A DNA stretch of 64,000 nt from Trissonchulus latispiculum (Eukaryota; Nematoda; Enoplea; Enoplida; Ironidae), in contig JASAND010012982.1 of NCBI GenBank assembly GCA_030248195.1, forward strand, positions 1-64,000, in the 5' to 3' direction. Of this stretch, positions 1-64,000 are shown in pieces. Under the pieces are notes generated by a model. It was not told the origin of the DNA and did not search any database. It was given only the letters and a program-made list of their open reading frames with translations. A program made the position numbers and the translations under genes. The stretch's first letter is position 1. Each line of letters starts with the position of its first letter.

Positions 1-928
1 AGGAGTGGCCCGTTAGCGTGCAGATCATAGTTTTTGCTCTGATAACATAGAGTGTGCCTAGTGGCACGCAAAACACGCACCTAGTTACTTAGTATACCGT
101 TAAATTAAATTTAAAATTTTCCGTGAACAACATTATGGATTGTTTCTAACAGTAGTACATATATGTAGCGCAAATTTGATTCTCCAATTGGCTACCCGAC
201 AAGTAATTGTCGGAGGATCTGTCGCTCAATAGATAACGGACCTGGCTGTCAGGAACCAGGACGGGGAAGCCTCGCCAAACTATAAAGTTATACAAACAAG
301 AATAATATTCCTACCTGCCTAGTCTAACTACTAACCTAGCCTACCAAAATAACAAGGCCGTAAGATAAATGATCTAATAAACGTACGTACATACAGTGGG
401 CGTAAGCCCCGACAGACAGTCAATCCCAGACAAACAGAACACACACAACAATACAAACAAACCTTGGGGTTGAATGAACCCAGTACAGTGTACACCACAG
501 GGGGACAGCGTAGGCGTAGAGGAGACACCGGAGCGTTAACCCAAACGAAAGTAGGTGGTAATCGGGCGGCCGACGAGCGATTATAACCGACTGGAGTTGG
601 GAGAAACTAACACAACTGATGTGTTCGGGAGTTTTCAAGGGAGACCCCCAAAGTGGGCGGAGCTTAGAAAACCCACCCCCCCCCCAACCAGAAGTTGACA
701 TGCGCATACAGCACCCCCAAGTTTGATCACCTACCCAATAGTTACACCCCACCTATCAACACCTCCCCGATTAACCAAATAGAATAATGACGTTAGCTAA
801 GCCAAACGCTAGTTAAGGTCGAAAAAGTATTAGGCGTGTAACAACAATGTGACAATACATAAATCAATAATTTACATACTATCTCTACATATAGAAATGG
901 GATTTTTTGCGCTTTAGCTCTTCGACCT
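1..928. other. Intergenic, no supported gene
   Basis: No convincing coding signal is seen on either strand. The minus-strand open frames at 331-752 have no recognisable domain and cross a C homopolymer at about 674-683. The first 35 bases (GTTAGCGTGCAGATCATA) resemble 28125-28152, so the left edge may lie in a dispersed repeat. The structure is otherwise unknown. Confidence 0.4.
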
Positions 929-1778
929 GTAAGGTGTGATTCCTTTTGGAGACATCAACTTTGAACTCTTATTACTCATTCATTACTTGGAGTTAAGAAG
1001 CCATTTGTATATCAAAATGGAGCTTAATATTTCTCTTTCTAATGAGTGCAATGAAACTAGCTTCAGTCTTCGGAAACTATTTTTCTGGATTTTTGAAGTA
1101 CTTTAAATTTCCATATTTTTTGCAGACTAAAGTAAATTTTTTCGTGAGGCATCGGCTACATCATTCGATTCTACTATCAAATAGCTGGGGACCCTTTTTT
1201 AATTATCACGAAATCACCCTTCGTTATGAAGAAATTAGCTAAAATGTTTGCGCAACCTGGATTTTGCCTATTTTTTCCAACTTTAGCAATCCCTGGGTAT
1301 TTTTGTGTAAAACACGTCTAGTAAGTGGCGACCCTCTAGCTTGCATAGTAAATGCTCCACAATCGCTGGAAAAATTTGGTCATGTTTTTGCAAAAACTAC
1401 ATTTTTTATGATAGCAGCTCACGGGATAGCAGTTGGAAGATTATCATGCCAAGGATGATCGGCCTCAACGAGACCTTCAAATCGACACCCTTAGTAAAAT
1501 TTTACGGCTTGTGTAGCTCAAGAAATCGTGGATCATTTGATTTTCGCAAAAATGACAAGTTTTCAACGCCAAAATAAGAGAATCAGCTATATCTCACACT
1601 AGGGAAGAGCTAAAAAGTTGCTTCCAAAAGCAAAAATGTAGAACTCAACGAGATCTTTCAAATGAGTATAGTCATAACTATGCAGTTGCTGCTCAACTGT
1701 CTGTCAAGTTTCATCAAATTACATCTTGCTTTGAGCCGTCAACCAGCAATATGTGCCCAAAAGGAATCACCACCTTAA
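929..1778 (+). repeat. TTAAGGTG-family non-autonomous element, about 850 bp
   Basis: The left end reads GTAAGGTGTGATTCCTTTTGG and the right end, inverted, reads TTAAGGTGGTGATTCCTTTT, so the element has terminal inverted repeats bordered by TTAA (degenerate on the left). The ends belong to the same series as the 1-kb copies at 3389-4419 and 18117-19110, but the interior differs. Short open frames inside have no domain. TTAA target sites are typical of piggyBac-type transposition; assignment to that superfamily is inference. Confidence 0.65.
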
Positions 1779-2664
1779 CTATATTTCTTTTAACATTATT
1801 ACTTATATTATAAGCTATGACTTATAACTTCCCACAGAAGTTTCAAATTCAATATTTCAAAAATTAGTTTCTGTTGGTTCAGTGTAAAGCAGTTTTACGC
1901 ATAGATGTGAAACACTTTGCAATTTTCAGTAAAATCGGGCACAAAAAGTTTTCGAATCAATTGAGCATCCTTACAAAGTTTAAAAAATTATTTTCAAGTT
2001 TTGAATTTTTCTGCATCCACTGTACTTCCATGCAACATTCTAAAGGGAACTAGGGAACGTAAATCGAGGGAACGTTACGGCTGAGAGACGAAGTATGAGT
2101 GTACTGCGCTATTAATTGATTTTTCGGAATGCTGAAAAATAATGCAGTAAAGTCAACGTGTTGTTTTTGACTTTTGATTTTTGTTTTGTTGTTTTGTTGT
2201 TTTTCAGAAAAAGAGTTTCTCAGAAAAATGTTTTTGATGTTTTGGTTTTTGCTTTAACAAAAAATCAAAAATCAGCAATCAAATTTTTTCACACTAAACG
2301 GTCACTGCCTTGGCTTTCTCTTCAAGGAACAGGAAACATAACAAGCGGTAGTTTGTTGTATTCGAGGCGCAAACATACATTAAAAATCAAGAAACAAGCG
2401 TTTGCTTTCTGGATTAAGGACAAAAACAATGGATCTAAATTTCGAATTTTAATTTTTTATTTGTTTTTTTGAAATTTAAAATACGAAAATTGAAATCTCG
2501 CTGATTTAATTTAAATTATTCTAAATTATTCTATTTTAAAGTATTCAGCCGTACTTAAGGCATTTTAGGTATTTGTTTAGGTATTTAAATTTAAATTTTA
2601 GCTTCTCGCATCAGATTTATGTAATTTTAACTGAGTATTAACAAAGTATATGATTAGGAATATC
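1779..2664. other. AT-rich spacer
   Basis: The composition is AT-rich with T-rich low complexity at 2158-2260 (runs of TTTTTG and TTGTTTTG). The open frame at 2158-2472 is a product of that composition. Nothing else is supported. Confidence 0.5.
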
Positions 2665-2730
2665 TTAAGGTGCTGTATTCCTTTCGGGTATTTTTGATTC
2701 ATACGGCTTTAATCCTTTACGAACTTTGGT
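2665..2730 (+). repeat. Left-end fragment of 1-kb TTAA element (subfamily A)
   Basis: TTAA is followed by GGTGCTGTATTCCTTTCGGG and then about 45 bases matching the left end of the copy at 3389. After about 2727 the similarity stops. Together with the inverted copy at 2936-3392 it bounds a unit with two left-type ends, suggesting an internally rearranged element. Confidence 0.7.
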
Positions 2731-2935
2731 GTCTCATGTGGCCCAGTTGGTTCAAAGGTGGCGAAGGTGGCTAAAGTTTAGAACTTCAGCCTGGATTTTT
2801 CCTTTGACTCATATACTGACAGCAGACTGGCCTTTAAGAAAAATTTAATATCCGGCATTCGTGGCTTGCATATTGCTAGAAATAGCATGTTGAATATTTC
2901 TGAGTGGGCCACACGAGACGGTCACGAGACGGTCA

Positions 2936-3392
2936 GAGATCGGCCAAATCTCTAACTGAAAGCAATAAAGTCCGGCTAATAGCCATTCATAAAATGTGCA
3001 ATTGGACGATGTATCGATTTAGTATAAATAAGTCAAAATGGTCTGTAAGATTTTGAAAAAACTGATTTCTTCAAAAATGGCCATTTTTTGACCTCAAAAT
3101 AGTTTTTGGTTTATACTGCCTTGACCACTGGAGATAGCTCAAAGGTTGTAAAGGCAGAAATGTTCATTTTGGTGCCCTCTTTCCAGCCATAACAACCAAT
3201 CCCGTGTCTTGTCTACTTACTGGAGGGATAAGGTTAAAAACCAAAACTTTCTTATCTTTTGGACTAAAAATACTGGACTGGTCTGAGAATGCTAAAGAGC
3301 ACGAAAATAATGCATTTGGAAAGTTTCAGCCACTTTCATAAAGAATTGAAGCTTGTAGGGTCGAATTTACACAAAGCGATGCAGCACCTTAA
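2936..3392 (-). repeat. 5'-half copy of 1-kb TTAA element (subfamily B), inverted
   Basis: Read on the minus strand it starts TTAAGGTGCTGCATCGCTTT and matches the start of the copy at 22728 for several hundred bases; 2940-2985 inverted matches 18513-18557 almost exactly. It shares its TTAA with the next element, giving the palindrome GCAGCACCTTAAGGTGCTGG at the junction. No coding capacity is seen. Confidence 0.85.
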
Positions 3393-4419
3393 GGTGCTGG
3401 TTTCCTTTCGGGTATTTTTGACTCACACGGCTTTAATCCTTTACGAAAATAGCTAAAACTTACGTAATAACCCATTTCCGTGCTCTTTAACATTCTGGGA
3501 CCAGTCCCGTATTTTTAGTCCAAAAGATAGGAAAGTTTTGGTTTTTAACCTTTTTAACCTGGTTTTATTCTTCCAGTAAGTAGACAAGACACGGGATTGG
3601 TTGTTATGGCTGGAAAGAGAACACGAAAATGAACATTTTTGCTCTTACAACCTTTTTGTTGTCTCTAGTGGTTAAGTCAGTATAAGCAAAAAAACTGTTT
3701 TGAGGATCAAAAAATGGCCATTTTTGAGGAAATCAGTTTTTTCAAAATTACTGCCACATATTAAGGGCAAAGTTGGCTTATTTATGCTCGATCGATACAG
3801 CGTCCAAATGCTCATTTTATGAGTGCCTATTACCCGGATTTTATGGCTTTAAGCTAGAGATTTGGCCGAAAAACGATATTGGCAAAACTGCGACTATTTT
3901 GTTTCGAACATCGATTTCTCAAAAACTACTCGACGGATTCCGGATATTTTTGGCAGTATTGTAATTCGTACTTCTGCGGAAGGACGTTTTTCTTGGTTTG
4001 GGCTAAAACGTATCCAGTAGCAAGAAAACTCAATGAGAAGTTGCGAAATTTCGTGTTACCGTGCATTTGGACGATTTTCTCGATCGTTAAGACATGCTGA
4101 GCCGAATCCAAAAAAACGTCCCTCGGCCCATATGTCCTTCATATCATGGCACAAAATGAACTTTTGGCCGATTCTTCAGTTTTGAGAAATCGATGTTCAA
4201 AACTTTTTGGTCTGTATTCATCCTGTTAGATGTCGGCATGTCAGAGAATTTCTGCTATTGTTTTCCTAATTTTGCCAGTTTCATAAGCTCATGTGAATGT
4301 ACAGATAATAAGCTTTAAAACGATGTATAAAGCTCTTTCCAACTCCCAGAATTGCGAAAGTTATAGCGTTTCAAAAAATGACCACAAAAGCACTGCACAA
4401 AAGGATACCACCACCTTAA
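3389..4419 (+). repeat. 1-kb TTAA element, subfamily A, full length
   Basis: The element is bounded by TTAA at 3389-3392 and 4416-4419. Its left end is GGTGCTGGTTTCCTTTCGGG; its right end, inverted, is GGTGGTGGTATCCTTTTGTG, an imperfect terminal inverted repeat. Copies at 18117, 21510(-), 26984 and 32121(-) align along the whole length. Short frames in both strands overlap and are not conserved as protein, so it is taken as non-autonomous. Its transposase source is not in the window. Confidence 0.9.
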
Positions 4420-5240
4420 GTTGACCTAAGCTAAGGTTAAGCTTAACTTGTAGATGACAACCTACAGTTTTGTATCTAAACGTCTATTTCGTTAAGGATT
4501 AAACGGATTAGATTAAAATTAATAAACACTAACAGCACCTTGGATTAAACAGATTAAAATTTAACCCAGCGAGTAAACTAAGTTAAACGGGTTAAATTTG
4601 ATCCTATTTCATTAATGCACCAAGGATTAAAATTTTAAGCTAAGCATGTATCTTTCTTCATAATTTGGATAAAAATTGTGTTAATTTTAAATTCGGCATG
4701 ATGAATCACTCTGGGCCTATTTCTTTAAAGATTAAAATAATCGGATTAAACAGACAAAAAATCAGCTTCATCAAAAAGACAAACAATCAAATCATAATAA
4801 ACAAACAAATCAAACTATACCGTTTCGCTGATTGAATTTTTGGATTCAACGGGTCGAAATTAGTCTATATACGAAGTTTTGTCCAATTTGGACCAAAATT
4901 TCGTGATTTATTGTCGTATCCGGTGCGAAAATAACCGGAAAAATCGGTGCTCGGAATCGCGGATAAAAAAAGTTAGTTTTTGGCACAATTGGTAGGCTAC
5001 TTTCATTTTACCTGTTTTGTGACAGTTTTTTTACAGTTTTTGTGACCTAGACATTCGGTTACCGGACATGGGCCGGATGTGACCGGATTTTCGGAGATGT
5101 CTTGGGCCAAGGACCAATATGCTAGAGTATGAATTAATTGGCATTCTCTTTCCGAATCTGAAGGGTTTTTATCGATTTGGCATTCCGTAACCGGATATAG
5201 ACCGGATATGATGGTTTTATCGGTAGACAATCCATGCGAT
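4420..5240. repeat. GGATTAAA word-repeat region and a 50-bp direct duplication
   Basis: Between 4495 and 4760 the word GGATTAAA(C) or its close variants recurs many times; the same word recurs at 6790-6890, beyond the minisatellite. This could be the two halves of one inverted-repeat element split by later sequence, but no clear termini are seen. At 5050-5095 and 5184-5225 two copies of a roughly 50-bp segment (ATTC.GT.ACCGGA...ACCGGAT) occur in direct order. Confidence 0.45.
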
Positions 5241-5257
5241 GGTAAAACGAAATTATA

Positions 5258-6400
5258 TATATGTATATATACACATATACATACATGGGTCTCCCCATGA
5301 CATCGTTCGTGACATCGCTCACACTGTACACACATATACACATATACATACATGGGTCCCCCCATGACATCGTTCGTGACGTCATTCACACTGTACACAC
5401 ATATACACATATACATACATGGGTCCCCCCATGACATCGTTCGTAAAATCGCTCACACTGTACACACATATACACATATACATACATGGGTCCCCCCATG
5501 ACATCGTTCATGACATCGCTCACACTGTACACACATATACACATATACATACATGGGTCCCCCCATGACATCGTTCGTGACGTCGTTCACACTGTACACA
5601 CATATAAACATATACATACATGGGTCCCCCCATGACATCGTTCATGACATCGCTCACACTGTACACACATATGCACATATACATACATGGGTCCCCCCAT
5701 GACATCGTTCGTGACGTCGTTCACACTGTACACACATATACACATATACATACATGGGTCCCCCCATGACATCGTTCGTGACGTCGTTCACACTGTACAC
5801 ACATATACACATATACATACATGGGTCCCCCCATGACATCGTTCATGACATCGCTCACACTGTACACACATATGCACATATACATACATGGGTCCCCCCA
5901 TGACATCGTTCGTGACGTCGTTCACACTGTACACACATATACACATATACATACATGGGTCCCCCCATGACATCGTTCATGACGTCGTTCACACTGTACA
6001 CACATATACACATATACATACATGGGTCCCCCCATGACATCGTTCGTGATGTCGTTCATACTGTACACACATATACACATATACACATATACATACATGG
6101 GTCCCCCCATGACATCGTTCATGACGTCGTTCACACTGTACACACATATACACATATACATACATGGGTCCCCCCATGACATCGTTCGTGACGTCGTTCA
6201 CACTGTACACACATATACACATATACATACATGGGTCCCTCCATGAGATCGTTCGTGACATCGCTCACACACACATATACATACATGGGTCCCCCCATGA
6301 CGTCGTTCGTGACATCGCTCACACTGTACACACATATATATGCAGATATACGTACATGGGTCCTCCCCATGACATCGTTCGTGACATGGTTCCCACTATA
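5258..6400. repeat. 67-bp minisatellite, about 17 units
   Basis: The unit is close to 67 bp: a GTACACACATATACACATAT purine/pyrimidine part, then CATGGGTCCCCCCATG, then ACATCGTTCGTGACGTCGTT. Each unit contains a hairpin (CATGGG, loop TCCC, CCCATG). Units differ by a few substitutions (CGTC/CATC, CGTT/CGCT); one near 6070 carries 12 extra bases and one near 6265 is shortened. Because 67 is not a multiple of three, spurious frames of 61 codons recur every unit on the minus strand. It is tandem DNA, not a CRISPR array: there are no unique spacers. Confidence 0.97.
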
Positions 6401-6909
6401 CGCGTATACATACCTAGGCACTATTCACACTACACAATCCAGTTTCGCTGAATGTGACTTTTTAATGTGTAAAACGGGGGGGGGGTGACTCTCCCTCCCC
6501 TCTCGGACGATGTGTACATACTTACGTACTTTCCTACCACGTTTGATACGAACTGTACATACATATATGAACAATGTACACACCTGATGCCATCATGTAC
6601 ATACCTTCCCCGCCATATGTACATGCCTGCCTCTCCTGCCATCGCATGGAAGGGTGACCGTTTTATCGGATTTTCCTCCTCCTGAGGTTTCTAAAAATAT
6701 ATACTTTATATAGACTGACTTCAAAGGTTAACTCACGACAAGCGCTCACAGTTCGGTTCCAAGAATTTTTGGTCAGACTTTAGTTGTAAATGCAAAAGAC
6801 GGATTAAACGGATTAGAATTAAACTTTAAAGGAACAACGATTAAACAAGTCGGATTAAAATTAACTCTTATATTTTTTAATCCGAAGTGAGAATAAAATA
6901 AGTAACTTA
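6401..6909. other. Intergenic spacer
   Basis: No gene is seen. A G run lies at 6476-6485 and GGATTAAA-type words at 6790-6890 echo those at 4495-4760. Confidence 0.4.
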
Positions 6910-7380
6910 ACGCGAATGTTCTCCCGTTTGGGGGGGATCGACAAGCATACCCCTCCCCCCTCCGTTTGGTGGGGGGGTAGCCGAAAGTGGTCCCCGTTTG
7001 GTGAGGGGGGGGGTAGCCAAAAGTGGTCCCCGTTTGGGGGGGGGGGTCGCTGAAAGGGGTTCCCGTTTGGGGGGGTCCAAGCAGGCTAAGTTTTGCTTAT
7101 TCTGATTGGCTGTTGGTGACCCCCCAAATGGGGACCTCTTTCAGCGACCCCCCCCCCCAAACGGGGACCCATTTTCGAATAGAACAAAAACTACCGTAAT
7201 CCTCTGCTCTACCCCCCCCCCACACCAAACGGAGGGGGGGGGGTTTCTGCAATCTGATTGGCTGTTGGCTAGCCCCCCCACCAAACGGGGACCTCTTTTC
7301 TGGTACCCGCCACCAAACGGAGGGGGGGTATGCAATGTCGATTTGGTCGACCCCCCCCCCAAACGGGGGAACATTCGCGT
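6910..7380. repeat. Inverted-repeat element with CCCGTTTGGGG word repeats
   Basis: The ends form an inverted repeat: ACGCGAATGTTC, a pyrimidine, then CCCGTTTGGGGGGG on the left and its complement on the right. Inside, the word CCCGTTTGG(T)GGGG occurs repeatedly in plus orientation on the left half and inverted on the right half (for example 7005-7060 against 7155-7170). The stretch TTCTGATTGGCTGTTGG recurs with slight change at 7098 and 7254. No protein is encoded; the long proline/glycine-rich frames come from the homopolymers. No clear target duplication was found. Confidence 0.75.
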
Positions 7381-9144
7381 ATTGTGGGCGGAGCACCGTT
7401 ACGCAATGCAGTGAAGAGAAGCCCTCTAGTGGCTTACTCTTCTTCTTAATAATAGTGCAATTATGCACTGTTGCTCCCATCCTTCCCAGACCACCACCCT
7501 TCCGGGACCACTACCCGTATAATTGAACCTTGCGACTATTCCTACACCCTCCATTATGTAGTTTAATCTGGCTAAGCTATAGTAATTATGTATCTAATTG
7601 GTTTTTAATCGAGCCCTTCCTCATCGCCTTGTGTCTTTTCAGACAGTACCACCGTGCCCACGGCAGTATTCTTTTTAATTGCTCGCTTTAGGGCTTCTTC
7701 CTCGCTCGAAAATTTATGCTCGTAGTCTGCTTGCTCGTCCATAACCTTTTCAAGGAGTGGGTCGTCGAGAAACTGTTTGCAACGTTCCTCCCGCCCTAAG
7801 TAAGGTTCTAGAAAACAAAAAATATAAAGTCTAAAAAGTTAAAAACTGATTTAAAATTTCAAGAAAAGAAACAATTCTGCAGTTTGTGATCACACTCTAG
7901 ATATTTACTCTGATCAAATTGCTGAGCTGAGACGTTCAAATGTGGTCTCAAATCTCAAATTTAGCATAAAAGCAAATGAAGTAGAAATCACATAGAGCTT
8001 TAGATAATACTAAAAACTGCAATAGTTTAATACTTTTACTCTATGGACTGTAACGATTATGCATTTCTTTTATTTCTTTTATCACTCCATCTAATTTAAC
8101 TCCAAAAACTCATAAAAAGCAGCAACGGCAGTAGTATGATAATGGGAGGTCTGGTGCCTACGACACGTTTTACACACCACCGGTATATATGAAATATAAT
8201 AAATGCCAACGACAAGAACCACCACAGCAAGACCGTACAGTATCTCTGGTTAAAACGTCTACAGTAATCCCTTCAGAGAAGCCGTTGCACATCAATAAAA
8301 GGTTTGATGAATAAAAGGTGTCAAGGAATTCTGATGGAATGCAAACAAGTCACTAGAAATGAGATTGAAATGAAATGGGACGCTAATTAGACGAAGCACT
8401 GTGAAACTGGCTAGAACGAACCATAGAATCAAAAATGATTAGAAAGAAAGGGGATACCTGCTTTGATATTCTGTTGACGTCAAGACCGAGCTAGCAGAAA
8501 CTAATTTGCAGCTCAAAGCTAAACTCTTCAAGCCAGTTGCACACACACAGCAGAGACAAATAAAAAAGGAGACCGTTTGCAGTATGATTAATTGTCCTTT
8601 CACAACGTTGAGGTAATCCTTGCTTTGAAAGCGACATATGTTGCGCCAACACGATATCAAATAAAGTTTTAATAACAAAAATCAGTTTTGAGTCAGCTAT
8701 TTAGTGAAATAACAGATATCATAATGACGAATGGGATGTTTTGATAGAAAATGTGCCACTTTCATTGCTAGCTAGTTAAGCTGCTTCCTCAAATAGTTTC
8801 TAAGGCCTTGTTATGCGTAATTTAAAAATTCAAAAATTCTAATTAGCGAAGTCAGCTGCTTAGCTGGCAATATCTGTTGCGATATCATTAATAACTTTCC
8901 TTGCACATCCTCACCTTTACAAAAGCATAGAAATTGTTGATCGAATCTCAGGCGATAATTTGGATGCTGAATAAAAGACCAACAGTTCCCGATTAGGTTC
9001 CGTTTAGATTCAGTACTACCTCTTGAAGTGTTGTTTCAAAGACAGGGATATCAAATAATGCTTAGGTGGATACTTTATGTTACGTAGATACATAAAAATA
9101 TGACATAATAAAAAAGATAAAAACCATATCTTTACCATACTTAA
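7381..9144. other. Intergenic, nothing recognised
   Basis: This is AT-rich unique-looking sequence. The only long frame (8439-8678, minus) shows no domain, no repeat match within the window and no splice context, so it is not annotated as a gene. Confidence 0.45.
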
Positions 9145-9298
9145 GGCCTTCTCGCGCGCGAATTAAAGGAGTACAGTTAAATTTAACTCAATTAACCCTG
9201 CAACCGAGTTAAAATGAGCTGTTTAAACCTGTGTGTGAGAAAAAGTGAGCTAACTATAACTCATTTATCTGGATTAACACATTGCGCGCGAAAAGGCA
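9145..9298. repeat. Small MITE with GCGCGC-containing ends
   Basis: The left end GGCCTTCTCGCGCGCGAAT and the right end, inverted (GCCTTTTCGCGCGCAATG), form a near-perfect terminal inverted repeat around 155 bp. The interior contains GAGTTAA/TTAACTC words in both orientations. No target duplication is clear. Confidence 0.65.
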
Positions 9299-10747
9299 CT
9301 CAGTATGAGGTGATAAATAAAGAATTGCAGCGTCGAAGATGTTTAAACTTATTTGCAGTTTTCGTTGAGCCCTCATGAAGTCGTCAGCTTTGAAATTTAG
9401 TTAAAGCTTAAAAAATTCTGCCTCGAAATTTTGTTCTAATTTTGCACAAAATGGAAACTATCAGAGCCATCACAGCATTAAAGAAGGTTCAAGAAGGTTG
9501 AAGGTTCAAGTAATTTGGCGGAATTTCTGAATTTGGCGTGAACTACGACCGGCGCTAGATTCATTTGAATGCAGCGCTCAGACAGGGCTCGAAATCATGA
9601 AATCTTTACTCAAAATCTAAGAAAACATTGTCGTCTTCTGCACGTCAAAGAATGACACATCACCTAATTTTCAGTCGGTTATTCCTAACCTAATTTGCAT
9701 ATTCATGTCTGTAGGAAAGTCGTGTATAAGGGGAAAGAAAATCCTCGAAGGCATAGTCAAATACTGTTTGTCAGCAGCAGCGTGTCATAGCAGATCATTG
9801 CGCATTCTGAGCTCTGATCACCTTTCTCTTTAATCTTGGACCCATTGCTCCCATTTCTTGAACGAAGGAGCCAGTAAGAAAGTTATAGATGAATGAAACA
9901 ACATCTTCCAAAATTACCAAAGGGGATGCATTCTGGTTTTAATAATTATGAACGTGAATGAATGTCTTGTGCCTAACTTTCTGTTTTCATAATCCTCAAA
10001 CAGGTTTATTGGAATTAAATTTTGAAATGAAAAAAATCAAATCGATGGATTTTTAGTGTCACCATATTTGCTCAAAGACGTAAAATTTTATGTCCTGCTT
10101 GATGGCAATTAATTGAGTGAGATTGGCGAGTAAGCAGAGCCCAGAATACATAACCAGAGAAGCGTACAGCGACAGACGGCACAATTATGCTACTTTTGTA
10201 GGGTCTAAGGGAACATCGGCAATGAAACTGTTAACATAATTTTCCCAATCAGTTTCAGCATTTCTTTTCATTTTGAAGTTTGGGTGAAGCAGTCAATTTG
10301 CCCGGAGAAGAGCTATAATTTTAGGAAAATCTTGACGATCATTACGTAATCTCCCTAATATTGGGTCATCGATTAATTTGAACTCATCTAGGCTAGAAAG
10401 CGTCGTCGTGGTGGGAACCAGGTAACACATACTCAAATGGAATTCCAACCAAAAGTTAATTGTCCCTAGCTTTGCAAGATTTCACTTTCATACCAATCTT
10501 TTTTACCTACAGGAAGCAAAAAACCAGAAAATTTGTGTACAAAACTTAATAAATTTGTAGTAAACTTTGTAGTAAACCCCAATAATGCGCATATTTTTGT
10601 TCTGCTTAGCAGCTGCTCAATTCAAACGTCGCCTTAATTGTCAGAAATGTGAGATATTGAAAATTCGGAATTCGGGGTTTTATTCACGGAAAATCTAAAA
10701 GTTTTAGTTTTCGCCAAATTTTTAACGCAAACCAAATTTTTCTTCAA
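9299..10747. other. Intergenic, nothing recognised
   Basis: No repeat match within the window, domain or RNA gene could be supported. Confidence 0.4.
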
Positions 10748-10755
10748 CGATCGAA

Positions 10756-12261
10756 CAGTGTTGGGCGCGGGCCGCGGGTACCCGCGGGTACCCGCGGGTA
10801 CCCGCGGGGCGGGGCGGGGCGGGCCAAAACTTAGTACCCGCAGTGGCCCGCGCGGGCCTATGCGGGCCGATTTTTTGTGAGACAGGGTAAGAAAGTTTGA
10901 ATTTTTCACGAATTCTAACATTATAATGGAACTTTTCCTCATTGAAATATATTTTGTCTTCCTTATCTTCCTTTTCCCACTTCTCTTTTCCTTATAATTT
11001 TGAATATTACTCATTTACCATTTTCTGCAGCTAATAAGCGGCGCTTGGTCTTGGTGGACTCGATTTATTCAAATGGAAAGCAAGTGTTTACGATCTTTGT
11101 CTGCTCTTGCCACCTTAGGCCGTGTTACCCTATTTTTTAATAGTTATCAATTTATCAGCGTTGCTTGGTTGGTCGAGTTGGTCGGTTCCTTTAGAGCGTC
11201 GTTTGCAAACGAAGTAGTTCTCTCAAATTTCAGAATTGGAAAGAGATCTAGTTTTGCTTACAAGGAAACATTTTACTGGCGACATAAAACAAGCAAAGGT
11301 ATTTTCCAGCTTTTCAGACAGACCAGTTAAATTACAGACTGCACTGACAGTCTTTAAACACCAATTTCTCCTTTGACTTGACCAATGAGAATTTTGTGTG
11401 TTCATAACACGTAAACAGCAAATTTTAGATGTTTTAAATTTGCTAAATTTCTGCACTTTAAGCATACTGTCACACAGAAAACGTTTTGTTGGGTTTAAAA
11501 ACCCGGACCCATCTTAGTGGACAATTGGCCATTTGACGAAATTGAAAATTTGGCTTGAATTTTACTTGATTTCGGTCACCTGGGCAACACATAGAAAGAT
11601 AGATAAAAGGTAAAATTCATACCGCATTGACCAGGAGGCTCTACTGAGCTAAGAATTGCATGAATCTTCCTTTTGCTGCTATAAAAAATTTATCTTGAAA
11701 TTTGGGTCTTTTCTCGGACATGGAGTTTTCCCCACCGAGTCTAGGTGACCCCCAGGTCGCACCACAGGCCGGCACTACAGTCAAATCGCACATGCCACCG
11801 CAAAATTTAATACATATCCTCTGTGTAACTGTAACTGTAATTCGTTTTGGGCAATGTTTTCCAGTAGTTTAGTATGGCACTTCAAAATTCACCGAAATTT
11901 TCAAAGTCCCAAGAAAATAGCTGAGAAGCAGCGGGGGGGCTACAATAATACAATCGCTAGGCCAAAATTCTTACATTAGAAGGCAATAAAAATTTGAAAA
12001 ACGCACGACTGCAGCCATATGAATGCTTTTCAAAACAACAATCGCGCTTATATGGCAGTTTCTATGGAAAAACGACGAATAATCAATGAAAGTAGCAATT
12101 ATTTAATGCTATGATGCTTGCATAACCTAAATTTAGTTGCGGGCCGCCGCGGGCGGAATTTTATTGATGCGGGCCGCGGGCCGGCCCTGTGCGGGCCAAA
12201 AATCTGAGCGCGGGCTGCGGGGCGGGTGCGGGCCGCAAATTTCGGCCCGCGTCCAACACTG
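10756..12261. mobile_element. hAT-like non-autonomous element, 1506 bp, with perfect 8-bp TSD
   Basis: Terminal inverted repeats CAGTGTTGGGCGCGGGCC and its complement (one mismatch, GGGC/GGAC) are flanked by the identical octamer CGATCGAA at 10748-10755 and 12262-12269. An 8-bp duplication and a CAGTGTTGG terminus fit the hAT superfamily. Both subterminal regions are very GC-rich with GCGGGCC and GCGGGTACCC words, in strong contrast to the AT-rich interior. There is no hAT transposase frame; the frames at 11073-11465 show no domain. It carries an inverted piece of another repeat at 11480-11930. Confidence 0.92.
11480..11930 (-). repeat. Fragment of the GGGAAAAAAACCC element, inside the hAT-like element
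   Basis: Inverted, this matches 46990-47420: shared blocks include the CACCCCCAGGTCGCACCACAGG region (minus orientation), the GGAGGCTCTACTGAGCTA block at 11634-11651, and the segment around 11515-11560. It is the third copy of the family seen at 46950-47934 and 48539-49617, and the most diverged. Confidence 0.75.
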
Positions 12262-12274
12262 CGATCGAATATGG

Positions 12275-12772
12275 CTAGTCCACTGCACATCTTTGCTCTC
12301 AGAAGTTTTTCAAGAGAATGCACCCAATTGCCGGTATACCAGATTTTTAAATTTCCTGACAAATTTCCTGAGAAATTTCCTGACAAGCCTATGGAACAGA
12401 GGAAATGGGACAGGGACAAAGTAAATTCTCATTGCGATTCCCTGGGTGTCCCGCGCTCCGCTGTTGCCTCAAATTTTCGTGAAGGCAAAATTTCCGGGAA
12501 AAGAATTATTAAGATCTGTTTTCAGGACCGCCATAGGACCGAGAGATCCGTATTTTGAAGCGGGGCTGCTGGTTTGCTACAGCGCGGCAAGGATCACGCT
12601 GATGCTCCCTTAAGCCTTTTATTAGACCTGATTTAACGGAATCTGAGCAGGCTGCAGACCTGAAGCTGAGAACCGAGTTGCAAAAACGAAGAAACGAAGA
12701 AAAGAAAGATGTGATTATTCGTCACGGAAAAATTATCGAACGCCCAAAGCCGGTAGAGCCAAAGGAAAACTA
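12275..12772 (+). pseudogene. Decayed LINE ORF1 remnant
   Basis: Frames around 12456-12535 and 12617-12771 read like the C-terminal part of a LINE ORF1: a GK-x-GKRIIK motif, then FIRPDLTESE followed by a charged stretch with an IIRHGK motif and a stop at 12770. The two parts are in different frames and separated by stops, so the protein is broken. Its position upstream of endonuclease and reverse transcriptase remnants on the same strand supports the assignment. The upstream limit is unclear and may be truncated near the hAT-like insertion site. Confidence 0.55.
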
Positions 12773-13088
12773 ATATATATGTCCCAATCGAAATCCCGAT
12801 ACAAATGTGTTTCTTTCTTTTTGCATATTAAATTTGCCGATGTCTGTTATGAAGTGTCTCAAAGAGTTAACCATTTCTTCTTTTTACGGAAACGAGGTTA
12901 TTTGGTGACATCCCTAATGCTTTTTTGATACTATTTTTCTGAGCCATTGTGTTATTCGTGGTGATGATAGCTGGAGGAGGGGAGCTAGCGGGGGACTTGC
13001 CATGTTGATTCCCGTCCAATATGAGTTTAATATTGTTGAAACATTAGCTAACAGTTCTTTGATTTGAGTTAATTTTCTTTCACATTTA

Positions 13089-13365
13089 TTGTTCAAAAAT
13101 GAAAGCCTAAGATTATGTGTTTGCTATACACCTTCAGCCGACAAAGCAGAGTCCACTCATAAATTGATTGGAGTTCTTCGTCAGCATTTTTTGTTTAATC
13201 AAACCGTTTTTCTTTTTGGTGATTTATCTGCCCTTCGACCAAATAGCAATCAAATGACAACATGCCAGCAATTGAAGCCCAATTTTATAATAACACATTA
13301 GAACTAGGTGTAACTCAATGACTGACCTGTCCAACTCGTTTAAGAGGAAATATTCAAGACGTAGT
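13089..13365 (+). pseudogene. LINE endonuclease (APE-type) fragment
   Basis: The frame from 13089 reads CVCYTPSADKAES, then a VFLFGD motif, the usual Y-x-P-P and GDFN region of APE endonucleases, although the asparagine after GD is lost. After a frameshift near 13260 the sequence continues as LELGVTQ, a stop, LTCPTR, matching the QxV-PTR segment that precedes the LDL motif. Stops and shifts make it non-functional. It belongs with the pieces at 12275-12772 and 13640-14890. Confidence 0.75.
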
Positions 13366-13636
13366 ACTTATGTAGCTGGGCTGGTGGACCAAGAAGAAAC
13401 CGAGGACAAGCCCGAACGGGAGGCGTCAGGCACCCTTGTACCCACGAAACCAGGACCTAGAAGAAGAGCAGGGAAGAGGGAGGTTCAGCTTTTCACTCAC
13501 CATTGAAAGTAAAGAATTGGTCCCGCCGGGGATCGAACCACGGCCCTTCTGCTCAGAGTCAGACATGCTAACCACTACACCACGGGACCATCAGCTGAAC
13601 TCCCATTGCAAGCTTATTAATCTTTCCTATGCCTGC
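13366..13636 (-). repeat. tRNA-derived insertion (SINE-like) within the LINE
   Basis: The insertion separates two LINE segments that are contiguous in the protein family (PTR...LDL region). On the minus strand it begins with a tRNA-like unit (13517-13591) and continues for about 150 bases. Box A reads TGGTGTAGTGG and box B GGTTCGATCCC. Exact borders are uncertain because the host LINE is diverged; no clear target duplication was found. Confidence 0.6.
13517..13591 (-). pseudogene. tRNA-like sequence (CTG anticodon position)
   Basis: Minus-strand sequence starts GGTCCCGTGGTGTAGTGG and ends GGCGGGACCA; the 7-bp acceptor pairing GGTCCCG/CGGGACC is good and the T-arm is canonical. The anticodon region holds ACTCTGA, as in glutamine tRNA, but the anticodon stem does not pair normally (GTCTG against GCAGA). 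It is therefore better read as the promoter part of a SINE or a pseudo-tRNA than as a working tRNA-Gln gene. Confidence 0.6.
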
Positions 13637-13639
13637 TTC

Positions 13640-14890
13640 CCTTACACTTACATCTGATCTAATTCTAATATCAAATTTAACTTGCAAACTGTCTACATTA
13701 AGTACTGATGATTTTATGGTTGAAGTGCAAATTGGTTCACTTGTCGCACAGGTGGAAGGCCGAATTTCGGAAAATTTTATAATTTTGGAAAAGTTAACTA
13801 CGAGAGTCTTGAAAGTTTTCTGAGTTCCATAGACTGGGAAGAACTTTCTAATTCCACAGATGTAGTCGAAATTTGGAATTTTAAATCAGACGAACTATAT
13901 TTGATGCAATCAAGCGGTATGTGCCTTTATGTAGCTACAGTTACTCTCGTTTTATTTGGTCCGGCCACACTTAAGCCTGGTTCACACTGCCGAAGTTTTA
14001 AGTTTTAAGGTTTTAAGTTTTAACGTTTTTAGTTTTAAGAAATTTATTTTAGCAAGGATTGATTCACACTGGATTGCCAGTTTTAAGTTTTAACAGGGTA
14101 GGATTGCTCTAGCTGTCAATCAAAACGCTATGTTCTGCACTAAAATCCTTAAAACTAGTTTTAAGACTTGAACAATTTTCAAGTCCAGTTTTAAGTTTTA
14201 AGGAACTCTTAAAACTTAAAACTAAAAACTTAAAACTTAGTGTGAACACCGTCGCTTAAAACTTAAAACCTTAAAACTTTAAAACTGAGTTTTAAGGCGT
14301 CAGTGTGAACCGGCCTTAAAGCTACATAAACGACAACGAAGATTGCATAAAGTTTTCAAAAATCATCCATCAATTATTAATAAAGAAAAATGGCTTAGAG
14401 CAACGAAAATTGTTAGAAAGTGTAAGACGCTCGATTTATTTACTAGAGAACAGAAATTGCTAAATGATCGTAATGATAACAAATTTTGGAGATATATTCG
14501 ATCTCGCTTTCATCCAGTGACTAATATTACGGTTATGTTAAAAGATGGCGCACCGATTACTGATAATATGGATAAGGCAAAGCTCTTAACCATTTTTACT
14601 TCTGTACTTAACCAAGATGATGGTGTACCTTTGGAAAATATGCCTGTTTCTCCTGTTCTAAATTTTCTCAGTACCAGTTGTACTCAAACACTTGAAGCAA
14701 ATGCCATCTAAATTCAGCTCCGGTCCGTATAGCATTCCACAAGCTTTTCTTGTCAAACTCGCTACTGTATTAGCTAAGCCATTTTCAATTCTCTTTCAAA
14801 AATCAATGGAATCATCTCAATTACCGAGAGAATGGAAGTTGGCTAAAGTTCTTTCAATTCATAAAAACTCTCAACTCCTGCAACCAATTA
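13640..14890 (+). pseudogene. LINE endonuclease/RT linker and RT start, broken
   Basis: From about 13650 the frame gives the SDLILISNL region and then a linker with SSIDWEEL. After the MITE at 13971-14319 it resumes with KLHKRQRRLHK, FWRYIRSRF and the pre-RT segment. A new frame (14692) holds SSGPYSIPQAFLVKLA and PREWKLAKV, the opening of a Jockey/CR1-like reverse transcriptase. The remainder, including the YADD catalytic box, is absent: the sequence passes into a TTAA-element fragment at about 14897. Frameshifts near 13800, 13920 and 14700 break it. Confidence 0.85.
13971..14319. repeat. Word-repeat MITE, TTTTAAG type, inserted in the LINE
   Basis: TTAA borders both sides (13971-13974, 14316-14319). 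The ends are GCCTGGTTCACACTG and, inverted, GGCCGGTTCACACTG. The left half is made of AAGTTTTAAG words, the right half of the inverse CTTAAAACTTAAAA words, so the whole element can fold back. A partial copy of the end (TTCACACTGGATTGCCAG) lies inside at 14073. Removing it rejoins LINE coding sequence, which shows that the LINE is older. Confidence 0.88.
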
Positions 14891-14896
14891 GAAAAC

Positions 14897-15338
14897 GGCT
14901 TTAGACATTCATTTTTGGGACAATTGCCGAGGGCTATTTTTCATGGATTCGAGTTTTGTCTTTTCGTTCGAGAGAAGCATCCAAACTTGAAAATTTTGAC
15001 GAAGATCAGACACAATGTACATTTTTATCAAAATCTTGAGCTTACCTTATCACTAAAAGATTTCAGAAAAAATAGCCCTCGGGAAGACGTTTCTTTTGAA
15101 GTCTGAACTGGTTGCTTTTCCTTAGCTATCTCACATTTCGAGAAATTCGTGTTCAAAAATTGTTTTCCTGTTATCGCATGTTCAAGTCGAAGAGTTGAAA
15201 TGAGACCTGTGTAACCTACCTAGCTGTAACAAGCACATTCTAAGCTTTAAAATGATATAAAAATTATCGTTGAACTCCAAGAATTGAGCAGATTACAGTC
15301 TTTCAAAATTTGCTGCAAATACCGAACCAGCACTTTAA
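14897..15338 (+). repeat. Right-end fragment of a diverged TTAA element
   Basis: This segment aligns with 56225-56663 (both contain GGACAATTG.CGAGGGCTATTTTTCA and end ACCGAACCAGCAC.TTAA, with a short insertion in the second). The right end inverted, TTAAGGTGCTGGTTCGG, ties it to the TTAAGGTG families. It shares its terminal TTAA (15335-15338) with the next element. Confidence 0.75.
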
Positions 15339-16898
15339 GGTGGTAGTACCACTACCGGGGTGGACTTTGAACAGATGCTGTGAACTAAATACTTAATGAA
15401 TCAGCTTGAGATTTGGCAAATTTGTTCTTTATCATGTTTTGCATCAGATGAGCTGATCTACGACGCTGCGGGGACTGGCTTGCTGTCTACACAATAGGAA
15501 ATGTATTAAAAGCTTTAAATTTAAATATCTCCTTCAATCCTTTATGAAATCATTTGAGATTGTCAGTATATGGTTAGTTTACATATACGCTCAGGCCGTT
15601 TTTTAGTTTTTCGTAAAAGTGAGTTTTCCGTTTTTTAGCGTGTTTTGAAAATTTGTAAATTTTATATCTCGCTTAATATTGCGTTTTTCCAAAAACCAGG
15701 AAAACGGCCTGAGCGTATGCTGATGCAAAACATTTTTGCAAAATTTGGTCCATTTTGACTGAAGGAGTGACGAGAAAGTCAAAAACAAAAATTCTGTAAT
15801 TTTTCATTGTTTGCTTTGGTTTTCGAAATTTCCAATGCTTTCAAGTAGCTGCAAAGTGCTTTCTATTAAATAATGCGCATAAATAACGCAAAAGGAACCG
15901 TTAAAAGCCAATAGATTTAATTTTCGGATATACTGTTTTACTTTACATTATGTGTGCAAACGGTCAACGTAATTCAGCAATATCAGCTATATAACAGTGT
16001 AAAGATATTTGTTTGCCAGTAAACGGATAATTTAAATTAAATAAGATTTGCTAGGTTCGTGAGTGTGCGCATACTAGACTCGTAGACTCGTCCCTAAACT
16101 CGCTATGACTTCCTAACCGACTACAGCAGGCGCCGGCAGTCTATATAGTACCGTGAGTTTACTGTTTTATAACAAAATTATAAAGTTACAGAATAGCAAA
16201 CATCAACTTTTAGTTCGAAATATAAACTTTACAGAAGGACAAATGACATTGACAAAGTATACAAAAGAACAAACCCAAGGCTTACGCCAAAAAGAAGAAG
16301 AAAAGGGTCACCCAAAGTAAGAGGGACTAGAGTCCCCCAATCCAAAACCTAAAGGGAAAAGCCCCCGTTGAATAGCGAAAACCTGCTGGAAGAGCCGCCG
16401 CTCTGTGTGACAAACTTGAGGAGACTGAATTCTCGTTATCTTTCAATGGCGGACACAAAATTAGCTAGGAACCGAGGTTCCTACACAGAAGGACAATTTT
16501 ACGTTTATCGTTCATAAAGATAACACTGCATTTTGAGTGATTTAGATGAAAATCAAGGAGAATAACCGAAAATAGTTCACAACAGCTATTCAGCTTCAAC
16601 CGCTTGTAACTTTTGATAGAAACCACGTACTGAAGAGATATGCACATCATTTTAAAGCTCTTTTTGCGCTCTTTCAAGTAGTTCAGTAAAATTTAATGTA
16701 CGAAACTTAAATAAAATTTTGACTATTTGCGCATGCGCAAAGCCACGATGGTAGCTAGCCAATTATGCATTCTCTGACACCAAGATTTTGCGCAAAGATA
16801 GTTTGCCAACCAGTTTTGCTTATCCAATGTTTTGTCAAGATAGCTTCATCCATGGAAAAATTAAGTAGAAAATACCGGTAGTGGTACTACCACCTTAA
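15335..16898. mobile_element. TTAA element of 1564 bp with perfect 24-bp inverted ends
   Basis: Both ends carry TTAAGGTGGTAGTACC followed by ACTACCGG without mismatch (15335-15358 and the complement at 16875-16898). Ends this well preserved suggest a younger element than its neighbours. The interior has no transposase frame; the frames at 15603-15788 and 16465-16677 (minus) have no domain. A nested 136-bp fold-back lies at 15586-15721. The part at 16260-16450 is purine-rich and unlike the rest, perhaps another insertion. Confidence 0.88.
15586..15721. repeat. Nested fold-back MITE
   Basis: ATACGCTCAGGCCGTTTT at the left end is exactly complementary to AAAACGGCCTGAGCGTAT at the right end, about 100 bp apart. 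The ends TACGCTCAGG/CCTGAGCGTA next to TA would suit a Tc1/mariner-type MITE, but the TA duplication cannot be told apart from the repeat itself. Confidence 0.7.
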
Positions 16899-17899
16899 GT
16901 GCTGAGCGAAACTACTCAAAAGTTAAACTCGATGTGCAGGACAAATGTAACAAAATTTTGTGTGAAAATGAGCAGAATCCGTGACCATTAAATTTTTCAT
17001 GGTGGATCCCCCCTATGTTGCCAATTTTGATCCATGTTTATAATTCTAAGGCAATGTATTAATGTGAGAAGTCCATACGGTTATATAAGAATCCCAAGTG
17101 TAAGACAGCTTGATAACAAATAAATACAACAATGAATTTTCTGAAAACTGAACTGGAATGTTGACGAAAGGAACTGAACGTCGTTAGGGAATATTTTTCT
17201 GAATAAAAGACTGCTTTATCTCAAGAATGAATGGGGGCCTCCCCCTTGCCTCTTAAGCTCAAACAACATTTCAACGCTCTAGAAACGGGCTAATTTGAGC
17301 AGCTCAAAAGCTTCAAGCTATCTCTTCCTCTTGAAAAGATACAGCCAGAAGTGCAACAGCCCTTGAAAGCACACAAGAAGAAACAGAATGATTGGGAAAA
17401 CAACTGTACATTTCAGCAGGAATAATATTAATACCTACATCTGCCTAAAGCGGCAGTGAACTTCAACAAGTGGTCTGGTTTTGGGAAGCTCGGTTTTTCG
17501 GAAAATCAAAATATTTCTAGATCTGCAACCTCAAAAAGAGCTGTCTTTGCATATTTTTATGAAATTGGCGCATTTTTGCCATAAAAACTGGAAAAAGCTG
17601 CTTTTCTTTTATCACTTATGTTGAAACGGATTAGAACTGATCAAAAATCGGAAAAATCTAATACAACAGTCTCCTAGCTAGCTCAAGAATCTAAGCTGTT
17701 GCATTCAAGAAAATTTACACCTTTAAGAAAATGTGATCTTGAAGCGCAATTGTATACACAAAACAGACAATATAAAAAGCTAAATCGTTTAATTGAAAGC
17801 TTACACTTTGAAGTGGGTAAGAAACTGTTTTCTAGCAAATTGGTTTACCGACCAACCAATGGGGTAAATGATGCTTTAAGCATCGTTGCTTATACTCAG
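16899..17899. other. Intergenic, one short unassigned frame
   Basis: A 67-codon frame at 17699-17902 (plus) is lysine/leucine-rich with no recognised domain and might be a decayed coding remnant. No other gene or RNA is supported. Confidence 0.35.
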
Positions 17900-18116
17900 T
17901 AAAGCCCGGTTCACGATGGAGTGCTTTGTGCTTTGTGCTTTTGCCATCTGTGCTTTGTGCTTTGTGCTCAGTGCTCAGAAGACAGTGCTTTGTGCTTTGT
18001 GCTCAGGAGACTGAAGACATATAGTTCACGATGACAAAGCACAGTCACGAAAAGTCAAGTCACGTGACATGGGAATTATTCAAAAATTAAATATATAACC
18101 AACACTGCGAAACGTT
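17900..18116 (+). repeat. Word-repeat MITE left end, GTGCTTT type
   Basis: The end AAAGCCCGGTTCACGATGG resembles the GCCTGGTTCACACTG ends at 13971 and 23731, and is followed by repeated GTGCTTTGTGCT words. A second GTTCACGATG occurs at 18031-18040, again with the words inverted after it (CAAAGCAC). The right terminus is not found; AAGCAC words at 19427-19492, beyond the TTAA element at 18117-19110, may be the other half. Confidence 0.7.
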
Positions 18117-19110
18117 TTATGGTGCTGGTTTCCTTTCGGGTATTTTTGACTCCTACGACTTTAATCCTTTACGCAAACATTTAATCCGTGCTCTTTAACA
18201 TTTTAGGACCAGTCCCGTATTCTTAGGCCAAAAGATAAGGAAGTTTTGGTTTTTGGCCTTAAGCTCCCAGTAGGTAGACAAGACACGGGATTGGTTGGTG
18301 TGGCTGGAAAGAGGACTCGAAAATGAACATTTTTGCTCTTAAAACCTTTGAGCTATCTCCAGTGGTTAAGTCAGTATAAGGAAAAAACTGTTTTTAGGGT
18401 CAAAAGTGGCCGCTTTCGAGGAAATCAGTTTTTTCAAAATTACTGCCACATGTTAAGGACAAAATTGACTTAGTTATACTCAATCGATACATCGTCCAAA
18501 TGCACATTTTATGAATGGCTATTAGCCGGACTTTATTGCTTTCAGTTAGAGATTTGGCCGAAAAACCATTTTGGCAAAACTGCGATTATTTTGTTTCGAA
18601 CATCGACTTCTCAAAAACTACACGACGGATTCCGGAGATTTTCGGCAGAATCGAAATTCGCACTTCTGCGGAGGGACGTTTTTCTTGGTTTGGGCTAAAA
18701 CATATTGAGTAGCAAGAAAACTCAATGCGAAGTTGCGAAATTTCGTGTTACTGTGCATTTGGCCGATTTTCTCGACCGTTAAGACCTACTGAGCCAAATC
18801 CAAAAAACGTCCCTCGGCCCATATGTCCTTCACATCGTGGTACAAAAAGAACTTTTGGCCGATTCTTCAGTTTTGAGAAATCGATGTTCAAAAACTTTTG
18901 GTCTATATTCGTCCTGTTAGATGTCAGCTTGTCAGAAAATGTCTGCTATTTTTTTGCTAATTTTGCCAGTTCTGTAAGCTCATGTGAATGTACAGATAAT
19001 AAGCTTTAAAACGATGTATAAAGCCCTTTGCAACTCCCGAAATTGCGAAAGTTATAGCGTTTTAAAAAATCACCACAAAAGCACTGCACAAAAGGATACC
19101 ACCACCTTAA
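18117..19110 (+). repeat. 1-kb TTAA element, subfamily A
   Basis: The left end is TTATGGTGCTGGTTTCCTTT (the TTAA mutated to TTAT) and the right end ACCACCACCTTAA. It aligns with 3389-4419 over its whole length with scattered substitutions. It appears to lie inside the GTGCTTT-type MITE. Confidence 0.88.
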
Positions 19111-19504
19111 GATTAGCTAATTATAACTGTAATTACTTAAAAATTAAATAACAAAATATTTCTGTATGTATTGCTTTTCCGATCTAATTTTTAATTAATT
19201 GGCACAGGACTATATATGTTTGAATTTAATACTCATTTATGAAAGTGTTTGTTCCGACGGATAAAAAATTATCCACTATTTATGTTTTTACTTTGGTAGG
19301 CACTGTCTTCTCAAAAATTGTTAAATATTTTATAAGACTACTGCAGCTCTTTTCCTTAATCTTTTCTTGTTCTTTGTTCCAGCTAATCAGCGAAGAGATT
19401 GGCTTAATTTGATTGGAAAGCACAAAAGCACGAAGTAAAATGTTCAACATTGTTGAAGGTTCTCAAAGCACACCAAAAGCACAAAAGCACAATATATATA
19501 GATC
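19111..19504. other. AT-rich spacer with AAGCAC words
   Basis: No gene is seen. The AAAGCAC repeats at 19427-19492 are the inverse of the words at 17920-18000 and may be the right arm of that MITE. Confidence 0.4.
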
Positions 19505-19506
19505 CT

Positions 19507-19576
19507 ATGTATGTCGGAATCGAACCCACAACCATTCGCCTCGCAGTTGAGAGCACTAACCACCCGGCCTTCGGCG
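19507..19576 (-). pseudogene. tRNA-like sequence, left arm
   Basis: On the minus strand it has a box A-like GGGTGGTTAGTG and box B GGTTCGATTCC, with CTCAACTGCGAGG in the anticodon region. The acceptor ends do not pair (TGTGCGC against CCGACA), so it is not expected to be a functional tRNA. Confidence 0.6.
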
Positions 19577-20012
19577 CACAAATGAAATCGATCTAAAACG
19601 ATTTGTTAAAGAAAAGAAGAAAGTGTGACTAGCAAAATGCTTAGTTTCGGTCAGTGAACCGTTCTTCACATTTTTGCTGTTGCTTTGTCAGTATTTGTTG
19701 TGTTTTCTTTTTTGCGAGAGATTACTGTGATCAAGAACACAGAATATCATTGATCTGGCTTTGTCAAATTTTGTCTATCCATAGGTGTTTGTGTTTATTC
19801 TAACGTGAAGTTATGATCATATACAGCAGCATTTTTCGTTTGGCAGGTTTCGATATTCGATTCATGATTCATGATTCGCAAAAAAGGAAGCACAACAAAA
19901 ACAGACAAAGCAACGGCAAAAAAGTGAAGAACGGTTCACTGACCGAACCTAAGCATTTTGCTAGTTACACTTTCTTTTTTTCTTTAACAAATCGTTTTAG
20001 ATCGCTTTCATT

Positions 20013-20088
20013 TGTGCGCCGATAGCCAGGTGGTTAGTGCTCTCGACTGTGAATCGAAAGGTTACGGGTTCGATTCCCACCGGCACCA
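20013..20088 (+). pseudogene. tRNA-like sequence, right arm
   Basis: The sequence has box A-like AGGTGGTTAGTG, a TCGA/TCGA anticodon stem with loop CTGTGAA (GTG, histidine position), box B GGTTCGATTCC and an encoded-looking GGCACCA end. The acceptor 5' strand (GTGCGCC) pairs imperfectly with CCGGCAC. It is tRNA-derived; a working tRNA-His is unlikely because histidine tRNA normally starts and pairs differently. Confidence 0.6.
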
Positions 20089-20156
20089 AAGACTTTTGCT
20101 TGCAGACACCTGCAGCCCCCCCCCCAAAGGCGCGAGTTGCTGTTGGGTGAGGTGGA

Positions 20157-20290
20157 ATGCATTATACGCACACCACAGATATTGCTGAACGTAAAACAAT
20201 GACGAAATAATAACGAAATTAAATAGAGGTAGAGGCACCTTCCAGACTGTGCCAAGTCCTAAATTTAATTTAAGGAAATTAAAATGAAGC
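20157..20290. repeat. Dispersed repeat, copy 1 (second at 21214-21360)
   Basis: The segment from GCATTATACGCACACCACAG through TAGAGGCACCTTCCA recurs at 21214-21360 with a few changes. Both copies lie near tRNA-like sequence, which suggests they belong to one tRNA-associated element. The function is unknown. Confidence 0.75.
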
Positions 20291-20584
20291 AATGTAGAAA
20301 TAATAACGAAATTAAATTTAAGATTTGATACGTCCACGGTGCCTATTTTTAATTTACAACAAACAAGTTACCCAGTTTACAAACAAGGGGAATAAATACC
20401 GCCGTAGTGTTTGAAATTTATGTGTTCAATGTTTTGTTTCTTTTGCTTAGAACATATTGTTCTACTGTACTGTGACGCTAGCATTTGACTAGTTTAAACT
20501 CCCCAACATTTGGGGTTTCTGAGACAAAAGAATGACAGTATTTTATTGGAAAGTATTTATTGGAAAATATTCAATTGTGAAAGT

Positions 20585-20657
20585 AAAATTTTGCCGGCAG
20601 AAGGATTCGATCTTCGCCCAGACCAGTGCTAAGCGGACACTCTAACCACTGCAAAAA
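20585..20657 (-). pseudogene. tRNA-like remnant
   Basis: Minus-strand sequence contains GCAGTGGTTAGAGTGTCCGC and a box B-like AGATCGAATCC followed by TTCTGCCGGC. Acceptor and anticodon stems are poor. It is probably a tRNA pseudogene or SINE promoter remnant. Confidence 0.5.
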
Positions 20658-21213
20658 CTCTGACATTAACGACTATTTAATTTATTGACTAAACCGCTAG
20701 AAAGAAAATTATGATTAAATTATATCTATGTTTATTATAAACAATTTATTCTGTGTAAATTCTAAAGCAAAGTAGACACTAATGCAAGAAATACAGTGCA
20801 AGCGCAAAATCAATCTTTTCACACGAAAATTTTAATGGCAGTATTAGCTATATTTATTGATCGGTTAAACCTCTGCCAATCAAGTTACAGGCAAATAACG
20901 CCCGGTTTTCGGTAATATGAAAAAAGGCAGACAGTGATCGTTTGCAAAACAATTTACAGAGCAAAGAAATTGAAGAAAATGGACTATAACAATGCTGTAA
21001 AAATTGCAAAATCATAGAAAAACTGCTGGGCAAAAAAACCTGCGTACTAGGGACATGTGTTGAAGATAGGACCAAAATCCTCCGCGCCAAACAATTTAAA
21101 TGCAAAACATAGAAATTCAGATGGGTCAACCCATTACAAGTATACCGCCCCCGGCGGTATAAAAATCTTCATTTATTTTTGTTTGTTGTTGATTCATTAT
21201 TGTCCCCCGTTAG
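20658..21213. other. Intergenic, nothing recognised
   Basis: Short overlapping frames on both strands (20854-21129 minus, 21057-21269 plus) show no domain. Confidence 0.35.
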
Positions 21214-21360
21214 CAATGCATAATACGCATACCACAGATATTGCTGAAAGTAAAACAATGAGGAAATAATAACGAAATTAAATAGAGATAGAGGCACCTT
21301 CCAAACGGCGCCAAATCCAAATTTAACGAAATTAAAATGAGGTAGAGACACCTTCCACAA
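21214..21360. repeat. Dispersed repeat, copy 2
   Basis: Direct copy of 20157-20290. GAGGTAGAGACACCTTCCA at the right end is a second, local duplicate of the GAGATAGAGGCACCTTCCA segment at 21282. Confidence 0.75.
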
Positions 21361-21361
21361 A

Positions 21362-21501
21362 GAGATTCCAGTGAGATTCAAACTCACGTATCGCACGGAT
21401 TTGTACAACGAAGCCTTATGTTAAACAGCAGATTCCAGTGAGATTCGAACTCACGCATCACAGTGATTAGAACACCGACGACTTCACCACTAGAATCTGT
21501 T
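21362..21501 (-). pseudogene. tRNA-like sequence with a duplicated T-arm
   Basis: On the minus strand 21501-21432 has a 7-bp acceptor (AGATTCT/GGAATCT with one G-U) and a perfect T-arm, GTGAG-TTCGAAT-CTCAC. The D and anticodon arms are not convincing. The T-arm/acceptor half is repeated at 21362-21395. It could be a diverged tRNA or SINE promoter; a structure search is needed to decide. Confidence 0.55.
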
Positions 21502-21509
21502 TGAACTGA

Positions 21510-22731
21510 AAGCTCGGCCAAAATTTCTTTTTGTGCCATGATATGAAGTACCGATGGGCCGAGGGACGTTTTCTTGGATTTGGCTCAGCAAGTGTTAACG
21601 GTCGACAAAATCGGCCAAATGCACTGTAACACGAAATGTCGCATGTTTGCGATGAGCTTTCTTGGTACTTGATTACGTTTTAGTCCAAACCAAGAAAATT
21701 TCGACTCTGCCAAAAATCGCCGGAATCCGTCTGTAGCCGTCTTCCCCACGGCTACCCGGAGAGACTTAAACTCCAAAACCCTACACCACAGCTTTTCTCT
21801 ACTTTACTGTTAGTATAAGTATCCACACTCACCGAAACACACTAGGGAGTCACGAATACTGCTCCAATCATAGCCAAACCAAAACGTAAACTAATCGTAA
21901 CGAAGTAGTTGCGCCCCCCCCCGACTTAGAGACTTCTCCTTTCATAGTCAATTGCCTCTTGCATCACTCTATTCGCCCTTTCCTAAGGCCTTTCGATCTA
22001 AATGTCACGGCTCCACAACAACAACCCTGACCTTTCTTTATCTTAATGTCAACTCAGGGTTCTTACTCTGACCTTCTCTCAATAAAGATCAGACCTCCGA
22101 TCCTAATTAAATTTGACGCAATCATTGACGCAATCATTTTGTTGTTTATCAAAATCTTGCCCTTCTACGGTCTACTATCTTAAAGATTTTTAACTAGTCA
22201 CCTACCCACCACTTGGTTACACGTCGAGTAGTTTTTGAGAAACCGTTGTTCGAAACAAAATAGTCGCAGTTTTGCCAATATCGTTTTTCGGCGAAATCTC
22301 TAGCTTAAAGCAACGAATCCCAGCTAATAGGCATTGATAAAGTGTGCAATTAGACCGTGCATCGATTGAGTATACATAAGCCAAATTTATCTGTAAGATT
22401 TGGCAGTAATTTTGAAAAAACTGATTTGCTCGAAAATGGCTGTTTTTTGACCCCAAAAATGGTTTTCGGCTTATACTGACTTAACCACTGGAGATAGCTC
22501 AAAGGTTATAAAAGCAAAAATGTTCATTTACGTGTCGACTTTCCAGCCATAGCAACCAATCCCGTGTCTATCTTTCTAACCAAACTTTCTTATCTTTTGG
22601 CCTACAAATACGGGACTGGTCCCAGAATGTTAAGGAGCACGAAAATGGGTTATTACGTAAGTTTTAGCTATTTTCGTAAAGGATTAAAGCCGTGTGAGTC
22701 AAAAATACCCGAAAGGAAACCAGCACCTTAA
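21510..22731 (-). repeat. 1-kb TTAA element, subfamily A, inverted and interrupted
   Basis: Read on the minus strand it starts at TTAA 22728-22731 with GGTGCTGGTTTCCTTTCGGG and follows the copy at 3389. It is broken at 21731-22221 by a foreign segment and loses its 3' end near 21510. It shares the TTAA at 22728-22731 with the next copy. Confidence 0.88.
21731..22221. repeat. 491-bp insertion inside the TTAA element, CGT duplicated
   Basis: The interrupted sequence GGAATCCGTCGAGTAG is split so that CGT appears on both sides (21728-21730 and 22222-22224). The insertion begins with a hairpin, GTAGCCGT-CTTCCCC-ACGGCTAC (21733-21755). There are no terminal inverted repeats and no coding frame. 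The class is unknown; the hairpin next to one edge and the small duplication could suit several retroposon or rolling-circle types. Confidence 0.7.
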
Positions 22732-23730
22732 GGTGCTGCATCGCTTTGTGTAAATTCGACCCTACAAGCTTCAATTCTTTATGAAAGTGGCTGAAACTTT
22801 CCAAATGCATTATTTTCGTGCTCTTTAGCATTCTCAGACCAGTCCAGTATTTTTAGTCCAAAAGATAAGAAAGTTTTGGTTTTTAACCTTATCCCTCCAG
22901 TAAGTAGACAAGACACGGGATTGGTTGTTATGGCTGGAAAGAGGGCACCAAAATGAACATTTCTGCCTTTACAACCTTTGAGCTATCTCCAGTGGTCAAG
23001 GCAGTATAAACCAAAAACTATTTTGAGGTCAAAAAATGGCCATTTTTGAAGAAATCAGGTTTTTTCAAAATCTTACAGACCATTTTGACTTATTTATACT
23101 AAATCGATACATCGTCCAATTGCACATTTTATCAATGCCTATTTGCTGGAGTTCGTTGCTATAAGCTAGGGAATTCGCAGAAAAACCATTTTAGCAAAAC
23201 TGCAATTATTTTGTTTTGATCATCGCTTTCTGAAAAACTAATTAATGGATTCGCGTGATTTTTGGCAGAAATGAAAATTCGCATTATTGCGGAGGGAGAT
23301 TTTTCTCGGTTTGAGCAAAAACGTGTCCAGTTGCGAGAAAAATGAATACAAAGTTGCAAAATTTCCTGTCATTGCACATTTGCCGGATTTTCTGGAGTAT
23401 TGAGACTTGTTGAACCAAATCCAAAAAATGTCCCTCGGCCCATATGTCCTTCATATTGTGGCAGAAGAAAAACTTTTGGCTGATTCTACAGTTTTGAGAA
23501 ATCGATGTTCAAAAAGTTTTGGTCTATATTCAGCCTGTCAGATGTCAGTTTGTCAGAAACTTTTTGCTAGTTTTGTGCTAACTTTGCTAGTTTCGTAAGC
23601 TCATGTGAATGTACAGATTGGAAGCTTTAAAACGATGTATAAAGCTCTTTCCAACTCCCAAAATTGCAAAAGTTATAGCATTTCAAACCTCACCATAAAA
23701 GCACTGCACAAAAGGATACCACCACGTTAA
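22728..23730 (+). repeat. 1-kb TTAA element, subfamily B, full length
   Basis: The left end is GGTGCTGCATCGCTTTGTG and the right end AAAGGATACCACCACGTTAA. It differs from subfamily A at the first 60 bases and throughout the 3' half, but keeps the same overall plan. It shares its left TTAA with the inverted subfamily A copy and its right TTAA with the MITE at 23727. Confidence 0.88.
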
Positions 23731-23996
23731 AGCCTGGTTCACACTGGTGTCCTATGTCTCATGTCTTATGTTTTATGTCTTAAGACAGAACCGTTCACAC
23801 TGCTGTCTTATGTCTCTTGTCTTGACTTGACTTGACAATGGCTACACTAGCTGCAATGTTATGTTATGTTATGTTTGTTATGTTTATTGCCAGAGTACAG
23901 GCATACACAGATACAAATTAGGCAGGTCATGCCAAAATACAACAGAAACACACTTACAATACCCGACCTGTAGTCTGAGGATGGGACAGAGCCCAA

Positions 23997-25560
23997 TTAT
24001 GGGGCTGCTGACGTCGCACCCTTAAGAAAATGTGACAAAATGTGACATTTCCATAGTAAACTTTTAAAACCAGAAAGAGTAGTTGCTGTTACAACTTCAT
24101 TTGGTAAGCTATTCCAGATAGGTATAACTCTGTTGGAGAAAAAATTAAAACGGCACATTATTTGAGATGACTCTCTCTGCAATTTGCGCTCATGGCCACG
24201 GTTACTCACAGAAAGGCTTTCGGAGAAAAAATTTTGAAAATCAGTATCAACAAATGTTGCAGTAGTTTATATACCATAACTGAATCCTTTATGAGACGTC
24301 TTTCTTCTAAACTACGCACATTTAGGGCTTTCAATCTATTTGGATAACTTAAATTTTTTAAACCAGGCAATTGTTTAGTAAACTTTCTCTGAATCCCTTC
24401 AACAAGGTTGATATCTTTAACATAATGAGGCGACCAAACCTCTGAGGCATATTCAAGCTTAGGTATAACATAAACTGCGAACAACTTCATCATAAATTCT
24501 GCATTATTCGTTTCAAAACATCGTAATATTAGATTTGCAGTCTTTGCGGCTGAAACTGCAGCGGAAGAGCAATGCCTTTCAAATTTTAAATTGTTTTGTA
24601 TGATTACACCCAAGTCTTTGGCACTCTCTACAGCTGCTAGTTGGCAACCAGAAAGACTGTGTGAAACACATGGATTTGCGCTGCCTATATGCAGGACCGT
24701 ACATTTACTGACAGCAAGATTCAACTGCATCTTGACGAACCAGTCACTTAAATTACAAAGATCTTGTTGGAGTAATGCTGTGTCAGTTATTGTGTTAAAG
24801 GCTATATAAACTTTAGAGTCGTCAGCATAAAGTTTAATTTCAGAATTTAAAACCACATTTTCTAGATCACTAATATATACTAAGAATAGGATTGGACCTA
24901 ATATGCTTCCTTGAGGAACACCTGATGAGATCATCAGAATTTGTACCTCTAAGTGAAACATATTGTTGTCTATTAGTCAAATAATCACGTATCCAATTGA
25001 ACAAAAATTCAGGAACTTTGTAAGCAGACAGTTTCTCCATCAATTTATTGTGAGAGACACAATCAAAGGCTTTTGCAATGTCCATGTATATAACATCTAT
25101 AAAATTCCCTTTATCAACAGCTTTAGTCCAATCATTCAAGCATTGAAGCAGCTGCGTAACAGTGGAACGGCCGGACCGAAATCCGTGGTGTTTTGTTGAT
25201 ATAAACTTGTTTTTTAATAAATATGTAGTTAGTGCTTTGGCAACAAAGGATTCCAAATACTTACTACACCCGACTAGTAAACTAATTGGTCTGTAGTTAC
25301 TAAAATTTGACTTGTCTACTTTTTTAAAGACCGGTGTAATCTTGGCTACTTTCCAGTCTGATGGAATCTTACCCAAAGCTAAAGAAACCCTAAATATAGT
25401 AGACAAGGGAAACATATTGAAACGGCAATTTTCTTGAGAAAGAATTGAGGTAAATTGTCATAGCCAGCACTAAGCTTGGATTTGGACTTTAATATGCAGT
25501 CGTAAACATTTTTGTCCGTAATTATAATTTCAGGAAAAGGACAAACAGGCTGTTTTATTC
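23997..25560 (-). pseudogene. LINE reverse transcriptase, frameshifted
   Basis: Fingers/palm motifs in minus-strand order: YRPISLL, HGFRSGRST, then the motif A region DIAKAFDCVSHNKL (25090-25040), motif B GVPQGSILGP (24920-24890) and the catalytic LYADD (24840-24820). The tail ends with VIPIWNSLPNEVV. At least two frameshifts break it, near 24925 (between motifs A and B) and near 24230; the 5' part (25416-25840) is also scattered over frames. All the catalytic motifs of an RT are therefore visible but not in one frame, so the copy is dead. Confidence 0.93.
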
Positions 25561-25845
25561 TGCAATTTATGGACTTACCATCATCGGTGATGAAAACTGA
25601 AGTAAAGAAAGAGTTAAAAAGAGACGCTTTTTCGTGATCCTCGAACGCATAAGTATTTACTCCAGATTTTAGAAAAGGAATGTCTGATTTGATATTGAAT
25701 TTAGACCTAAAAAATTCCAGTAAGTGTTTTGACAGTGCGAATTTAATATCATTTGTTCTCGGTGGAACAGATCGGGTCTTTTGAGATTTTTAGCTATTTT
25801 AATGCTAGTTTTCCACTTTCGACGATTTTCGGCTGATGGACACAA

Positions 25846-26823
25846 TCAATATTTATGATACAGTCTTAATTGCCGCTGGGAAGCTTTTCGTGTGGCTTTA
25901 GACCATAGTTGTTTTCTAATGTTATTACGAACAACCATCCAGGGCACAAAATGTGATATAGCAGTATCTAGATGTGTTTTGAACGTTAGCCAGAAATCGT
26001 CGATAGTAGCGCATCTTTGAAATTCAGTTTGCCAACAAATACTCAGAAGATACCTGTTTATTTCAAAAAAGTTTGCCTTATGAAAGTTTCTAGTCGGAAT
26101 AAAATTTGCAGTTGGCATTTGTTGCAAAGCTATATAACCTTTTACAATGTTATGATCGGAGTTTGAAAAGGGAATATCAACTTGAACTGCTGAAATAAGA
26201 TTGGGTTCATTTGAAAGTAGTAGGTCGAGAATGTTACCCTGTTCATTAGTACTTTGAAGCACATGTTGTTGGAAACCCAAGGTTAAAATTTCAGTAGCGA
26301 AGGTTCAATCCGGCTCAGTTGTTGCAGTGATATTATCGGATTCCCATATTATGTTAGGGTAGTTAAAATCACCCATTAAAATAGTACGTACGTGGGAGTA
26401 TTTTTGAATATGGCTACATAATGCTTCAGTTGAACTCTTGCTGTCAGTACTGGGCGACCGGTAGACCAGGCCAATATATGTGCAATCATTAGAATTGCTC
26501 AAGATTTTTACCCAGACAGCTTCAAAATAGTTATTTTTAACCTGTTCAACTTGAAGAAAATCCAAGTTTTTGGGAAGCAATAAAGCCACGCCACCCCCTC
26601 TCCCTATATTAGCATCACGGTTACAGCAAAGAACAGAATGAGTTACCAAAATTGAACCAAAAATAGCATCACCTAATTCATCAGACAACCATGTTTCAGT
26701 TATAGCAAAAATGTTATTTGTGTTATTAGAAACAAGATATTGCAAATCTACCAATTTAGAAACAATACTGAGTGAGTTTACGAGCATAAAGTTACTCAAA
26801 CATCGGACTCCGGCGGTGGCCAT
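25846..26823 (-). pseudogene. LINE endonuclease and linker, one in-frame stop
   Basis: The minus-strand frame from 26823 contains ITETWLSD (catalytic glutamate region), GRGGGVALLLP, YRSPS and MGDFNYPNI (aspartate/asparagine motif). A single TGA near 26304 interrupts it; the same frame then continues with the NILDLLLSN and SDHNIV motifs that complete the APE fold. So the endonuclease motifs are present, split only by one stop. Confidence 0.92.
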
Positions 26824-26983
26824 TTCCCTGCAGTGGCTTTGTGATAATCTTCCCTCCTCGGATGATCAGGTTGGGTTCAATGTGATTGGTTTATCCCTTA
26901 AGACATAAGACAAAAGTTGAGCCTAGCCCAAGTCTGCTTTAAGACAAAAAACGTAAGACATAAGACACCAGTGTGAACCAGGC

Positions 26984-27998
26984 TTAAGGTACTGGTTACC
27001 TTTCGGGTATTTTTGACTCATACGGCTCTAATCTTCTGCGTAAATGGCTAAAACGTACGAAATAACCTATTTCCGTGCTCTTTAGCATTCTCGGACCAGT
27101 GCCCGTATTTTTAGGCCAAACGATAAGAAAGTTATGGTTTTTGGCCTTAGGCTCCCAGTAAGTAGACAAGACACGGGATTGGTTGTTATGGCTGGAAAGA
27201 GGACACGAATATGAATGAACATTTTTGCTGTTACAACCTTTGAGATGTCTCCAGTAGTTAAGTCACTATAAGCAAAAAACTGTTTTGAGGGTAAAAAATG
27301 GCTATTTTTGAGGAAATCAGTTTTTTCAAAATTACTGCCACATGTTAAGGACAAAGTTGGCTTATTTATACTCAATCGATACCTCTTCCAAATGCCTATT
27401 TTATGAATGCCTATTAGCCGGACTTTAATGCTTTAAGCTAGAGATTTGGCCGAAAAACGATATTGGCAAAACTGCGACTATTTTGTTTCGAACATCGATT
27501 TCTCAAAAACTACTCGCCGGATTCCGGATATTTTTGGCAGTATTGTAATTCGTACTTCTGCGGAGGGACGTTTTTCTTGGTTCGGGCTAAAACGTATTCA
27601 GTTGCAAGAAAACTCAATGCGAAGTTGCGAAATTTCGTGTTACCGTGCATATGGCCGATTTTCTTGACCGTTAAGACCTGCTGAGCCAAATCCAGGAAAA
27701 CGTCCCTCGGCGCTTATGTCCTTCATATAGTTGCACAAAAAGAACTTTTGGCCGATTCTTCAGTTTTGAGAAATCTATGTTCAAAAATGTTTGGTCTATA
27801 TTCATCCTGTTAGAAGTCAGCATGTCAGAAAATTTCTGCTACTTTAGATAATTTTGCCCGTTTCGTAAGCTATGGTTGTACACATAATAAGCTTTAAAAC
27901 GATGTATAAAATTCTTTCCAACTCCCAAAATTGCGAAAGTTATAGCGTTTCAAAAAATCAACACAAAAGCACTGCACAAAAGAAAACCACCACCTTAA
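26984..27998 (+). repeat. 1-kb TTAA element, subfamily A
   Basis: Starts TTAAGGTACTGGTTACCTTT and ends AGAAAACCACCACCTTAA. It aligns with 3389-4419 throughout. It shares its left TTAA with the MITE/LINE composite, so 21510-27998 is an unbroken chain of four TTAA-flanked elements. Confidence 0.9.
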
Positions 27999-29327
27999 GA
28001 AGAGTCGGGTCGAAATCAGATGCCAGTAGAAACTCAACAATCGGCGAATTTTGTTATCATCTTGTGATGCAGTCTGAACAGAAGTGGGAATTAATTTCTT
28101 TGAAGTAATGGCTCTAATTTGCGGGGGTCAGCCGTTATCGTGCAGATCATATAATAACCTATATATATAACTAAGCCTATCGCCTATAACTATAGCCTAT
28201 AATAACTAAGAGCTTGGAAAGTGTCGCACTCTTAGTTATTATGTACCCTTGTACAAGCGGGATTCAACAGAATAATTTACGCACCTTGTTGTTGTTGTTG
28301 CTATTGCCGGGCTACTTAGTCAAGAGGCTATATGAGGGCGCTAACCTTTGCCTTTCCCCATCAGTCATAGCTAGTATGACTCTCGCTTCGTCGCCTGAAT
28401 GCTGTCCCACAGTGGGAAACTGGAGCAGACACCTTCTTGGCCTTTCGGCTCCGGTAGTAAGACATCCATGAACTGCTCATACGCAAGGTGGAGGAGCACA
28501 GCATCTTTCGACACTCCAACCCCAAGCGCAGATGGGGTGGGATCAGAGACAAACCCGGAAGGTTGTGTGATCCATTTTAAGTACATGACTCGTTTGCATC
28601 CAACACTCCCTCGCAGGAGGTAGACGGACCACATTGCAGAAGTGCTGGTATATCCCAAGGGGGTACCGTCCACCGGAAACTCCGCGCCCTACTCTTGACG
28701 ATAAGTGGATTAAGGGTTCTTTAGCGTGCACTACCCCCAGCAAGGCAGCACACGGGCTCACCAATTTAACGCCTCATCCGACCGGCGGAGCAGTGACCAA
28801 AGTTTCTTGCTCAAGTTTACGCACCTTCAGATACGATATTGCAAAAGATTTCTCGAAGATCCAATTATTCATGAAATCGTGAACCACGAGCAATCGAAAA
28901 GAATATCAACCTTAGCTAGTAGCACACTCGTACTGTCTGAAAAGATATAACTGTCAGAAGACTTGGATAGGTTAGATTTGGGTAATATCAGAATAAATGA
29001 GTATGACTCTGAGTTTACTAGGTAAGTGAAGTAGCTACTTGTTCCACTTACATTATGTTTGAAACAAGATTGTAACATTGATTTTAGTTTTAAATTTAGG
29101 AATGACAGGAAGAGTCACTCTTTGACAATGTTTTAGCGAATCTTAACGGATTTAAAATTCTTAGAAATCGCTACAAGTCTTCATACTTTATAAATTATTG
29201 ACCAAAAGTGTAAACAATTCGCAATTTTTGCTAATTTGGGGTAGAAGCTCTTAAAACTTTGGAAATTTTCAGGGGTAAACTCGTTGTCAAAGGCGGGGTA
29301 GACTCCCCCAGAATAGGACCCTCATGT
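27999..29327. other. Intergenic with an unassigned, more GC-rich segment (28240-28820)
   Basis: The part at 28240-28820 is richer in G and C, with overlapping frames on both strands (28371-28673 minus, 28399-28623 plus) that show no domain. The phrase TTTACGCACCTT occurs at both borders (28275-28286 and 28817-28828), which may be a duplication flanking an inserted repeat. GTGCAGATCATA at 28139-28150 repeats the left edge of the window. The rest holds nothing recognised. Confidence 0.4.
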
Positions 29328-29335
29328 TTATATAT

Positions 29336-29739
29336 GTTACGAGCATATAGTGTTCCCATGCAAATAGTGTTCCTGTACAAATAGTAATCTGTACGGAAAA
29401 TCGTGCAAATAGTAAATTTGTCGCCGCCGTCGTCAACCGTCGTGCAAATGCACTAAACTGTAATTTTCGAAACTTGTTTTAAAGATTTTTTTCCTTAAAA
29501 GTAATTACTTTTGAGTACATACATATATTGCTACATATTGCCAAAATCAGATCCAAATTTGATGAAACCTTCCAAAATAACTTCGTTTAGCGGACACCCT
29601 CCACACAATTCGAAAAGTCGACATTTTTGTTCAGAGAGGTCTTTGCCAGATTCAGGCATTCAGGCATTTTTTCCGTGCAAATTACTATTTGCGTAGGAAC
29701 GCTATTTGCACGCAACACTATTTGCACTATTTGCTAAAT
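29336..29739. repeat. Word-repeat MITE, CAAATAGT type
   Basis: The left side is built of GCAAATAGTGTTCC and CAAATAGTAA words, the right side of the inverse GGAACGCTATTTGC and ACTATTTGC words, with unrelated sequence between. The octamer TTATATAT borders both sides (29328-29335, 29740-29747), compatible with an hAT-type 8-bp duplication, though AT repeats make this weak. Confidence 0.72.
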
Positions 29740-30315
29740 TTATATATACAAAACATGCAGGCACGAAAACTGGCACACGTTTCTCCCATTGCTTCTCTTA
29801 CTCAGCAGAATATTTCCACTGATTCAAAATGTGAATCAAAACCATCAAAATCAAAAATAACGATTCAGCCAAAGTATTGTTGATTCAATGCAGTTTGCAG
29901 TAGAAAATTGTAGTGGTTTGATACAGTTAGATTTTCTACACTACCGATTGATCTAATTCGATGCATCAAAAAATCAAAAGTCAAAATTCGCAACAAAATG
30001 TTTTGATTCGAATCAGATATCAAAAACAACAGTACCATTACTGCACATCAACCAGAAATGATTAAAATTGCACTAATTCCAAATTTACCAAATCGGTTAG
30101 CGTTTGCAGATGTTGAGCACGGGCTGTATGTCTATACCTGACTCCAAACTGCCAAGATCTTGCAGCATTTTCTGCAGTATAAGTTATCTATTTATATTGA
30201 ACGCCTATTACAAGTTAGTGGAAGTTATTTTGGAACGTTTCATCATATTTGGTCTTGACATGGGCAAGAGTTTAAGTTGGAAGAGTAAGACACTCAGCGC
30301 TTCCTGATATATTTA
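29740..30315. other. Spacer with ATCAAAA/GATTCAAA words
   Basis: 29818-30045 is dense in GATTCAAA, ATCAAAA and their complements in both orientations, possibly one more word-repeat element, but no termini could be fixed. No gene is seen. Confidence 0.4.
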
Positions 30316-30366
30316 TTGTATATGGGATTCCTTCCTACACCGACAACACGTGGCGACGAGGTGACT
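30316..30366 (+). repeat. LTR 3' remnant and primer-binding site
   Basis: TTGTATATGGGATTCCTTC followed by ...CGACAACA resembles the LTR start at 33654 (TGTTGTATATGGAATTCC). Two bases after the CA end, TGGCGACGAGGTGAC (30351-30365) has the form of a tRNA primer-binding site; TGGCGACGAGG is common in Mag-lineage Gypsy elements. Most of the 5' LTR is missing. Confidence 0.65.
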
Positions 30367-30372
30367 TCTGTT

Positions 30373-31240
30373 GAATCCAGCGCTTGCCTTTGCCCCTTTG
30401 ATGACATATTCAAGTACCCCAGGTCATCCACCTGTGCCTTGGAACACATGGACTAAATCGATGTCCAACTACCTTCTAGCCAGTGGAGCCATGCTGTTGA
30501 GTTTTGGGAACCAATTACGAGTGGCCCTGTTTGTGAGTCTGCTAGGAACAGAAGGCCAACGTGTGTTCTACACATTGCCTGGTTCTGATAATCCTGAACT
30601 AACCTTAGATGATGCGATCGCAAAGCCAGCTCATCACTTTGATCAACAGACGAATGTTGTGGGATCACTATTTCAGTTCAAACAACGTGCATAGGGTAGT
30701 GGTGAATCCGTCTATCACTGGGTCTCCGAGTTGCGATCGCTAGTTGTGGATTGCGATTACGGCCAGCTACAAGATTAGATGATAAGAGATCAAATAGTAG
30801 GAAAAGCGTCGTCGCCGAAAGTCACAGAAAGACTCCTAATGGAACGAAATCTCACACTTGAAAAAGCACAGCAATAACGCGACAGATGGAGAAAGCAGTG
30901 GCTACCTCAAAAGACCTTCAGCCGACTGCTGGAAGCGTCAATCGGGTAACGGGTTTCAACTACTGGAAAGCCTTGGCGGTCAGGTTCTTCCAAACCGGGA
31001 AAACCTAAGGCTAGGTCTGGTTGTCAAGACGTTCGGAGAGATTCCAGTTCTGAAGAGGATGAGGAATGCCCTAGTTGCTGTCAGTATCATGGTTCTTCCA
31101 ATCGTTGCCCTGCTCATAAAGCTCGATGCAATAGAGGTTTGCGTCATTTGCGCAGAGTTTGCCCATCAGAGGAGCCTACCAAAGCATCTCATATCAGAAT
31201 GTTTGAAGAACACAAAGATGAAGACGAACCTGACGTAATC
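30373..31240 (+). pseudogene. Gypsy-type (Mag-like) Gag, degenerate
   Basis: The first frame (30371-30694) has PVPWNTWTKSMSNYL, RVALFVSLLGTEGQRVFYTL and HHFDQQTNVV, a typical capsid segment. It then shifts frame: the following parts (VYHWVSELRSL, MIRDQIV, LLMERNLTLEKAQ) are readable in other frames up to 30875. A zinc-finger region CPSCCQYHGSSNRCPAHKA... with HLRRVC lies at 31066-31180. Several stops and shifts show that it is inactive. No protease or RT follows in this orientation. Confidence 0.85.
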
Positions 31241-31407
31241 TGTAAAGTATTCACGTGCATAAGTCAGTGAGTTGACGCAGGAAAGAAATGAAACTTATGT
31301 GAGTGTAAGCATTTTGTCCTTTTATACTGCTAATTTTTGTAGACATTTCATTCTATTATGCAAATTAGTTAAGCGAGATTAAAGAAATATAAAAAATTTT
31401 AACCGGT

Positions 31408-31492
31408 ACCTGGATTCAATCACCCAATCTACGGACTCGGATTCCAGAGCCTTGACAGTTAAGCCGACCGATCAAGATAGAGAATCCGGTAT
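31408..31492 (-). pseudogene. Possible tRNA-like remnant
   Basis: Minus strand: GATCGGTCGGCTTAACTG could be a box A and GATTGAATCCAGG a box B, with an acceptor-like ACCGGATT/GGTACCGGT. Pairing is weak throughout. Low confidence. Confidence 0.35.
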
Positions 31493-31602
31493 CGATGATT
31501 ATGAAAGAAACTTCGTCACTAAACTGTAAATCTATTAACTTTATACTAATTCATTGTAGGAACCAACTGTGGTCAGTAAGAAGCAAAGGTCAGCAAACTT
31601 AG

Positions 31603-31730
31603 AAGAAGAGATTCATTTCTCCACTGGACAACAGAAGAAGCGATTCATTTCTCCACTGGACAACAGAAGAAGCGATTCATTTCTCCACTGGACAACAGAA
31701 GAAGCGATTCATTTCTCCACTGGACAGCAT
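31603..31730. repeat. 32-bp tandem repeat, four units
   Basis: Four consecutive units of AAGAAGCGATTCATTTCTCC followed by ACTGGACAACAG, almost without differences (AGAG in the first, CAGCAT at the last). It lies within the degraded LTR element. Confidence 0.95.
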
Positions 31731-32120
31731 CGCAAGAAAATGAAGTGATGGAAGCAAGAAGAAACCTAAAATCTGAACGAACAATCTATCTATCATTGTT
31801 CATTACTCTTTGATGGGGAGAATATTCACTTGTTTGCAAATACTATTTTATTTCTGAAATTCAAAGGTGAGAGATCGACCTCTGCGAAGGTCTTTTGTAC
31901 CGTCTGTGCCCACTTTCAGTGGGTCAACTGGAGAATCGCTAACGTCTGCGTTCGCTGTCAGTGGGCCAACGAGAGCAAACCTCGGTGTCCTCGAACTGAG
32001 GGTCCGGGTAATTTTGATTTTTAAGTGTGTCCAGGACTGAAGGGCCCTGACTATTATCAGATTATTCTTTGGTTTGGTATTTGGATTGCGCGATCTCTCC
32101 AGGATGAAAAGGTTGTTGAT
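31731..32120. other. Spacer, probably degraded LTR-element interior
   Basis: No domain is recognised; the short frame 31830-32024 (plus) is cysteine-rich but unassigned. Confidence 0.35.
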
Positions 32121-33129
32121 TTAAGGTGGTGGTGTCCTTTTGTGCAGTGCTTTTGTCGTGATTATTTTGAAACGCTATAACTTTCGCAATTTTGAGAGTT
32201 GGAAAGAGCTTTATACATCGTTTTAAAGCTTAGAATCTGCAGATTCACATCAGCTTATGAAACCAGCAAAAAACTAGCAAAAATGTTCTGACATGCTGAC
32301 ATCTGACAGGCTAAATATAGACGAAAAATTTTTGAACATGGATATCTCAAAACTGTAGAATCGGCCAAAATTTTTTCTTGTGCCATGGTATGAAGGACAT
32401 ATGGGCCGAGGGACATTTTTTTGGATTTGGCTCAACAAGCCTCAATACTCCAGAAAATCCGGGAAATGTGCGGGGACACGAAATTTCGCAACTTTGTATT
32501 CAGTTTTCTCGCAACTGGAAACGTTTTAACTCAAACCCAGAAAAAAGTCCCTCCGCAATAGTGCGAATTTTCATTCTGGCAAAGATCACGCGAATCCATT
32601 GGGTAGTTTTTGAGAAATCGCTGTTTAAAACAAAATAATCGCAGTTTTTGCCAAAATGGTTTTTCGACCAAATCTCTAGCTTAAGGCAACGAATCCCAGC
32701 AAATAGGCACTGATAAAATGGGCAATTTGACCGCGTATTGATTGAGTATAAATAACCGAAAATTGTTCGTAGCATTTAGCAGTTATTTTGAAAAAACTGA
32801 TTTTTTCGAAAATGGCCGTTTTTTAACCCCAAAAATCGTTTTTGGCTTATACTGACTTAACCCTGAGAGATAGCTCAAAGGTTGTAAAAGCAAAAATGTT
32901 CGTTTTTATACCCTCTTTCCATCCATAACAACCAATCTGATGTATCGATTACCTACTGAGAGTATTATGCCAAAAATCGAAAATTTCTCATCTTTTTACC
33001 TAAAAATGCGGGACTGGTCCGAGAATGTTAAAGAGCACCAAAATAGCATATTTGGAAAGTTTCATCTACTTTCATAAAGAATTGAAGCCTGTAGGGTCAA
33101 ATTTACACAAAAGGAAACCACCACCTTAA
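32121..33129 (-). repeat. 1-kb TTAA element, subfamily B-like, inverted
   Basis: TTAA borders at 32121-32124 and 33126-33129. The plus-strand left end GGTGGTGGTGTCCTTTTGTG is the right-type end; the other end, inverted, starts GGTGGTGGTTTCCTTTTGTG, so here both ends agree, giving better terminal symmetry than in subfamily A. It interrupts the degraded LTR element. Confidence 0.88.
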
Positions 33130-33642
33130 AATATCAAACTATCTCAAGACTTCTGTTTCTGTTTTTTCTTTCTTTTTCGGTTCTGTTTTTGCTCGTTTGA
33201 TTTTGTTTGTTGTCACATCTGGCATTTTTGCTATCCTAATGTTAGATTGAGACGTTGTTTCTTGCTTTCAATGTGATTTGTTTGTTATTGCTTATTATTT
33301 TGTTTGTTATTTATATCTTGCTAATAAATTAGCAATGGCCGCAGAGACTTCCGCGGTATGGGTGGTCCAATCTAAGGTTGAGGAGTGTAATGTGTTTCAC
33401 GTGAATACTTTTCCTTTTGTAGTCAAAGTCGGATATCTAATTTGCATATTACACGGAACTACCTAATTTGCATAATCCGGCACTATAAAAGCGCATCTTG
33501 CAGTCTCTGGGGTCAGTTGTTGTTCTTGCATCATCAACGCCTCCGTCTTGATTCCTGACATCACATAATCATAATTTAAATTTAAGACATAATTAATTTT
33601 TGAGTTTAAATTGTTCATGTAAATATAACATGCTTCACAATA
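33130..33642 (+). promoter_or_regulatory. LTR-like promoter segment
   Basis: CACTATAAAAGCGCATCTTG (33481-33500) is a TATA-box context followed within about 40 bases by a GTCAGTTGTTGTTC segment, as in Gypsy/Mag LTRs. The borders could not be fixed (TGTTGTCACATC near 33208 and CTGACA near 33562 are possible). It may be a solo or partial LTR. Confidence 0.4.
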
Positions 33643-33714
33643 AGGAGGGGAAATGTTGTATATGGAATTCCTTCATATACTGTAACAATTCTATAAAAGA
33701 ATGAAAATAGTCAC
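33643..33714 (+). repeat. Polypurine tract and start of 3' LTR
   Basis: AGGAGGGGAAA (33643-33653) directly precedes TGTTGTATATGGAATTCC, the same LTR sequence as the remnant at 30316. This pairs the two as ends of one decayed element, with the interior about 3.3 kb including the TTAA element. The LTR is cut off near 33714. Confidence 0.7.
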
Positions 33715-34440
33715 CATATAATATCAGCCATGGAAGAAATCATTGGATGGAAACTTGAGGCGGCGAATCTTGATTGATCTGGCAAGGTCGACGCATCTTG
33801 ATAACCGATTCAATGTAGGCACCAATATTGGGCCACCACACATAGGATCGAGCCAGACCTTTCAGTCTTACCATTCTGAGTGCGTAGCATCTTTAATCTA
33901 TCGTAGTATCTTTAATACGGCAGCGTGCAGTATTTGGGGGACCACGACCGTGGATCCATACAGTATAGTTCCATTTTCTAAGGACAAACTATTTTTCTTC
34001 CTTCAGAAGCATTTCATTTCTGAGTTAGATTCTTTGTCCAACTGTTGGGACTGAATTTGACAAACAGCCCTGAGGAAATCCTTTATGAAACTTCTAATTC
34101 ATTCCAATGACTGTTGCACCAGCACTGAATTTTTTGGGACACTTTGCTTCGGAAATGGTGAGCGGCAATCTTGATAAAAAATCTGCATTTCCGTGCGACT
34201 TTGTGGATCGGTATTGAATATCGTAGTCATAACCCATTAGAATGACTGCCCACCGTTGTAGTCTGCTAGCAGCCATTTGAGGAATGCCTGACTGAAAGCC
34301 TGCCTGAATGGATAATTGACGACGAGGGGGGATGGTGGGAAGCCACACTCGGGGCCAGCTGTCCCCGGAGACACAGAACGAAAGAAAGCTTCTGGTCCTG
34401 TGGACTGCCAATATACACGCGACATAATACAACACTTGAG
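33715..34440 (-). pseudogene. Gypsy-type Pol fragment: RNase H end and integrase zinc-binding region
   Basis: Minus strand, frame 34435-34094: RLQRWAVILMGYDYDIQYR followed by HGNADFLSRLP, the end of a Gypsy RNase H domain. Further on (33875-33745) VRLKGLARSYVWWPNI and CQINQDSPP show the integrase H2C2 region, in which the first cysteine of the pair reads MRRPC, i.e. is lost. Stops separate the parts. Orientation is opposite to the Gag at 30373, so it is either another copy or an inverted piece of the same family. Confidence 0.88.
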
Positions 34441-35179
34441 CAATACATTATGAGAGTATTAGGGACAATGGAGGTTTCATTTCTTTGTGACGAATCAGTA
34501 GTAGTTTATGTGCAGTTGTTGGGCAGTTCAGCTAGTTTGAGTGGAATTGTATCATCTTGGAACCAGGTAATAAGCTACAAAACAAAACAAGAGGGCCAAA
34601 AGAAATTCTCCTTTTGCTGCTGCTTACAACTCTAAACACCCGAGTCTGTCTGCCTAAACTAAATTAGTTTTGTTTTTATTACGCAATCTTTTGCTCTGTG
34701 CACATAAGGTTATTCCGCTTATAAACAACATCGTTCTGCATACACCTAGAATTCTTCTCCGTTTCAAATGGCGTTTCAAATTTATAACCTTATGTAAAAA
34801 GCCAAAACGTAGCCAAAAACCCCTTTTATGCCAAAAATCGCATTTTCAGCCTTGCTAATGCCAAAAAACATTCAACCATGAAGTAATTTTGACATTAGAC
34901 AGGGATTACAAACTCGAAATCTTGATAGGCAACATGTTTCTAAGTCTAAAATATGGAAAATATTGAGCCAGAAAGTCCATAAAACCGATAAAAACGTGTA
35001 TTTCACGCAATAGTAAACATTTTAAGCCAAAAACTGGGACATTTTTTGAAAAGTTTTGCAGAATTTACTTTAAAAATACCCAATTTTTGGCTTTGCGAAC
35101 TTCCGGCGCTTTAAATTTTTTAGGGAGGGTTTGGAAAAATGGCGGGGGTGGGTGGGTTTGGTTTCGTTTACCCCAATGG
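34441..35179. other. Spacer with dispersed repeat pieces
   Basis: 34965-35105 (GAGCCAGAAAGTCCATA and following) recurs at 41342-41530 with an A/T and purine-run insertion between. No gene is seen. Confidence 0.45.
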
Positions 35180-36656
35180 ATGTGCGTTACTTAGGGAGGG
35201 GGGGGGTTGTGGGGACCACCACAACCCCCCCCCCACCAAAATGACAAATTTTGGCGACTCTCCTCCCCCCGATTTTTGCTACCCCCCCGTTTTTTGGCCA
35301 AAAAAATCGAAAATTTAGGGGGTCCCCCGACCCCCACCATAGGTGTACCTGGGGGGGGGATGGGGGGGGGGGGAACCCCTCCCCCCCAATGGAAAAGTGC
35401 CGCCCCCACCCTCGAAATTTTGAAGGCAGACCCCACCTCCAAATGGCCAAATCCCAGACCCCACCTATCCAAATTTGCCAGACCCCACCCTCAAAATTTT
35501 GAGAATTTTGCTTCAAAATTAGTAAAAATTCGAAATTTTTTGCAAAAATCTAAGTTTTTTCGACGAAATGAGCAAAAATGAAGAAATATTGTTGATTTTT
35601 AGTTGAAAATAACGTTTTTAAGCGAATTCGCAAATTTTTTCTAAATTTTTGACCGAAAAAAATTTTTTACCCCCCCCCCCCCCAAGTCGATTTTTCCGGA
35701 CCCCACCCCACCTCAAACCGGCTGACCCCACCCTCACTAATTTCGGCTACCCCCTCCCCCAGCGATTTCTCAAGGTACACCTATGACCCCCACCCTCCGT
35801 CGGGAGACGGGAACCCCCCGCCATAGGTGTAAGGTGGAGGGGGGGTTGGGGGTGGGGTAGCCCCCCCAAGCCTTTTTTCAACCCTCCCCCAAAACTTTTT
35901 GGGAGGGGACGTCCCCCCCCAACTGGGGGGGGGGGTTTGGTTTACTCCAATGGAGTGTTACTTAGGGGGGGGGACCATAGTTTCCTTTGGGGGGGGGGTT
36001 TGGGGTGTTTACCCCCCCAAAATTTTTGACCAATTTTACCCCCCCCCCCCAGATTTTTTGACTTACCCTCCCCCAACTTTTGGCTACCCCCCCCCGAACC
36101 CCCCCCCAACGATTTTTGGACCCAAAAAGTTAGCTAAATTTGGTCGAAAAATGGTCATTTTTTGAAAAATTTTTCTAAAATTTTGACCTAAAATCGCTTT
36201 AAAACGGTGCAAAAGCGCCTAAAACGTTAAGAACAAGCCTTATTTTGATGAAAAAAGGGCTAAATTACAGGAAATTTTGCATTTTTTGGCCATTTTTCGA
36301 AATTTCTGAGGTCCGAATTCTGGGGGGGGGGGGTTGGGGGGGGGTACCCCCCATCACATTTCGGAGGTCGGCCAAGATTTACCCCCCCCCAGACCCAAAG
36401 TTCCAGGGAAACTATGGGGGGGACCACCACAACCCCCCCCCACCAAAATGACAAATTTTGGCGACCCTCCTCCCCCAGATTTTTGCTACCCCCCGTTTTT
36501 TGGCCAAAAAAATCGAAAATTTAGGTGGTCCCCCGACCCCCACCCTCCGTCGGGAACCCCCCGCCATAGGTGTAAGGTGGGGGGGGGGTAGCCCCCCCCA
36601 AGCCTTTTTTCAACCCTCCTCCAAAACTTTTTGGGAGGGGACGTCCCCCCCAACTG
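35180..36656. repeat. G/C-homopolymer repeat, two long copies
   Basis: 35206-35337 plus 35794-35925 aligns with 36416-36656; both contain ACCACCACAACCCCCCCCC, TTTTTTGGCCAAAAAAATCG and CCCCCGACCCCCACCCTCCG. The first copy carries the 448-bp insertion described next, the second does not. The proline-rich frames here are homopolymer artefacts. CATAGGTGTAAGGTGG at 35821 and 36562 is the left end of a related element without a visible partner. Confidence 0.8.
35338..35785. mobile_element. hAT-like MITE with CATAGGTGTACCT ends and 8-bp TSD
   Basis: Ends CATAGGTGTACCT and AGGTACACCTATG; flanking octamer ACCCCCAC at 35330-35337 and 35786-35793. The related empty site at 36530-36555 has this octamer once. 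The interior starts with G runs and holds CCCCACC-rich words, then an AT-rich middle. A second copy is at 40101-40553. The 8-bp duplication and CA...TG ends suit hAT. No coding capacity. Confidence 0.92.
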
Positions 36657-37110
36657 CACAGGAAGAACCAATATTGTAAATCTGTTATAATTCCGTTGTA
36701 AATTCCATTAATTTACAATGTAATTTTAATGTGGTAAAAGCGAGGTAGATTTTTACAACGAAATTATGACGTTTTTACAACATTTTAAATTCATCGTAAA
36801 GAATTTACAAAGTTTTTACCATGAATCTACAACATTGTAAATGATTGCAACATTTTACATTGATCTTACAATGAGTTTACAACGTGGTAAAAACATTGTA
36901 AAACATTTTACCATGCTTTATCAACGTTTTTACTTTGTGGTAAATCCATTCAAAATGCATTGTAGTTGTATTGTAAAAAGGTACAATGGAGGTACAACGG
37001 TTTTTCAATGTTGTACAACCAAGATAAATACATTGTAAAATATACAATGAATTAATAACAGATTTATAACAGTGTAAAATTATTTAATATGCATGGTAAA
37101 ATCAGTGGGG
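36657..37110 (+). repeat. Word-repeat element, TTGTAAA type, left half
   Basis: Begins CACAGGAAGAACC and continues with tens of copies of TTGTAAA, TTTACAA and GGTAAAA words. The matching right terminus GTTCTTCCTGTG is at 42659-42670, preceded by the same kind of words from 42183. CTG borders both outer sides. Either this is one element spread apart by about 5 kb of later insertions, or two half-copies. Confidence 0.7.
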
Positions 37111-37488
37111 TGGATGGTGGCTGGGAAAAGAGTGGGCATCATAGGCCTAGTCCAGGTGTGTTTGCGGGAAGGAAGAGGGGTCCCCGACTCCCCTAAAAAA
37201 TTTGGCTACCCCTACCCCCAAATCGGTCTTTCGGTGACCCCCTCCCTAAATATTTTCAAACCACGTATACGTATATCACGTATATATATATGCTTTCGTA
37301 AAAATAGCTATTTTTAGCTTACATCCTGGCATTTTTGAGAACTTTTTGCGTGTCACCATGCAAAATACCCCAAAAATACCATTTTTATGGCTCATTTTTG
37401 CAATATCCCCCCTCCGAATATTCTTACCCCCGGGCTCGGGGGTGCCCCCCCTGGAAAAAAGTACCCTGTAGTATCTATATACCTATAT

Positions 37489-38114
37489 TAGAGATGCACC
37501 GGGGCCGCCACAACCGGGGCCGGGGCCGGGACCTCATGGGGGTCCAAATTAAAAATTTTCAAAACTTTTCTTGAAAATTTAAATTTTGCAATAATGTTTG
37601 ATATACAAACGTTACTATCTAGCTTTTTCCTACACTAGAATTTCGTTCCCCCCCCCAGACTTGGGTCGCCCCTTCAGAACGCCCATCCAAAATGCCCGGA
37701 AAAATAGGGTTTTGAGGGTAAATTTTGAAAATTTTTTCCGGCTTCGCCGGATTTTTACCCATTTTTAAGCATTTTTTAGCTATTTTAAGCTTAAATTTAA
37801 GTTAAAAATAGTAATTAATTTTTAAACTTAGCAGCAAAAATAGCTATTTTTGATTTTTCTTCCCCCCCCCAGAAATCCGAGCCCCTCCAGACTTCCCCCC
37901 CCCCCAGAAATTTTTGCCTAGGAAAAAGCCAGACTATCATTGTTTTCATTCATATCGGCGAGAAAACAAACAATTTGTAACACTTTTTGACTTTCGAAAA
38001 TTCAATATTTTGGTCAAAAAATGTCAAAAATTTACAAAATTTTGCTAATTTTTGGCCCCAGTCGGTACCGGGGCCTGACTACCGGGGCCGGGACCAGGCC
38101 CCGGTGCATCCCTA
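37489..38114. mobile_element. hAT-like MITE with perfect 8-bp TSD
   Basis: Ends TAGAGATGCACCGGGGCC and, inverted, TAGGGATGCACCGGGGCC; flanked by the octamer ACCTATAT on both sides (37481-37488, 38115-38122). TAG(A/G)GATGCACC is a well-known hAT terminus. Subterminal words are CCGGGGCCGG repeats. It contains a second, nested element at 37619-37932. Non-coding. Confidence 0.95.
37619..37932 (-). mobile_element. Nested CTGGCTTTTTCCTA element with 5-bp TSD
   Basis: Ends CTAGCTTTTTCCTA and TAGGAAAAAGCCAG; flanked by ACTAT at 37614-37618 and 37933-37937. Inverted, the sequence from 37700 matches 52202-52445, including the CCGGCTTCGCCGG hairpin. It is about 314 bp and non-coding. The superfamily is not clear from the 5-bp duplication. 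Confidence 0.88.
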
Positions 38115-38122
38115 ACCTATAT

Positions 38123-40068
38123 TATAAATGTTTGAAAATTTTTAGCCAAAAATTGGAAATTTTTATAAAATCACAAAAATAGCGAAAAATTGCTAAAATT
38201 CGCTTAATTACGCTGAAAACAGCTAAAAACTGAGAATTCTTCAAGTTTTTGACTGGAAAACCGATTTTTCGTGTTTCCCCGAAAATCGGAATTTTCGACC
38301 CCCTCCTCCTTTTAGCCAAACCCATACCTACTTTTTTCAAACGCAACCCCCAACTTTTACGACAGCCACGCCTATGGTGGGCATAGTTTCACCGGATATT
38401 TTATTTGGGGGGGGGGAGTTATATAAATTTTGGAAAGTTTTTACACTGTTTTATATAAAGCGATTTTAATCCAACATTTTAGAAATTTTTCGAAAAATGA
38501 TGTTGGCAAAATGTACCTAACTTTTGGCTCTAAAAGTACTGGCGGGGTTCGGGGAGGGGCAGCCAACAGTGGGGAACATAGATTCACCGGAAATTTTGGT
38601 TAGGGGGGGGCAAACTTTGGAAATTTGGCGGTCGACTCCCGAAATGTGATGGGGGTATATACCCCCCTACCCTCCCCCCAAAATTAGGACCTCAGAAAAT
38701 TCAAAAAATGGCCTGGAAACGCAAAAGTTTCTGTATTCTAGCGCTTTCTTCGTCAAAACAAGGCTTGTTTTTATCGTTTTAGGCGTTTTTACACCATTTT
38801 AAACCGATTTTAAGCCAACATTTAAAAAAACTTCAAAAAATGACTTTTAGCACAATTTAGTTAACTTTTTGGCCCCAAAAAGTGCTGGGGGAGGTTTGGG
38901 GGGTAACCAAAAGTGGGGGGGCGCGGGCGGGATAGTCAAAATGGGGTAACGTTGGTCGAAAATTTTGGAGGGACACCCCCCGCCCCAAACCCCCCCCCCC
39001 CTGGTGAAACTATGGTAGGGAAGGATAAGTCAAAAATTCTGGGAGGGTGCCAAAAAGACTCTCTCTACTTTTAGCCTATATTTTTAGCGATTTTAAGCTT
39101 GAATTAATTAATTTGAGCCGCCCCCTCTTCACGATTCGAAGGTAGGAAAAATTAAGGAGAAAAATAGGGAAAAGGGCAAAAAAGCAAAAAATTTTGTGGC
39201 TTCGGCGCGAATTTCTTTTTTCTTAGCAGCATATCATAGCGAAGAATCAATCAAGCTTGATTCAAGATACATCACTGATTTTCAATTTGAATTCAAATTC
39301 AATCGAGCTTGAAATGCTTCCGAATTTTCGTAGAAAAATTCCATTTTTGCTTAAAAATGTCTGCGGTTCGTTGAAATATAAAGAATGATTTGAACGCAGA
39401 TTTTATTGCTGAAAGTGAAACAGAAATTGCTTCAACTTCCTGGTCCTGGGTTTACTTTAGTGGGGGCGGGGCGGCTTCCCTCCCCACGTATTGGGTCCCC
39501 CCACTCGGCCCCACCCCCACTTTTTTGGGCTTCCCTCCACTCACCCCTAAGTGTCAATAGCCAAATTTTTTAGAATTTTGGGTCAAAATTTTCAAAAATT
39601 TTCCGGCTTAGCCCGAATTGTTTTTTTTTCAAAAAATAGTCATTTTGTTACTAAAACTTATATAATTTTTGAGTATATATATACTTTTTAGTTATAGCAG
39701 TATATATATATATATATATATGTGGAAACACACTTTTAGCCCATTTTAATCCCCCCCCACTAGTGGGGGCGCCCCCAGTCCTCCCCTCCCCCACTTATTT
39801 TTTGCCTAAAATTAATCCAGACTTCTGGAGGGAGGAGCCGACCCCCTGGTAGAAAATTTTTCAGTGGGGACCCGAACCCCCCGTCACAAAATCCTGGATC
39901 CGCCAGTCCCCCCAGAAGTGAGGTGTAACAGAATTTGGGGTGGGGGAGGCTCCCCAACTTTTTCTGGGGGCACCCCTCTGGAGACTCCCCAGGCACTAGC
40001 GTAGCCAGAAAAAATTTCGGGGGGGGGCAAGCCAAAATGTTTCAATCGTAAACTGCGGCAGTTAGAAA
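38123..40068. other. G/C-run and AT spacer, no gene
   Basis: Alternating AT-rich stretches and G or C runs, for example 38403-38412 and 38990-39001. It contains a TATATATA microsatellite at 39701-39720 and remnants similar to other G-run repeats. The frame 39760-40035 (minus) is a homopolymer product. Confidence 0.5.
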
Positions 40069-41067
40069 CGGGTCCGGACCAGGTTCAGGCTGTCTGAGCC
40101 CATAGGTGTACCTGGGGGGGGGGTGGGGGGGGAACCCCTCCCCCCAAATGGAAAAGTGCCGACCCCACCCTCGCAATTTTGGAGGCAGACCCCACCCCCA
40201 AATGGCCAAATCCCAGACCCCACCAACCAACCCAAATTTGCCAGACCCCACCCTCAAAATTTTGAAGATTTTGCCTCAAAATTAGTAAAAATTCGAAATT
40301 TTTTGGAAAATTTCGAAATTTTTGCAGAAAATCCAAGTTTTTTCGAATAAATGAGCAATACTGTTGATTTTTATTTGGAAATAACGTTGTTTTAAAAAAT
40401 TTGCGAATTTTTTTCTAAGTTTTTGACCGAAAAAATTTCCCCCCCCCCAAATTCGATTTTTCCGGACCCCACCCCACCCTCAAACCGGTCTGACCCCACC
40501 CACCCTAATTTCGGCTACCCCCTCCCCCAACGATTTCTCAAGGTACACCTATGTCTGAGCCTGTCAAATCACCTCAAAGATTCCAAATATAAGTTATGGT
40601 GTTTTTGTGGGTAAAACGTTCTAAAACAGCGTTAATATCACCAGAAAAACAATTACATACTTTGGATGCTGTGACCTATTTTTGCAAAGTCCGAACTGGC
40701 TTTTTTGGAAATTCGTTCCCAAAAAAAGCCGGGTAGCCCAGGCCACAGCGTAGGAGCCAGTGGGGCTGGGATATGTGGTATCGTGAGTACTTGGGCACCT
40801 AACCTACCAACCACAATTAGGGACTTACCGGGTTTTCCGTTGTGGTTTTGAGACAATTTTTCCAACACCATGTCGAAACTTGTCCGAGGGTGGTTTTTGG
40901 GGTGGTTGTCATCTAGCTGGCGCCCTGGCTTCACCAGATAAGCTATATAACCCAAACTGATATATTATATTACTAAGGTCTTCTACTTGTTATGCGCCAA
41001 ATTTGGCTCGAAACGGTCGAAGTACCTGGGAGATCTGGCACTGGTTTTTTTGGGAACCTGACTATAT
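40069..41067 (-). repeat. Partial inverted copy of the TATAGTCAGGTTCCC element
   Basis: Inverted, this corresponds to 43703-44275. The right border ...GGGAACCTGACTATA is the terminus. It is interrupted at 40101-40553 by an hAT-like MITE and ends at about 40069. CACAGCGTAGGAGCCAGTG and GTACCTGGGAGATCTGGCAC are among the shared blocks. Confidence 0.88.
40101..40553. mobile_element. hAT-like MITE, CATAGGTGTACCT ends, second copy
   Basis: Flanked by TCTGAGCC at 40093-40100 and 40554-40561. The uninterrupted sequence is seen inverted at 44235-44265 of the full element, where this octamer occurs once. The interior aligns with 35338-35785 at high identity. Confidence 0.93.
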
Positions 41068-42182
41068 ATATGTAGTGAGTCGGAGGGAAGCCCAAAAGTG
41101 GGGGGAGGGGAGCCAGAAGGAAAAATCCAAGTGCAATTAAGGTGAATATTGAGCCAGAGTCCATATATATATTGTTAAACGTGTATATAGGGGTTTTGAG
41201 AAGTCGGGGGGGGGAATCCGAAAAGTGGGGGGCGCCAAGAAATACATTTCGAATTGCTTAGGTAACCACCCCCTCCCAGTAAAGTAAAACCAGAAACTTG
41301 ATTGTCAATATGTTTCCTAAGTGCAAAATTTAAGGTGAATATTGAGCCAGAAAGTCCATATATATATATAGTTGGGAAAAAAGGGGGGAAGGGAAGGGGG
41401 GGGAGAGGGGGAAGGGAAAAAGCGTGTATATATATATATATATAGTTCGCGCAATAATAAACACTTTAAGACAGAAATCTGGACTTTTTTGAAACTTTTT
41501 GCAATCTTTACCCTAAAAATACCCAAATTTTGGTCATTTTTCGCGACTCCCCTCCCCAGTTGGGGGGACGTCCCCCAAAAAGTTTTGAAGGAGGGTTAAA
41601 AAAGGGCTGGGGTGGGCTACCTTACACCTATATTATGCGTGCCTTTCCCAGTCTGATTGGTTCCTTTGCACTTCCCATTGATAAGAAAATAATTTATATT
41701 TATATATATAAGGATTGCTCAACGGGGTATATAGTTCTGGAGAGTCCAAATGTTGGTGTCTTTATGGTTTTTGTTTTCCTGACCTCAATACAGTTTACAG
41801 GTACTTAAATTTATACCTCTATACAGGGTGTCTTTCCCCCAAATTTCTGATTTTGGTGGTATATATCCCCGGGGCGGGCGCGGGCAAAATTTGGACCTCC
41901 GCTCCGACTCCTACCAACCCCGACGGACGACACCTATGGTACACCTATGATTTTATGCCATAATATTCCGGATAAGCCGAACAAATTTTGTCATTTTGAA
42001 GATATATATATATATATATATATATCCTTGGAATTAGGCAATTCTTGGTATATTTCCTCATTCACGGTGAGTGGGGAGGTGCCCGAAAAGATAGGGTAGG
42101 GGCAAGAGATGGGGGGAGGGCCTTTTCGCTCCCCAGTAGGAAAATCCCGACCAGGATATCTGCCAATCAGAAATAATCCCAT
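41068..42182. other. Spacer of G-run repeats and TA microsatellites
   Basis: TA microsatellites lie at 41358-41371, 41427-41443 and 42002-42025. Repeats seen elsewhere recur here (41342 onward, 41560-41630). Nothing coding is supported. Confidence 0.45.
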
Positions 42183-42670
42183 TTACCACGTTTTTACAAT
42201 GCTGTAAACGCATTGGAAATTCAAGGTTAATACGTTGTAAATCTATAGAACTGTCGTTGTAAATTCTCTTGAACGTTTACAATGTATTTACTCTAGTATA
42301 AAAACGTTGTATATACGTTGTAAATACATTATTATTACGGTGTAAGTTAGTACTAACTTATTTACAACGGTTTTTAAACGTGGTAAAACCATTGTAAAAT
42401 TATTTTAAAAACGATATAATTTTGTAATAATTTAGTGATAAAAACGATGTAAAATCATTATAAATTCGGATACAATTATTGTAAAAACGTTGTAAATTTG
42501 TAAAAATCCGTTAAAATAGCGTTGTACAATTGTTGTAAAACCATCGTACCTTGCGCATAGGAAAACCATGGTAAAATTGTTGTAAATTGTCGACATGGTT
42601 TACATTGCCATTTTACAACAAGAATTAAATGTATTTACAACGTAATTTTAACGGAAAAGTTCTTCCTGTG
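42183..42670 (-). repeat. Word-repeat element, TTGTAAA type, right half
   Basis: Dense TTGTAAA, GTTGTAAA, AACGTTGTAA and AAAACG words end at GTTCTTCCTGTG. See the left half at 36657. The density of one word over nearly 500 bp is unlike the surrounding sequence. Confidence 0.7.
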
Positions 42671-42894
42671 CTGGGGGGGGGGTAGTCGCGCCGAAGGCGC
42701 GAAAAATGGCCTAAAATTGGGCATTTTTAGGGTAAATTTTGAAAAAATTTTCAAAAACGTCCAAATTTTTGGCTTAAACTGTTTATTATTATGAGAAATA
42801 CACGTTTTTAACTGTATTATGGATCTTATGACTCAATATTGTCCTTATTTTGGACTTGGAAACATGTTGGCAATCAAGTTTTTGAGTTTAAAAC

Positions 42895-43439
42895 CATAGG
42901 TGTGTTAGGGGGGGCATAGGTGTGGCTGGCGAAAAAAGTGGGGGTGGGGGTTTGAAAAAAGTAGGGTGGGGGGTCCCCCCCCCCCCCCCCCCCCTAACAC
43001 ACCTATGAGGGGGGGGGGTGGGGGGGACCCCTCCCCCCAAATGGAGTTGTCGCAGCCTACCCTCCCCCCTAAAAAATTTTTCTACCCCGCCCCCCAAATC
43101 GGCCTACGGCCGACCCCCCCCCCCCTGTAAATTTTCAACCCCCTACCTAAATTTTTGCAAATTTTTAGCCAAAAATTCGAAAATTTTCAAGAAAGTAGCG
43201 AAAAATTGCTAAAATTCGCCTTACTACCTTAAAAATCGCTAAAAATAGCTGAAAATTGAGAAAAATTTTCAGTTTTTTAGCGAAAAACCGATTTTTCGCC
43301 GACCCCTCCCCTCGAAAATTTTTCTTACCCCTCCCCCCAACTCGACTTTTTCTCGACCCCCCTCCCCCTTTTTTGCCAAACCCCCCACCCTACTTTTTTC
43401 AAACCCCCACCCCCACTTTTTTCGCCAGCCACACCTATG
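42895..43439. mobile_element. CATAGGTGTG hAT-like unit with interleaved ends and 8-bp TSD
   Basis: The whole unit is flanked by TTTAAAAC (42887-42894 and 43440-43447). The left border is CATAGGTGTGTTAGGGG, whose inverse CCCCTAACACACCTATG lies inside at 42991-43007. The right border CGCCAGCCACACCTATG pairs with CATAGGTGTGGCTGGCG inside at 42915. So two related end types are interleaved within one target duplication. Non-coding, with long G and C runs. Confidence 0.85.
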
Positions 43440-43447
43440 TTTAAAAC

Positions 43448-43702
43448 CACTGTCTAATGTTAAAATTACTTTATGGTTAGATGTTTTTTATCATTCGAAA
43501 CGGCTGAAAATGCGATTTTTGGCATAAAAAGTGAAAAATTTTTTTGGGGGAGGGTTGCGGGGGTCCTGGGGGGGTTTGGGGGGGGGGGGGGGGGGCCCCC
43601 CCCCCCCCCCAGAAAATGTTGGGGGGGAGCCTCCCCCACCCCAAATCTCCGTTACACCTATGCCTATGCCCCCCGCCCAGATTTTTTGCGCAGCCACACC
43701 TA
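43448..43702. other. G/C-homopolymer spacer
   Basis: Long G and C runs at 43577-43612. No gene. Confidence 0.5.
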
Positions 43703-44985
43703 TATAGTCAGGTTCCCAAAAAAAAAACCAGTGACAAAGTTCCCAAAAAAAAAACCAGTGCCAGATCTCCCAGGTACTTTGACCGTTTCGAGCCAAATTT
43801 GGCGCACAACAAGTAGAAGACCTTAGTATTATAATAAATCAGTTTGGGTTATATAGCTTATCTCGTGAAGCCAGGGCGCCAGCTAGAAGACAACCACCCC
43901 AAAACCACCCTCGGACAAGTTTCGACATGGTGTTGGAAAAATTGTCTCAAAACCCCAGCGGAAAACCCGGTAGGTCCCTAATTGTGGTTGGTAGGTTAGG
44001 TGCCCAAGTACTCACGATACCACATATCCCGGCCTCACTGGCTCCTACGCTGTGGCCTGGGCCACCCGGTTTTTTTTTGGGAACGAATTCCCAAAAAAAA
44101 AACCAGTTCGGACTTTGCAAAAATAGGTCACAGCAGTCACCGTAATTATTTTTCTGGTGATATTAACACTGTTTTAGAACGTTTTTCCAAAAAAACACCA
44201 TAATAACTTATATTTGGAATGTTTGAGGTGATTTGACTGGCTCAGACAGCCTGAACCTGGTCCGGACCCAAGTTGGACCCTTGAAGCATTGGACTTGGCT
44301 AAAAACTGAAATTTACAGCGTAAATCACGCTGGAAACGTGTTTTCCTAGTTATAAAACGGTTCTACGCAAAATTTCAGTTGTTTTGGTAGACTTTTGGTG
44401 ATAGTCCAAAACTTGGCCTAGGCACCCGGGGGTCCAAGTTGGGGATATGGACTGTTGTGACAGGTAAGTCCTCAGAAATTTTATAGTGTACTTAAAGAAA
44501 ATGCACGTTAAAAGGGTGCCAAATCTGCTATAAACGTCGGCCAAAGGCGTTTGACGCTCAAAGAAAAGTTATCGGAACTTACACCTCCAGACTCACCATG
44601 TCATGGTGGTCCAAGGTAGTCTAAGTGGGCTGCCGTGCCCAGGCTAGACCCTTGGGCTCCACCAAGTACCATGTAGTATTGGTCGGTTATGGGCTATACA
44701 TAGGTAATATTAGATTTGCCCTGCCTCTTCTCTGCCAGTAGTAAAGAGGGTGGTTTTTTATTTGGGAACGCTGGTTTTTTTTTTGGGAATCGTTCCCAAA
44801 AAAAAAACCACCAAAATTTTTTAATTACTCAGGATTGCCAGGGAGGCAGGCTAGGGGCTATAGGTGGGCATATGTGTCGGACCGAGCCCTATGCATATGC
44901 ACCCTAGTTGGGCTGTCTCACGTCACCCTGCAAAAGTTTGGAGCAAAAAACTGTCAACTGGTTTTTTTTTGGGAACCTGACTATA
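43703..44985. mobile_element. TA-flanked element of about 1.28 kb with TTCCCAAAAAA words
   Basis: Ends TATAGTCAGGTTCCC followed by AAAAAAAAAACCAGT, and the exact inverse at 44955-44985. The word TTCCCAAAAAAAAACCAG recurs at 43740-43757 and 44090-44106 and, in opposite directions, at 44765-44812. TA duplications would suit a Tc1/mariner-like target, but the TA cannot be separated from the terminus. No transposase is seen. A partial inverted copy is at 40069-41067. Confidence 0.85.
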
Positions 44986-45597
44986 TATGTTTACCCCCAT
45001 AGTTCCACTGGAAATTTTGTTGGGGGAGGCGTAAGCTCTGGAAATTTGGTGGTCAATCCGCGCGAACTGTAATGGGGTACCCCCCAAATTGGGACCTCAG
45101 AAAATCCAAAAAATGGCCTAAAAATGCAAAATTTTCTGTATTTTAACGCTTTTTGCGTAAAATTAAGGCTTGTTTTGATAGTTTTAGGCATTTATACTGG
45201 TCTTTTTCTCGGCGAAAAAAAGTGGGGGGGGGAAATCCAAAGTGGTCTAAAATCGCTAAAAATGCAGTAAAATAGCCTGTTTTCTACGTATACTGCTATA
45301 ACTATGCTAAAAAGTGCTCAAAAATCGAGTTTGAGTACCAAAATAGACAATCTTTGACAAAAAATTCCGGCGAAGCCGGAAAATTTTTGAAATTTTGACC
45401 AAAAATCCTTAAAATTTGGCATTTTCTGGGCACCTTATGGTGAGTGGGGGGGAAGCCCAAAAAAGTGGGGGTGGGGCCGAGTGCGGGGGGGGAGCATAGG
45501 TGAACCAGGCTACAGTTTACCCCCTGTGAGACCCCCCCCACGGAGACGCCAGACCCCCCTCCCCTCCTACCCGACCTCAACTACTCCCCCCCACTAC
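44986..45597. other. G-run repeats, one CCGGCGAAGCCGG hairpin
   Basis: 45367-45381 contains TCCGGCGAAGCCGGA within a G-run repeat related to 52380-52450. No gene. Confidence 0.5.
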
Positions 45598-46025
45598 TAA
45601 GTTCCTGCTTTCTGACTACTTATCAAAAAATATATATAACTTAAGGAAACGGTGATGAAATTTGTTAATTTCATTCTTTTAGAATTTCATGTCTCATGTT
45701 TTGAAATGTTTTAATTAACGAAATATTAGGGAATTGTCCTATTTCTTACACTTTGTTAACAGTTTTCAAAATGAGAAATGTTTCATATTTCGGAACGAGA
45801 ATAGTTTTGTCTTGTCTTCAGAATCTATCGAGTTCCTCCTTTCTGAGTATATACTTATCAAAAATATATATATAATTTAATGAAACGGTGATGAAATTTA
45901 TTAATTTCATTCTGTTAGAATTTCATGTTTTAAATATTTTAATTATCGAAATATTAGGGAATTGTCCAATTTCTTACCCTACCCATTGTTAACAGTTTTC
46001 AAAATGAAAAATTTGTCATATTTTG
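45598..46025. repeat. Direct duplication, two units of about 200 bp
   Basis: 45598-45795 and 45831-46022 share GTTCCT.CTTTCTGA, AAACGGTGATGAAATTT, AATATTAGGGAATTGTCC and TTAACAGTTTTCAAAATGA in order. By eye they are about 85% identical. Function unknown. Confidence 0.85.
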
Positions 46026-46243
46026 GATGTCATATATGTTTGTTCACCACACTAATGACACTTTATGAGGCGACTGGCGGCGAAACTATTTTTCACTTAT
46101 TTTGTAAAAGATTTTTCCAAAGAATCCTAAAGAACTTAGTTCTACACTTCTCCACTGATGAGCCGCAAGTGTTTGAACCAAGTCTGGCAGAGGTCGCATG
46201 CACTACTAATATAGGAATTTAATGTGTTTTTACGTGTACATAT

Positions 46244-46271
46244 TAGGGGGAGCGCGTTAGCGCTCCCCCTA
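46244..46271. other. 12-bp-stem hairpin (TAGGGGGAGCGC)
   Basis: TAGGGGGAGCGC, loop GTTA, GCGCTCCCCCTA. It is followed downstream by ATTTCAGCC and CCTAAAAAGTTAAC, phrases also present after the hairpins at 49625 and 57626. One of four related hairpins in the window. Confidence 0.85.
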
Positions 46272-46949
46272 GAATAGGGAAAATTTGACGCAATGTGTAT
46301 AATCTGGACATTGTTTGGTCTGTGGCCAGCGGAGGAGTGGACCGATCGGGCTCAAACTGGGTGTGTGAAGAGCCTGTGGGCAGGGGTACATGCTGTGAAA
46401 ATTTCAGCCGGATCGGCCGGGTATAATTTCCTAAAAAGTTAACATTTTCTTATCGTTTTCTAAATAATATCCATTGTTTTCAAAAATGTTTCTAATGATT
46501 TCTGATCGGTTTCAGAAACGCCTGATTGGAAATATTTTCTACTTGTTTTCCAGATTATTTCTATTATTACTAGTGATGGGCACTGGATCTCCAGATATCC
46601 GGATAATTTTTATATCCGGATAATATCCGATTTGAGAAAAATATCCGGATACCCGTTTACATCATTTTAGACAAGGTATTAAAAAACTCGCGAAATTTTA
46701 ACAAACATTTCAAAATTTTGTCTAAAATATTTTTACAACCAAAGTTGTAGTTTGGCTTTATGATAATAATATAATAATTTATCCCCCCCCCCATTTCCCC
46801 CCCCCCCCCCATTTCGCCCCCCCCCCCACTCCCCCCCCGCCCCCCGTTGGTGGGGGGGGGGGCGTCCACCCCAAAAAGTTTTGGGGGAGGGTTGAAAAAA
46901 GGCTTGGGGGGGGGCTACCCCCCCAACCCCCCCCCACCTTACACCTATG
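46272..46949. other. Spacer; possible hAT left end; C runs
   Basis: AGTGATGGGCACTGG at 46572 begins a segment with repeated ATATCCGGATA words up to 46655, possibly the left part of another word-repeat element; no right end was found. 46784-46945 is C/G homopolymer ending in CACCTTACACCTATG, the right-type end of the CATAGGTGTAAGG elements. Confidence 0.45.
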
Positions 46950-47934
46950 GGGTGTATTATTGTAGCTCCCACTGCCCCTCAGTAAATTTTTTGGGACTTT
47001 GAAAATTTTGGAATTTTTGGTCCCAACATGGGGGTCAGGCAGGGTCAACTTTGGGGGGTCACCCTGAACTACTGGAAAGACTTAGCCCAAAACGGATTAC
47101 AGTTTCACAGAGGATATGTCTCGAACTTCACGATGGTGTATGCAATTTGGCTCTAGTGCCTGTGGTGCGACCTGGGGGTGACCTTGACTCGGCGGGAAAA
47201 AAAACCCATGTGCGGGGAAAAAAAACCCAAATTTCAAAATGAAATTTTTTTCTTACCATTAGCAGCAAAGGAAAAATTCATGCATTTCCTAGCTCAGTAG
47301 AGCCTCCTGATTAATTTGGTATAGATTTTACCTAGGTTTGACCTTCCATGTGAGGTCCAGGTGGCCAAAATCTGAGATGGTGCCATTTCAAGCCAAATTT
47401 TCAAATTTCGCCAAAGACCGCTAAATTTTTCACTAAAATAGGTCGGGCTTGGCTTTGAATGCAATAAAAACACGTTTTCTATGTGATAGGATGCTTAAAC
47501 TGCAGAAATTAAGCAAATTTCAAAAATTCCAAAATTTGCCTATGTTTACGTGTTAAGCATACGAAATTTTGAAAGGTCAATTTGACATGATTTTTTGCAA
47601 AAATATTGGTATTTTTTGATGCAGATGTGCTAAAAATGACCCACTCTTTCGAATGGTATAGTCAAAACCGTTCTGGCATGCTTGCAGCAAAAAATTCGGC
47701 TGGGTTTTTTTTCCCGCCCATGGGTTTTTTTTCCCGCATTGGGTTTTTTCCCATCGGTTTGGTCGAAAATTTCTCACCAACGGTAAGCGATAGAGAGACG
47801 TTTTATGGCTCATTTTGAAGCTCTTCGCAAGGCCTCATGGTAGTTATCGTTAGATTTTCGATTTGTCGCTTAATAAAAAAGTTACAGCCAAAATTCGAAA
47901 ATTTGGGTTTTTTCCCGCCGCGCTATATAGTTAT
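46950..47934 (+). repeat. GGGAAAAAAACCC element, copy 1
   Basis: It aligns with 48667-49618 in order: GTAGCTCCCACTG, CACCCTGAACTACTGGAAAG, GCGACCTGGGGGTGACCT, the GGCGGGAAAAAA words, the CACGTTTTCTA and TTTGCCTATGTTTA segments, and GGGTTTTTTCCCGC words at the right. The left terminus is lost. The small frames around 47577-47813 have no domain. Confidence 0.85.
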
Positions 47935-48151
47935 AGCGGTGTATGTGGAAAACAGGCTATTTATACAGCATTTTTAGCATTTTGGGCCATTTTATTCCCC
48001 CCCACTTTTCGACCTCTCCCCGACTAGTGGGGGGGGGGCGTCCCCGTCCCACTTATTTTCGCCTAAAATAAACCCAGCTTGCTTTGAAAGCTGAAGAATG
48101 TAGATCTTACTCGTATATATATATGTCATGTGGAGTGGAGCATGAGTGACC
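47935..48151. other. Spacer
   Basis: G/C-run piece and AT-rich sequence; no gene. Confidence 0.4.
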
Positions 48152-48325
48152 GCGAATATGGGTTGTTCAGCGAAGCTGATCCATATTAGTGCGTTTTTAA
48201 CCTAGTCCTCGCTCCTGGCATTTACAACCTGCCCCTCCCATATTAATGTTTTAAAACTTAGTCCTCTGTCCATTTACAACCGAATGTCACCCATATTGCA
48301 TTTTTCATGCTCCACCGGAGCATTT
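48152..48325 (+). repeat. Hairpin-ended repeat, copy 1
   Basis: Starts with GCGAATATGGGTTGTTCAGC, GAA, GCTGATCCATATT, which folds as a broken hairpin (AATATGG/CCATATT and TCAGC/GCTGA). It ends with ATGCTCC-ACC-GGAGCAT. Between them a CCCATATTA...CCTAGTCCTC...AACCT unit repeats about three times. Copies lie at 53012-53181 (inverted) and 54165-54227 (right end only). Confidence 0.8.
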
Positions 48326-48538
48326 TTATTCTTGTCCTATTTCGTTTTTCAGGTTCTCAGTAAAAAGCAAAAACGTTAAAGCTGTGTGAAAGAAACTTTA
48401 AAAATTCCGCCAATCATTAAGCGTCAACCGAAAGTACAGAACAAAGAAGCTTGAAAAGGTCCAATTTCTTCCTTTTTCTCTACTTTGACAGAAATCCAAC
48501 ATCCAGTACCCATGACTGCAATAGTTTTAGTTACTGTA
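48326..48538. other. Spacer
   Basis: AT-rich, nothing recognised. Confidence 0.4.
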
Positions 48539-49617
48539 TAGTCAAGCGGGAAAAAAACCCACTCGCCAATGCGGGAAAAAAACCCACCCCCAGTGTGGGC
48601 TTACCGGTATGAGCTATCTAGGATTTTAATAGCCTATCTTGAAGAGCATCCAAAATAACCCTGGAGGGTGTATTATGGTAGCTCCCACTGCTTCCCTGGA
48701 AATTTTTTGGGACTTTGAAATTTTTGGAAATTTTGGTCCGACCAAGTGCCGAAATTTGGCAAACTTTGCCGGGCCACCCTGAACTACTGGAAAGACTTAG
48801 ACCAAAGCGGATTGTATGTACCTGTAGGGCATCTGTTGCGCTTCATGGTGATATATGTCACACTGCTCTGACCCCTCCAGTGCGACCTGGGGGTGACCTG
48901 GAGTTGGCGGGAAAAAAACCCACGGCGGGAAAAAACCCACTTTTCAAAATTAAAATTTTTTTCTAACCACTGACCGGAAAGGTCAAATCAATACATACAT
49001 TTGTTTAATAGAGCCTATAGATTAAATTGGTATAGGTTTTACCTGGGTTCGTACTGTTATTTGTGGTCCAGGGGGTCTAAATCGGACACGGTGCCATTTC
49101 AAGCCAAAATTTCAATTTTGACCAAAAATGCTTATTTTTGCCTTAAAATGGGTCTAGTTTGGCTCTAAATACAAGAAAAACACGTTTTCTACACGATAGC
49201 ATGCTTAAAATGCCGCAAATAAACAATTTTTAAAAATTTCCAAAATTTGCCTATGTTTATGTGTTAAAGATACAACATTTTCAAATGACCATATGACCTC
49301 AATTTTAGTACAAAACAAAAACTGATGCAGTTGTACTAAAAACAACCCGCTCTTTCATTTGGAATGGTTAGAAATGCTCCTGGCAACTTGCCAAAAATTT
49401 TTTGGGGTGGGTTTTTTCCCGCATATGGGTTTTTTTCCCGCATTGGGTTTTTTCCCGCCAGTTTGGGACAATTTTTCTCGCTAGAGAGGTGTTCTATAGC
49501 TCATAAGAAAGCTTACGACTAGGCCTAGCTACCTGTATAATCAGCATTTCGATATGTCATACCATTAAAAAGTTCTGGCCAAAAATCTGAAAAGTGGGTT
49601 TTTTCCCCGCTTGACTA
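48539..49617. mobile_element. GGGAAAAAAACCC element, full length, TA-flanked
   Basis: Ends TAGTCAAGCGGGAAAAAAACC and the inverse GGTTTTTTCCCCGCTTGACTA, with TA on both outer sides. The near-palindromic word CGGGAAAAAAACCCAC occurs at the left end (twice), in the middle (48911-48940, twice), again inverted at 49405-49462 (three times) and at the right end. 1.08 kb, non-coding. The plan matches the element at 43703 (ends TATAGTCAGGTTCCC...), so the two may be related families. Confidence 0.88.
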
Positions 49618-49618
49618 T

Positions 49619-50200
49619 ATATCATAGGGGTCGCGGTAGCGACCCCTATAATATGAGTCAAAACGCCCCAATGACAGCCAGATCCTGCGCAAATTTTGTG
49701 CGCAAAAGAAAGTCCGTGTCGAGGTTAGTATTACAATTGGAAAATTTCATCCCCCTAGCATAGCACTTACCGTTAAAAAGTTGCACCCGCCGGCATAATG
49801 CCGGCGATGTTTTTTTCCGGTGTCTCCGTTTTACCCTCGTATGTCACCATTTTGTAGCCTCTTTCACAGAATGTAGCGAAGGGCAGACACCTATTGCGGT
49901 ATATCATCAATATATATAGGTTACTGACTTTCGATATATGTGGTTGCCGCCGCGCCACAGTGCGCCGCAACGCTACAGTGGCGCCACAAAGTCGGCTCAG
50001 AACGTCGAAATGGCCAAAAGTATGCCTGGGATTAGCTTCTTTCCAGCTCTTTGTGCAAATACAAACCAGACAAGCTATATATGGTTGATAAGGACATATA
50101 TATATCCGGATTATGACGTTTGAAGTCGAATTTTTGATTTATTGCGCCACAGTGGCCCGCCAAAGTTGGTGAATGTTGGGTCCGACTTTGAACTTAGTTT
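49619..50200 (+). repeat. Hairpin-headed repeat, copy 1 (second at 57615-58189)
   Basis: Begins with the stem TAGGGGTCGC-GGTA-GCGACCCCTA (49625-49648). Downstream shared blocks with 57626-58000 are CGCAAATT, ACCGTTAAAAAGTTGC, GGCGATGTTTTTTTCCGG and CAGTGGCGCC.CAAAGTCGGCTCA. A second small hairpin GCCGGCATAATGCCGGC lies at 49790-49806. No coding capacity. Confidence 0.8.
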
Positions 50201-50239
50201 TTTCGCTTATTTTTCAAGATACACTTTTCAAATCGTGCA

Positions 50240-50665
50240 TATAAAGGTTTTTGGGGGACGGAGAATCCATTCCCGCCATCAGTTTTGCTGCCCGATTCAC
50301 CCAATTTGCTGGGCTGGTTCCACTTGACCGTCTGAGGGGTCAGGTCGGTAACCGCTTCCGGGAGGTCCATAGTAGGCCTGTCAAAACTTTGTCTATAGGG
50401 GTTTTCTGGTGCGCCCAGCTCATTCCCGGTCTCCGTTTTGCCGTCCGACCCACCCATCTTGCTGGGCTGGTTCCAATTTGCCGTCTGGAGGGTCCGGTCA
50501 GTACCGACTTCCGGGAACACCATATAGGACTGTACTTAGCCTCTCAAAACTTTGTCTATAGGGGTTTTCTGGTGCGCCCAGCTCATTCCTGGCATCTCTT
50601 TTGCCGTCGGACCCACCCATCTTGCTGTACTGGTTCCACTTTGCCATCTGGAGGGTCAGGTCGGT
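50240..50665. repeat. Tandem array, three units of about 160 bp
   Basis: Units contain TGCTGGGCTGGTTCCA, TTTGCCGTC..., CCGGTC/CAGGTCGGT, and CAAAACTTTGTCTATAGGGG followed by TTTTCTGGTGCGCCCAGCTC (starts at 50400 and 50564). The first unit is more diverged. The open frame 50251-50757 spans it but periodicity and lack of domain argue against a protein. Confidence 0.85.
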
Positions 50666-50965
50666 GGGAGGTTGTGGTCAAAAATGAAAATTTTCAAAGG
50701 TGGTCAAATTTGGTATTAAATGAAAGCCCTAAGCGAGGTGAGCAACTTTTGTCATAGAACTGCATGCTCAAAGTGGCTGTAGAGTGCTGTGGTGGGGTGG
50801 TGTGGGGACTTAGGCGATTTTCGGTCAAAAATGAAATTTTTCAAAGGTTGTCAAATTTGGTACCAAATGAATGCCCTAAGCGAGCTGAGCAACTTTTATC
50901 ATAGAATTGTATGCTCAAAGTGGCTGTAGAGTGTGCTGTGGTGAGGTGGGGTGGGGACTTAGGCG
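50666..50965. repeat. Tandem duplication of about 147 bp
   Basis: Two units, each with TTTTCAAAGG..GTCAAATTTGGTA, GCCCTAAGCGAG.TGAGCAACTTTT and CTCAAAGTGGCTGTAGAGTG, adjoining the previous array. Confidence 0.9.
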
Positions 50966-51101
50966 CAGGGTTTTTTCAAAATTTCACCTGTGCTTTTTTG
51001 TGTTTTTTAAGAAAATGTGTGTTCTTTTAAAAAATCTGTGTTTTTCCTGAAATTCGCTTTTCGCAGTATTACACGTTTTTAACGGTTTTAACACGTTTTT
51101 T

Positions 51102-51240
51102 CTCGGTGAATAACGCTTTTTGGAAATGCATTTTACGGCTAAGTGTTGGAACGATGTGGGCATTTTGGTACCATACTACTATTATATGTTGGTAGACAGG
51201 TTCCCCCCATGCTACCTTTTTTTGGCTGGCTCCCGTGGTT
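51102..51240 (+). repeat. Dispersed repeat, copy 1 (second at 53530-53660)
   Basis: GTGAATAACGCTTTT.GGAA.TGCATTTT, GTGGGCATTTTGGT and CCCCCCATGCTACCTTTTTTT are shared with 53530-53660 in the same order. Confidence 0.85.
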
Positions 51241-51280
51241 CCTCGCCCAGGGTCAAAGTTGGGAAAACTCGCTCTAAACA

Positions 51281-52005
51281 GCGTTTTTCGGCGTCTTGGT
51301 CGGGGGCTTATATAGTAAATCGACTACGCTCGTTTCAATGGGCATATCGCCGAAACCGACGGAAGTGACCACTGGTCACTACAGTGGCCTATTGACCACT
51401 GGTCAAACGACCTAAAACTGCGTTATTCGGCGTTTTGGTAGGGGCATATATAGTAAATCGACTACGCTCGTTTCAATGGGCATATCGCCGAAACCGACGG
51501 AAGTGACCACTGGTCACTACAGCCTATGGGGCCTATTGACCACTGGTCAAACGGCCTAAAACTGCGTTTTTCGGCATTTTGGGCGGGGCATATATATATA
51601 GTAAATCGTCTACGCTCGTTTCAATGGGCATATCGCCGAAACCAACGGAAGTGACCACTGGTCACTACAGCCTACGGGGCCTATTGACCACTGGTCAAAC
51701 GACCTAAAACTGCGTTTTTCGGCGGTTTGGTAGGGGGCGTAGATAGTAAATCGACTACGCTCGTTTCAATGGGCATATTGCCGAAACCGACGGAAGTGAC
51801 CACTGGTCACTACAGCCTACGGGGCCTATTGACCACTGGTCAAACGACCTAAAACTGCGTTTTTCGGCGTTTTGGTAGGGGGCGTAGATAGTAAATCGAC
51901 TACGCTCGTTTCAATGGGCATATTGCCGAAACCGACGGAAGTGACCACTGGTCACTACAGCCTACGGGGCCTATTGACCACTGGTCAAACGGCCTTAAAC
52001 AGCGT
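51281..52005. repeat. Minisatellite, five units of 139-148 bp
   Basis: Units start at 51281, 51420, 51564, 51712 and 51857 and end at about 52001. Each has GCGTTTTTCGGCG, AGTAAATCGACTACGCTCG, ATATCGCCGAAACCGACGG, GTGACCACTGGTCAC and TTGACCACTGGTCAA. The two TGACCA-C-TGGTCA inverted repeats per unit are fully conserved in all units. Confidence 0.96.
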
Positions 52006-52201
52006 TTAGGGATGAACCGGATTTAGAGTTACGGTTCGTTCTCTTCGAATGGCACTCAAAAATGTCTTTAGTCAGCGCTTATATTTAAATGGCTGAAATT
52101 ATTGTTAATTGGATCACTGCTGTCATGGCTTACTGAGCCTGATTTGCAGGTTGTGTATAGTTTATATGCTTACACAAATGGCGTAATGCCATGATGCATT
52201 A

Positions 52202-52958
52202 CTGGCTTTTTCCTAGGCAAAAATTTCTGGGGGGGGAAGTCTGGGGGGCGGTCCCCCCCAGGTCTGGGGGGGGGGAAGAAAATTTTTTTCAAAAATGATT
52301 AAAAAATAGTTATATGCTAAAATATGAACTATTTTTAACCTTATTTTAAGGTTAAAATAGCTAAAAATGCTTGAAATGTGTAAAAATCCGGCGAAGCCGG
52401 AAAAATTTTTCAAAATTTACCCTCAAAACCCTATTTTTCCGAGCACTTGAAAGTTCTGGGAGGGGGGAGGCCCGAATCCTGGGAGGGCGCGATTCTGGGT
52501 GAGGCGACGGAACGAAATTCTGGGGGGGGGGGCGCCCCCACCCCCCCTGGCTTATTTTTAGGCAAAAATTTATGGGGGGGCTTCATGGGGGGGCCCCCAT
52601 CGATGGGGGGGCTGACCCAAAATGGGGGGGGCATATTTTGGAAAAAATTTTCGAATTTTTGCGGGTTTTTCGTGTAAAAATGTGTAAAAATCGCTAAAAA
52701 ATGAATAATTTTAAGTGGTTTTTAGGCTAAAATAGTGAAAATTTCGTTAAAAATCCGGCGAAGCCGGAAAAAGTTTTGAAAATTTAGGGTAAAAACGGTA
52801 AAATTTGGCAAGTTTTTGGGTTATGGGGGGGAGGTCGGAATTTATGGGGGGCATTTCATGGGGGGGGGCTCCTCGAATGGGGGGGTCGCCGAATGGGGGC
52901 GGCCCCCCACCCCCCCCCCCCAGTAAAAATAAGCCAGCCCCCTGTAGGAAAAAGCCAG
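52202..52958 (+). mobile_element. CTGGCTTTTTCCTA element with 5-bp TSD, carrying a nested relative
   Basis: Ends CTGGCTTTTTCCTA and TAGGAAAAAGCCAG; CATTA flanks both sides (52197-52201, 52959-52963). G/C runs lie next to each end; hairpins CCGGCGAAGCCGG lie at 52388-52400 and 52756-52768. A related element is nested at 52547-52937. Non-coding. A smaller relative is at 37619-37932. Confidence 0.9.
52547..52937 (+). mobile_element. Nested CTGGCTTATTTTTA element
   Basis: Ends CTGGCTTATTTTTA and AAAAATAAGCCAG; CCCCC on both sides is consistent with a 5-bp duplication but lies in a C run. Its plan (G runs, hairpin CCGGCGAAGCCGG, AT-rich middle) repeats that of the outer element with a changed terminus. 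Confidence 0.82.
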
Positions 52959-53011
52959 CATTAGACGCTTGGAGGAGAATCTTTAAAAGGACAGAAGGAC
53001 AAGAAACAAAA

Positions 53012-53181
53012 ATGCTCCTCCGGAGCATGAAAAAAGTAATATGGGTGATGGTGAGGTTGCAAAATCAAGAGAGGACTAGTCTTTAAAATGCTTAATATGG
53101 GGCTAGGTTCAAAAGTAGAAGAGGACTAGGTTGTGAGCGAATTAATATGGGCACAGCTTTGCCGAACAACCCATATTCGCG
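53012..53181 (-). repeat. Hairpin-ended repeat, copy 2, inverted
   Basis: Inverse of 48152-48325: ATGCTCC-TCC-GGAGCAT at 53012-53028 and the AATATGGG...CCCATATT hairpin at 53148-53176. Three CCCATATTA/ACTAGTCCTC units lie between. Confidence 0.82.
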
Positions 53182-53288
53182 GGATTTCACGCTTCGTCTT
53201 AGCTTTTGTCGCATACAGAGCTATCAATTTCAGTCAGTAATAAGAAATTTAAGAAGTTGAATACGTACTCATTGAATACAGTTGTTTG

Positions 53289-53328
53289 CATATTATGTAG
53301 GGGCGCCATAGCGCCCCTACATAATATG
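53289..53328. other. 18-bp-stem hairpin (TAGGGGCGC core)
   Basis: CATATTATGTAGGGGCGC, loop CATA, then the perfect complement. It is the longest and most exact of the four related hairpins. Confidence 0.92.
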
Positions 53329-53978
53329 GGTGTTAAGGCGTCTGCGCGGCCCCCTGGAGACCGTGTTGGCCTGGCGCCAGCTAATTAGAGGTTCGGGAGG
53401 GGTAAAAATGTTGCCATCGTAAAGTACTCGAGTAGTACTACAAGTATCACCGTACTTTTGGTTCGAATTCGAAACTTCAAATTTTTGCACTTGGCAACAG
53501 TTATATAGTTTGCGTTTGTTTTTTTCTAGGTGAATAACGCTTTTCGGAAGTGCATTTTCTAGCGAAGTGTTGGAACGTTGTGGGCATTTTGGTCCAATAC
53601 TACTGTTATATATATGTTGGTAGACAGTATCCCCCCATGCTACCTTTTTTTGGTCATTTTGGCACCTGGCCAATTTTGGCTCTGTGCCAATGCCCCAAAC
53701 TCGGACTTTCGCTATTTTGGCACTTCGGTTGTGGTGGACTTTTTTCACAGGCTAGCAGCTAGATCGGTTTGGTTTATTTTATTTGAATATTTCGGCCAAT
53801 GCACACAAAGTAACGAGGGGATTTTTTAATTTCGCTCTGTAGCTTTCAGGAGATAGGCCCAAACTTTGCATTTTTTGGCCTGTTTTGGGTAAAAGTTGCT
53901 AAGTCCCACTTTTACTAGAAATGGCCTAAAAGTCACTAAAAATGGTGTTTTTCGGCCTCGGGGTGGTACCCATATAGC
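53329..53978. other. Spacer; second copy of the 51102 repeat at 53530-53660
   Basis: Apart from the repeat copy nothing is recognised. The frames 53317-53748 (minus) and 53578-53829 (plus) overlap the repeat and have no domain. Confidence 0.5.
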
Positions 53979-54165
53979 CTATTTTTTTACCAGCTTCTCC
54001 ATTATTTTACATTTATAGCTGGTCAGACTTATAGGTCGATAGCTGGCTGGCTGATCTAATGGTTTTCCTTTCTTGGGAATTGGAATGATAGTTGCCTTCT
54101 TCCAACTGCTCGGAATCTCTCCAGACGACCATGAGAGATTGTAGACGTGCAGCAGAGCCACCAGT
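53979..54165 (-). pseudogene. LINE reverse transcriptase fragment (I/Jockey-like)
   Basis: A single frame reads NLSWSSGEIPSSWKKATIIP, PKKGKP and ASYRPISLTSYKCKIMEK, the segment just before RT motif 1-2 in I/Jockey-group LINEs. It differs from the LINE at 23855-26830. Both ends are cut: the upstream border is a hairpin-ended repeat fragment at 54165. Confidence 0.88.
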
Positions 54166-54227
54166 CCTCTCTTGATTTTACAACCTCACCACTACCCATA
54201 TTACTTTTTCATGCTCCGGAGGAGCAT
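54165..54227 (+). repeat. Hairpin-ended repeat, right-end fragment
   Basis: TCCTCTCTTGATTTTACAAC followed by CCCATATTACTTTTTCATGC and the hairpin ATGCTCC-GGA-GGAGCAT. It lies about 100 bp upstream of the KRAB exon start. Confidence 0.8.
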
Positions 54228-54330
54228 TTCTATTGTGTAATACTTCTGTGCATTTTTACATTTGTAGGCACTTTTAATAAATACGTATCCAATTCGGATC
54301 TGTTGGTCTTATCTCATCTGATTATTGATT

Positions 54331-54466
54331 ATGGAAGCTCCCCCGGTTGCTTCCTGGAGTTCTATTCGTCAATATTTCACTGTCAAAGAATGGGAAGAGA
54401 TTTCGGACTATGAAAAGACTCGATACTGTAATCTAAAAGAGAATTATGAAGTCCTGCTTAAGCTTG
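54331..54466 (+). CDS. KRAB-domain exon of a PRDM9-like gene, exon 1
   Basis: The ATG at 54331 opens a 45-codon exon. Residues 9-45 form a KRAB A-box-like domain with YFTVKEWEEISDYEKTRY, then NLKENYEVLLKLG, close in order and spacing to the KRAB-related domain of PRDM9, which recruits other proteins in germ cells. The exon ends at a consensus donor (CTTG|GTAGGT) in phase 1. Joining to exon 2 gives KLGLASCPPDFM, and in PRDM9 too a conserved glycine at this point is followed by a segment ending in FM. KRAB is best known from vertebrates, but KRAB-related domains of PRDM9 type are known in some invertebrates. Upstream exons, if any, are non-coding. What is seen is the domain and the splice signal; germline function is inference. 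Confidence 0.85.
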
Positions 54467-54975
54467 GTAGGTTGAATTCGTTTATACATCAGCTGCCGAT
54501 GGATTATTTTTCCAGGTAGGGGGAGTGTAATTGAGGGTGGGCCATATACGTCTCTGCTGTCCTGTCTGATTTCTGTATGGGGGAGGGGGGTGCTCTAATT
54601 TGCCCCCCATGGCTGACCAAAAATGGGGGAGCTTATTTTTGAAAAATTTGCGAATTTTTAGGCTTTTCTCTCCATGAGCGGGAAAATTGGAGATTTTGCC
54701 ATTTTTACCCTAAATTTTCCGACTTCGCCGGATTTTTAGCTATATATATTTTCGCTATTTTATCTTAATAAACGCCTAAAATTTGCCGATATATCTACGC
54801 CGTGTCTTTTTGTTTGATTCTTTCAAGAAGATTCTCTGTTAATCTTTTAATTCTATAATAGTTGAAATTGTTTTAATGAATTCTTCGGGAACTTTTTTAA
54901 ACCTTAACGATATAAATAACATGTAAAAGCATTCTACAGCATTCATGAAATTCTTAATAGAGAATTTTGTTTCAG
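54467..54975 (+). other. Intron 1 of the KRAB gene
   Basis: 509 bp, starting GTAGGT and ending TTTTGTTTCAG. It contains G-run sequence (54575-54600) and a CCGACTTCGCCGG hairpin (54718-54730) like those of the nested elements at 52 kb, so a transposon fragment lies inside the intron. Confidence 0.8.
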
Positions 54976-55287
54976 GACTTGCCTCCTGTCCTCCAGATTT
55001 CATGGTTAGAGCAAAGAAACGTGTGTTGAAGCAAAAAGGGAAAGAATCGGCGACTGGTTCCACAACTGGCGGACCCCAGACCTTGGTTGAACCGGTGGTT
55101 CGACGTAGTGCCAGAATTCAAGCGACTTCTACCACCACGCCGTCGTGTTCCACTTTTGGCAGGGTGCCAAAAACCAAATCAGCCAGATCTTGTAGGGAAC
55201 CGGATTCGAGTTATTTTGAGGAGGCTGAAGATGAAGATGACAGTGAAAATGAAGATAATGATGATAAGTGGATGCCTGGTGTTTCAG
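54976..55287 (+). CDS. PRDM9-like exon 2
   Basis: The exon starts after TTTGTTTCAG and completes a glycine codon with exon 1. It encodes FMVRAKKRVLKQKGK, then a serine/threonine-rich stretch with VVRRSARIQ, and an acidic run (EEAEDEDDSENEDNDDKW). PRDM9 has a corresponding basic-then-acidic order (FMCHRRQ..., then ...DSDEEW) after KRAB. It ends at CAG|GTAGAT in phase 1; without splicing the frame stops at 55308. No SSXRD or PR/SET domain was found downstream in the window. These could lie beyond the retrotransposon that starts at 58190, or be absent. Confidence 0.8.
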
Positions 55288-55310
55288 GTAGATTAAAGAT
55301 GGCAATATAA

Positions 55311-55894
55311 TTCCTTATATATTTGTTTATTTTGTTTGTTCAGTAGATTTGGTGGATGGTTGAAATTGAAGTGTCATAGAAAAGAAATGTGCTTAGACCG
55401 TTAGCATAAACTAACTTTCAAAGTTGGTGCACACTTGTGTTGGCAAAGAAAGACATTTGAATGTTCATTTGAATTAACAACTTGCAGACAACCTACAATC
55501 TGTATATATACTGTTTGGTGAAACCTATGAATTTTAGGCACTTTTAGGGTTTTGGGATTACGGGAAGCACAGCCTACTGTTATTTTTTAGGGTTTTGAAA
55601 GTGGGTGGGGGAAGTGGGGGGGGGCGAGCCCAAGGTATGAAATCAATTTTTAGCGAACAGTTATCGTTTTTAAGATAAAAACGCAAAAAATAGCTGTTTT
55701 TAAGCTTAAAATGAACTTATAAGTCCATAAATTAGCCAAAAATGCAGAAAATGTTTTTAAAATTTGACCTCAAAAGCTTAATTTTTTCACACTTTTGGGA
55801 GACTCCCAAAAAAGTGGGTGGGGCTTGCCGAAAAGTGGGTGGGGCACTAATTTAAAAATGCCAGCCCTAGGAAGGGGGAGTTGGAGGACTTCCG
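55311..55894. other. Probable intron sequence with a G-run repeat
   Basis: 55605-55870 has G runs and GCCAGCCCTAGGAAGG, akin to the CTGGC elements. The frame 55795-55986 has no domain. Confidence 0.4.
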
Positions 55895-56663
55895 AAAAGT
55901 GGTGGACCAAGACCAACAACTTTGCTCTTAAGCGTATTTTTCGATTCCTCGCGGTTCAAGAGATAACAGGGAAAATTCATTTTTGAGGTCCAAAACTGAC
56001 CATTTTTCGAAAAATCAGATATTACAAAATTCCAACAGCTTCAACAGCGCTGGTCCGTCGGTCAAGTATTGTCCATATTTGTGGTCCTAAAGAACATATT
56101 ATGCCCAATGGAGAGCTCTGTGCGGCTTCTCTGCCTAAGCACAGCAACGAGAATGTGAAATTTTGTAAATGGCAACCGGATTGTTTTGAACACGGATTTC
56201 TCTCAACTCATGCAAGCAATTAAGAAGCGGCTTTACACACACAGTTTTGGGACAATTGTCGAGGGCTATTTTTCAGGGTTTTGCGTTTAGTCCTTTTGTT
56301 CGGGAGAAATAAGCATCCGAACTTGAAAATTTTAACAAAATCGCACAAAATTTACATTTTTCTCGAAATAACGAGCTTGTTTCTTCATTAAACAATTTCA
56401 GATAAATCAGCCTTCGGGAAGACGTTTCTTTTGAAGCCTGAACTGGCCGCTTTTCTTTAGCTGCCCTGCACTTCGAGAAATCCATGTTCAAAAATTGTTT
56501 TTGTGTTATCACATGTCAAAGTCGAACAGTAGAAACGCAGCAGCTGTTATTAGCACATTTTAAGCTTTAAAATGATATAAAAATTGTCCTCGAACTCTAA
56601 AAATTGAGTAAGTTACAGTCTTTCAAAATTTGCTGCAAATATATACCCGAACCAGCACCTTAA
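55895..56663 (+). repeat. Diverged TTAA element, right end preserved
   Basis: It ends with CCGAACCAGCACCTTAA (TTAA at 56660-56663) and its last 440 bp align with 14897-15338. Its 5' part keeps the general plan of the 1-kb TTAA elements (GACCATTTTTCGAAAAATCAG and following). The left terminus is not found. It would lie in an intron of the KRAB gene. Confidence 0.7.
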
Positions 56664-56779
56664 ATATGTATGTACGTACGTACTTCTGCTTTCTACTGTG
56701 TAATGTACGTACGTAACTTGACATTACTGTTTTCAGTTCCGTTTGTATTTAATTTCTGTTTACACATTTAATGTTTTAG

Positions 56780-56866
56780 AAGAGTCGTCTAGAAAGATGT
56801 CTGGTGCCAATACACTGTTGATGAAAGGGCAGCCTTTGGCGAATCTCAGAAATCTCCCTGCTGCGG
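56780..56866 (+). CDS. Possible exon 3 of the KRAB gene
   Basis: A good acceptor (ATGTTTTAG) is followed by 29 codons in the phase needed after exon 2 (ESSRKMSGANTLLMKGQPLA...), and a donor GCGG|GTGTGT gives a symmetric phase-1 exon. The composition looks coding, but the segment matches no domain I know and the frame stays open past the proposed donor to 57021. This is a prediction that needs transcript data. Confidence 0.3.
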
Positions 56867-56889
56867 GTGTGTTTACAGTACAGCTCAAC

Positions 56890-57165
56890 AAAAACTTTAT
56901 TTTTTGCGAAGTTCGCCTTTTTTGCGAACTTCGCGAACTTCGTGACATTTCGCCAAATTTTGCGAACTTCGCGAAGAATTTTTCGCGATGTTTCGCGAAG
57001 TTTTTTCAGTTAGCTAATTGAGGGGTTTTCTCCATAGTAAAAAACAAAAAGTTCAGTGGGCGAGCAAAATTTCAATTTTGTTTTGATTCAAGTCCAAACT
57101 TCGCGAATTTCGTGAACTTCTCCAAATTTCGCGAACTTCGCGAAGGATTTTCGCGAAGTTATTAG
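56890..57165. repeat. TTCGCGAA word-repeat region
   Basis: GCGAAGTTCGC, TTTTGCGAACTTCGCGAAC and related words occur more than ten times in two clusters (56905-57000 and 57098-57160) around a spacer. It resembles the other word-repeat elements, although TTCGCGAA is itself palindromic, so orientation is not informative. Termini are not defined. Confidence 0.65.
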
Positions 57166-57307
57166 TTATAGATAGTGAAAGCCCCGGCAGCCAGTTCGCA
57201 ACCCTCTTCCAGGAATTCGGGTGTTATCTGGAATGAACGGAAGCAGCATGGAGTGTACGTACGCAACCAGATACTCTCTAATTAAACCAACTGACATTTT
57301 GTTTCAG

Positions 57308-57333
57308 ACCTTTATAATCCGCTACAAGAATGA
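57308..57333 (+). CDS. Possible terminal exon of the KRAB gene
   Basis: After the acceptor CATTTTGTTTCAG a phase-1 join would read DLYNPLQE and stop at TGA 57331-57333. If used, the gene would encode a short KRAB protein without SET domain or zinc fingers. The acceptor is strong but eight residues cannot be judged by sequence. Confidence 0.22.
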
Positions 57334-57614
57334 GAATATATAGCTTCGAGTGGGCCTTTCTGATAACGCGCCCCTAGTTCGTGTAACGTGACCCTTCTTG
57401 TAATCAACTCAAATGACTTAGTATAGCTATGGGGGGAAACCCACATTTTCGGATTTTCCCTGGAACTAGGGTACCTGGAAATTGTGCCCGCAGTCTGTTG
57501 AAATTTCGTTTGGGCAAAATTGTTCACAACTGCTTAGTTTGTAGGATACGTCGAAAAGCTTTAAGTGTGTTCAAGTGGCGTTTACATGACGTGATATTCG
57601 TTAAGACAGGCTAC

Positions 57615-58189
57615 AAATGTTATCATAGGGGTCGCGACCCCTATAACATGTGTGAAAAGTGGCGGGAGACAGTGTAAAATAAGCTGCGCAAAATCCAAAA
57701 TCATGCGCAAATTGTAGAGCACATCGAGTTTAGTATGTCTGTGAAGTTTCAGCCCCGTATCACTGACCGTTAAAAAGTTGCGCTCCGGACCGGTTATGGC
57801 GGCGATGTTTTTTTCCGGTTTCTCCTATTTGATGGTTGTATTGTACATAATGTTCGCCGCTTTCACGTGAACTGCAGCGGTGGGCCGACCTAAAGGGCTA
57901 TAGGGTCTAGTAGTACCCTCTAAAGAATTTAAGAATCGCAACTTTTTTGCGCCGCAGTGGCGCCGCAAAGTCGGCTCATAACGAAAAGTGACCATTTTTG
58001 TGGTCGTCGCTCAGGTCGAGCGTTACGAGCTGGAGCTGATTTCTTTTTATATTCAAAAATTACATATATTTAGCTAACTAACGGTCCAGGTTGCGTTTCT
58101 CTATCACTTCCCTAGCGACCACAAGTGACCCGTCAAAATGGCGAAAATTCGAAAAATGAAAAATCGAAATTTCTCGCTATCTATTCAAC
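57615..58189 (+). repeat. Hairpin-headed repeat, copy 2
   Basis: Starts with the palindrome TAGGGGTCGCGACCCCTA (57626-57643), here without a tetraloop. Downstream blocks are shared with 49625-50200 (see there). It directly abuts the LTR at 58190. Confidence 0.78.
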
Positions 58190-59238
58190 TGTGACGGATC
58201 GAATCTAACTAGTACATAACAAAAAAAACAGAAATTAACAAACACGTCTAGCTATTTATTGCTTACGTATTACAATAAATTTAGAACGATATATAAATAA
58301 AATTTATATATGAAAAATGCAAATCTATCAGCTACTTCTAGGTACGTTAACATTATCTAATGTCTAGGGTTTGCTTCGTACTGCCGTTGTAGCTCCTTTC
58401 TAGCTTTACTGCTAGTGGCAGTCTTGTTTTCGTTGATGTGAAGCTGTCGTAGGCTACCGTAGGACAACCACATTGTTTATTGGTGGATTTCGGAAAGTCA
58501 TATGAATGTAATTATTGGATGGAAAATTGGTCTGGGGGAAGGGTTTGAGGTAATTCTAGGAATTACCATAAGTCTGACATTTTGAGTTATAGTTTCAAGA
58601 ATTTTCATAGTTTTTATATTTCCTGCAAAAGTCTAAAAATGTCGAAAACAAAATTAGTAAAGCCAAAACATGAAAAGGGCCGACACAGTTTGAAGAATAG
58701 CTGGCCTAACTCGAAAAGCAAAAGCAACGAAAGAACCTAAAAAGTGAGCCGAAAACAGGCTCCCAAAAAGACTATCGACGCAACGGGAGGGCGGAGTTTG
58801 CTAACATATAAAAGTTCCTGCAATTGCTGTTTTGGGTGCTTGGTATCATATCTGCAGTGGCTTGGTGTGGTGGCTTGTTCTGTAACTGCGAATAAACGAA
58901 ACTTAATAAAGAGACGACTGGACTTCGACTTCGTAGTGTAGAGAACTTCGGTTAGACTAGACTTGTCGGCGATCCACTTGGAGGATAGATTTAATTCTAG
59001 TTAGAGGCCGGGGGTTCACACCTAAGCCTAATTAAATTAATCCAAACTTAGTAGTTTTGTGTGCAAGTCAGTGTGAGGGTGAAATCCCAGCACTTGACAG
59101 AGTTTACAGAAAGTTCAGAGTCAGTGTGAGGGTGCGATCCCAGCACTTGACAGTTTAGAGTTTAAAGTAAATTTCCACTGCGCCGGCTCCCGTTCTGCTA
59201 CCAGTTACCTGGCACACTCTCAGTTCTGCCTTGCCACA
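58190..59238 (+). mobile_element. 5' LTR of an env-bearing retrotransposon
   Basis: The proposed LTR starts TGTGACGG and ends TTGCCACA, giving TGTG...CACA ends. It has a TATAAAAG box at 58807-58814 and AATAAA signals at 58891 and 58905. A 34-bp direct repeat (GTCAGTGTGAGGGTG...CACTTGACAG) occurs at 59067 and 59120. The 3' end is fixed by the primer-binding site two bases later; the 5' end is inferred from the terminal symmetry, since the 3' LTR is outside the window. Confidence 0.7.
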
Positions 59239-59240
59239 AT

Positions 59241-59258
59241 TGGTAGCAGAGCGTGGTT
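59241..59258 (+). other. Primer-binding site
   Basis: TGGTAGCAGAGCGTGGTT lies 2 bp after the LTR end and would pair with a tRNA whose 3' end is GCTCTGCTACCA. The sequence TCTGCTACCA at 59194-59203, within the LTR, is its perfect 10-base complement, so the site may be held in a stem. Confidence 0.8.
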
Positions 59259-59339
59259 GCCTGAACAAGTCTAGCGAAGTCCGCCGAACTTAAACGAACA
59301 CACCAAGCCACTGCCACCCTTTTTGTTGGGTGACAGCGC

Positions 59340-59639
59340 ATGAATCAGTGGCCACAGCAGTCTGCCACAAACTTTCAGCAGACGTATCCGCCTGTGGAAC
59401 TATCAGCATCAACAACTCTGCCACTGCAGACCGCTCAGCTACCGGTGACTCTGACGGTCCCAGTCATTGTCCAGATACCCAGGCAAATTGCAGCAATTTG
59501 CCCCGTCTGTCAACATTTCCTGGAGATCCTTGGGGAGCCATCAGGAAGTCCGCAGCCGTCCGGAAGCCTGTTTCCGCCAGGACCTCAGCCAGTGGATCTA
59601 ACCCTCGGAAGACCGGTGTTGGGACGTCCTAGCCAGTGA
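59340..59639 (+). CDS. Leader ORF, Pro/Gln-rich, 99 codons
   Basis: It starts MNQWPQQSATNFQQTYPP and ends in a proline-rich tail, with one CPVCQHF segment (C-x2-C) in the middle. It lies between the primer-binding site and gag. The overlapping frame at 59330-59632 is also open, and no homolog is recognised, so it may be either a small accessory protein or leader RNA. The downstream TTTGGTGGGTATCTGAG (59693-59708) could hold a splice donor. Confidence 0.35.
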   Translation: MNQWPQQSATNFQQTYPPVELSASTTLPLQTAQLPVTLTVPVIVQIPRQIAAICPVCQHFLEILGEPSGSPQPSGSLFPPGPQPVDLTLGRPVLGRPSQ

Positions 59640-60043
59640 TCCGTGGAGAAATCCTGATCTGTCCGACCAGATCCTGCTTGGATGTCAACTTTTTGGTGGG
59701 TATCTGAGTACTTTGGATAATTTTGTTGTAATTGTAGTTTATTGTGTGGTTAGAGTTGAAGAATACATAAAACGTGTTTTAACTAGTTGTGATTAGAATA
59801 TAAACTGAATCAAACGCGGTTAACGTACGAATCTGGTATCTCCAAGACCGTACAAGCGTATATATAATTTCGAGACGGACACGTGGTTCACCGACCAACG
59901 CTCCCGATCGAAGAAGTGACCGAAAGATCGCAAAAAGAAAATTTTATTGGTCCCAGAAGAGTTAAACTTTTGGAATTTCTAGAAATTTTGAGAGTTTATA
60001 GATTTGTTTGTAAACCGTAAAATTTCATTGTGCGTTACGCTGT
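59640..60043 (+). other. Untranslated leader before gag
   Basis: No long frame. An in-frame stop at 60011-60013 precedes the gag ATG, fixing 60044 as the first ATG of the long frame. Confidence 0.6.
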
Positions 60044-61285
60044 ATGGCTGACGGAAAGGGTGGGTTTGACGACACAAATAACTCTCAACCTTTTCCGCAA
60101 AATCCAGACTACGACCGCCTGGAGCGGCATTCAAAAGCGATAAAAACACAAGCAAAAATGCTTGAGGATATGAAAGATGAGTTAGCCACGTGCACTCAGA
60201 GAATTTCAGAATTGCCGGATGTCACTGAATTTCAAGATTTTTCAAATTTGAAAGATGACTTTTTGGCTTTTAAGCAAAGTTTTTTCAACACTTTTAATGC
60301 GGCCACACCAAGTCAAAAACCGGTCTTGGTGGGTCCGACAGAGACTGTTTCACTACCGAAAGATACTTTGAGACCTTTTTCTGGAAAATCTGACGAACAG
60401 TCCATAGATGACTGGTTCGTAGTCTTTAAATTAGTGGCTATCGCCCAGAATTGGGACGATGCCAAGCAATTACAAGTACTTCCTGCATATTTAAGAGATT
60501 TTGCGCTTGATGTTTACAGAAATTTGGATCCGTCTCAAAAGGATACTGTAGAGCATTTGGAAGCTGCTCTTACAGAACAACTTAAACCTGCTGAGTATGA
60601 AAGGCTTGCGAGCATGCAACTTCATAGCAGAACTCAAAAACCTCGAGAAAGCGTTCAAGATTTTGCTTATGCTATTCAAAGATTAGTTCAAAAGGCTTAT
60701 CCAGAAATGGATTCTGATGCAGCAATGAATTTATCTTTTAACAGTTTCATAAATGGGTTAAATCCTATGTATAAAACTCAGTTAATTTTGCAAAATCCTA
60801 TCGATTTTCGGGATGCCATCAAAAAGGCTCGTCAAATCGAAGCTCTAGAAGGTTTGACGAGGCCGGCATCCAAACCAGTTGCTGCGTACTCATTTCCGCA
60901 AACAGAAAAGCAGCAAACTAATTCCGAAGTTGAACCTTTACTCACAGAAATGGGTAAAGTGGTGGAAGCAATGAAGTTGCAGCACTCGCAAGCAATTACT
61001 CAGGCCAAAAAGTTTGAGCAATTTCAGCAATACGTTAATGAAAATTTATCGGAATTACGTAACAAAATGGATCAAAGTTTTTCTAGTGCAAGAAATTCCG
61101 GTCCAATACCGGCTCAAAACATGATGAATTCAAATTCTCGCAATATAGACCGCCGACCACAATCACAGAATCGGAGCAATCAGCCACAACTAAATCGGGG
61201 GCGTTGGACGGCGGATGGCCGCCCTGTGTGCAATTTCTGCTCAAAACCTGGTCATTACGCTATGTCATGTCCTCAGAAACGACAA
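60044..61285 (+). other. Gag portion (capsid and CCHC nucleocapsid)
   Basis: Residues 124-142 (DWFVVFKLVAIAQNW and following) and the LPAYLRDFA, LNPMYKTQL and ARQIEALEG segments follow the helical plan of the Ty3/Gypsy capsid. The zinc knuckle at 61229-61270 is intact. Role: particle assembly and RNA packaging. The part after the knuckle is glutamine-rich and coiled-coil-like, and would link Gag to the membrane-targeted part. Confidence 0.9.
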
Positions 61286-64000
61286 GGGGGTCCTCCAGCG
61301 GGACGGTCTCCTAATTTCAGTGGTCCGACTCGAAATTATAGTCAAGCTGGACCTAGTCGTACCCCAGCTGCTCCCATAAATCGGCGAACAGGATATTTAC
61401 AAGAGAGTCCGGTTACAGGGTCGCATTTACAAACAGAGTTAACAGATATAACTATGACATTAAAAGCTCTACAAGACGGTCAGCAAATTATAGCTAAAAA
61501 CCAACAAAATTTACAGTCTGCCTATGTGCAAGTCAGGCAGGAAAATGAAGCATTATTCGAGCAAAATCGTCGCCTGGCTCAGAGAGTTTATGATGAAAAT
61601 GAAACTACTCCTAAGATGATAGGATCTATAAAAATTGACTCCTCTAGTACTCAAATTGCACAATCAAAAATTCAGACTATTACAACGCCCAGAGTTAAGG
61701 CCAAAAATAAGAAAGTACTGGGCAAGCCAAAAGATAGTGTTAGTGCTCCTAACCGTGCAAAATGTCCATTTATTCAAGGAAACAGTTATTTTTCATTACT
61801 TCTTTTTAGTGTCAGTATTCTGAGCATAATACTGGCAGGAAGCAATTTTGCATCTGCTGTACCGGTCCCGGAGCGACCTTTACTCTGTCAGACTAAAGAT
61901 GGCAAAGCGCTCTGGCAATTACCTGAATCTGTGCAATGTGCGGTTCAAAAACATGTTGATGAAGGTGTCCCCTTGGACACAGAGTTAGCTCTTTACAAAC
62001 ATAATCTGATACAGTATCGGACAAAAGCTTGGCGATGCAAAATTGTGTACCAAAAAGTCGAAACTTTTACTTATTTCTTCGCAGATGAAAATTTAAAGAA
62101 GGAGGAGAAACAGGATATACCGGTTCATGAGCAAGAATGCGAAAATATGCATCGCTGGCATACTTGTCGTTATGGCAGTCTAGAGAAAAAGGGTGGACTT
62201 TGGCAAACTACCAACAAACTTGACTGGTATTACCCGGGAGGTGGTATAAATTGTTGTAAATGGAGGGTTTTTGAAGTTTACAATTGTTTTGTGACAGAAG
62301 GAGTGGTATATAAAAGGCATCATAATGATTTTATGGAAAGTTCGTTGGGAGTTACCACTCATTGTGATTATGCTCGTGGGGGATGTGCCCTATCGGATCG
62401 AAGCTTTTTAACGTGGCAAATTGACCAGAGTGAAAAGTGTGAATTTGTTCCTTGGAAAAATGTTAAGGGGCAAATGTGGGGAGCAAATTGGCTTTCCGAT
62501 GATGGGACTTTAGCTCTAACTTATCGAAATGCCTATACTGCTCATGACTGCCGTAACAAACAAGTATTCATATCTGAGCAAGGGGTGCCATTTCGCATTC
62601 TGTCTCAAAGGCAGGCTCCGAAATTAAGGCGCCCGCGCCAAGTTAGTGAGAATCGTATAGGTAGAAAGGAAAAAGTAGTCAAAATACTTGACGGATGGGT
62701 CAAAGAACATGGTATCGTTACTACAGATTTACTAGCTACAATGCTACAAGCTATAGAGTTCCGGTTGCATAAAAATATAAGATTCGCATTCGACCAAACC
62801 ATGCATTCTATTTGTTCATCCATGCAAAATGTAATCGAAATTTTAAAAGCAGACATACTAGCTAATCCCACTCTAGCTATGAGAGCCTTACTACAGAGAG
62901 CTGAAATTTTTGCCAGAGCTGGCGGGCCAGTAATCGAAGTATGGCCTTGCCAAGAAGTCGATAGTACGTATAAATTTTTACCTATGAATGATTCAACCTG
63001 CACACGTGAAATTCCAGTAGAATTTACTGTTCTTAATCGTTCGCACATGGCATATCTTGACCCAGTCACAAACATACTACATCATTCAGGGCGTCCAATT
63101 GAATGCGAATTTGCTAATCAAGTTCCACTAAAACTAAGTAATCAAACTTATCTGTACCATGCCTTTGATGGTTCAGTCTTACCCATAAACGGTATCCCTG
63201 ACTTAAAAGCTTTTGATTGGAACTTATCGTCTCCTTGGAATTTTGAAGCTACTATTTTTCATGAGATAGTTATGTATAATTTCAGCGATCTAGAAACTTC
63301 AGTTTCTCTTAATGACTTGTTAGGAGGGGTTCAATTTCAACAGCAAATTTTGGCTGAATTAGGAGTAATAGGTCAAATAGCTAGTAATCCTAAGGATGCG
63401 GCTAAAGGTATGGTTTCTTCCATTATGAACAAAGGATTTTTCGGATTTTTGACGGGATATGGAATAAGTCCTTTTCAAATTTGGGTCTTTCTAGTTTGTC
63501 TATACGTAACCTCTTGTTTTCTCATAATTCACTGTTGCCCATTACCTACTAGCCCGATGGCCTCGTTTAACTTGCCTGAGCTATTGCCACGGTTGTGGAC
63601 GTGGATTCGGGGTAGATCGAAAAGGTCTACAGAAAGTGAGGCCAACCCAATCTTTGAAGCATTAGACTTGACACCCCCGGCAAGAAGTGTACCTACTCCA
63701 ACTATGCCTAGGCCACCTACAATAATAGTTACTGCCGATTCACCTAGACTGTACCCTAGGTTAAGTCAAGCTTATGAAAACCAATACTTGTTACCTAGAA
63801 CAGCACACACAAACGAGGCTAATAGCTACGTATCTAGCGCAACTTTTCTCCGACTACCCCCACCCGTCCCTCCTGAATTAGATCTGGCAGAATACCTACC
63901 TCGGCAAGCATTAGCTCTGCCAGCATTACCTAGGTCGACCAGTGTTATTAATTTAACAAATGGGGCTGGAACGGTTAAAATAGTAATTGAAATTGGTGGG
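60044..64000 (+). CDS. Gag-Env-like polyprotein of an LTR retrotransposon, open at window edge
   Basis: The frame runs 1319 codons without a stop and continues past the window. In order: a short N-terminal part; a Gypsy-like capsid region (about residues 105-270) starting at RPFSGKSDE; a zinc knuckle CNFCSKPGHYAMSC (396-409, C-x2-C-x4-H-x4-C); a coiled coil (about 460-520); a hydrophobic segment (582-605); a cysteine-rich ectodomain; an RRPR site (862-865); five N-glycosylation sequons (982-1081); a transmembrane segment (about 1146-1165); a proline-rich linker; and a terminal VKIVIEIGG that looks like the first strand of a retropepsin. Usual Gypsy order is Gag-Pol-Env, so Env between Gag and protease is exceptional. 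The lack of any stop over nearly 4 kb suggests a recent or selected copy. Other readings: a Gag-Env element without pol, or a chance fusion. Confidence 0.93.
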   Translation, partial: MADGKGGFDDTNNSQPFPQNPDYDRLERHSKAIKTQAKMLEDMKDELATCTQRISELPDVTEFQDFSNLKDDFLAFKQSFFNTFNAATPSQKPVLVGPTETVSLPKDTLRPFSGKSDEQSIDDWFVVFKLVAIAQNWDDAKQLQVLPAYLRDFALDVYRNLDPSQKDTVEHLEAALTEQLKPAEYERLASMQLHSRTQKPRESVQDFAYAIQRLVQKAYPEMDSDAAMNLSFNSFINGLNPMYKTQLILQNPIDFRDAIKKARQIEALEGLTRPASKPVAAYSFPQTEKQQTNSEVEPLLTEMGKVVEAMKLQHSQAITQAKKFEQFQQYVNENLSELRNKMDQSFSSARNSGPIPAQNMMNSNSRNIDRRPQSQNRSNQPQLNRGRWTADGRPVCNFCSKPGHYAMSCPQKRQGGPPAGRSPNFSGPTRNYSQAGPSRTPAAPINRRTGYLQESPVTGSHLQTELTDITMTLKALQDGQQIIAKNQQNLQSAYVQVRQENEALFEQNRRLAQRVYDENETTPKMIGSIKIDSSSTQIAQSKIQTITTPRVKAKNKKVLGKPKDSVSAPNRAKCPFIQGNSYFSLLLFSVSILSIILAGSNFASAVPVPERPLLCQTKDGKALWQLPESVQCAVQKHVDEGVPLDTELALYKHNLIQYRTKAWRCKIVYQKVETFTYFFADENLKKEEKQDIPVHEQECENMHRWHTCRYGSLEKKGGLWQTTNKLDWYYPGGGINCCKWRVFEVYNCFVTEGVVYKRHHNDFMESSLGVTTHCDYARGGCALSDRSFLTWQIDQSEKCEFVPWKNVKGQMWGANWLSDDGTLALTYRNAYTAHDCRNKQVFISEQGVPFRILSQRQAPKLRRPRQVSENRIGRKEKVVKILDGWVKEHGIVTTDLLATMLQAIEFRLHKNIRFAFDQTMHSICSSMQNVIEILKADILANPTLAMRALLQRAEIFARAGGPVIEVWPCQEVDSTYKFLPMNDSTCTREIPVEFTVLNRSHMAYLDPVTNILHHSGRPIECEFANQVPLKLSNQTYLYHAFDGSVLPINGIPDLKAFDWNLSSPWNFEATIFHEIVMYNFSDLETSVSLNDLLGGVQFQQQILAELGVIGQIASNPKDAAKGMVSSIMNKGFFGFLTGYGISPFQIWVFLVCLYVTSCFLIIHCCPLPTSPMASFNLPELLPRLWTWIRGRSKRSTESEANPIFEALDLTPPARSVPTPTMPRPPTIIVTADSPRLYPRLSQAYENQYLLPRTAHTNEANSYVSSATFLRLPPPVPPELDLAEYLPRQALALPALPRSTSVINLTNGAGTVKIVIEIGG
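61787..63560 (+). other. Envelope-glycoprotein-like portion
   Basis: It begins with a 24-residue hydrophobic stretch (YFSLLLFSVSILSIILAGSN...) ending in ASA, a good signal-peptidase context. The first ectodomain part (606-861) is cysteine-rich with no sequons; RRPR at 862-865 fits a furin-type site; the second part (866-1130) has helices, a C-TREIPVEF segment, all five sequons, and an amphipathic region before the membrane segment at 1146-1165 with a CC pair at its end. The order resembles glycoproteins of negative-strand RNA viruses (Chuviridae and relatives), which LTR elements are known to have captured; this resemblance is an impression from motif order only. The frame is unbroken. Confidence 0.72.

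Follow-up and report, generated by a model that had tools for sequence, protein, structure and literature searches.

Errantiviruses carry LTRs, Gag, a PR-RT-RH-IN array and an Env used for entry, and their Env lies after Pol. Roo, Tas and Cer-7 are likewise described with Env downstream of the polyprotein (PMC7642597), and for Gypsy elements no clear glycoprotein capture is reported (PMC10084718). In layout, a close counterpart of the locus studied here is found in the Burro elements of planarians, giant LTR elements of >30 kb whose ORF1 is 4,873 or 5,140 aa long and includes, depending on the species, MATH, BIR, BCL2, ankyrin, SUMO-like, dUTPase-like and midasin domains (PMC6431247). Since the 2019 description of Burro already has env between gag and pol and in their frame (PMC6431247), the statement of the initial annotation that no element of this order had been described does not hold, and we regard the Gag-Env-Pol order in one continuous frame as almost unheard-of, not as unprecedented.

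We analysed a window of 64,000 nucleotides (positions 1 to 64,000 of contig JASAND010012982.1) together with the contig beyond it, in the same numbering. A single frame at 60044-67810, 2588 codons long, holds Gag, a signal segment, Env, an anchor, retropepsin, RT, RNase H and integrase (Table 1). Its part within the window, 60044-64000, is the 1319-codon ORF that had been reported as open at the edge; it is real, and the other five frames of this region contain 62-115 stops each. Past position 64000, the expected protease, RT, RNase H and integrase follow in the same frame up to a stop at 67810. The provirus-like copy spans 58190-78241 (20,052 bp, both LTRs included), and the 3' LTR that had been predicted as partner of the 5' LTR was found. 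Both LTRs have the TG...CA ends of Ty3/gypsy-type (Metaviridae) elements, and the putative primer binding site may resemble the 3' end of animal initiator Met tRNA.

Table 1. Features of the Gag-Env-Pol element in the window and of its 3' LTR
Feature	Position	Strand	Remarks
5' LTR	58190..59238	+	1049 bp, ends TGTGA...CCACA
Untranslated leader	59239..60043	+	805 nt, from the LTR end up to the Gag ATG
Putative primer binding site	59240..59256	+	TTGGTAGCAGAGCGTGG, read at the LTR end
Gag, capsid-like	60044..61451	+	one CCHC zinc knuckle at 61229-61270; 3' limit is the analysts' cut, not a mapped site
Gag-Env linker	61452..61795	+	basic, poorly conserved; open in 10/10 copies
Internal signal segment	61796..61858	+	hydrophobic core and cleavage-like SNFASA
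Env, gB-like class III fusion glycoprotein (predicted)	61859..63541	+	Pfam PF24664 and Foldseek/VIA-align
Env membrane anchor	63479-63535	+	within Env
Env tail and proline-rich Env-protease linker	63542..63961	+	open in 10/10 copies
Retropepsin start	63962..64000	+	PR, RT, RNase H and IN follow without a change of frame, ending at contig position 67810
3' LTR partner	77193-78241		contig position past the window end, same numbering; 99.5% identity over 1050 columns

The CCHC Gag proposed at the start of the frame was recovered with a single knuckle. Its Pfam matches were weak and all under the curated cut-offs (PNMA 0.0083, Ty3_capsid 0.015, zf-CCHC_2 0.015), and by blastp it matched five of the six Gag-Env-Pol database proteins with E values from 8e-9 to 2e-27. 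At the other end, the retropepsin suspected at the window edge is matched from ~63962 and continues past the window. The Pfam matches of Pol comprise gag-asp_proteas (2e-7), RVT_1 (1.9e-38), RT_RNaseH (2.4e-20), Integrase_H2C2 (9.7e-18) and rve (1.2e-13), and the PR-RT-RNase H-IN order with the last four models is that of Ty3/gypsy-type elements. None of the models that we take to be BEL-type matched the pol pieces at E up to 0.1; the matches were to gypsy-type models.

The internal signal segment and the membrane anchor, both proposed earlier, were located as well. The core of the former (61796-61852) has a Kyte-Doolittle mean of 2.04 over 19 residues, and a hydrophobic 16-mer ends 6-8 residues ahead of the matched Env start in all ten copies compared. 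Five clustered sequons start between 62987 and 63278. The motif RRPR is present at 62627-62638, but it fits only the minimal R-X-X-R pattern of the furin-type site it had been taken for and is probably a weak furin site; several relatives have fuller basic sites at about this position. Env matched Pfam PF24664 over its cut-off (6.4e-9), and Foldseek and VIA-align matched it to viral glycoproteins and gB. With a predicted model of mean pLDDT 60 and pTM 0.34, and Foldseek TM-scores of about 0.3, we assign it with moderate confidence to the class III (gB/rhabdo/nyami-like) fold, and its predicted role would be that of an entry fusogen. An IMG/VR scan with Env gave five pattern matches with no relative among them. 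Synonymous sites were saturated in most of the Env pairs compared; in the four pairs free of saturation dN/dS was 0.009-0.038, and judged from these ratios Env is under strong purifying selection. For the linkers, pN < pS was found in 8/8 pairs of the Gag-Env linker (a compared stretch that also includes the Gag end) and in 8/8 pairs of the Env-protease linker (where the stretches of the other copies reach into the protease), 16/16 comparisons together.

The element is present in many copies in the genome, and 21 of the 80 scored Env matches fall in open frames that reach 2,400 codons or more. When the other copies were examined for a fixed order, Env was found in the same place across families, down to 48% Env identity. 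The central proposal of the initial annotation was borne out: this is an LTR retroelement whose Env-like glycoprotein sits between Gag and Pol and shares their frame. The order is shared by six of 120 listed database proteins, at an Env identity of 19-22%, and P0003 and P0006 also have Env and then retropepsin within one protein. In an 86-row tree, for which 42 rows had been dropped for matches that were too long or too short, the order changes five times, at least two of the changes being forced by starred branches. A 40-row tree, hand-picked from the 86 (P0057, P0095 and P0097 are among those left out), has two changes of order; one clade appears in 0% of 200 bootstrap trees, and the AU test does not reject one clade (p 0.113). 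Both trees contain database relatives and our own copies, with no named reference clades, and they neither demonstrate a single origin of the Gag-Env-Pol order nor exclude one.

The 9.4 kb after pol contain four ORFs: two encode Tribbles-like pseudokinases, one an exonuclease-NADAR protein, and the fourth has no assigned relative. For both kinases the top-ranking solved structure was TRIB1 (1.9e-40 and 1.1e-21), with SIK3 and TRIB2 ranking next for the second, and TRIB1/TRIB2 as closest solved relatives agree with their assignment to the Tribbles pseudokinases. A DQxVP-like motif, the mark of the C-terminal COP1-binding tail in Tribbles, was not seen by eye in the two ORFs. The NADAR domain matched at 1.4e-34, and among 7,991 candidates scored from a large protein collection no exonuclease-NADAR homologue was found at E ≤ 0.001. 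A tally from the match tables placed the start of the first Tribbles gene 6.1-6.3 kb from the Env start, on one strand, in 13 contigs. Accessory dN/dS was 0.11-0.25 in seven unsaturated comparisons, which indicates purifying selection. Sequences resembling 3' splice sites stand ahead of some accessory ORFs and are absent before others. No match to a spliced-leader pattern was found within the window, and an Rfam SL1 search of this genome returned nothing, with controls equally silent. A literature search, thin on subscription papers, yielded no paper that describes this element, or any element of the kind with Tribbles or NADAR. Target-site duplications, read by eye, flank neither the window copy nor C17984. 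C20827 has LTRs identical over 861 columns and a 4-bp duplication (TTAC), and C17118 has LTRs 99.8% identical over 616 columns and a 4-bp duplication (GTAG); by these two, the group was mobile recently.

Our preferred reading, with a probability of about 0.74, is that of a Ty3/gypsy-type LTR element that acts, or until recently acted, as an enveloped retrovirus, with a Gag-Env-Pol polyprotein containing an internal signal, a class III Env and accessory genes. The full-length RNA would yield one Gag-Env-Pro-RT-RH-IN polyprotein. Judging from the anatomy, Gag would remain cytosolic, the translocon of the ER would be opened by the internal signal segment, cleavage by signal peptidase would fall ahead of VPVPE, and the Env ectodomain would be lumenal and undergo furin-type processing; the anchor would then bring the chain back to the cytosol, where retropepsin would cut the linkers. 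Such a topology, with cytosolic Gag and Pol and lumenal Env, fits the hydrophobic segment before Env and the anchor after it. Env would serve as a class III fusogen for entry. The two pseudokinases, the exonuclease-NADAR and the fourth protein would probably be made from spliced RNAs and may counter host signalling or ADP-ribosylation defences. A 1:1:1 output of Gag, Env and Pol would be unusual for a retroelement, and part of Env or Gag may come from other mRNAs.

In an unlikely alternative, the frame has no break, yet the main source of Env is an mRNA that is spliced or initiates internally, retrovirus-style, and the fusion is tolerated, not used. The splice-acceptor-like sites ahead of several accessory ORFs agree with it, as do Met codons 471 and 525 of the window copy, between Gag and the signal segment; however, no AUG is conserved there, five of ten copies lack a Met within the 60 residues that precede the signal segment, and both linkers are open and constrained in 10/10 copies even though most Env pairs are saturated. 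We also considered Env as a one-off or recent capture in the window copy, or as a decayed passenger, and give this hardly any credence. Stops in the Env of some copies and related elements that are Gag-only or have lost pol would suit it, but a capture in one copy conflicts with the same placement down to 48% identity and in the six database proteins, and decay is contradicted by the Env dN/dS.

It is very unlikely, too, that the 9.4 kb behind pol consist of nested foreign DNA or of host genes and lie outside the element proper. For this speak the absence of a duplication framing the whole copy, the ~3.5 kb ahead of the 3' LTR that are mostly unmatched in C1162, and C13288, where the 9.9 kb examined behind pol gave no match to the cargo. 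Against it, the four cargo ORFs recur at 97-99% identity in C1162 with LTR matches on both sides, they stand in the same order at 44-63% identity in a second family (C12823), exonuclease-NADAR also follows pol in C8717 and C10583, and the cargo ORFs are under purifying selection.

A 20-kb multicopy element that combines a rare gene order with signalling and ADP-ribose genes of host-like character speaks for a little-known group of enveloped retroviruses. Its membrane-inserted Env between Gag and Pol departs from the usual separation of Env and Gag-Pol in retroelements, and because strong selection maintains Env in many copies the assembly route is directly testable. Our findings suggest that the published remark on Burro reflects a broader phenomenon, and they place a Monjiviricetes-like, predicted class III fusogen in Ty3-type elements of an apparently non-flatworm host. 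Tribbles and NADAR genes join the known cargo of LTR elements, and the fast-changing accessory genes hint that, in an invertebrate, host signalling and ADP-ribosylation are battlegrounds. Tentatively, and at somewhat less than even odds, we propose an unnamed, widespread clade of enveloped Ty3-type retroviruses that placed a gB-like fusogen within Gag-Env-Pol through a flavivirus-like internal-signal topology and acquired host Tribbles and an ADP-ribose-reversing exonuclease-NADAR as fast-evolving anti-host weapons.

Compared with its published description, Burro shares with our element a single ORF in which env stands in frame after gag and before pol, an env region that resembles the fusion glycoproteins of mononegaviruses, and host-like accessory domains, and it is itself a suspected provirus (PMC6431247). 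Our element differs in being smaller (20.05 kb, with an ORF1 of 2,588 aa, in place of a giant ORF1 and >30 kb), and its accessory genes form ORFs of their own behind pol (two Tribbles, exonuclease-NADAR and the fourth ORF); the scanned Gag-Env and Pol pieces gave no Pfam match to MATH/BIR/BCL2-type domains. By mitochondrial code, its host is apparently no flatworm. Over the second half of a mitochondrial COI insert at C17523, ATA reads as M, AGA as S and AAA as K (table 5), the first half of the translated stretch being out of frame; flatworm mitochondria use a code other than table 5. The Anakin BEL/Pao elements of mosquitoes are also LTR elements that acquired a glycoprotein, in their case from a chuvirus, but their pol is of BEL/Pao type and ours of Ty3 type (PMC7642597). 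Retroviruses have in common with our element the LTRs, Gag, PR-RT-RH-IN and an Env that serves entry, whereas their Env follows Pol, comes from a spliced RNA and belongs in general to class I (PMC10309623). For the junction of Gag and Env the nearest likeness, an analogy only and from an unrelated virus, is the HCV core-E1 junction, in which a capsid protein is followed by an internal signal cut by signal peptidase and then by an envelope protein (PMC5402940).

The initial annotation had proposed one reading frame over 60044-64000, and this frame is real: it runs without a stop up to the window edge, with 62-115 stops in each other frame of the same stretch. It had also proposed looking for a protease, reverse transcriptase, RNase H and integrase farther along the contig (C8813, of a 733.8-Mb assembly), and we found the same frame to continue to a stop at 67810, with the pol domains in the standard Ty3-type order by Pfam. 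Because the window covers bases 1 to 64,000 of C8813, positions are identical in both. The expected 3' LTR (L011) is present as well, at 99.5% identity to the 5' LTR, and the pair therefore delimits an element of 20,052 bp; no target-site duplication was found flanking this copy. Upstream of the 5' LTR, at 56902-57152, lies a cluster of short TTCGCGAA-type repeats, and the minus strand at 24206-26865 holds broken non-LTR retrotransposon-like frames, with an endonuclease and a reverse transcriptase recognized by eye.

Features of the window copy on contig C8813 (Pfam was run on separate pieces of the pol continuation)
Feature	Position	Match (E-value)
5' LTR	58190-59238	
Gag-Env-Pol frame	60044-67810	
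Retropepsin	in frame, part of pol up to 67810	Pfam 2e-7
Reverse transcriptase	in frame, pol up to 67810	Pfam 1.9e-38
RNase H	in frame, pol up to 67810	Pfam 2.4e-20
Integrase zinc domain	in frame, pol up to 67810	Pfam 9.7e-18
Integrase core	in frame, pol up to 67810	Pfam 1.2e-13
Exonuclease-NADAR frame (716 codons)	69260-71410	NADAR 1.4e-34; solved NADAR chain 2.1e-12
Unknown ORF	from 71474	
Second Tribbles-like protein	within 72299-73405	TRIB1 1.1e-21
3' LTR	77193-78241	

An Env search of the same genome returned at least 80 matches, from 100% down to 48% identity, a lower bound with 78 of 1,006 candidates scored. The order is kept in other copies: 21 of the 80 Env rows fall in frames that stay open over 2,400 codons or more, and the remaining rows include ones that are broken or end at contig ends. 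Env dN/dS for the window copy against C1162 was 0.009; it was 0.033, 0.038 and 0.019 in three of 11 pairs, the other eight being saturated at synonymous sites. The LTRs of C20827 are identical over 861 columns and those of C17118 agree at 99.8% over 616 columns, each with a 4-bp duplication read by eye; C17984 has LTRs at 94% and, also by eye, no target-site duplication. The near-identical LTRs, duplications and intact frames point to recent movement of the group. Two shorter elements were also observed. L066 (C413:15491-20100) has LTR matches 5.4 kb apart and a broken Gag match (92%); neither Env nor pol could be matched in it at E <= 1e-5, and it is probably a non-autonomous derivative. L069 (C15805:59876-68853) is a deletion derivative: its LTR matches enclose Gag, Env residues 1-374, a portion of the unknown ORF and then the second Tribbles gene, and pol gave no match. 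Elsewhere, L070 (C17523:26800-32500) is a frameshifted insert of mitochondrial DNA in which COI and probably ND2 were recognized by eye. Table 5 (ATA=M, AGA=S, AAA=K) fits the second half of its COI; this speaks against a flatworm host, since flatworms use another mitochondrial code, and the COI may look arthropod-like.

The anatomy of the element, the continuity of its frame and its conservation are established, and the Env fold is assigned with moderate confidence. Gag-Env-Pol would be translated as a single chain, an internal signal inserting Env and leaving Gag and Pol in the cytosol. The parts would be released by signal peptidase and retropepsin, Env would undergo furin-type maturation, and cell entry would proceed via class III fusion. 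Alternatively, Env may be made from a spliced messenger. A conserved private Env start is argued against because Met is absent from the 60 residues ahead of the signal segment in five of 10 copies. Both linkers, Gag-Env and Env-protease, are open in 10 copies examined from several families, and pN was lower than pS in 16 of 16 pairwise linker comparisons.

The four accessory genes downstream of pol, two of them Tribbles-like, are under purifying selection (dN/dS 0.11-0.25 in the seven unsaturated of 10 comparisons) and may play an anti-host role. The 69260-71410 frame also has a weak 3'-5' exonuclease match, slightly below its cut-off. HRD and DFG are catalytic motifs of kinases, and since neither was seen by eye in the Tribbles-like kinases, we call these pseudokinases. 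Pyrimidine-rich AG sites 7-44 nt upstream of the ATG of some accessory ORFs suggest splicing, short of proof. C1162 carries all four genes at 97-99% identity to the window copy, with LTR matches on both sides. C12823 keeps the same four in the same order at 44-63% identity, as against 82% for Env and 86% for pol; the accessory proteins therefore either change far more rapidly than Env does or have been exchanged. Exonuclease-NADAR is present in C8717 and C10583, the latter with a Tribbles-like kinase too, and C13288 gave no cargo match in the 9.9 kb that follow its pol. In the fetched families of 48-49% Env identity (C17984, C17118 and C20827; L017, L022 and L023), two ORFs of about 265-355 aa replace the Tribbles/NADAR set, and the four scanned (C17984, C20827) are without a Pfam match.

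Both domains also occur elsewhere. NADAR looks hugely expanded in this genome, with at least 150 scored matches and 2,478 candidates at first look. Most sit in frames some 140-300 codons long, others in 552-731-codon frames resembling exonuclease-NADAR; at seven contigs (C5525, C6995, C16016, C4624, C6935, C18947 and C2406) NADAR lies near a same-strand Tribbles-like ORF. Tribbles-like domains at 26-32% identity occur in frames of 1,815-2,934 codons at nine places, one frame having an internal stop. In another family, L074 and L075 (C263:3000-6842 and C263:7689-12500), a frame that stays open for 2,888 codons runs from Gag-PR-RT-RH-IN through a PWWP domain (9.6e-15) to a Tribbles-like domain. 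The roughly 750 aa that follow in this frame resemble, by eye, a glycoprotein in having signal-like, furin-like and fusion-peptide-like features; this part, without a clear Pfam match, is perhaps a class I Env.

As excerpted, PMC10084718 describes no clear capture of a Jingchuvirales glycoprotein by Gypsy elements. Outside this genome, the Env search matched seven proteins, among them P0003 and P0006, with Env then retropepsin within one protein, and P0007 of Caenorhabditis japonica, at 23% to Env. Among the 120 proteins listed of 7,605 in the pol search, six of 2,293-2,499 aa have Env between Gag and RT (P0039, P0066, P0067, P0087, P0092 and P0117), and P0057 has a weak Env trace only. By blastp, five of these six gave a Gag match; the exception, P0087, has PF03732, a retrotransposon gag domain, in its precomputed Pfam list. 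A protease was matched after Env in all except P0092. Env-in-the-middle elements cluster in the trees (none of 500 shuffles as low), and a single origin of the order is not established. The 86-row tree needs five changes, at least two forced by starred branches. In the 40-row tree these elements form one clade in none of 200 bootstrap trees, one clade is not rejected by the AU test (p 0.113), and a supported 20-row group (99/97) unites them with six Env-less proteins; the two changes needed there would fit one gain and one loss of the Env order.
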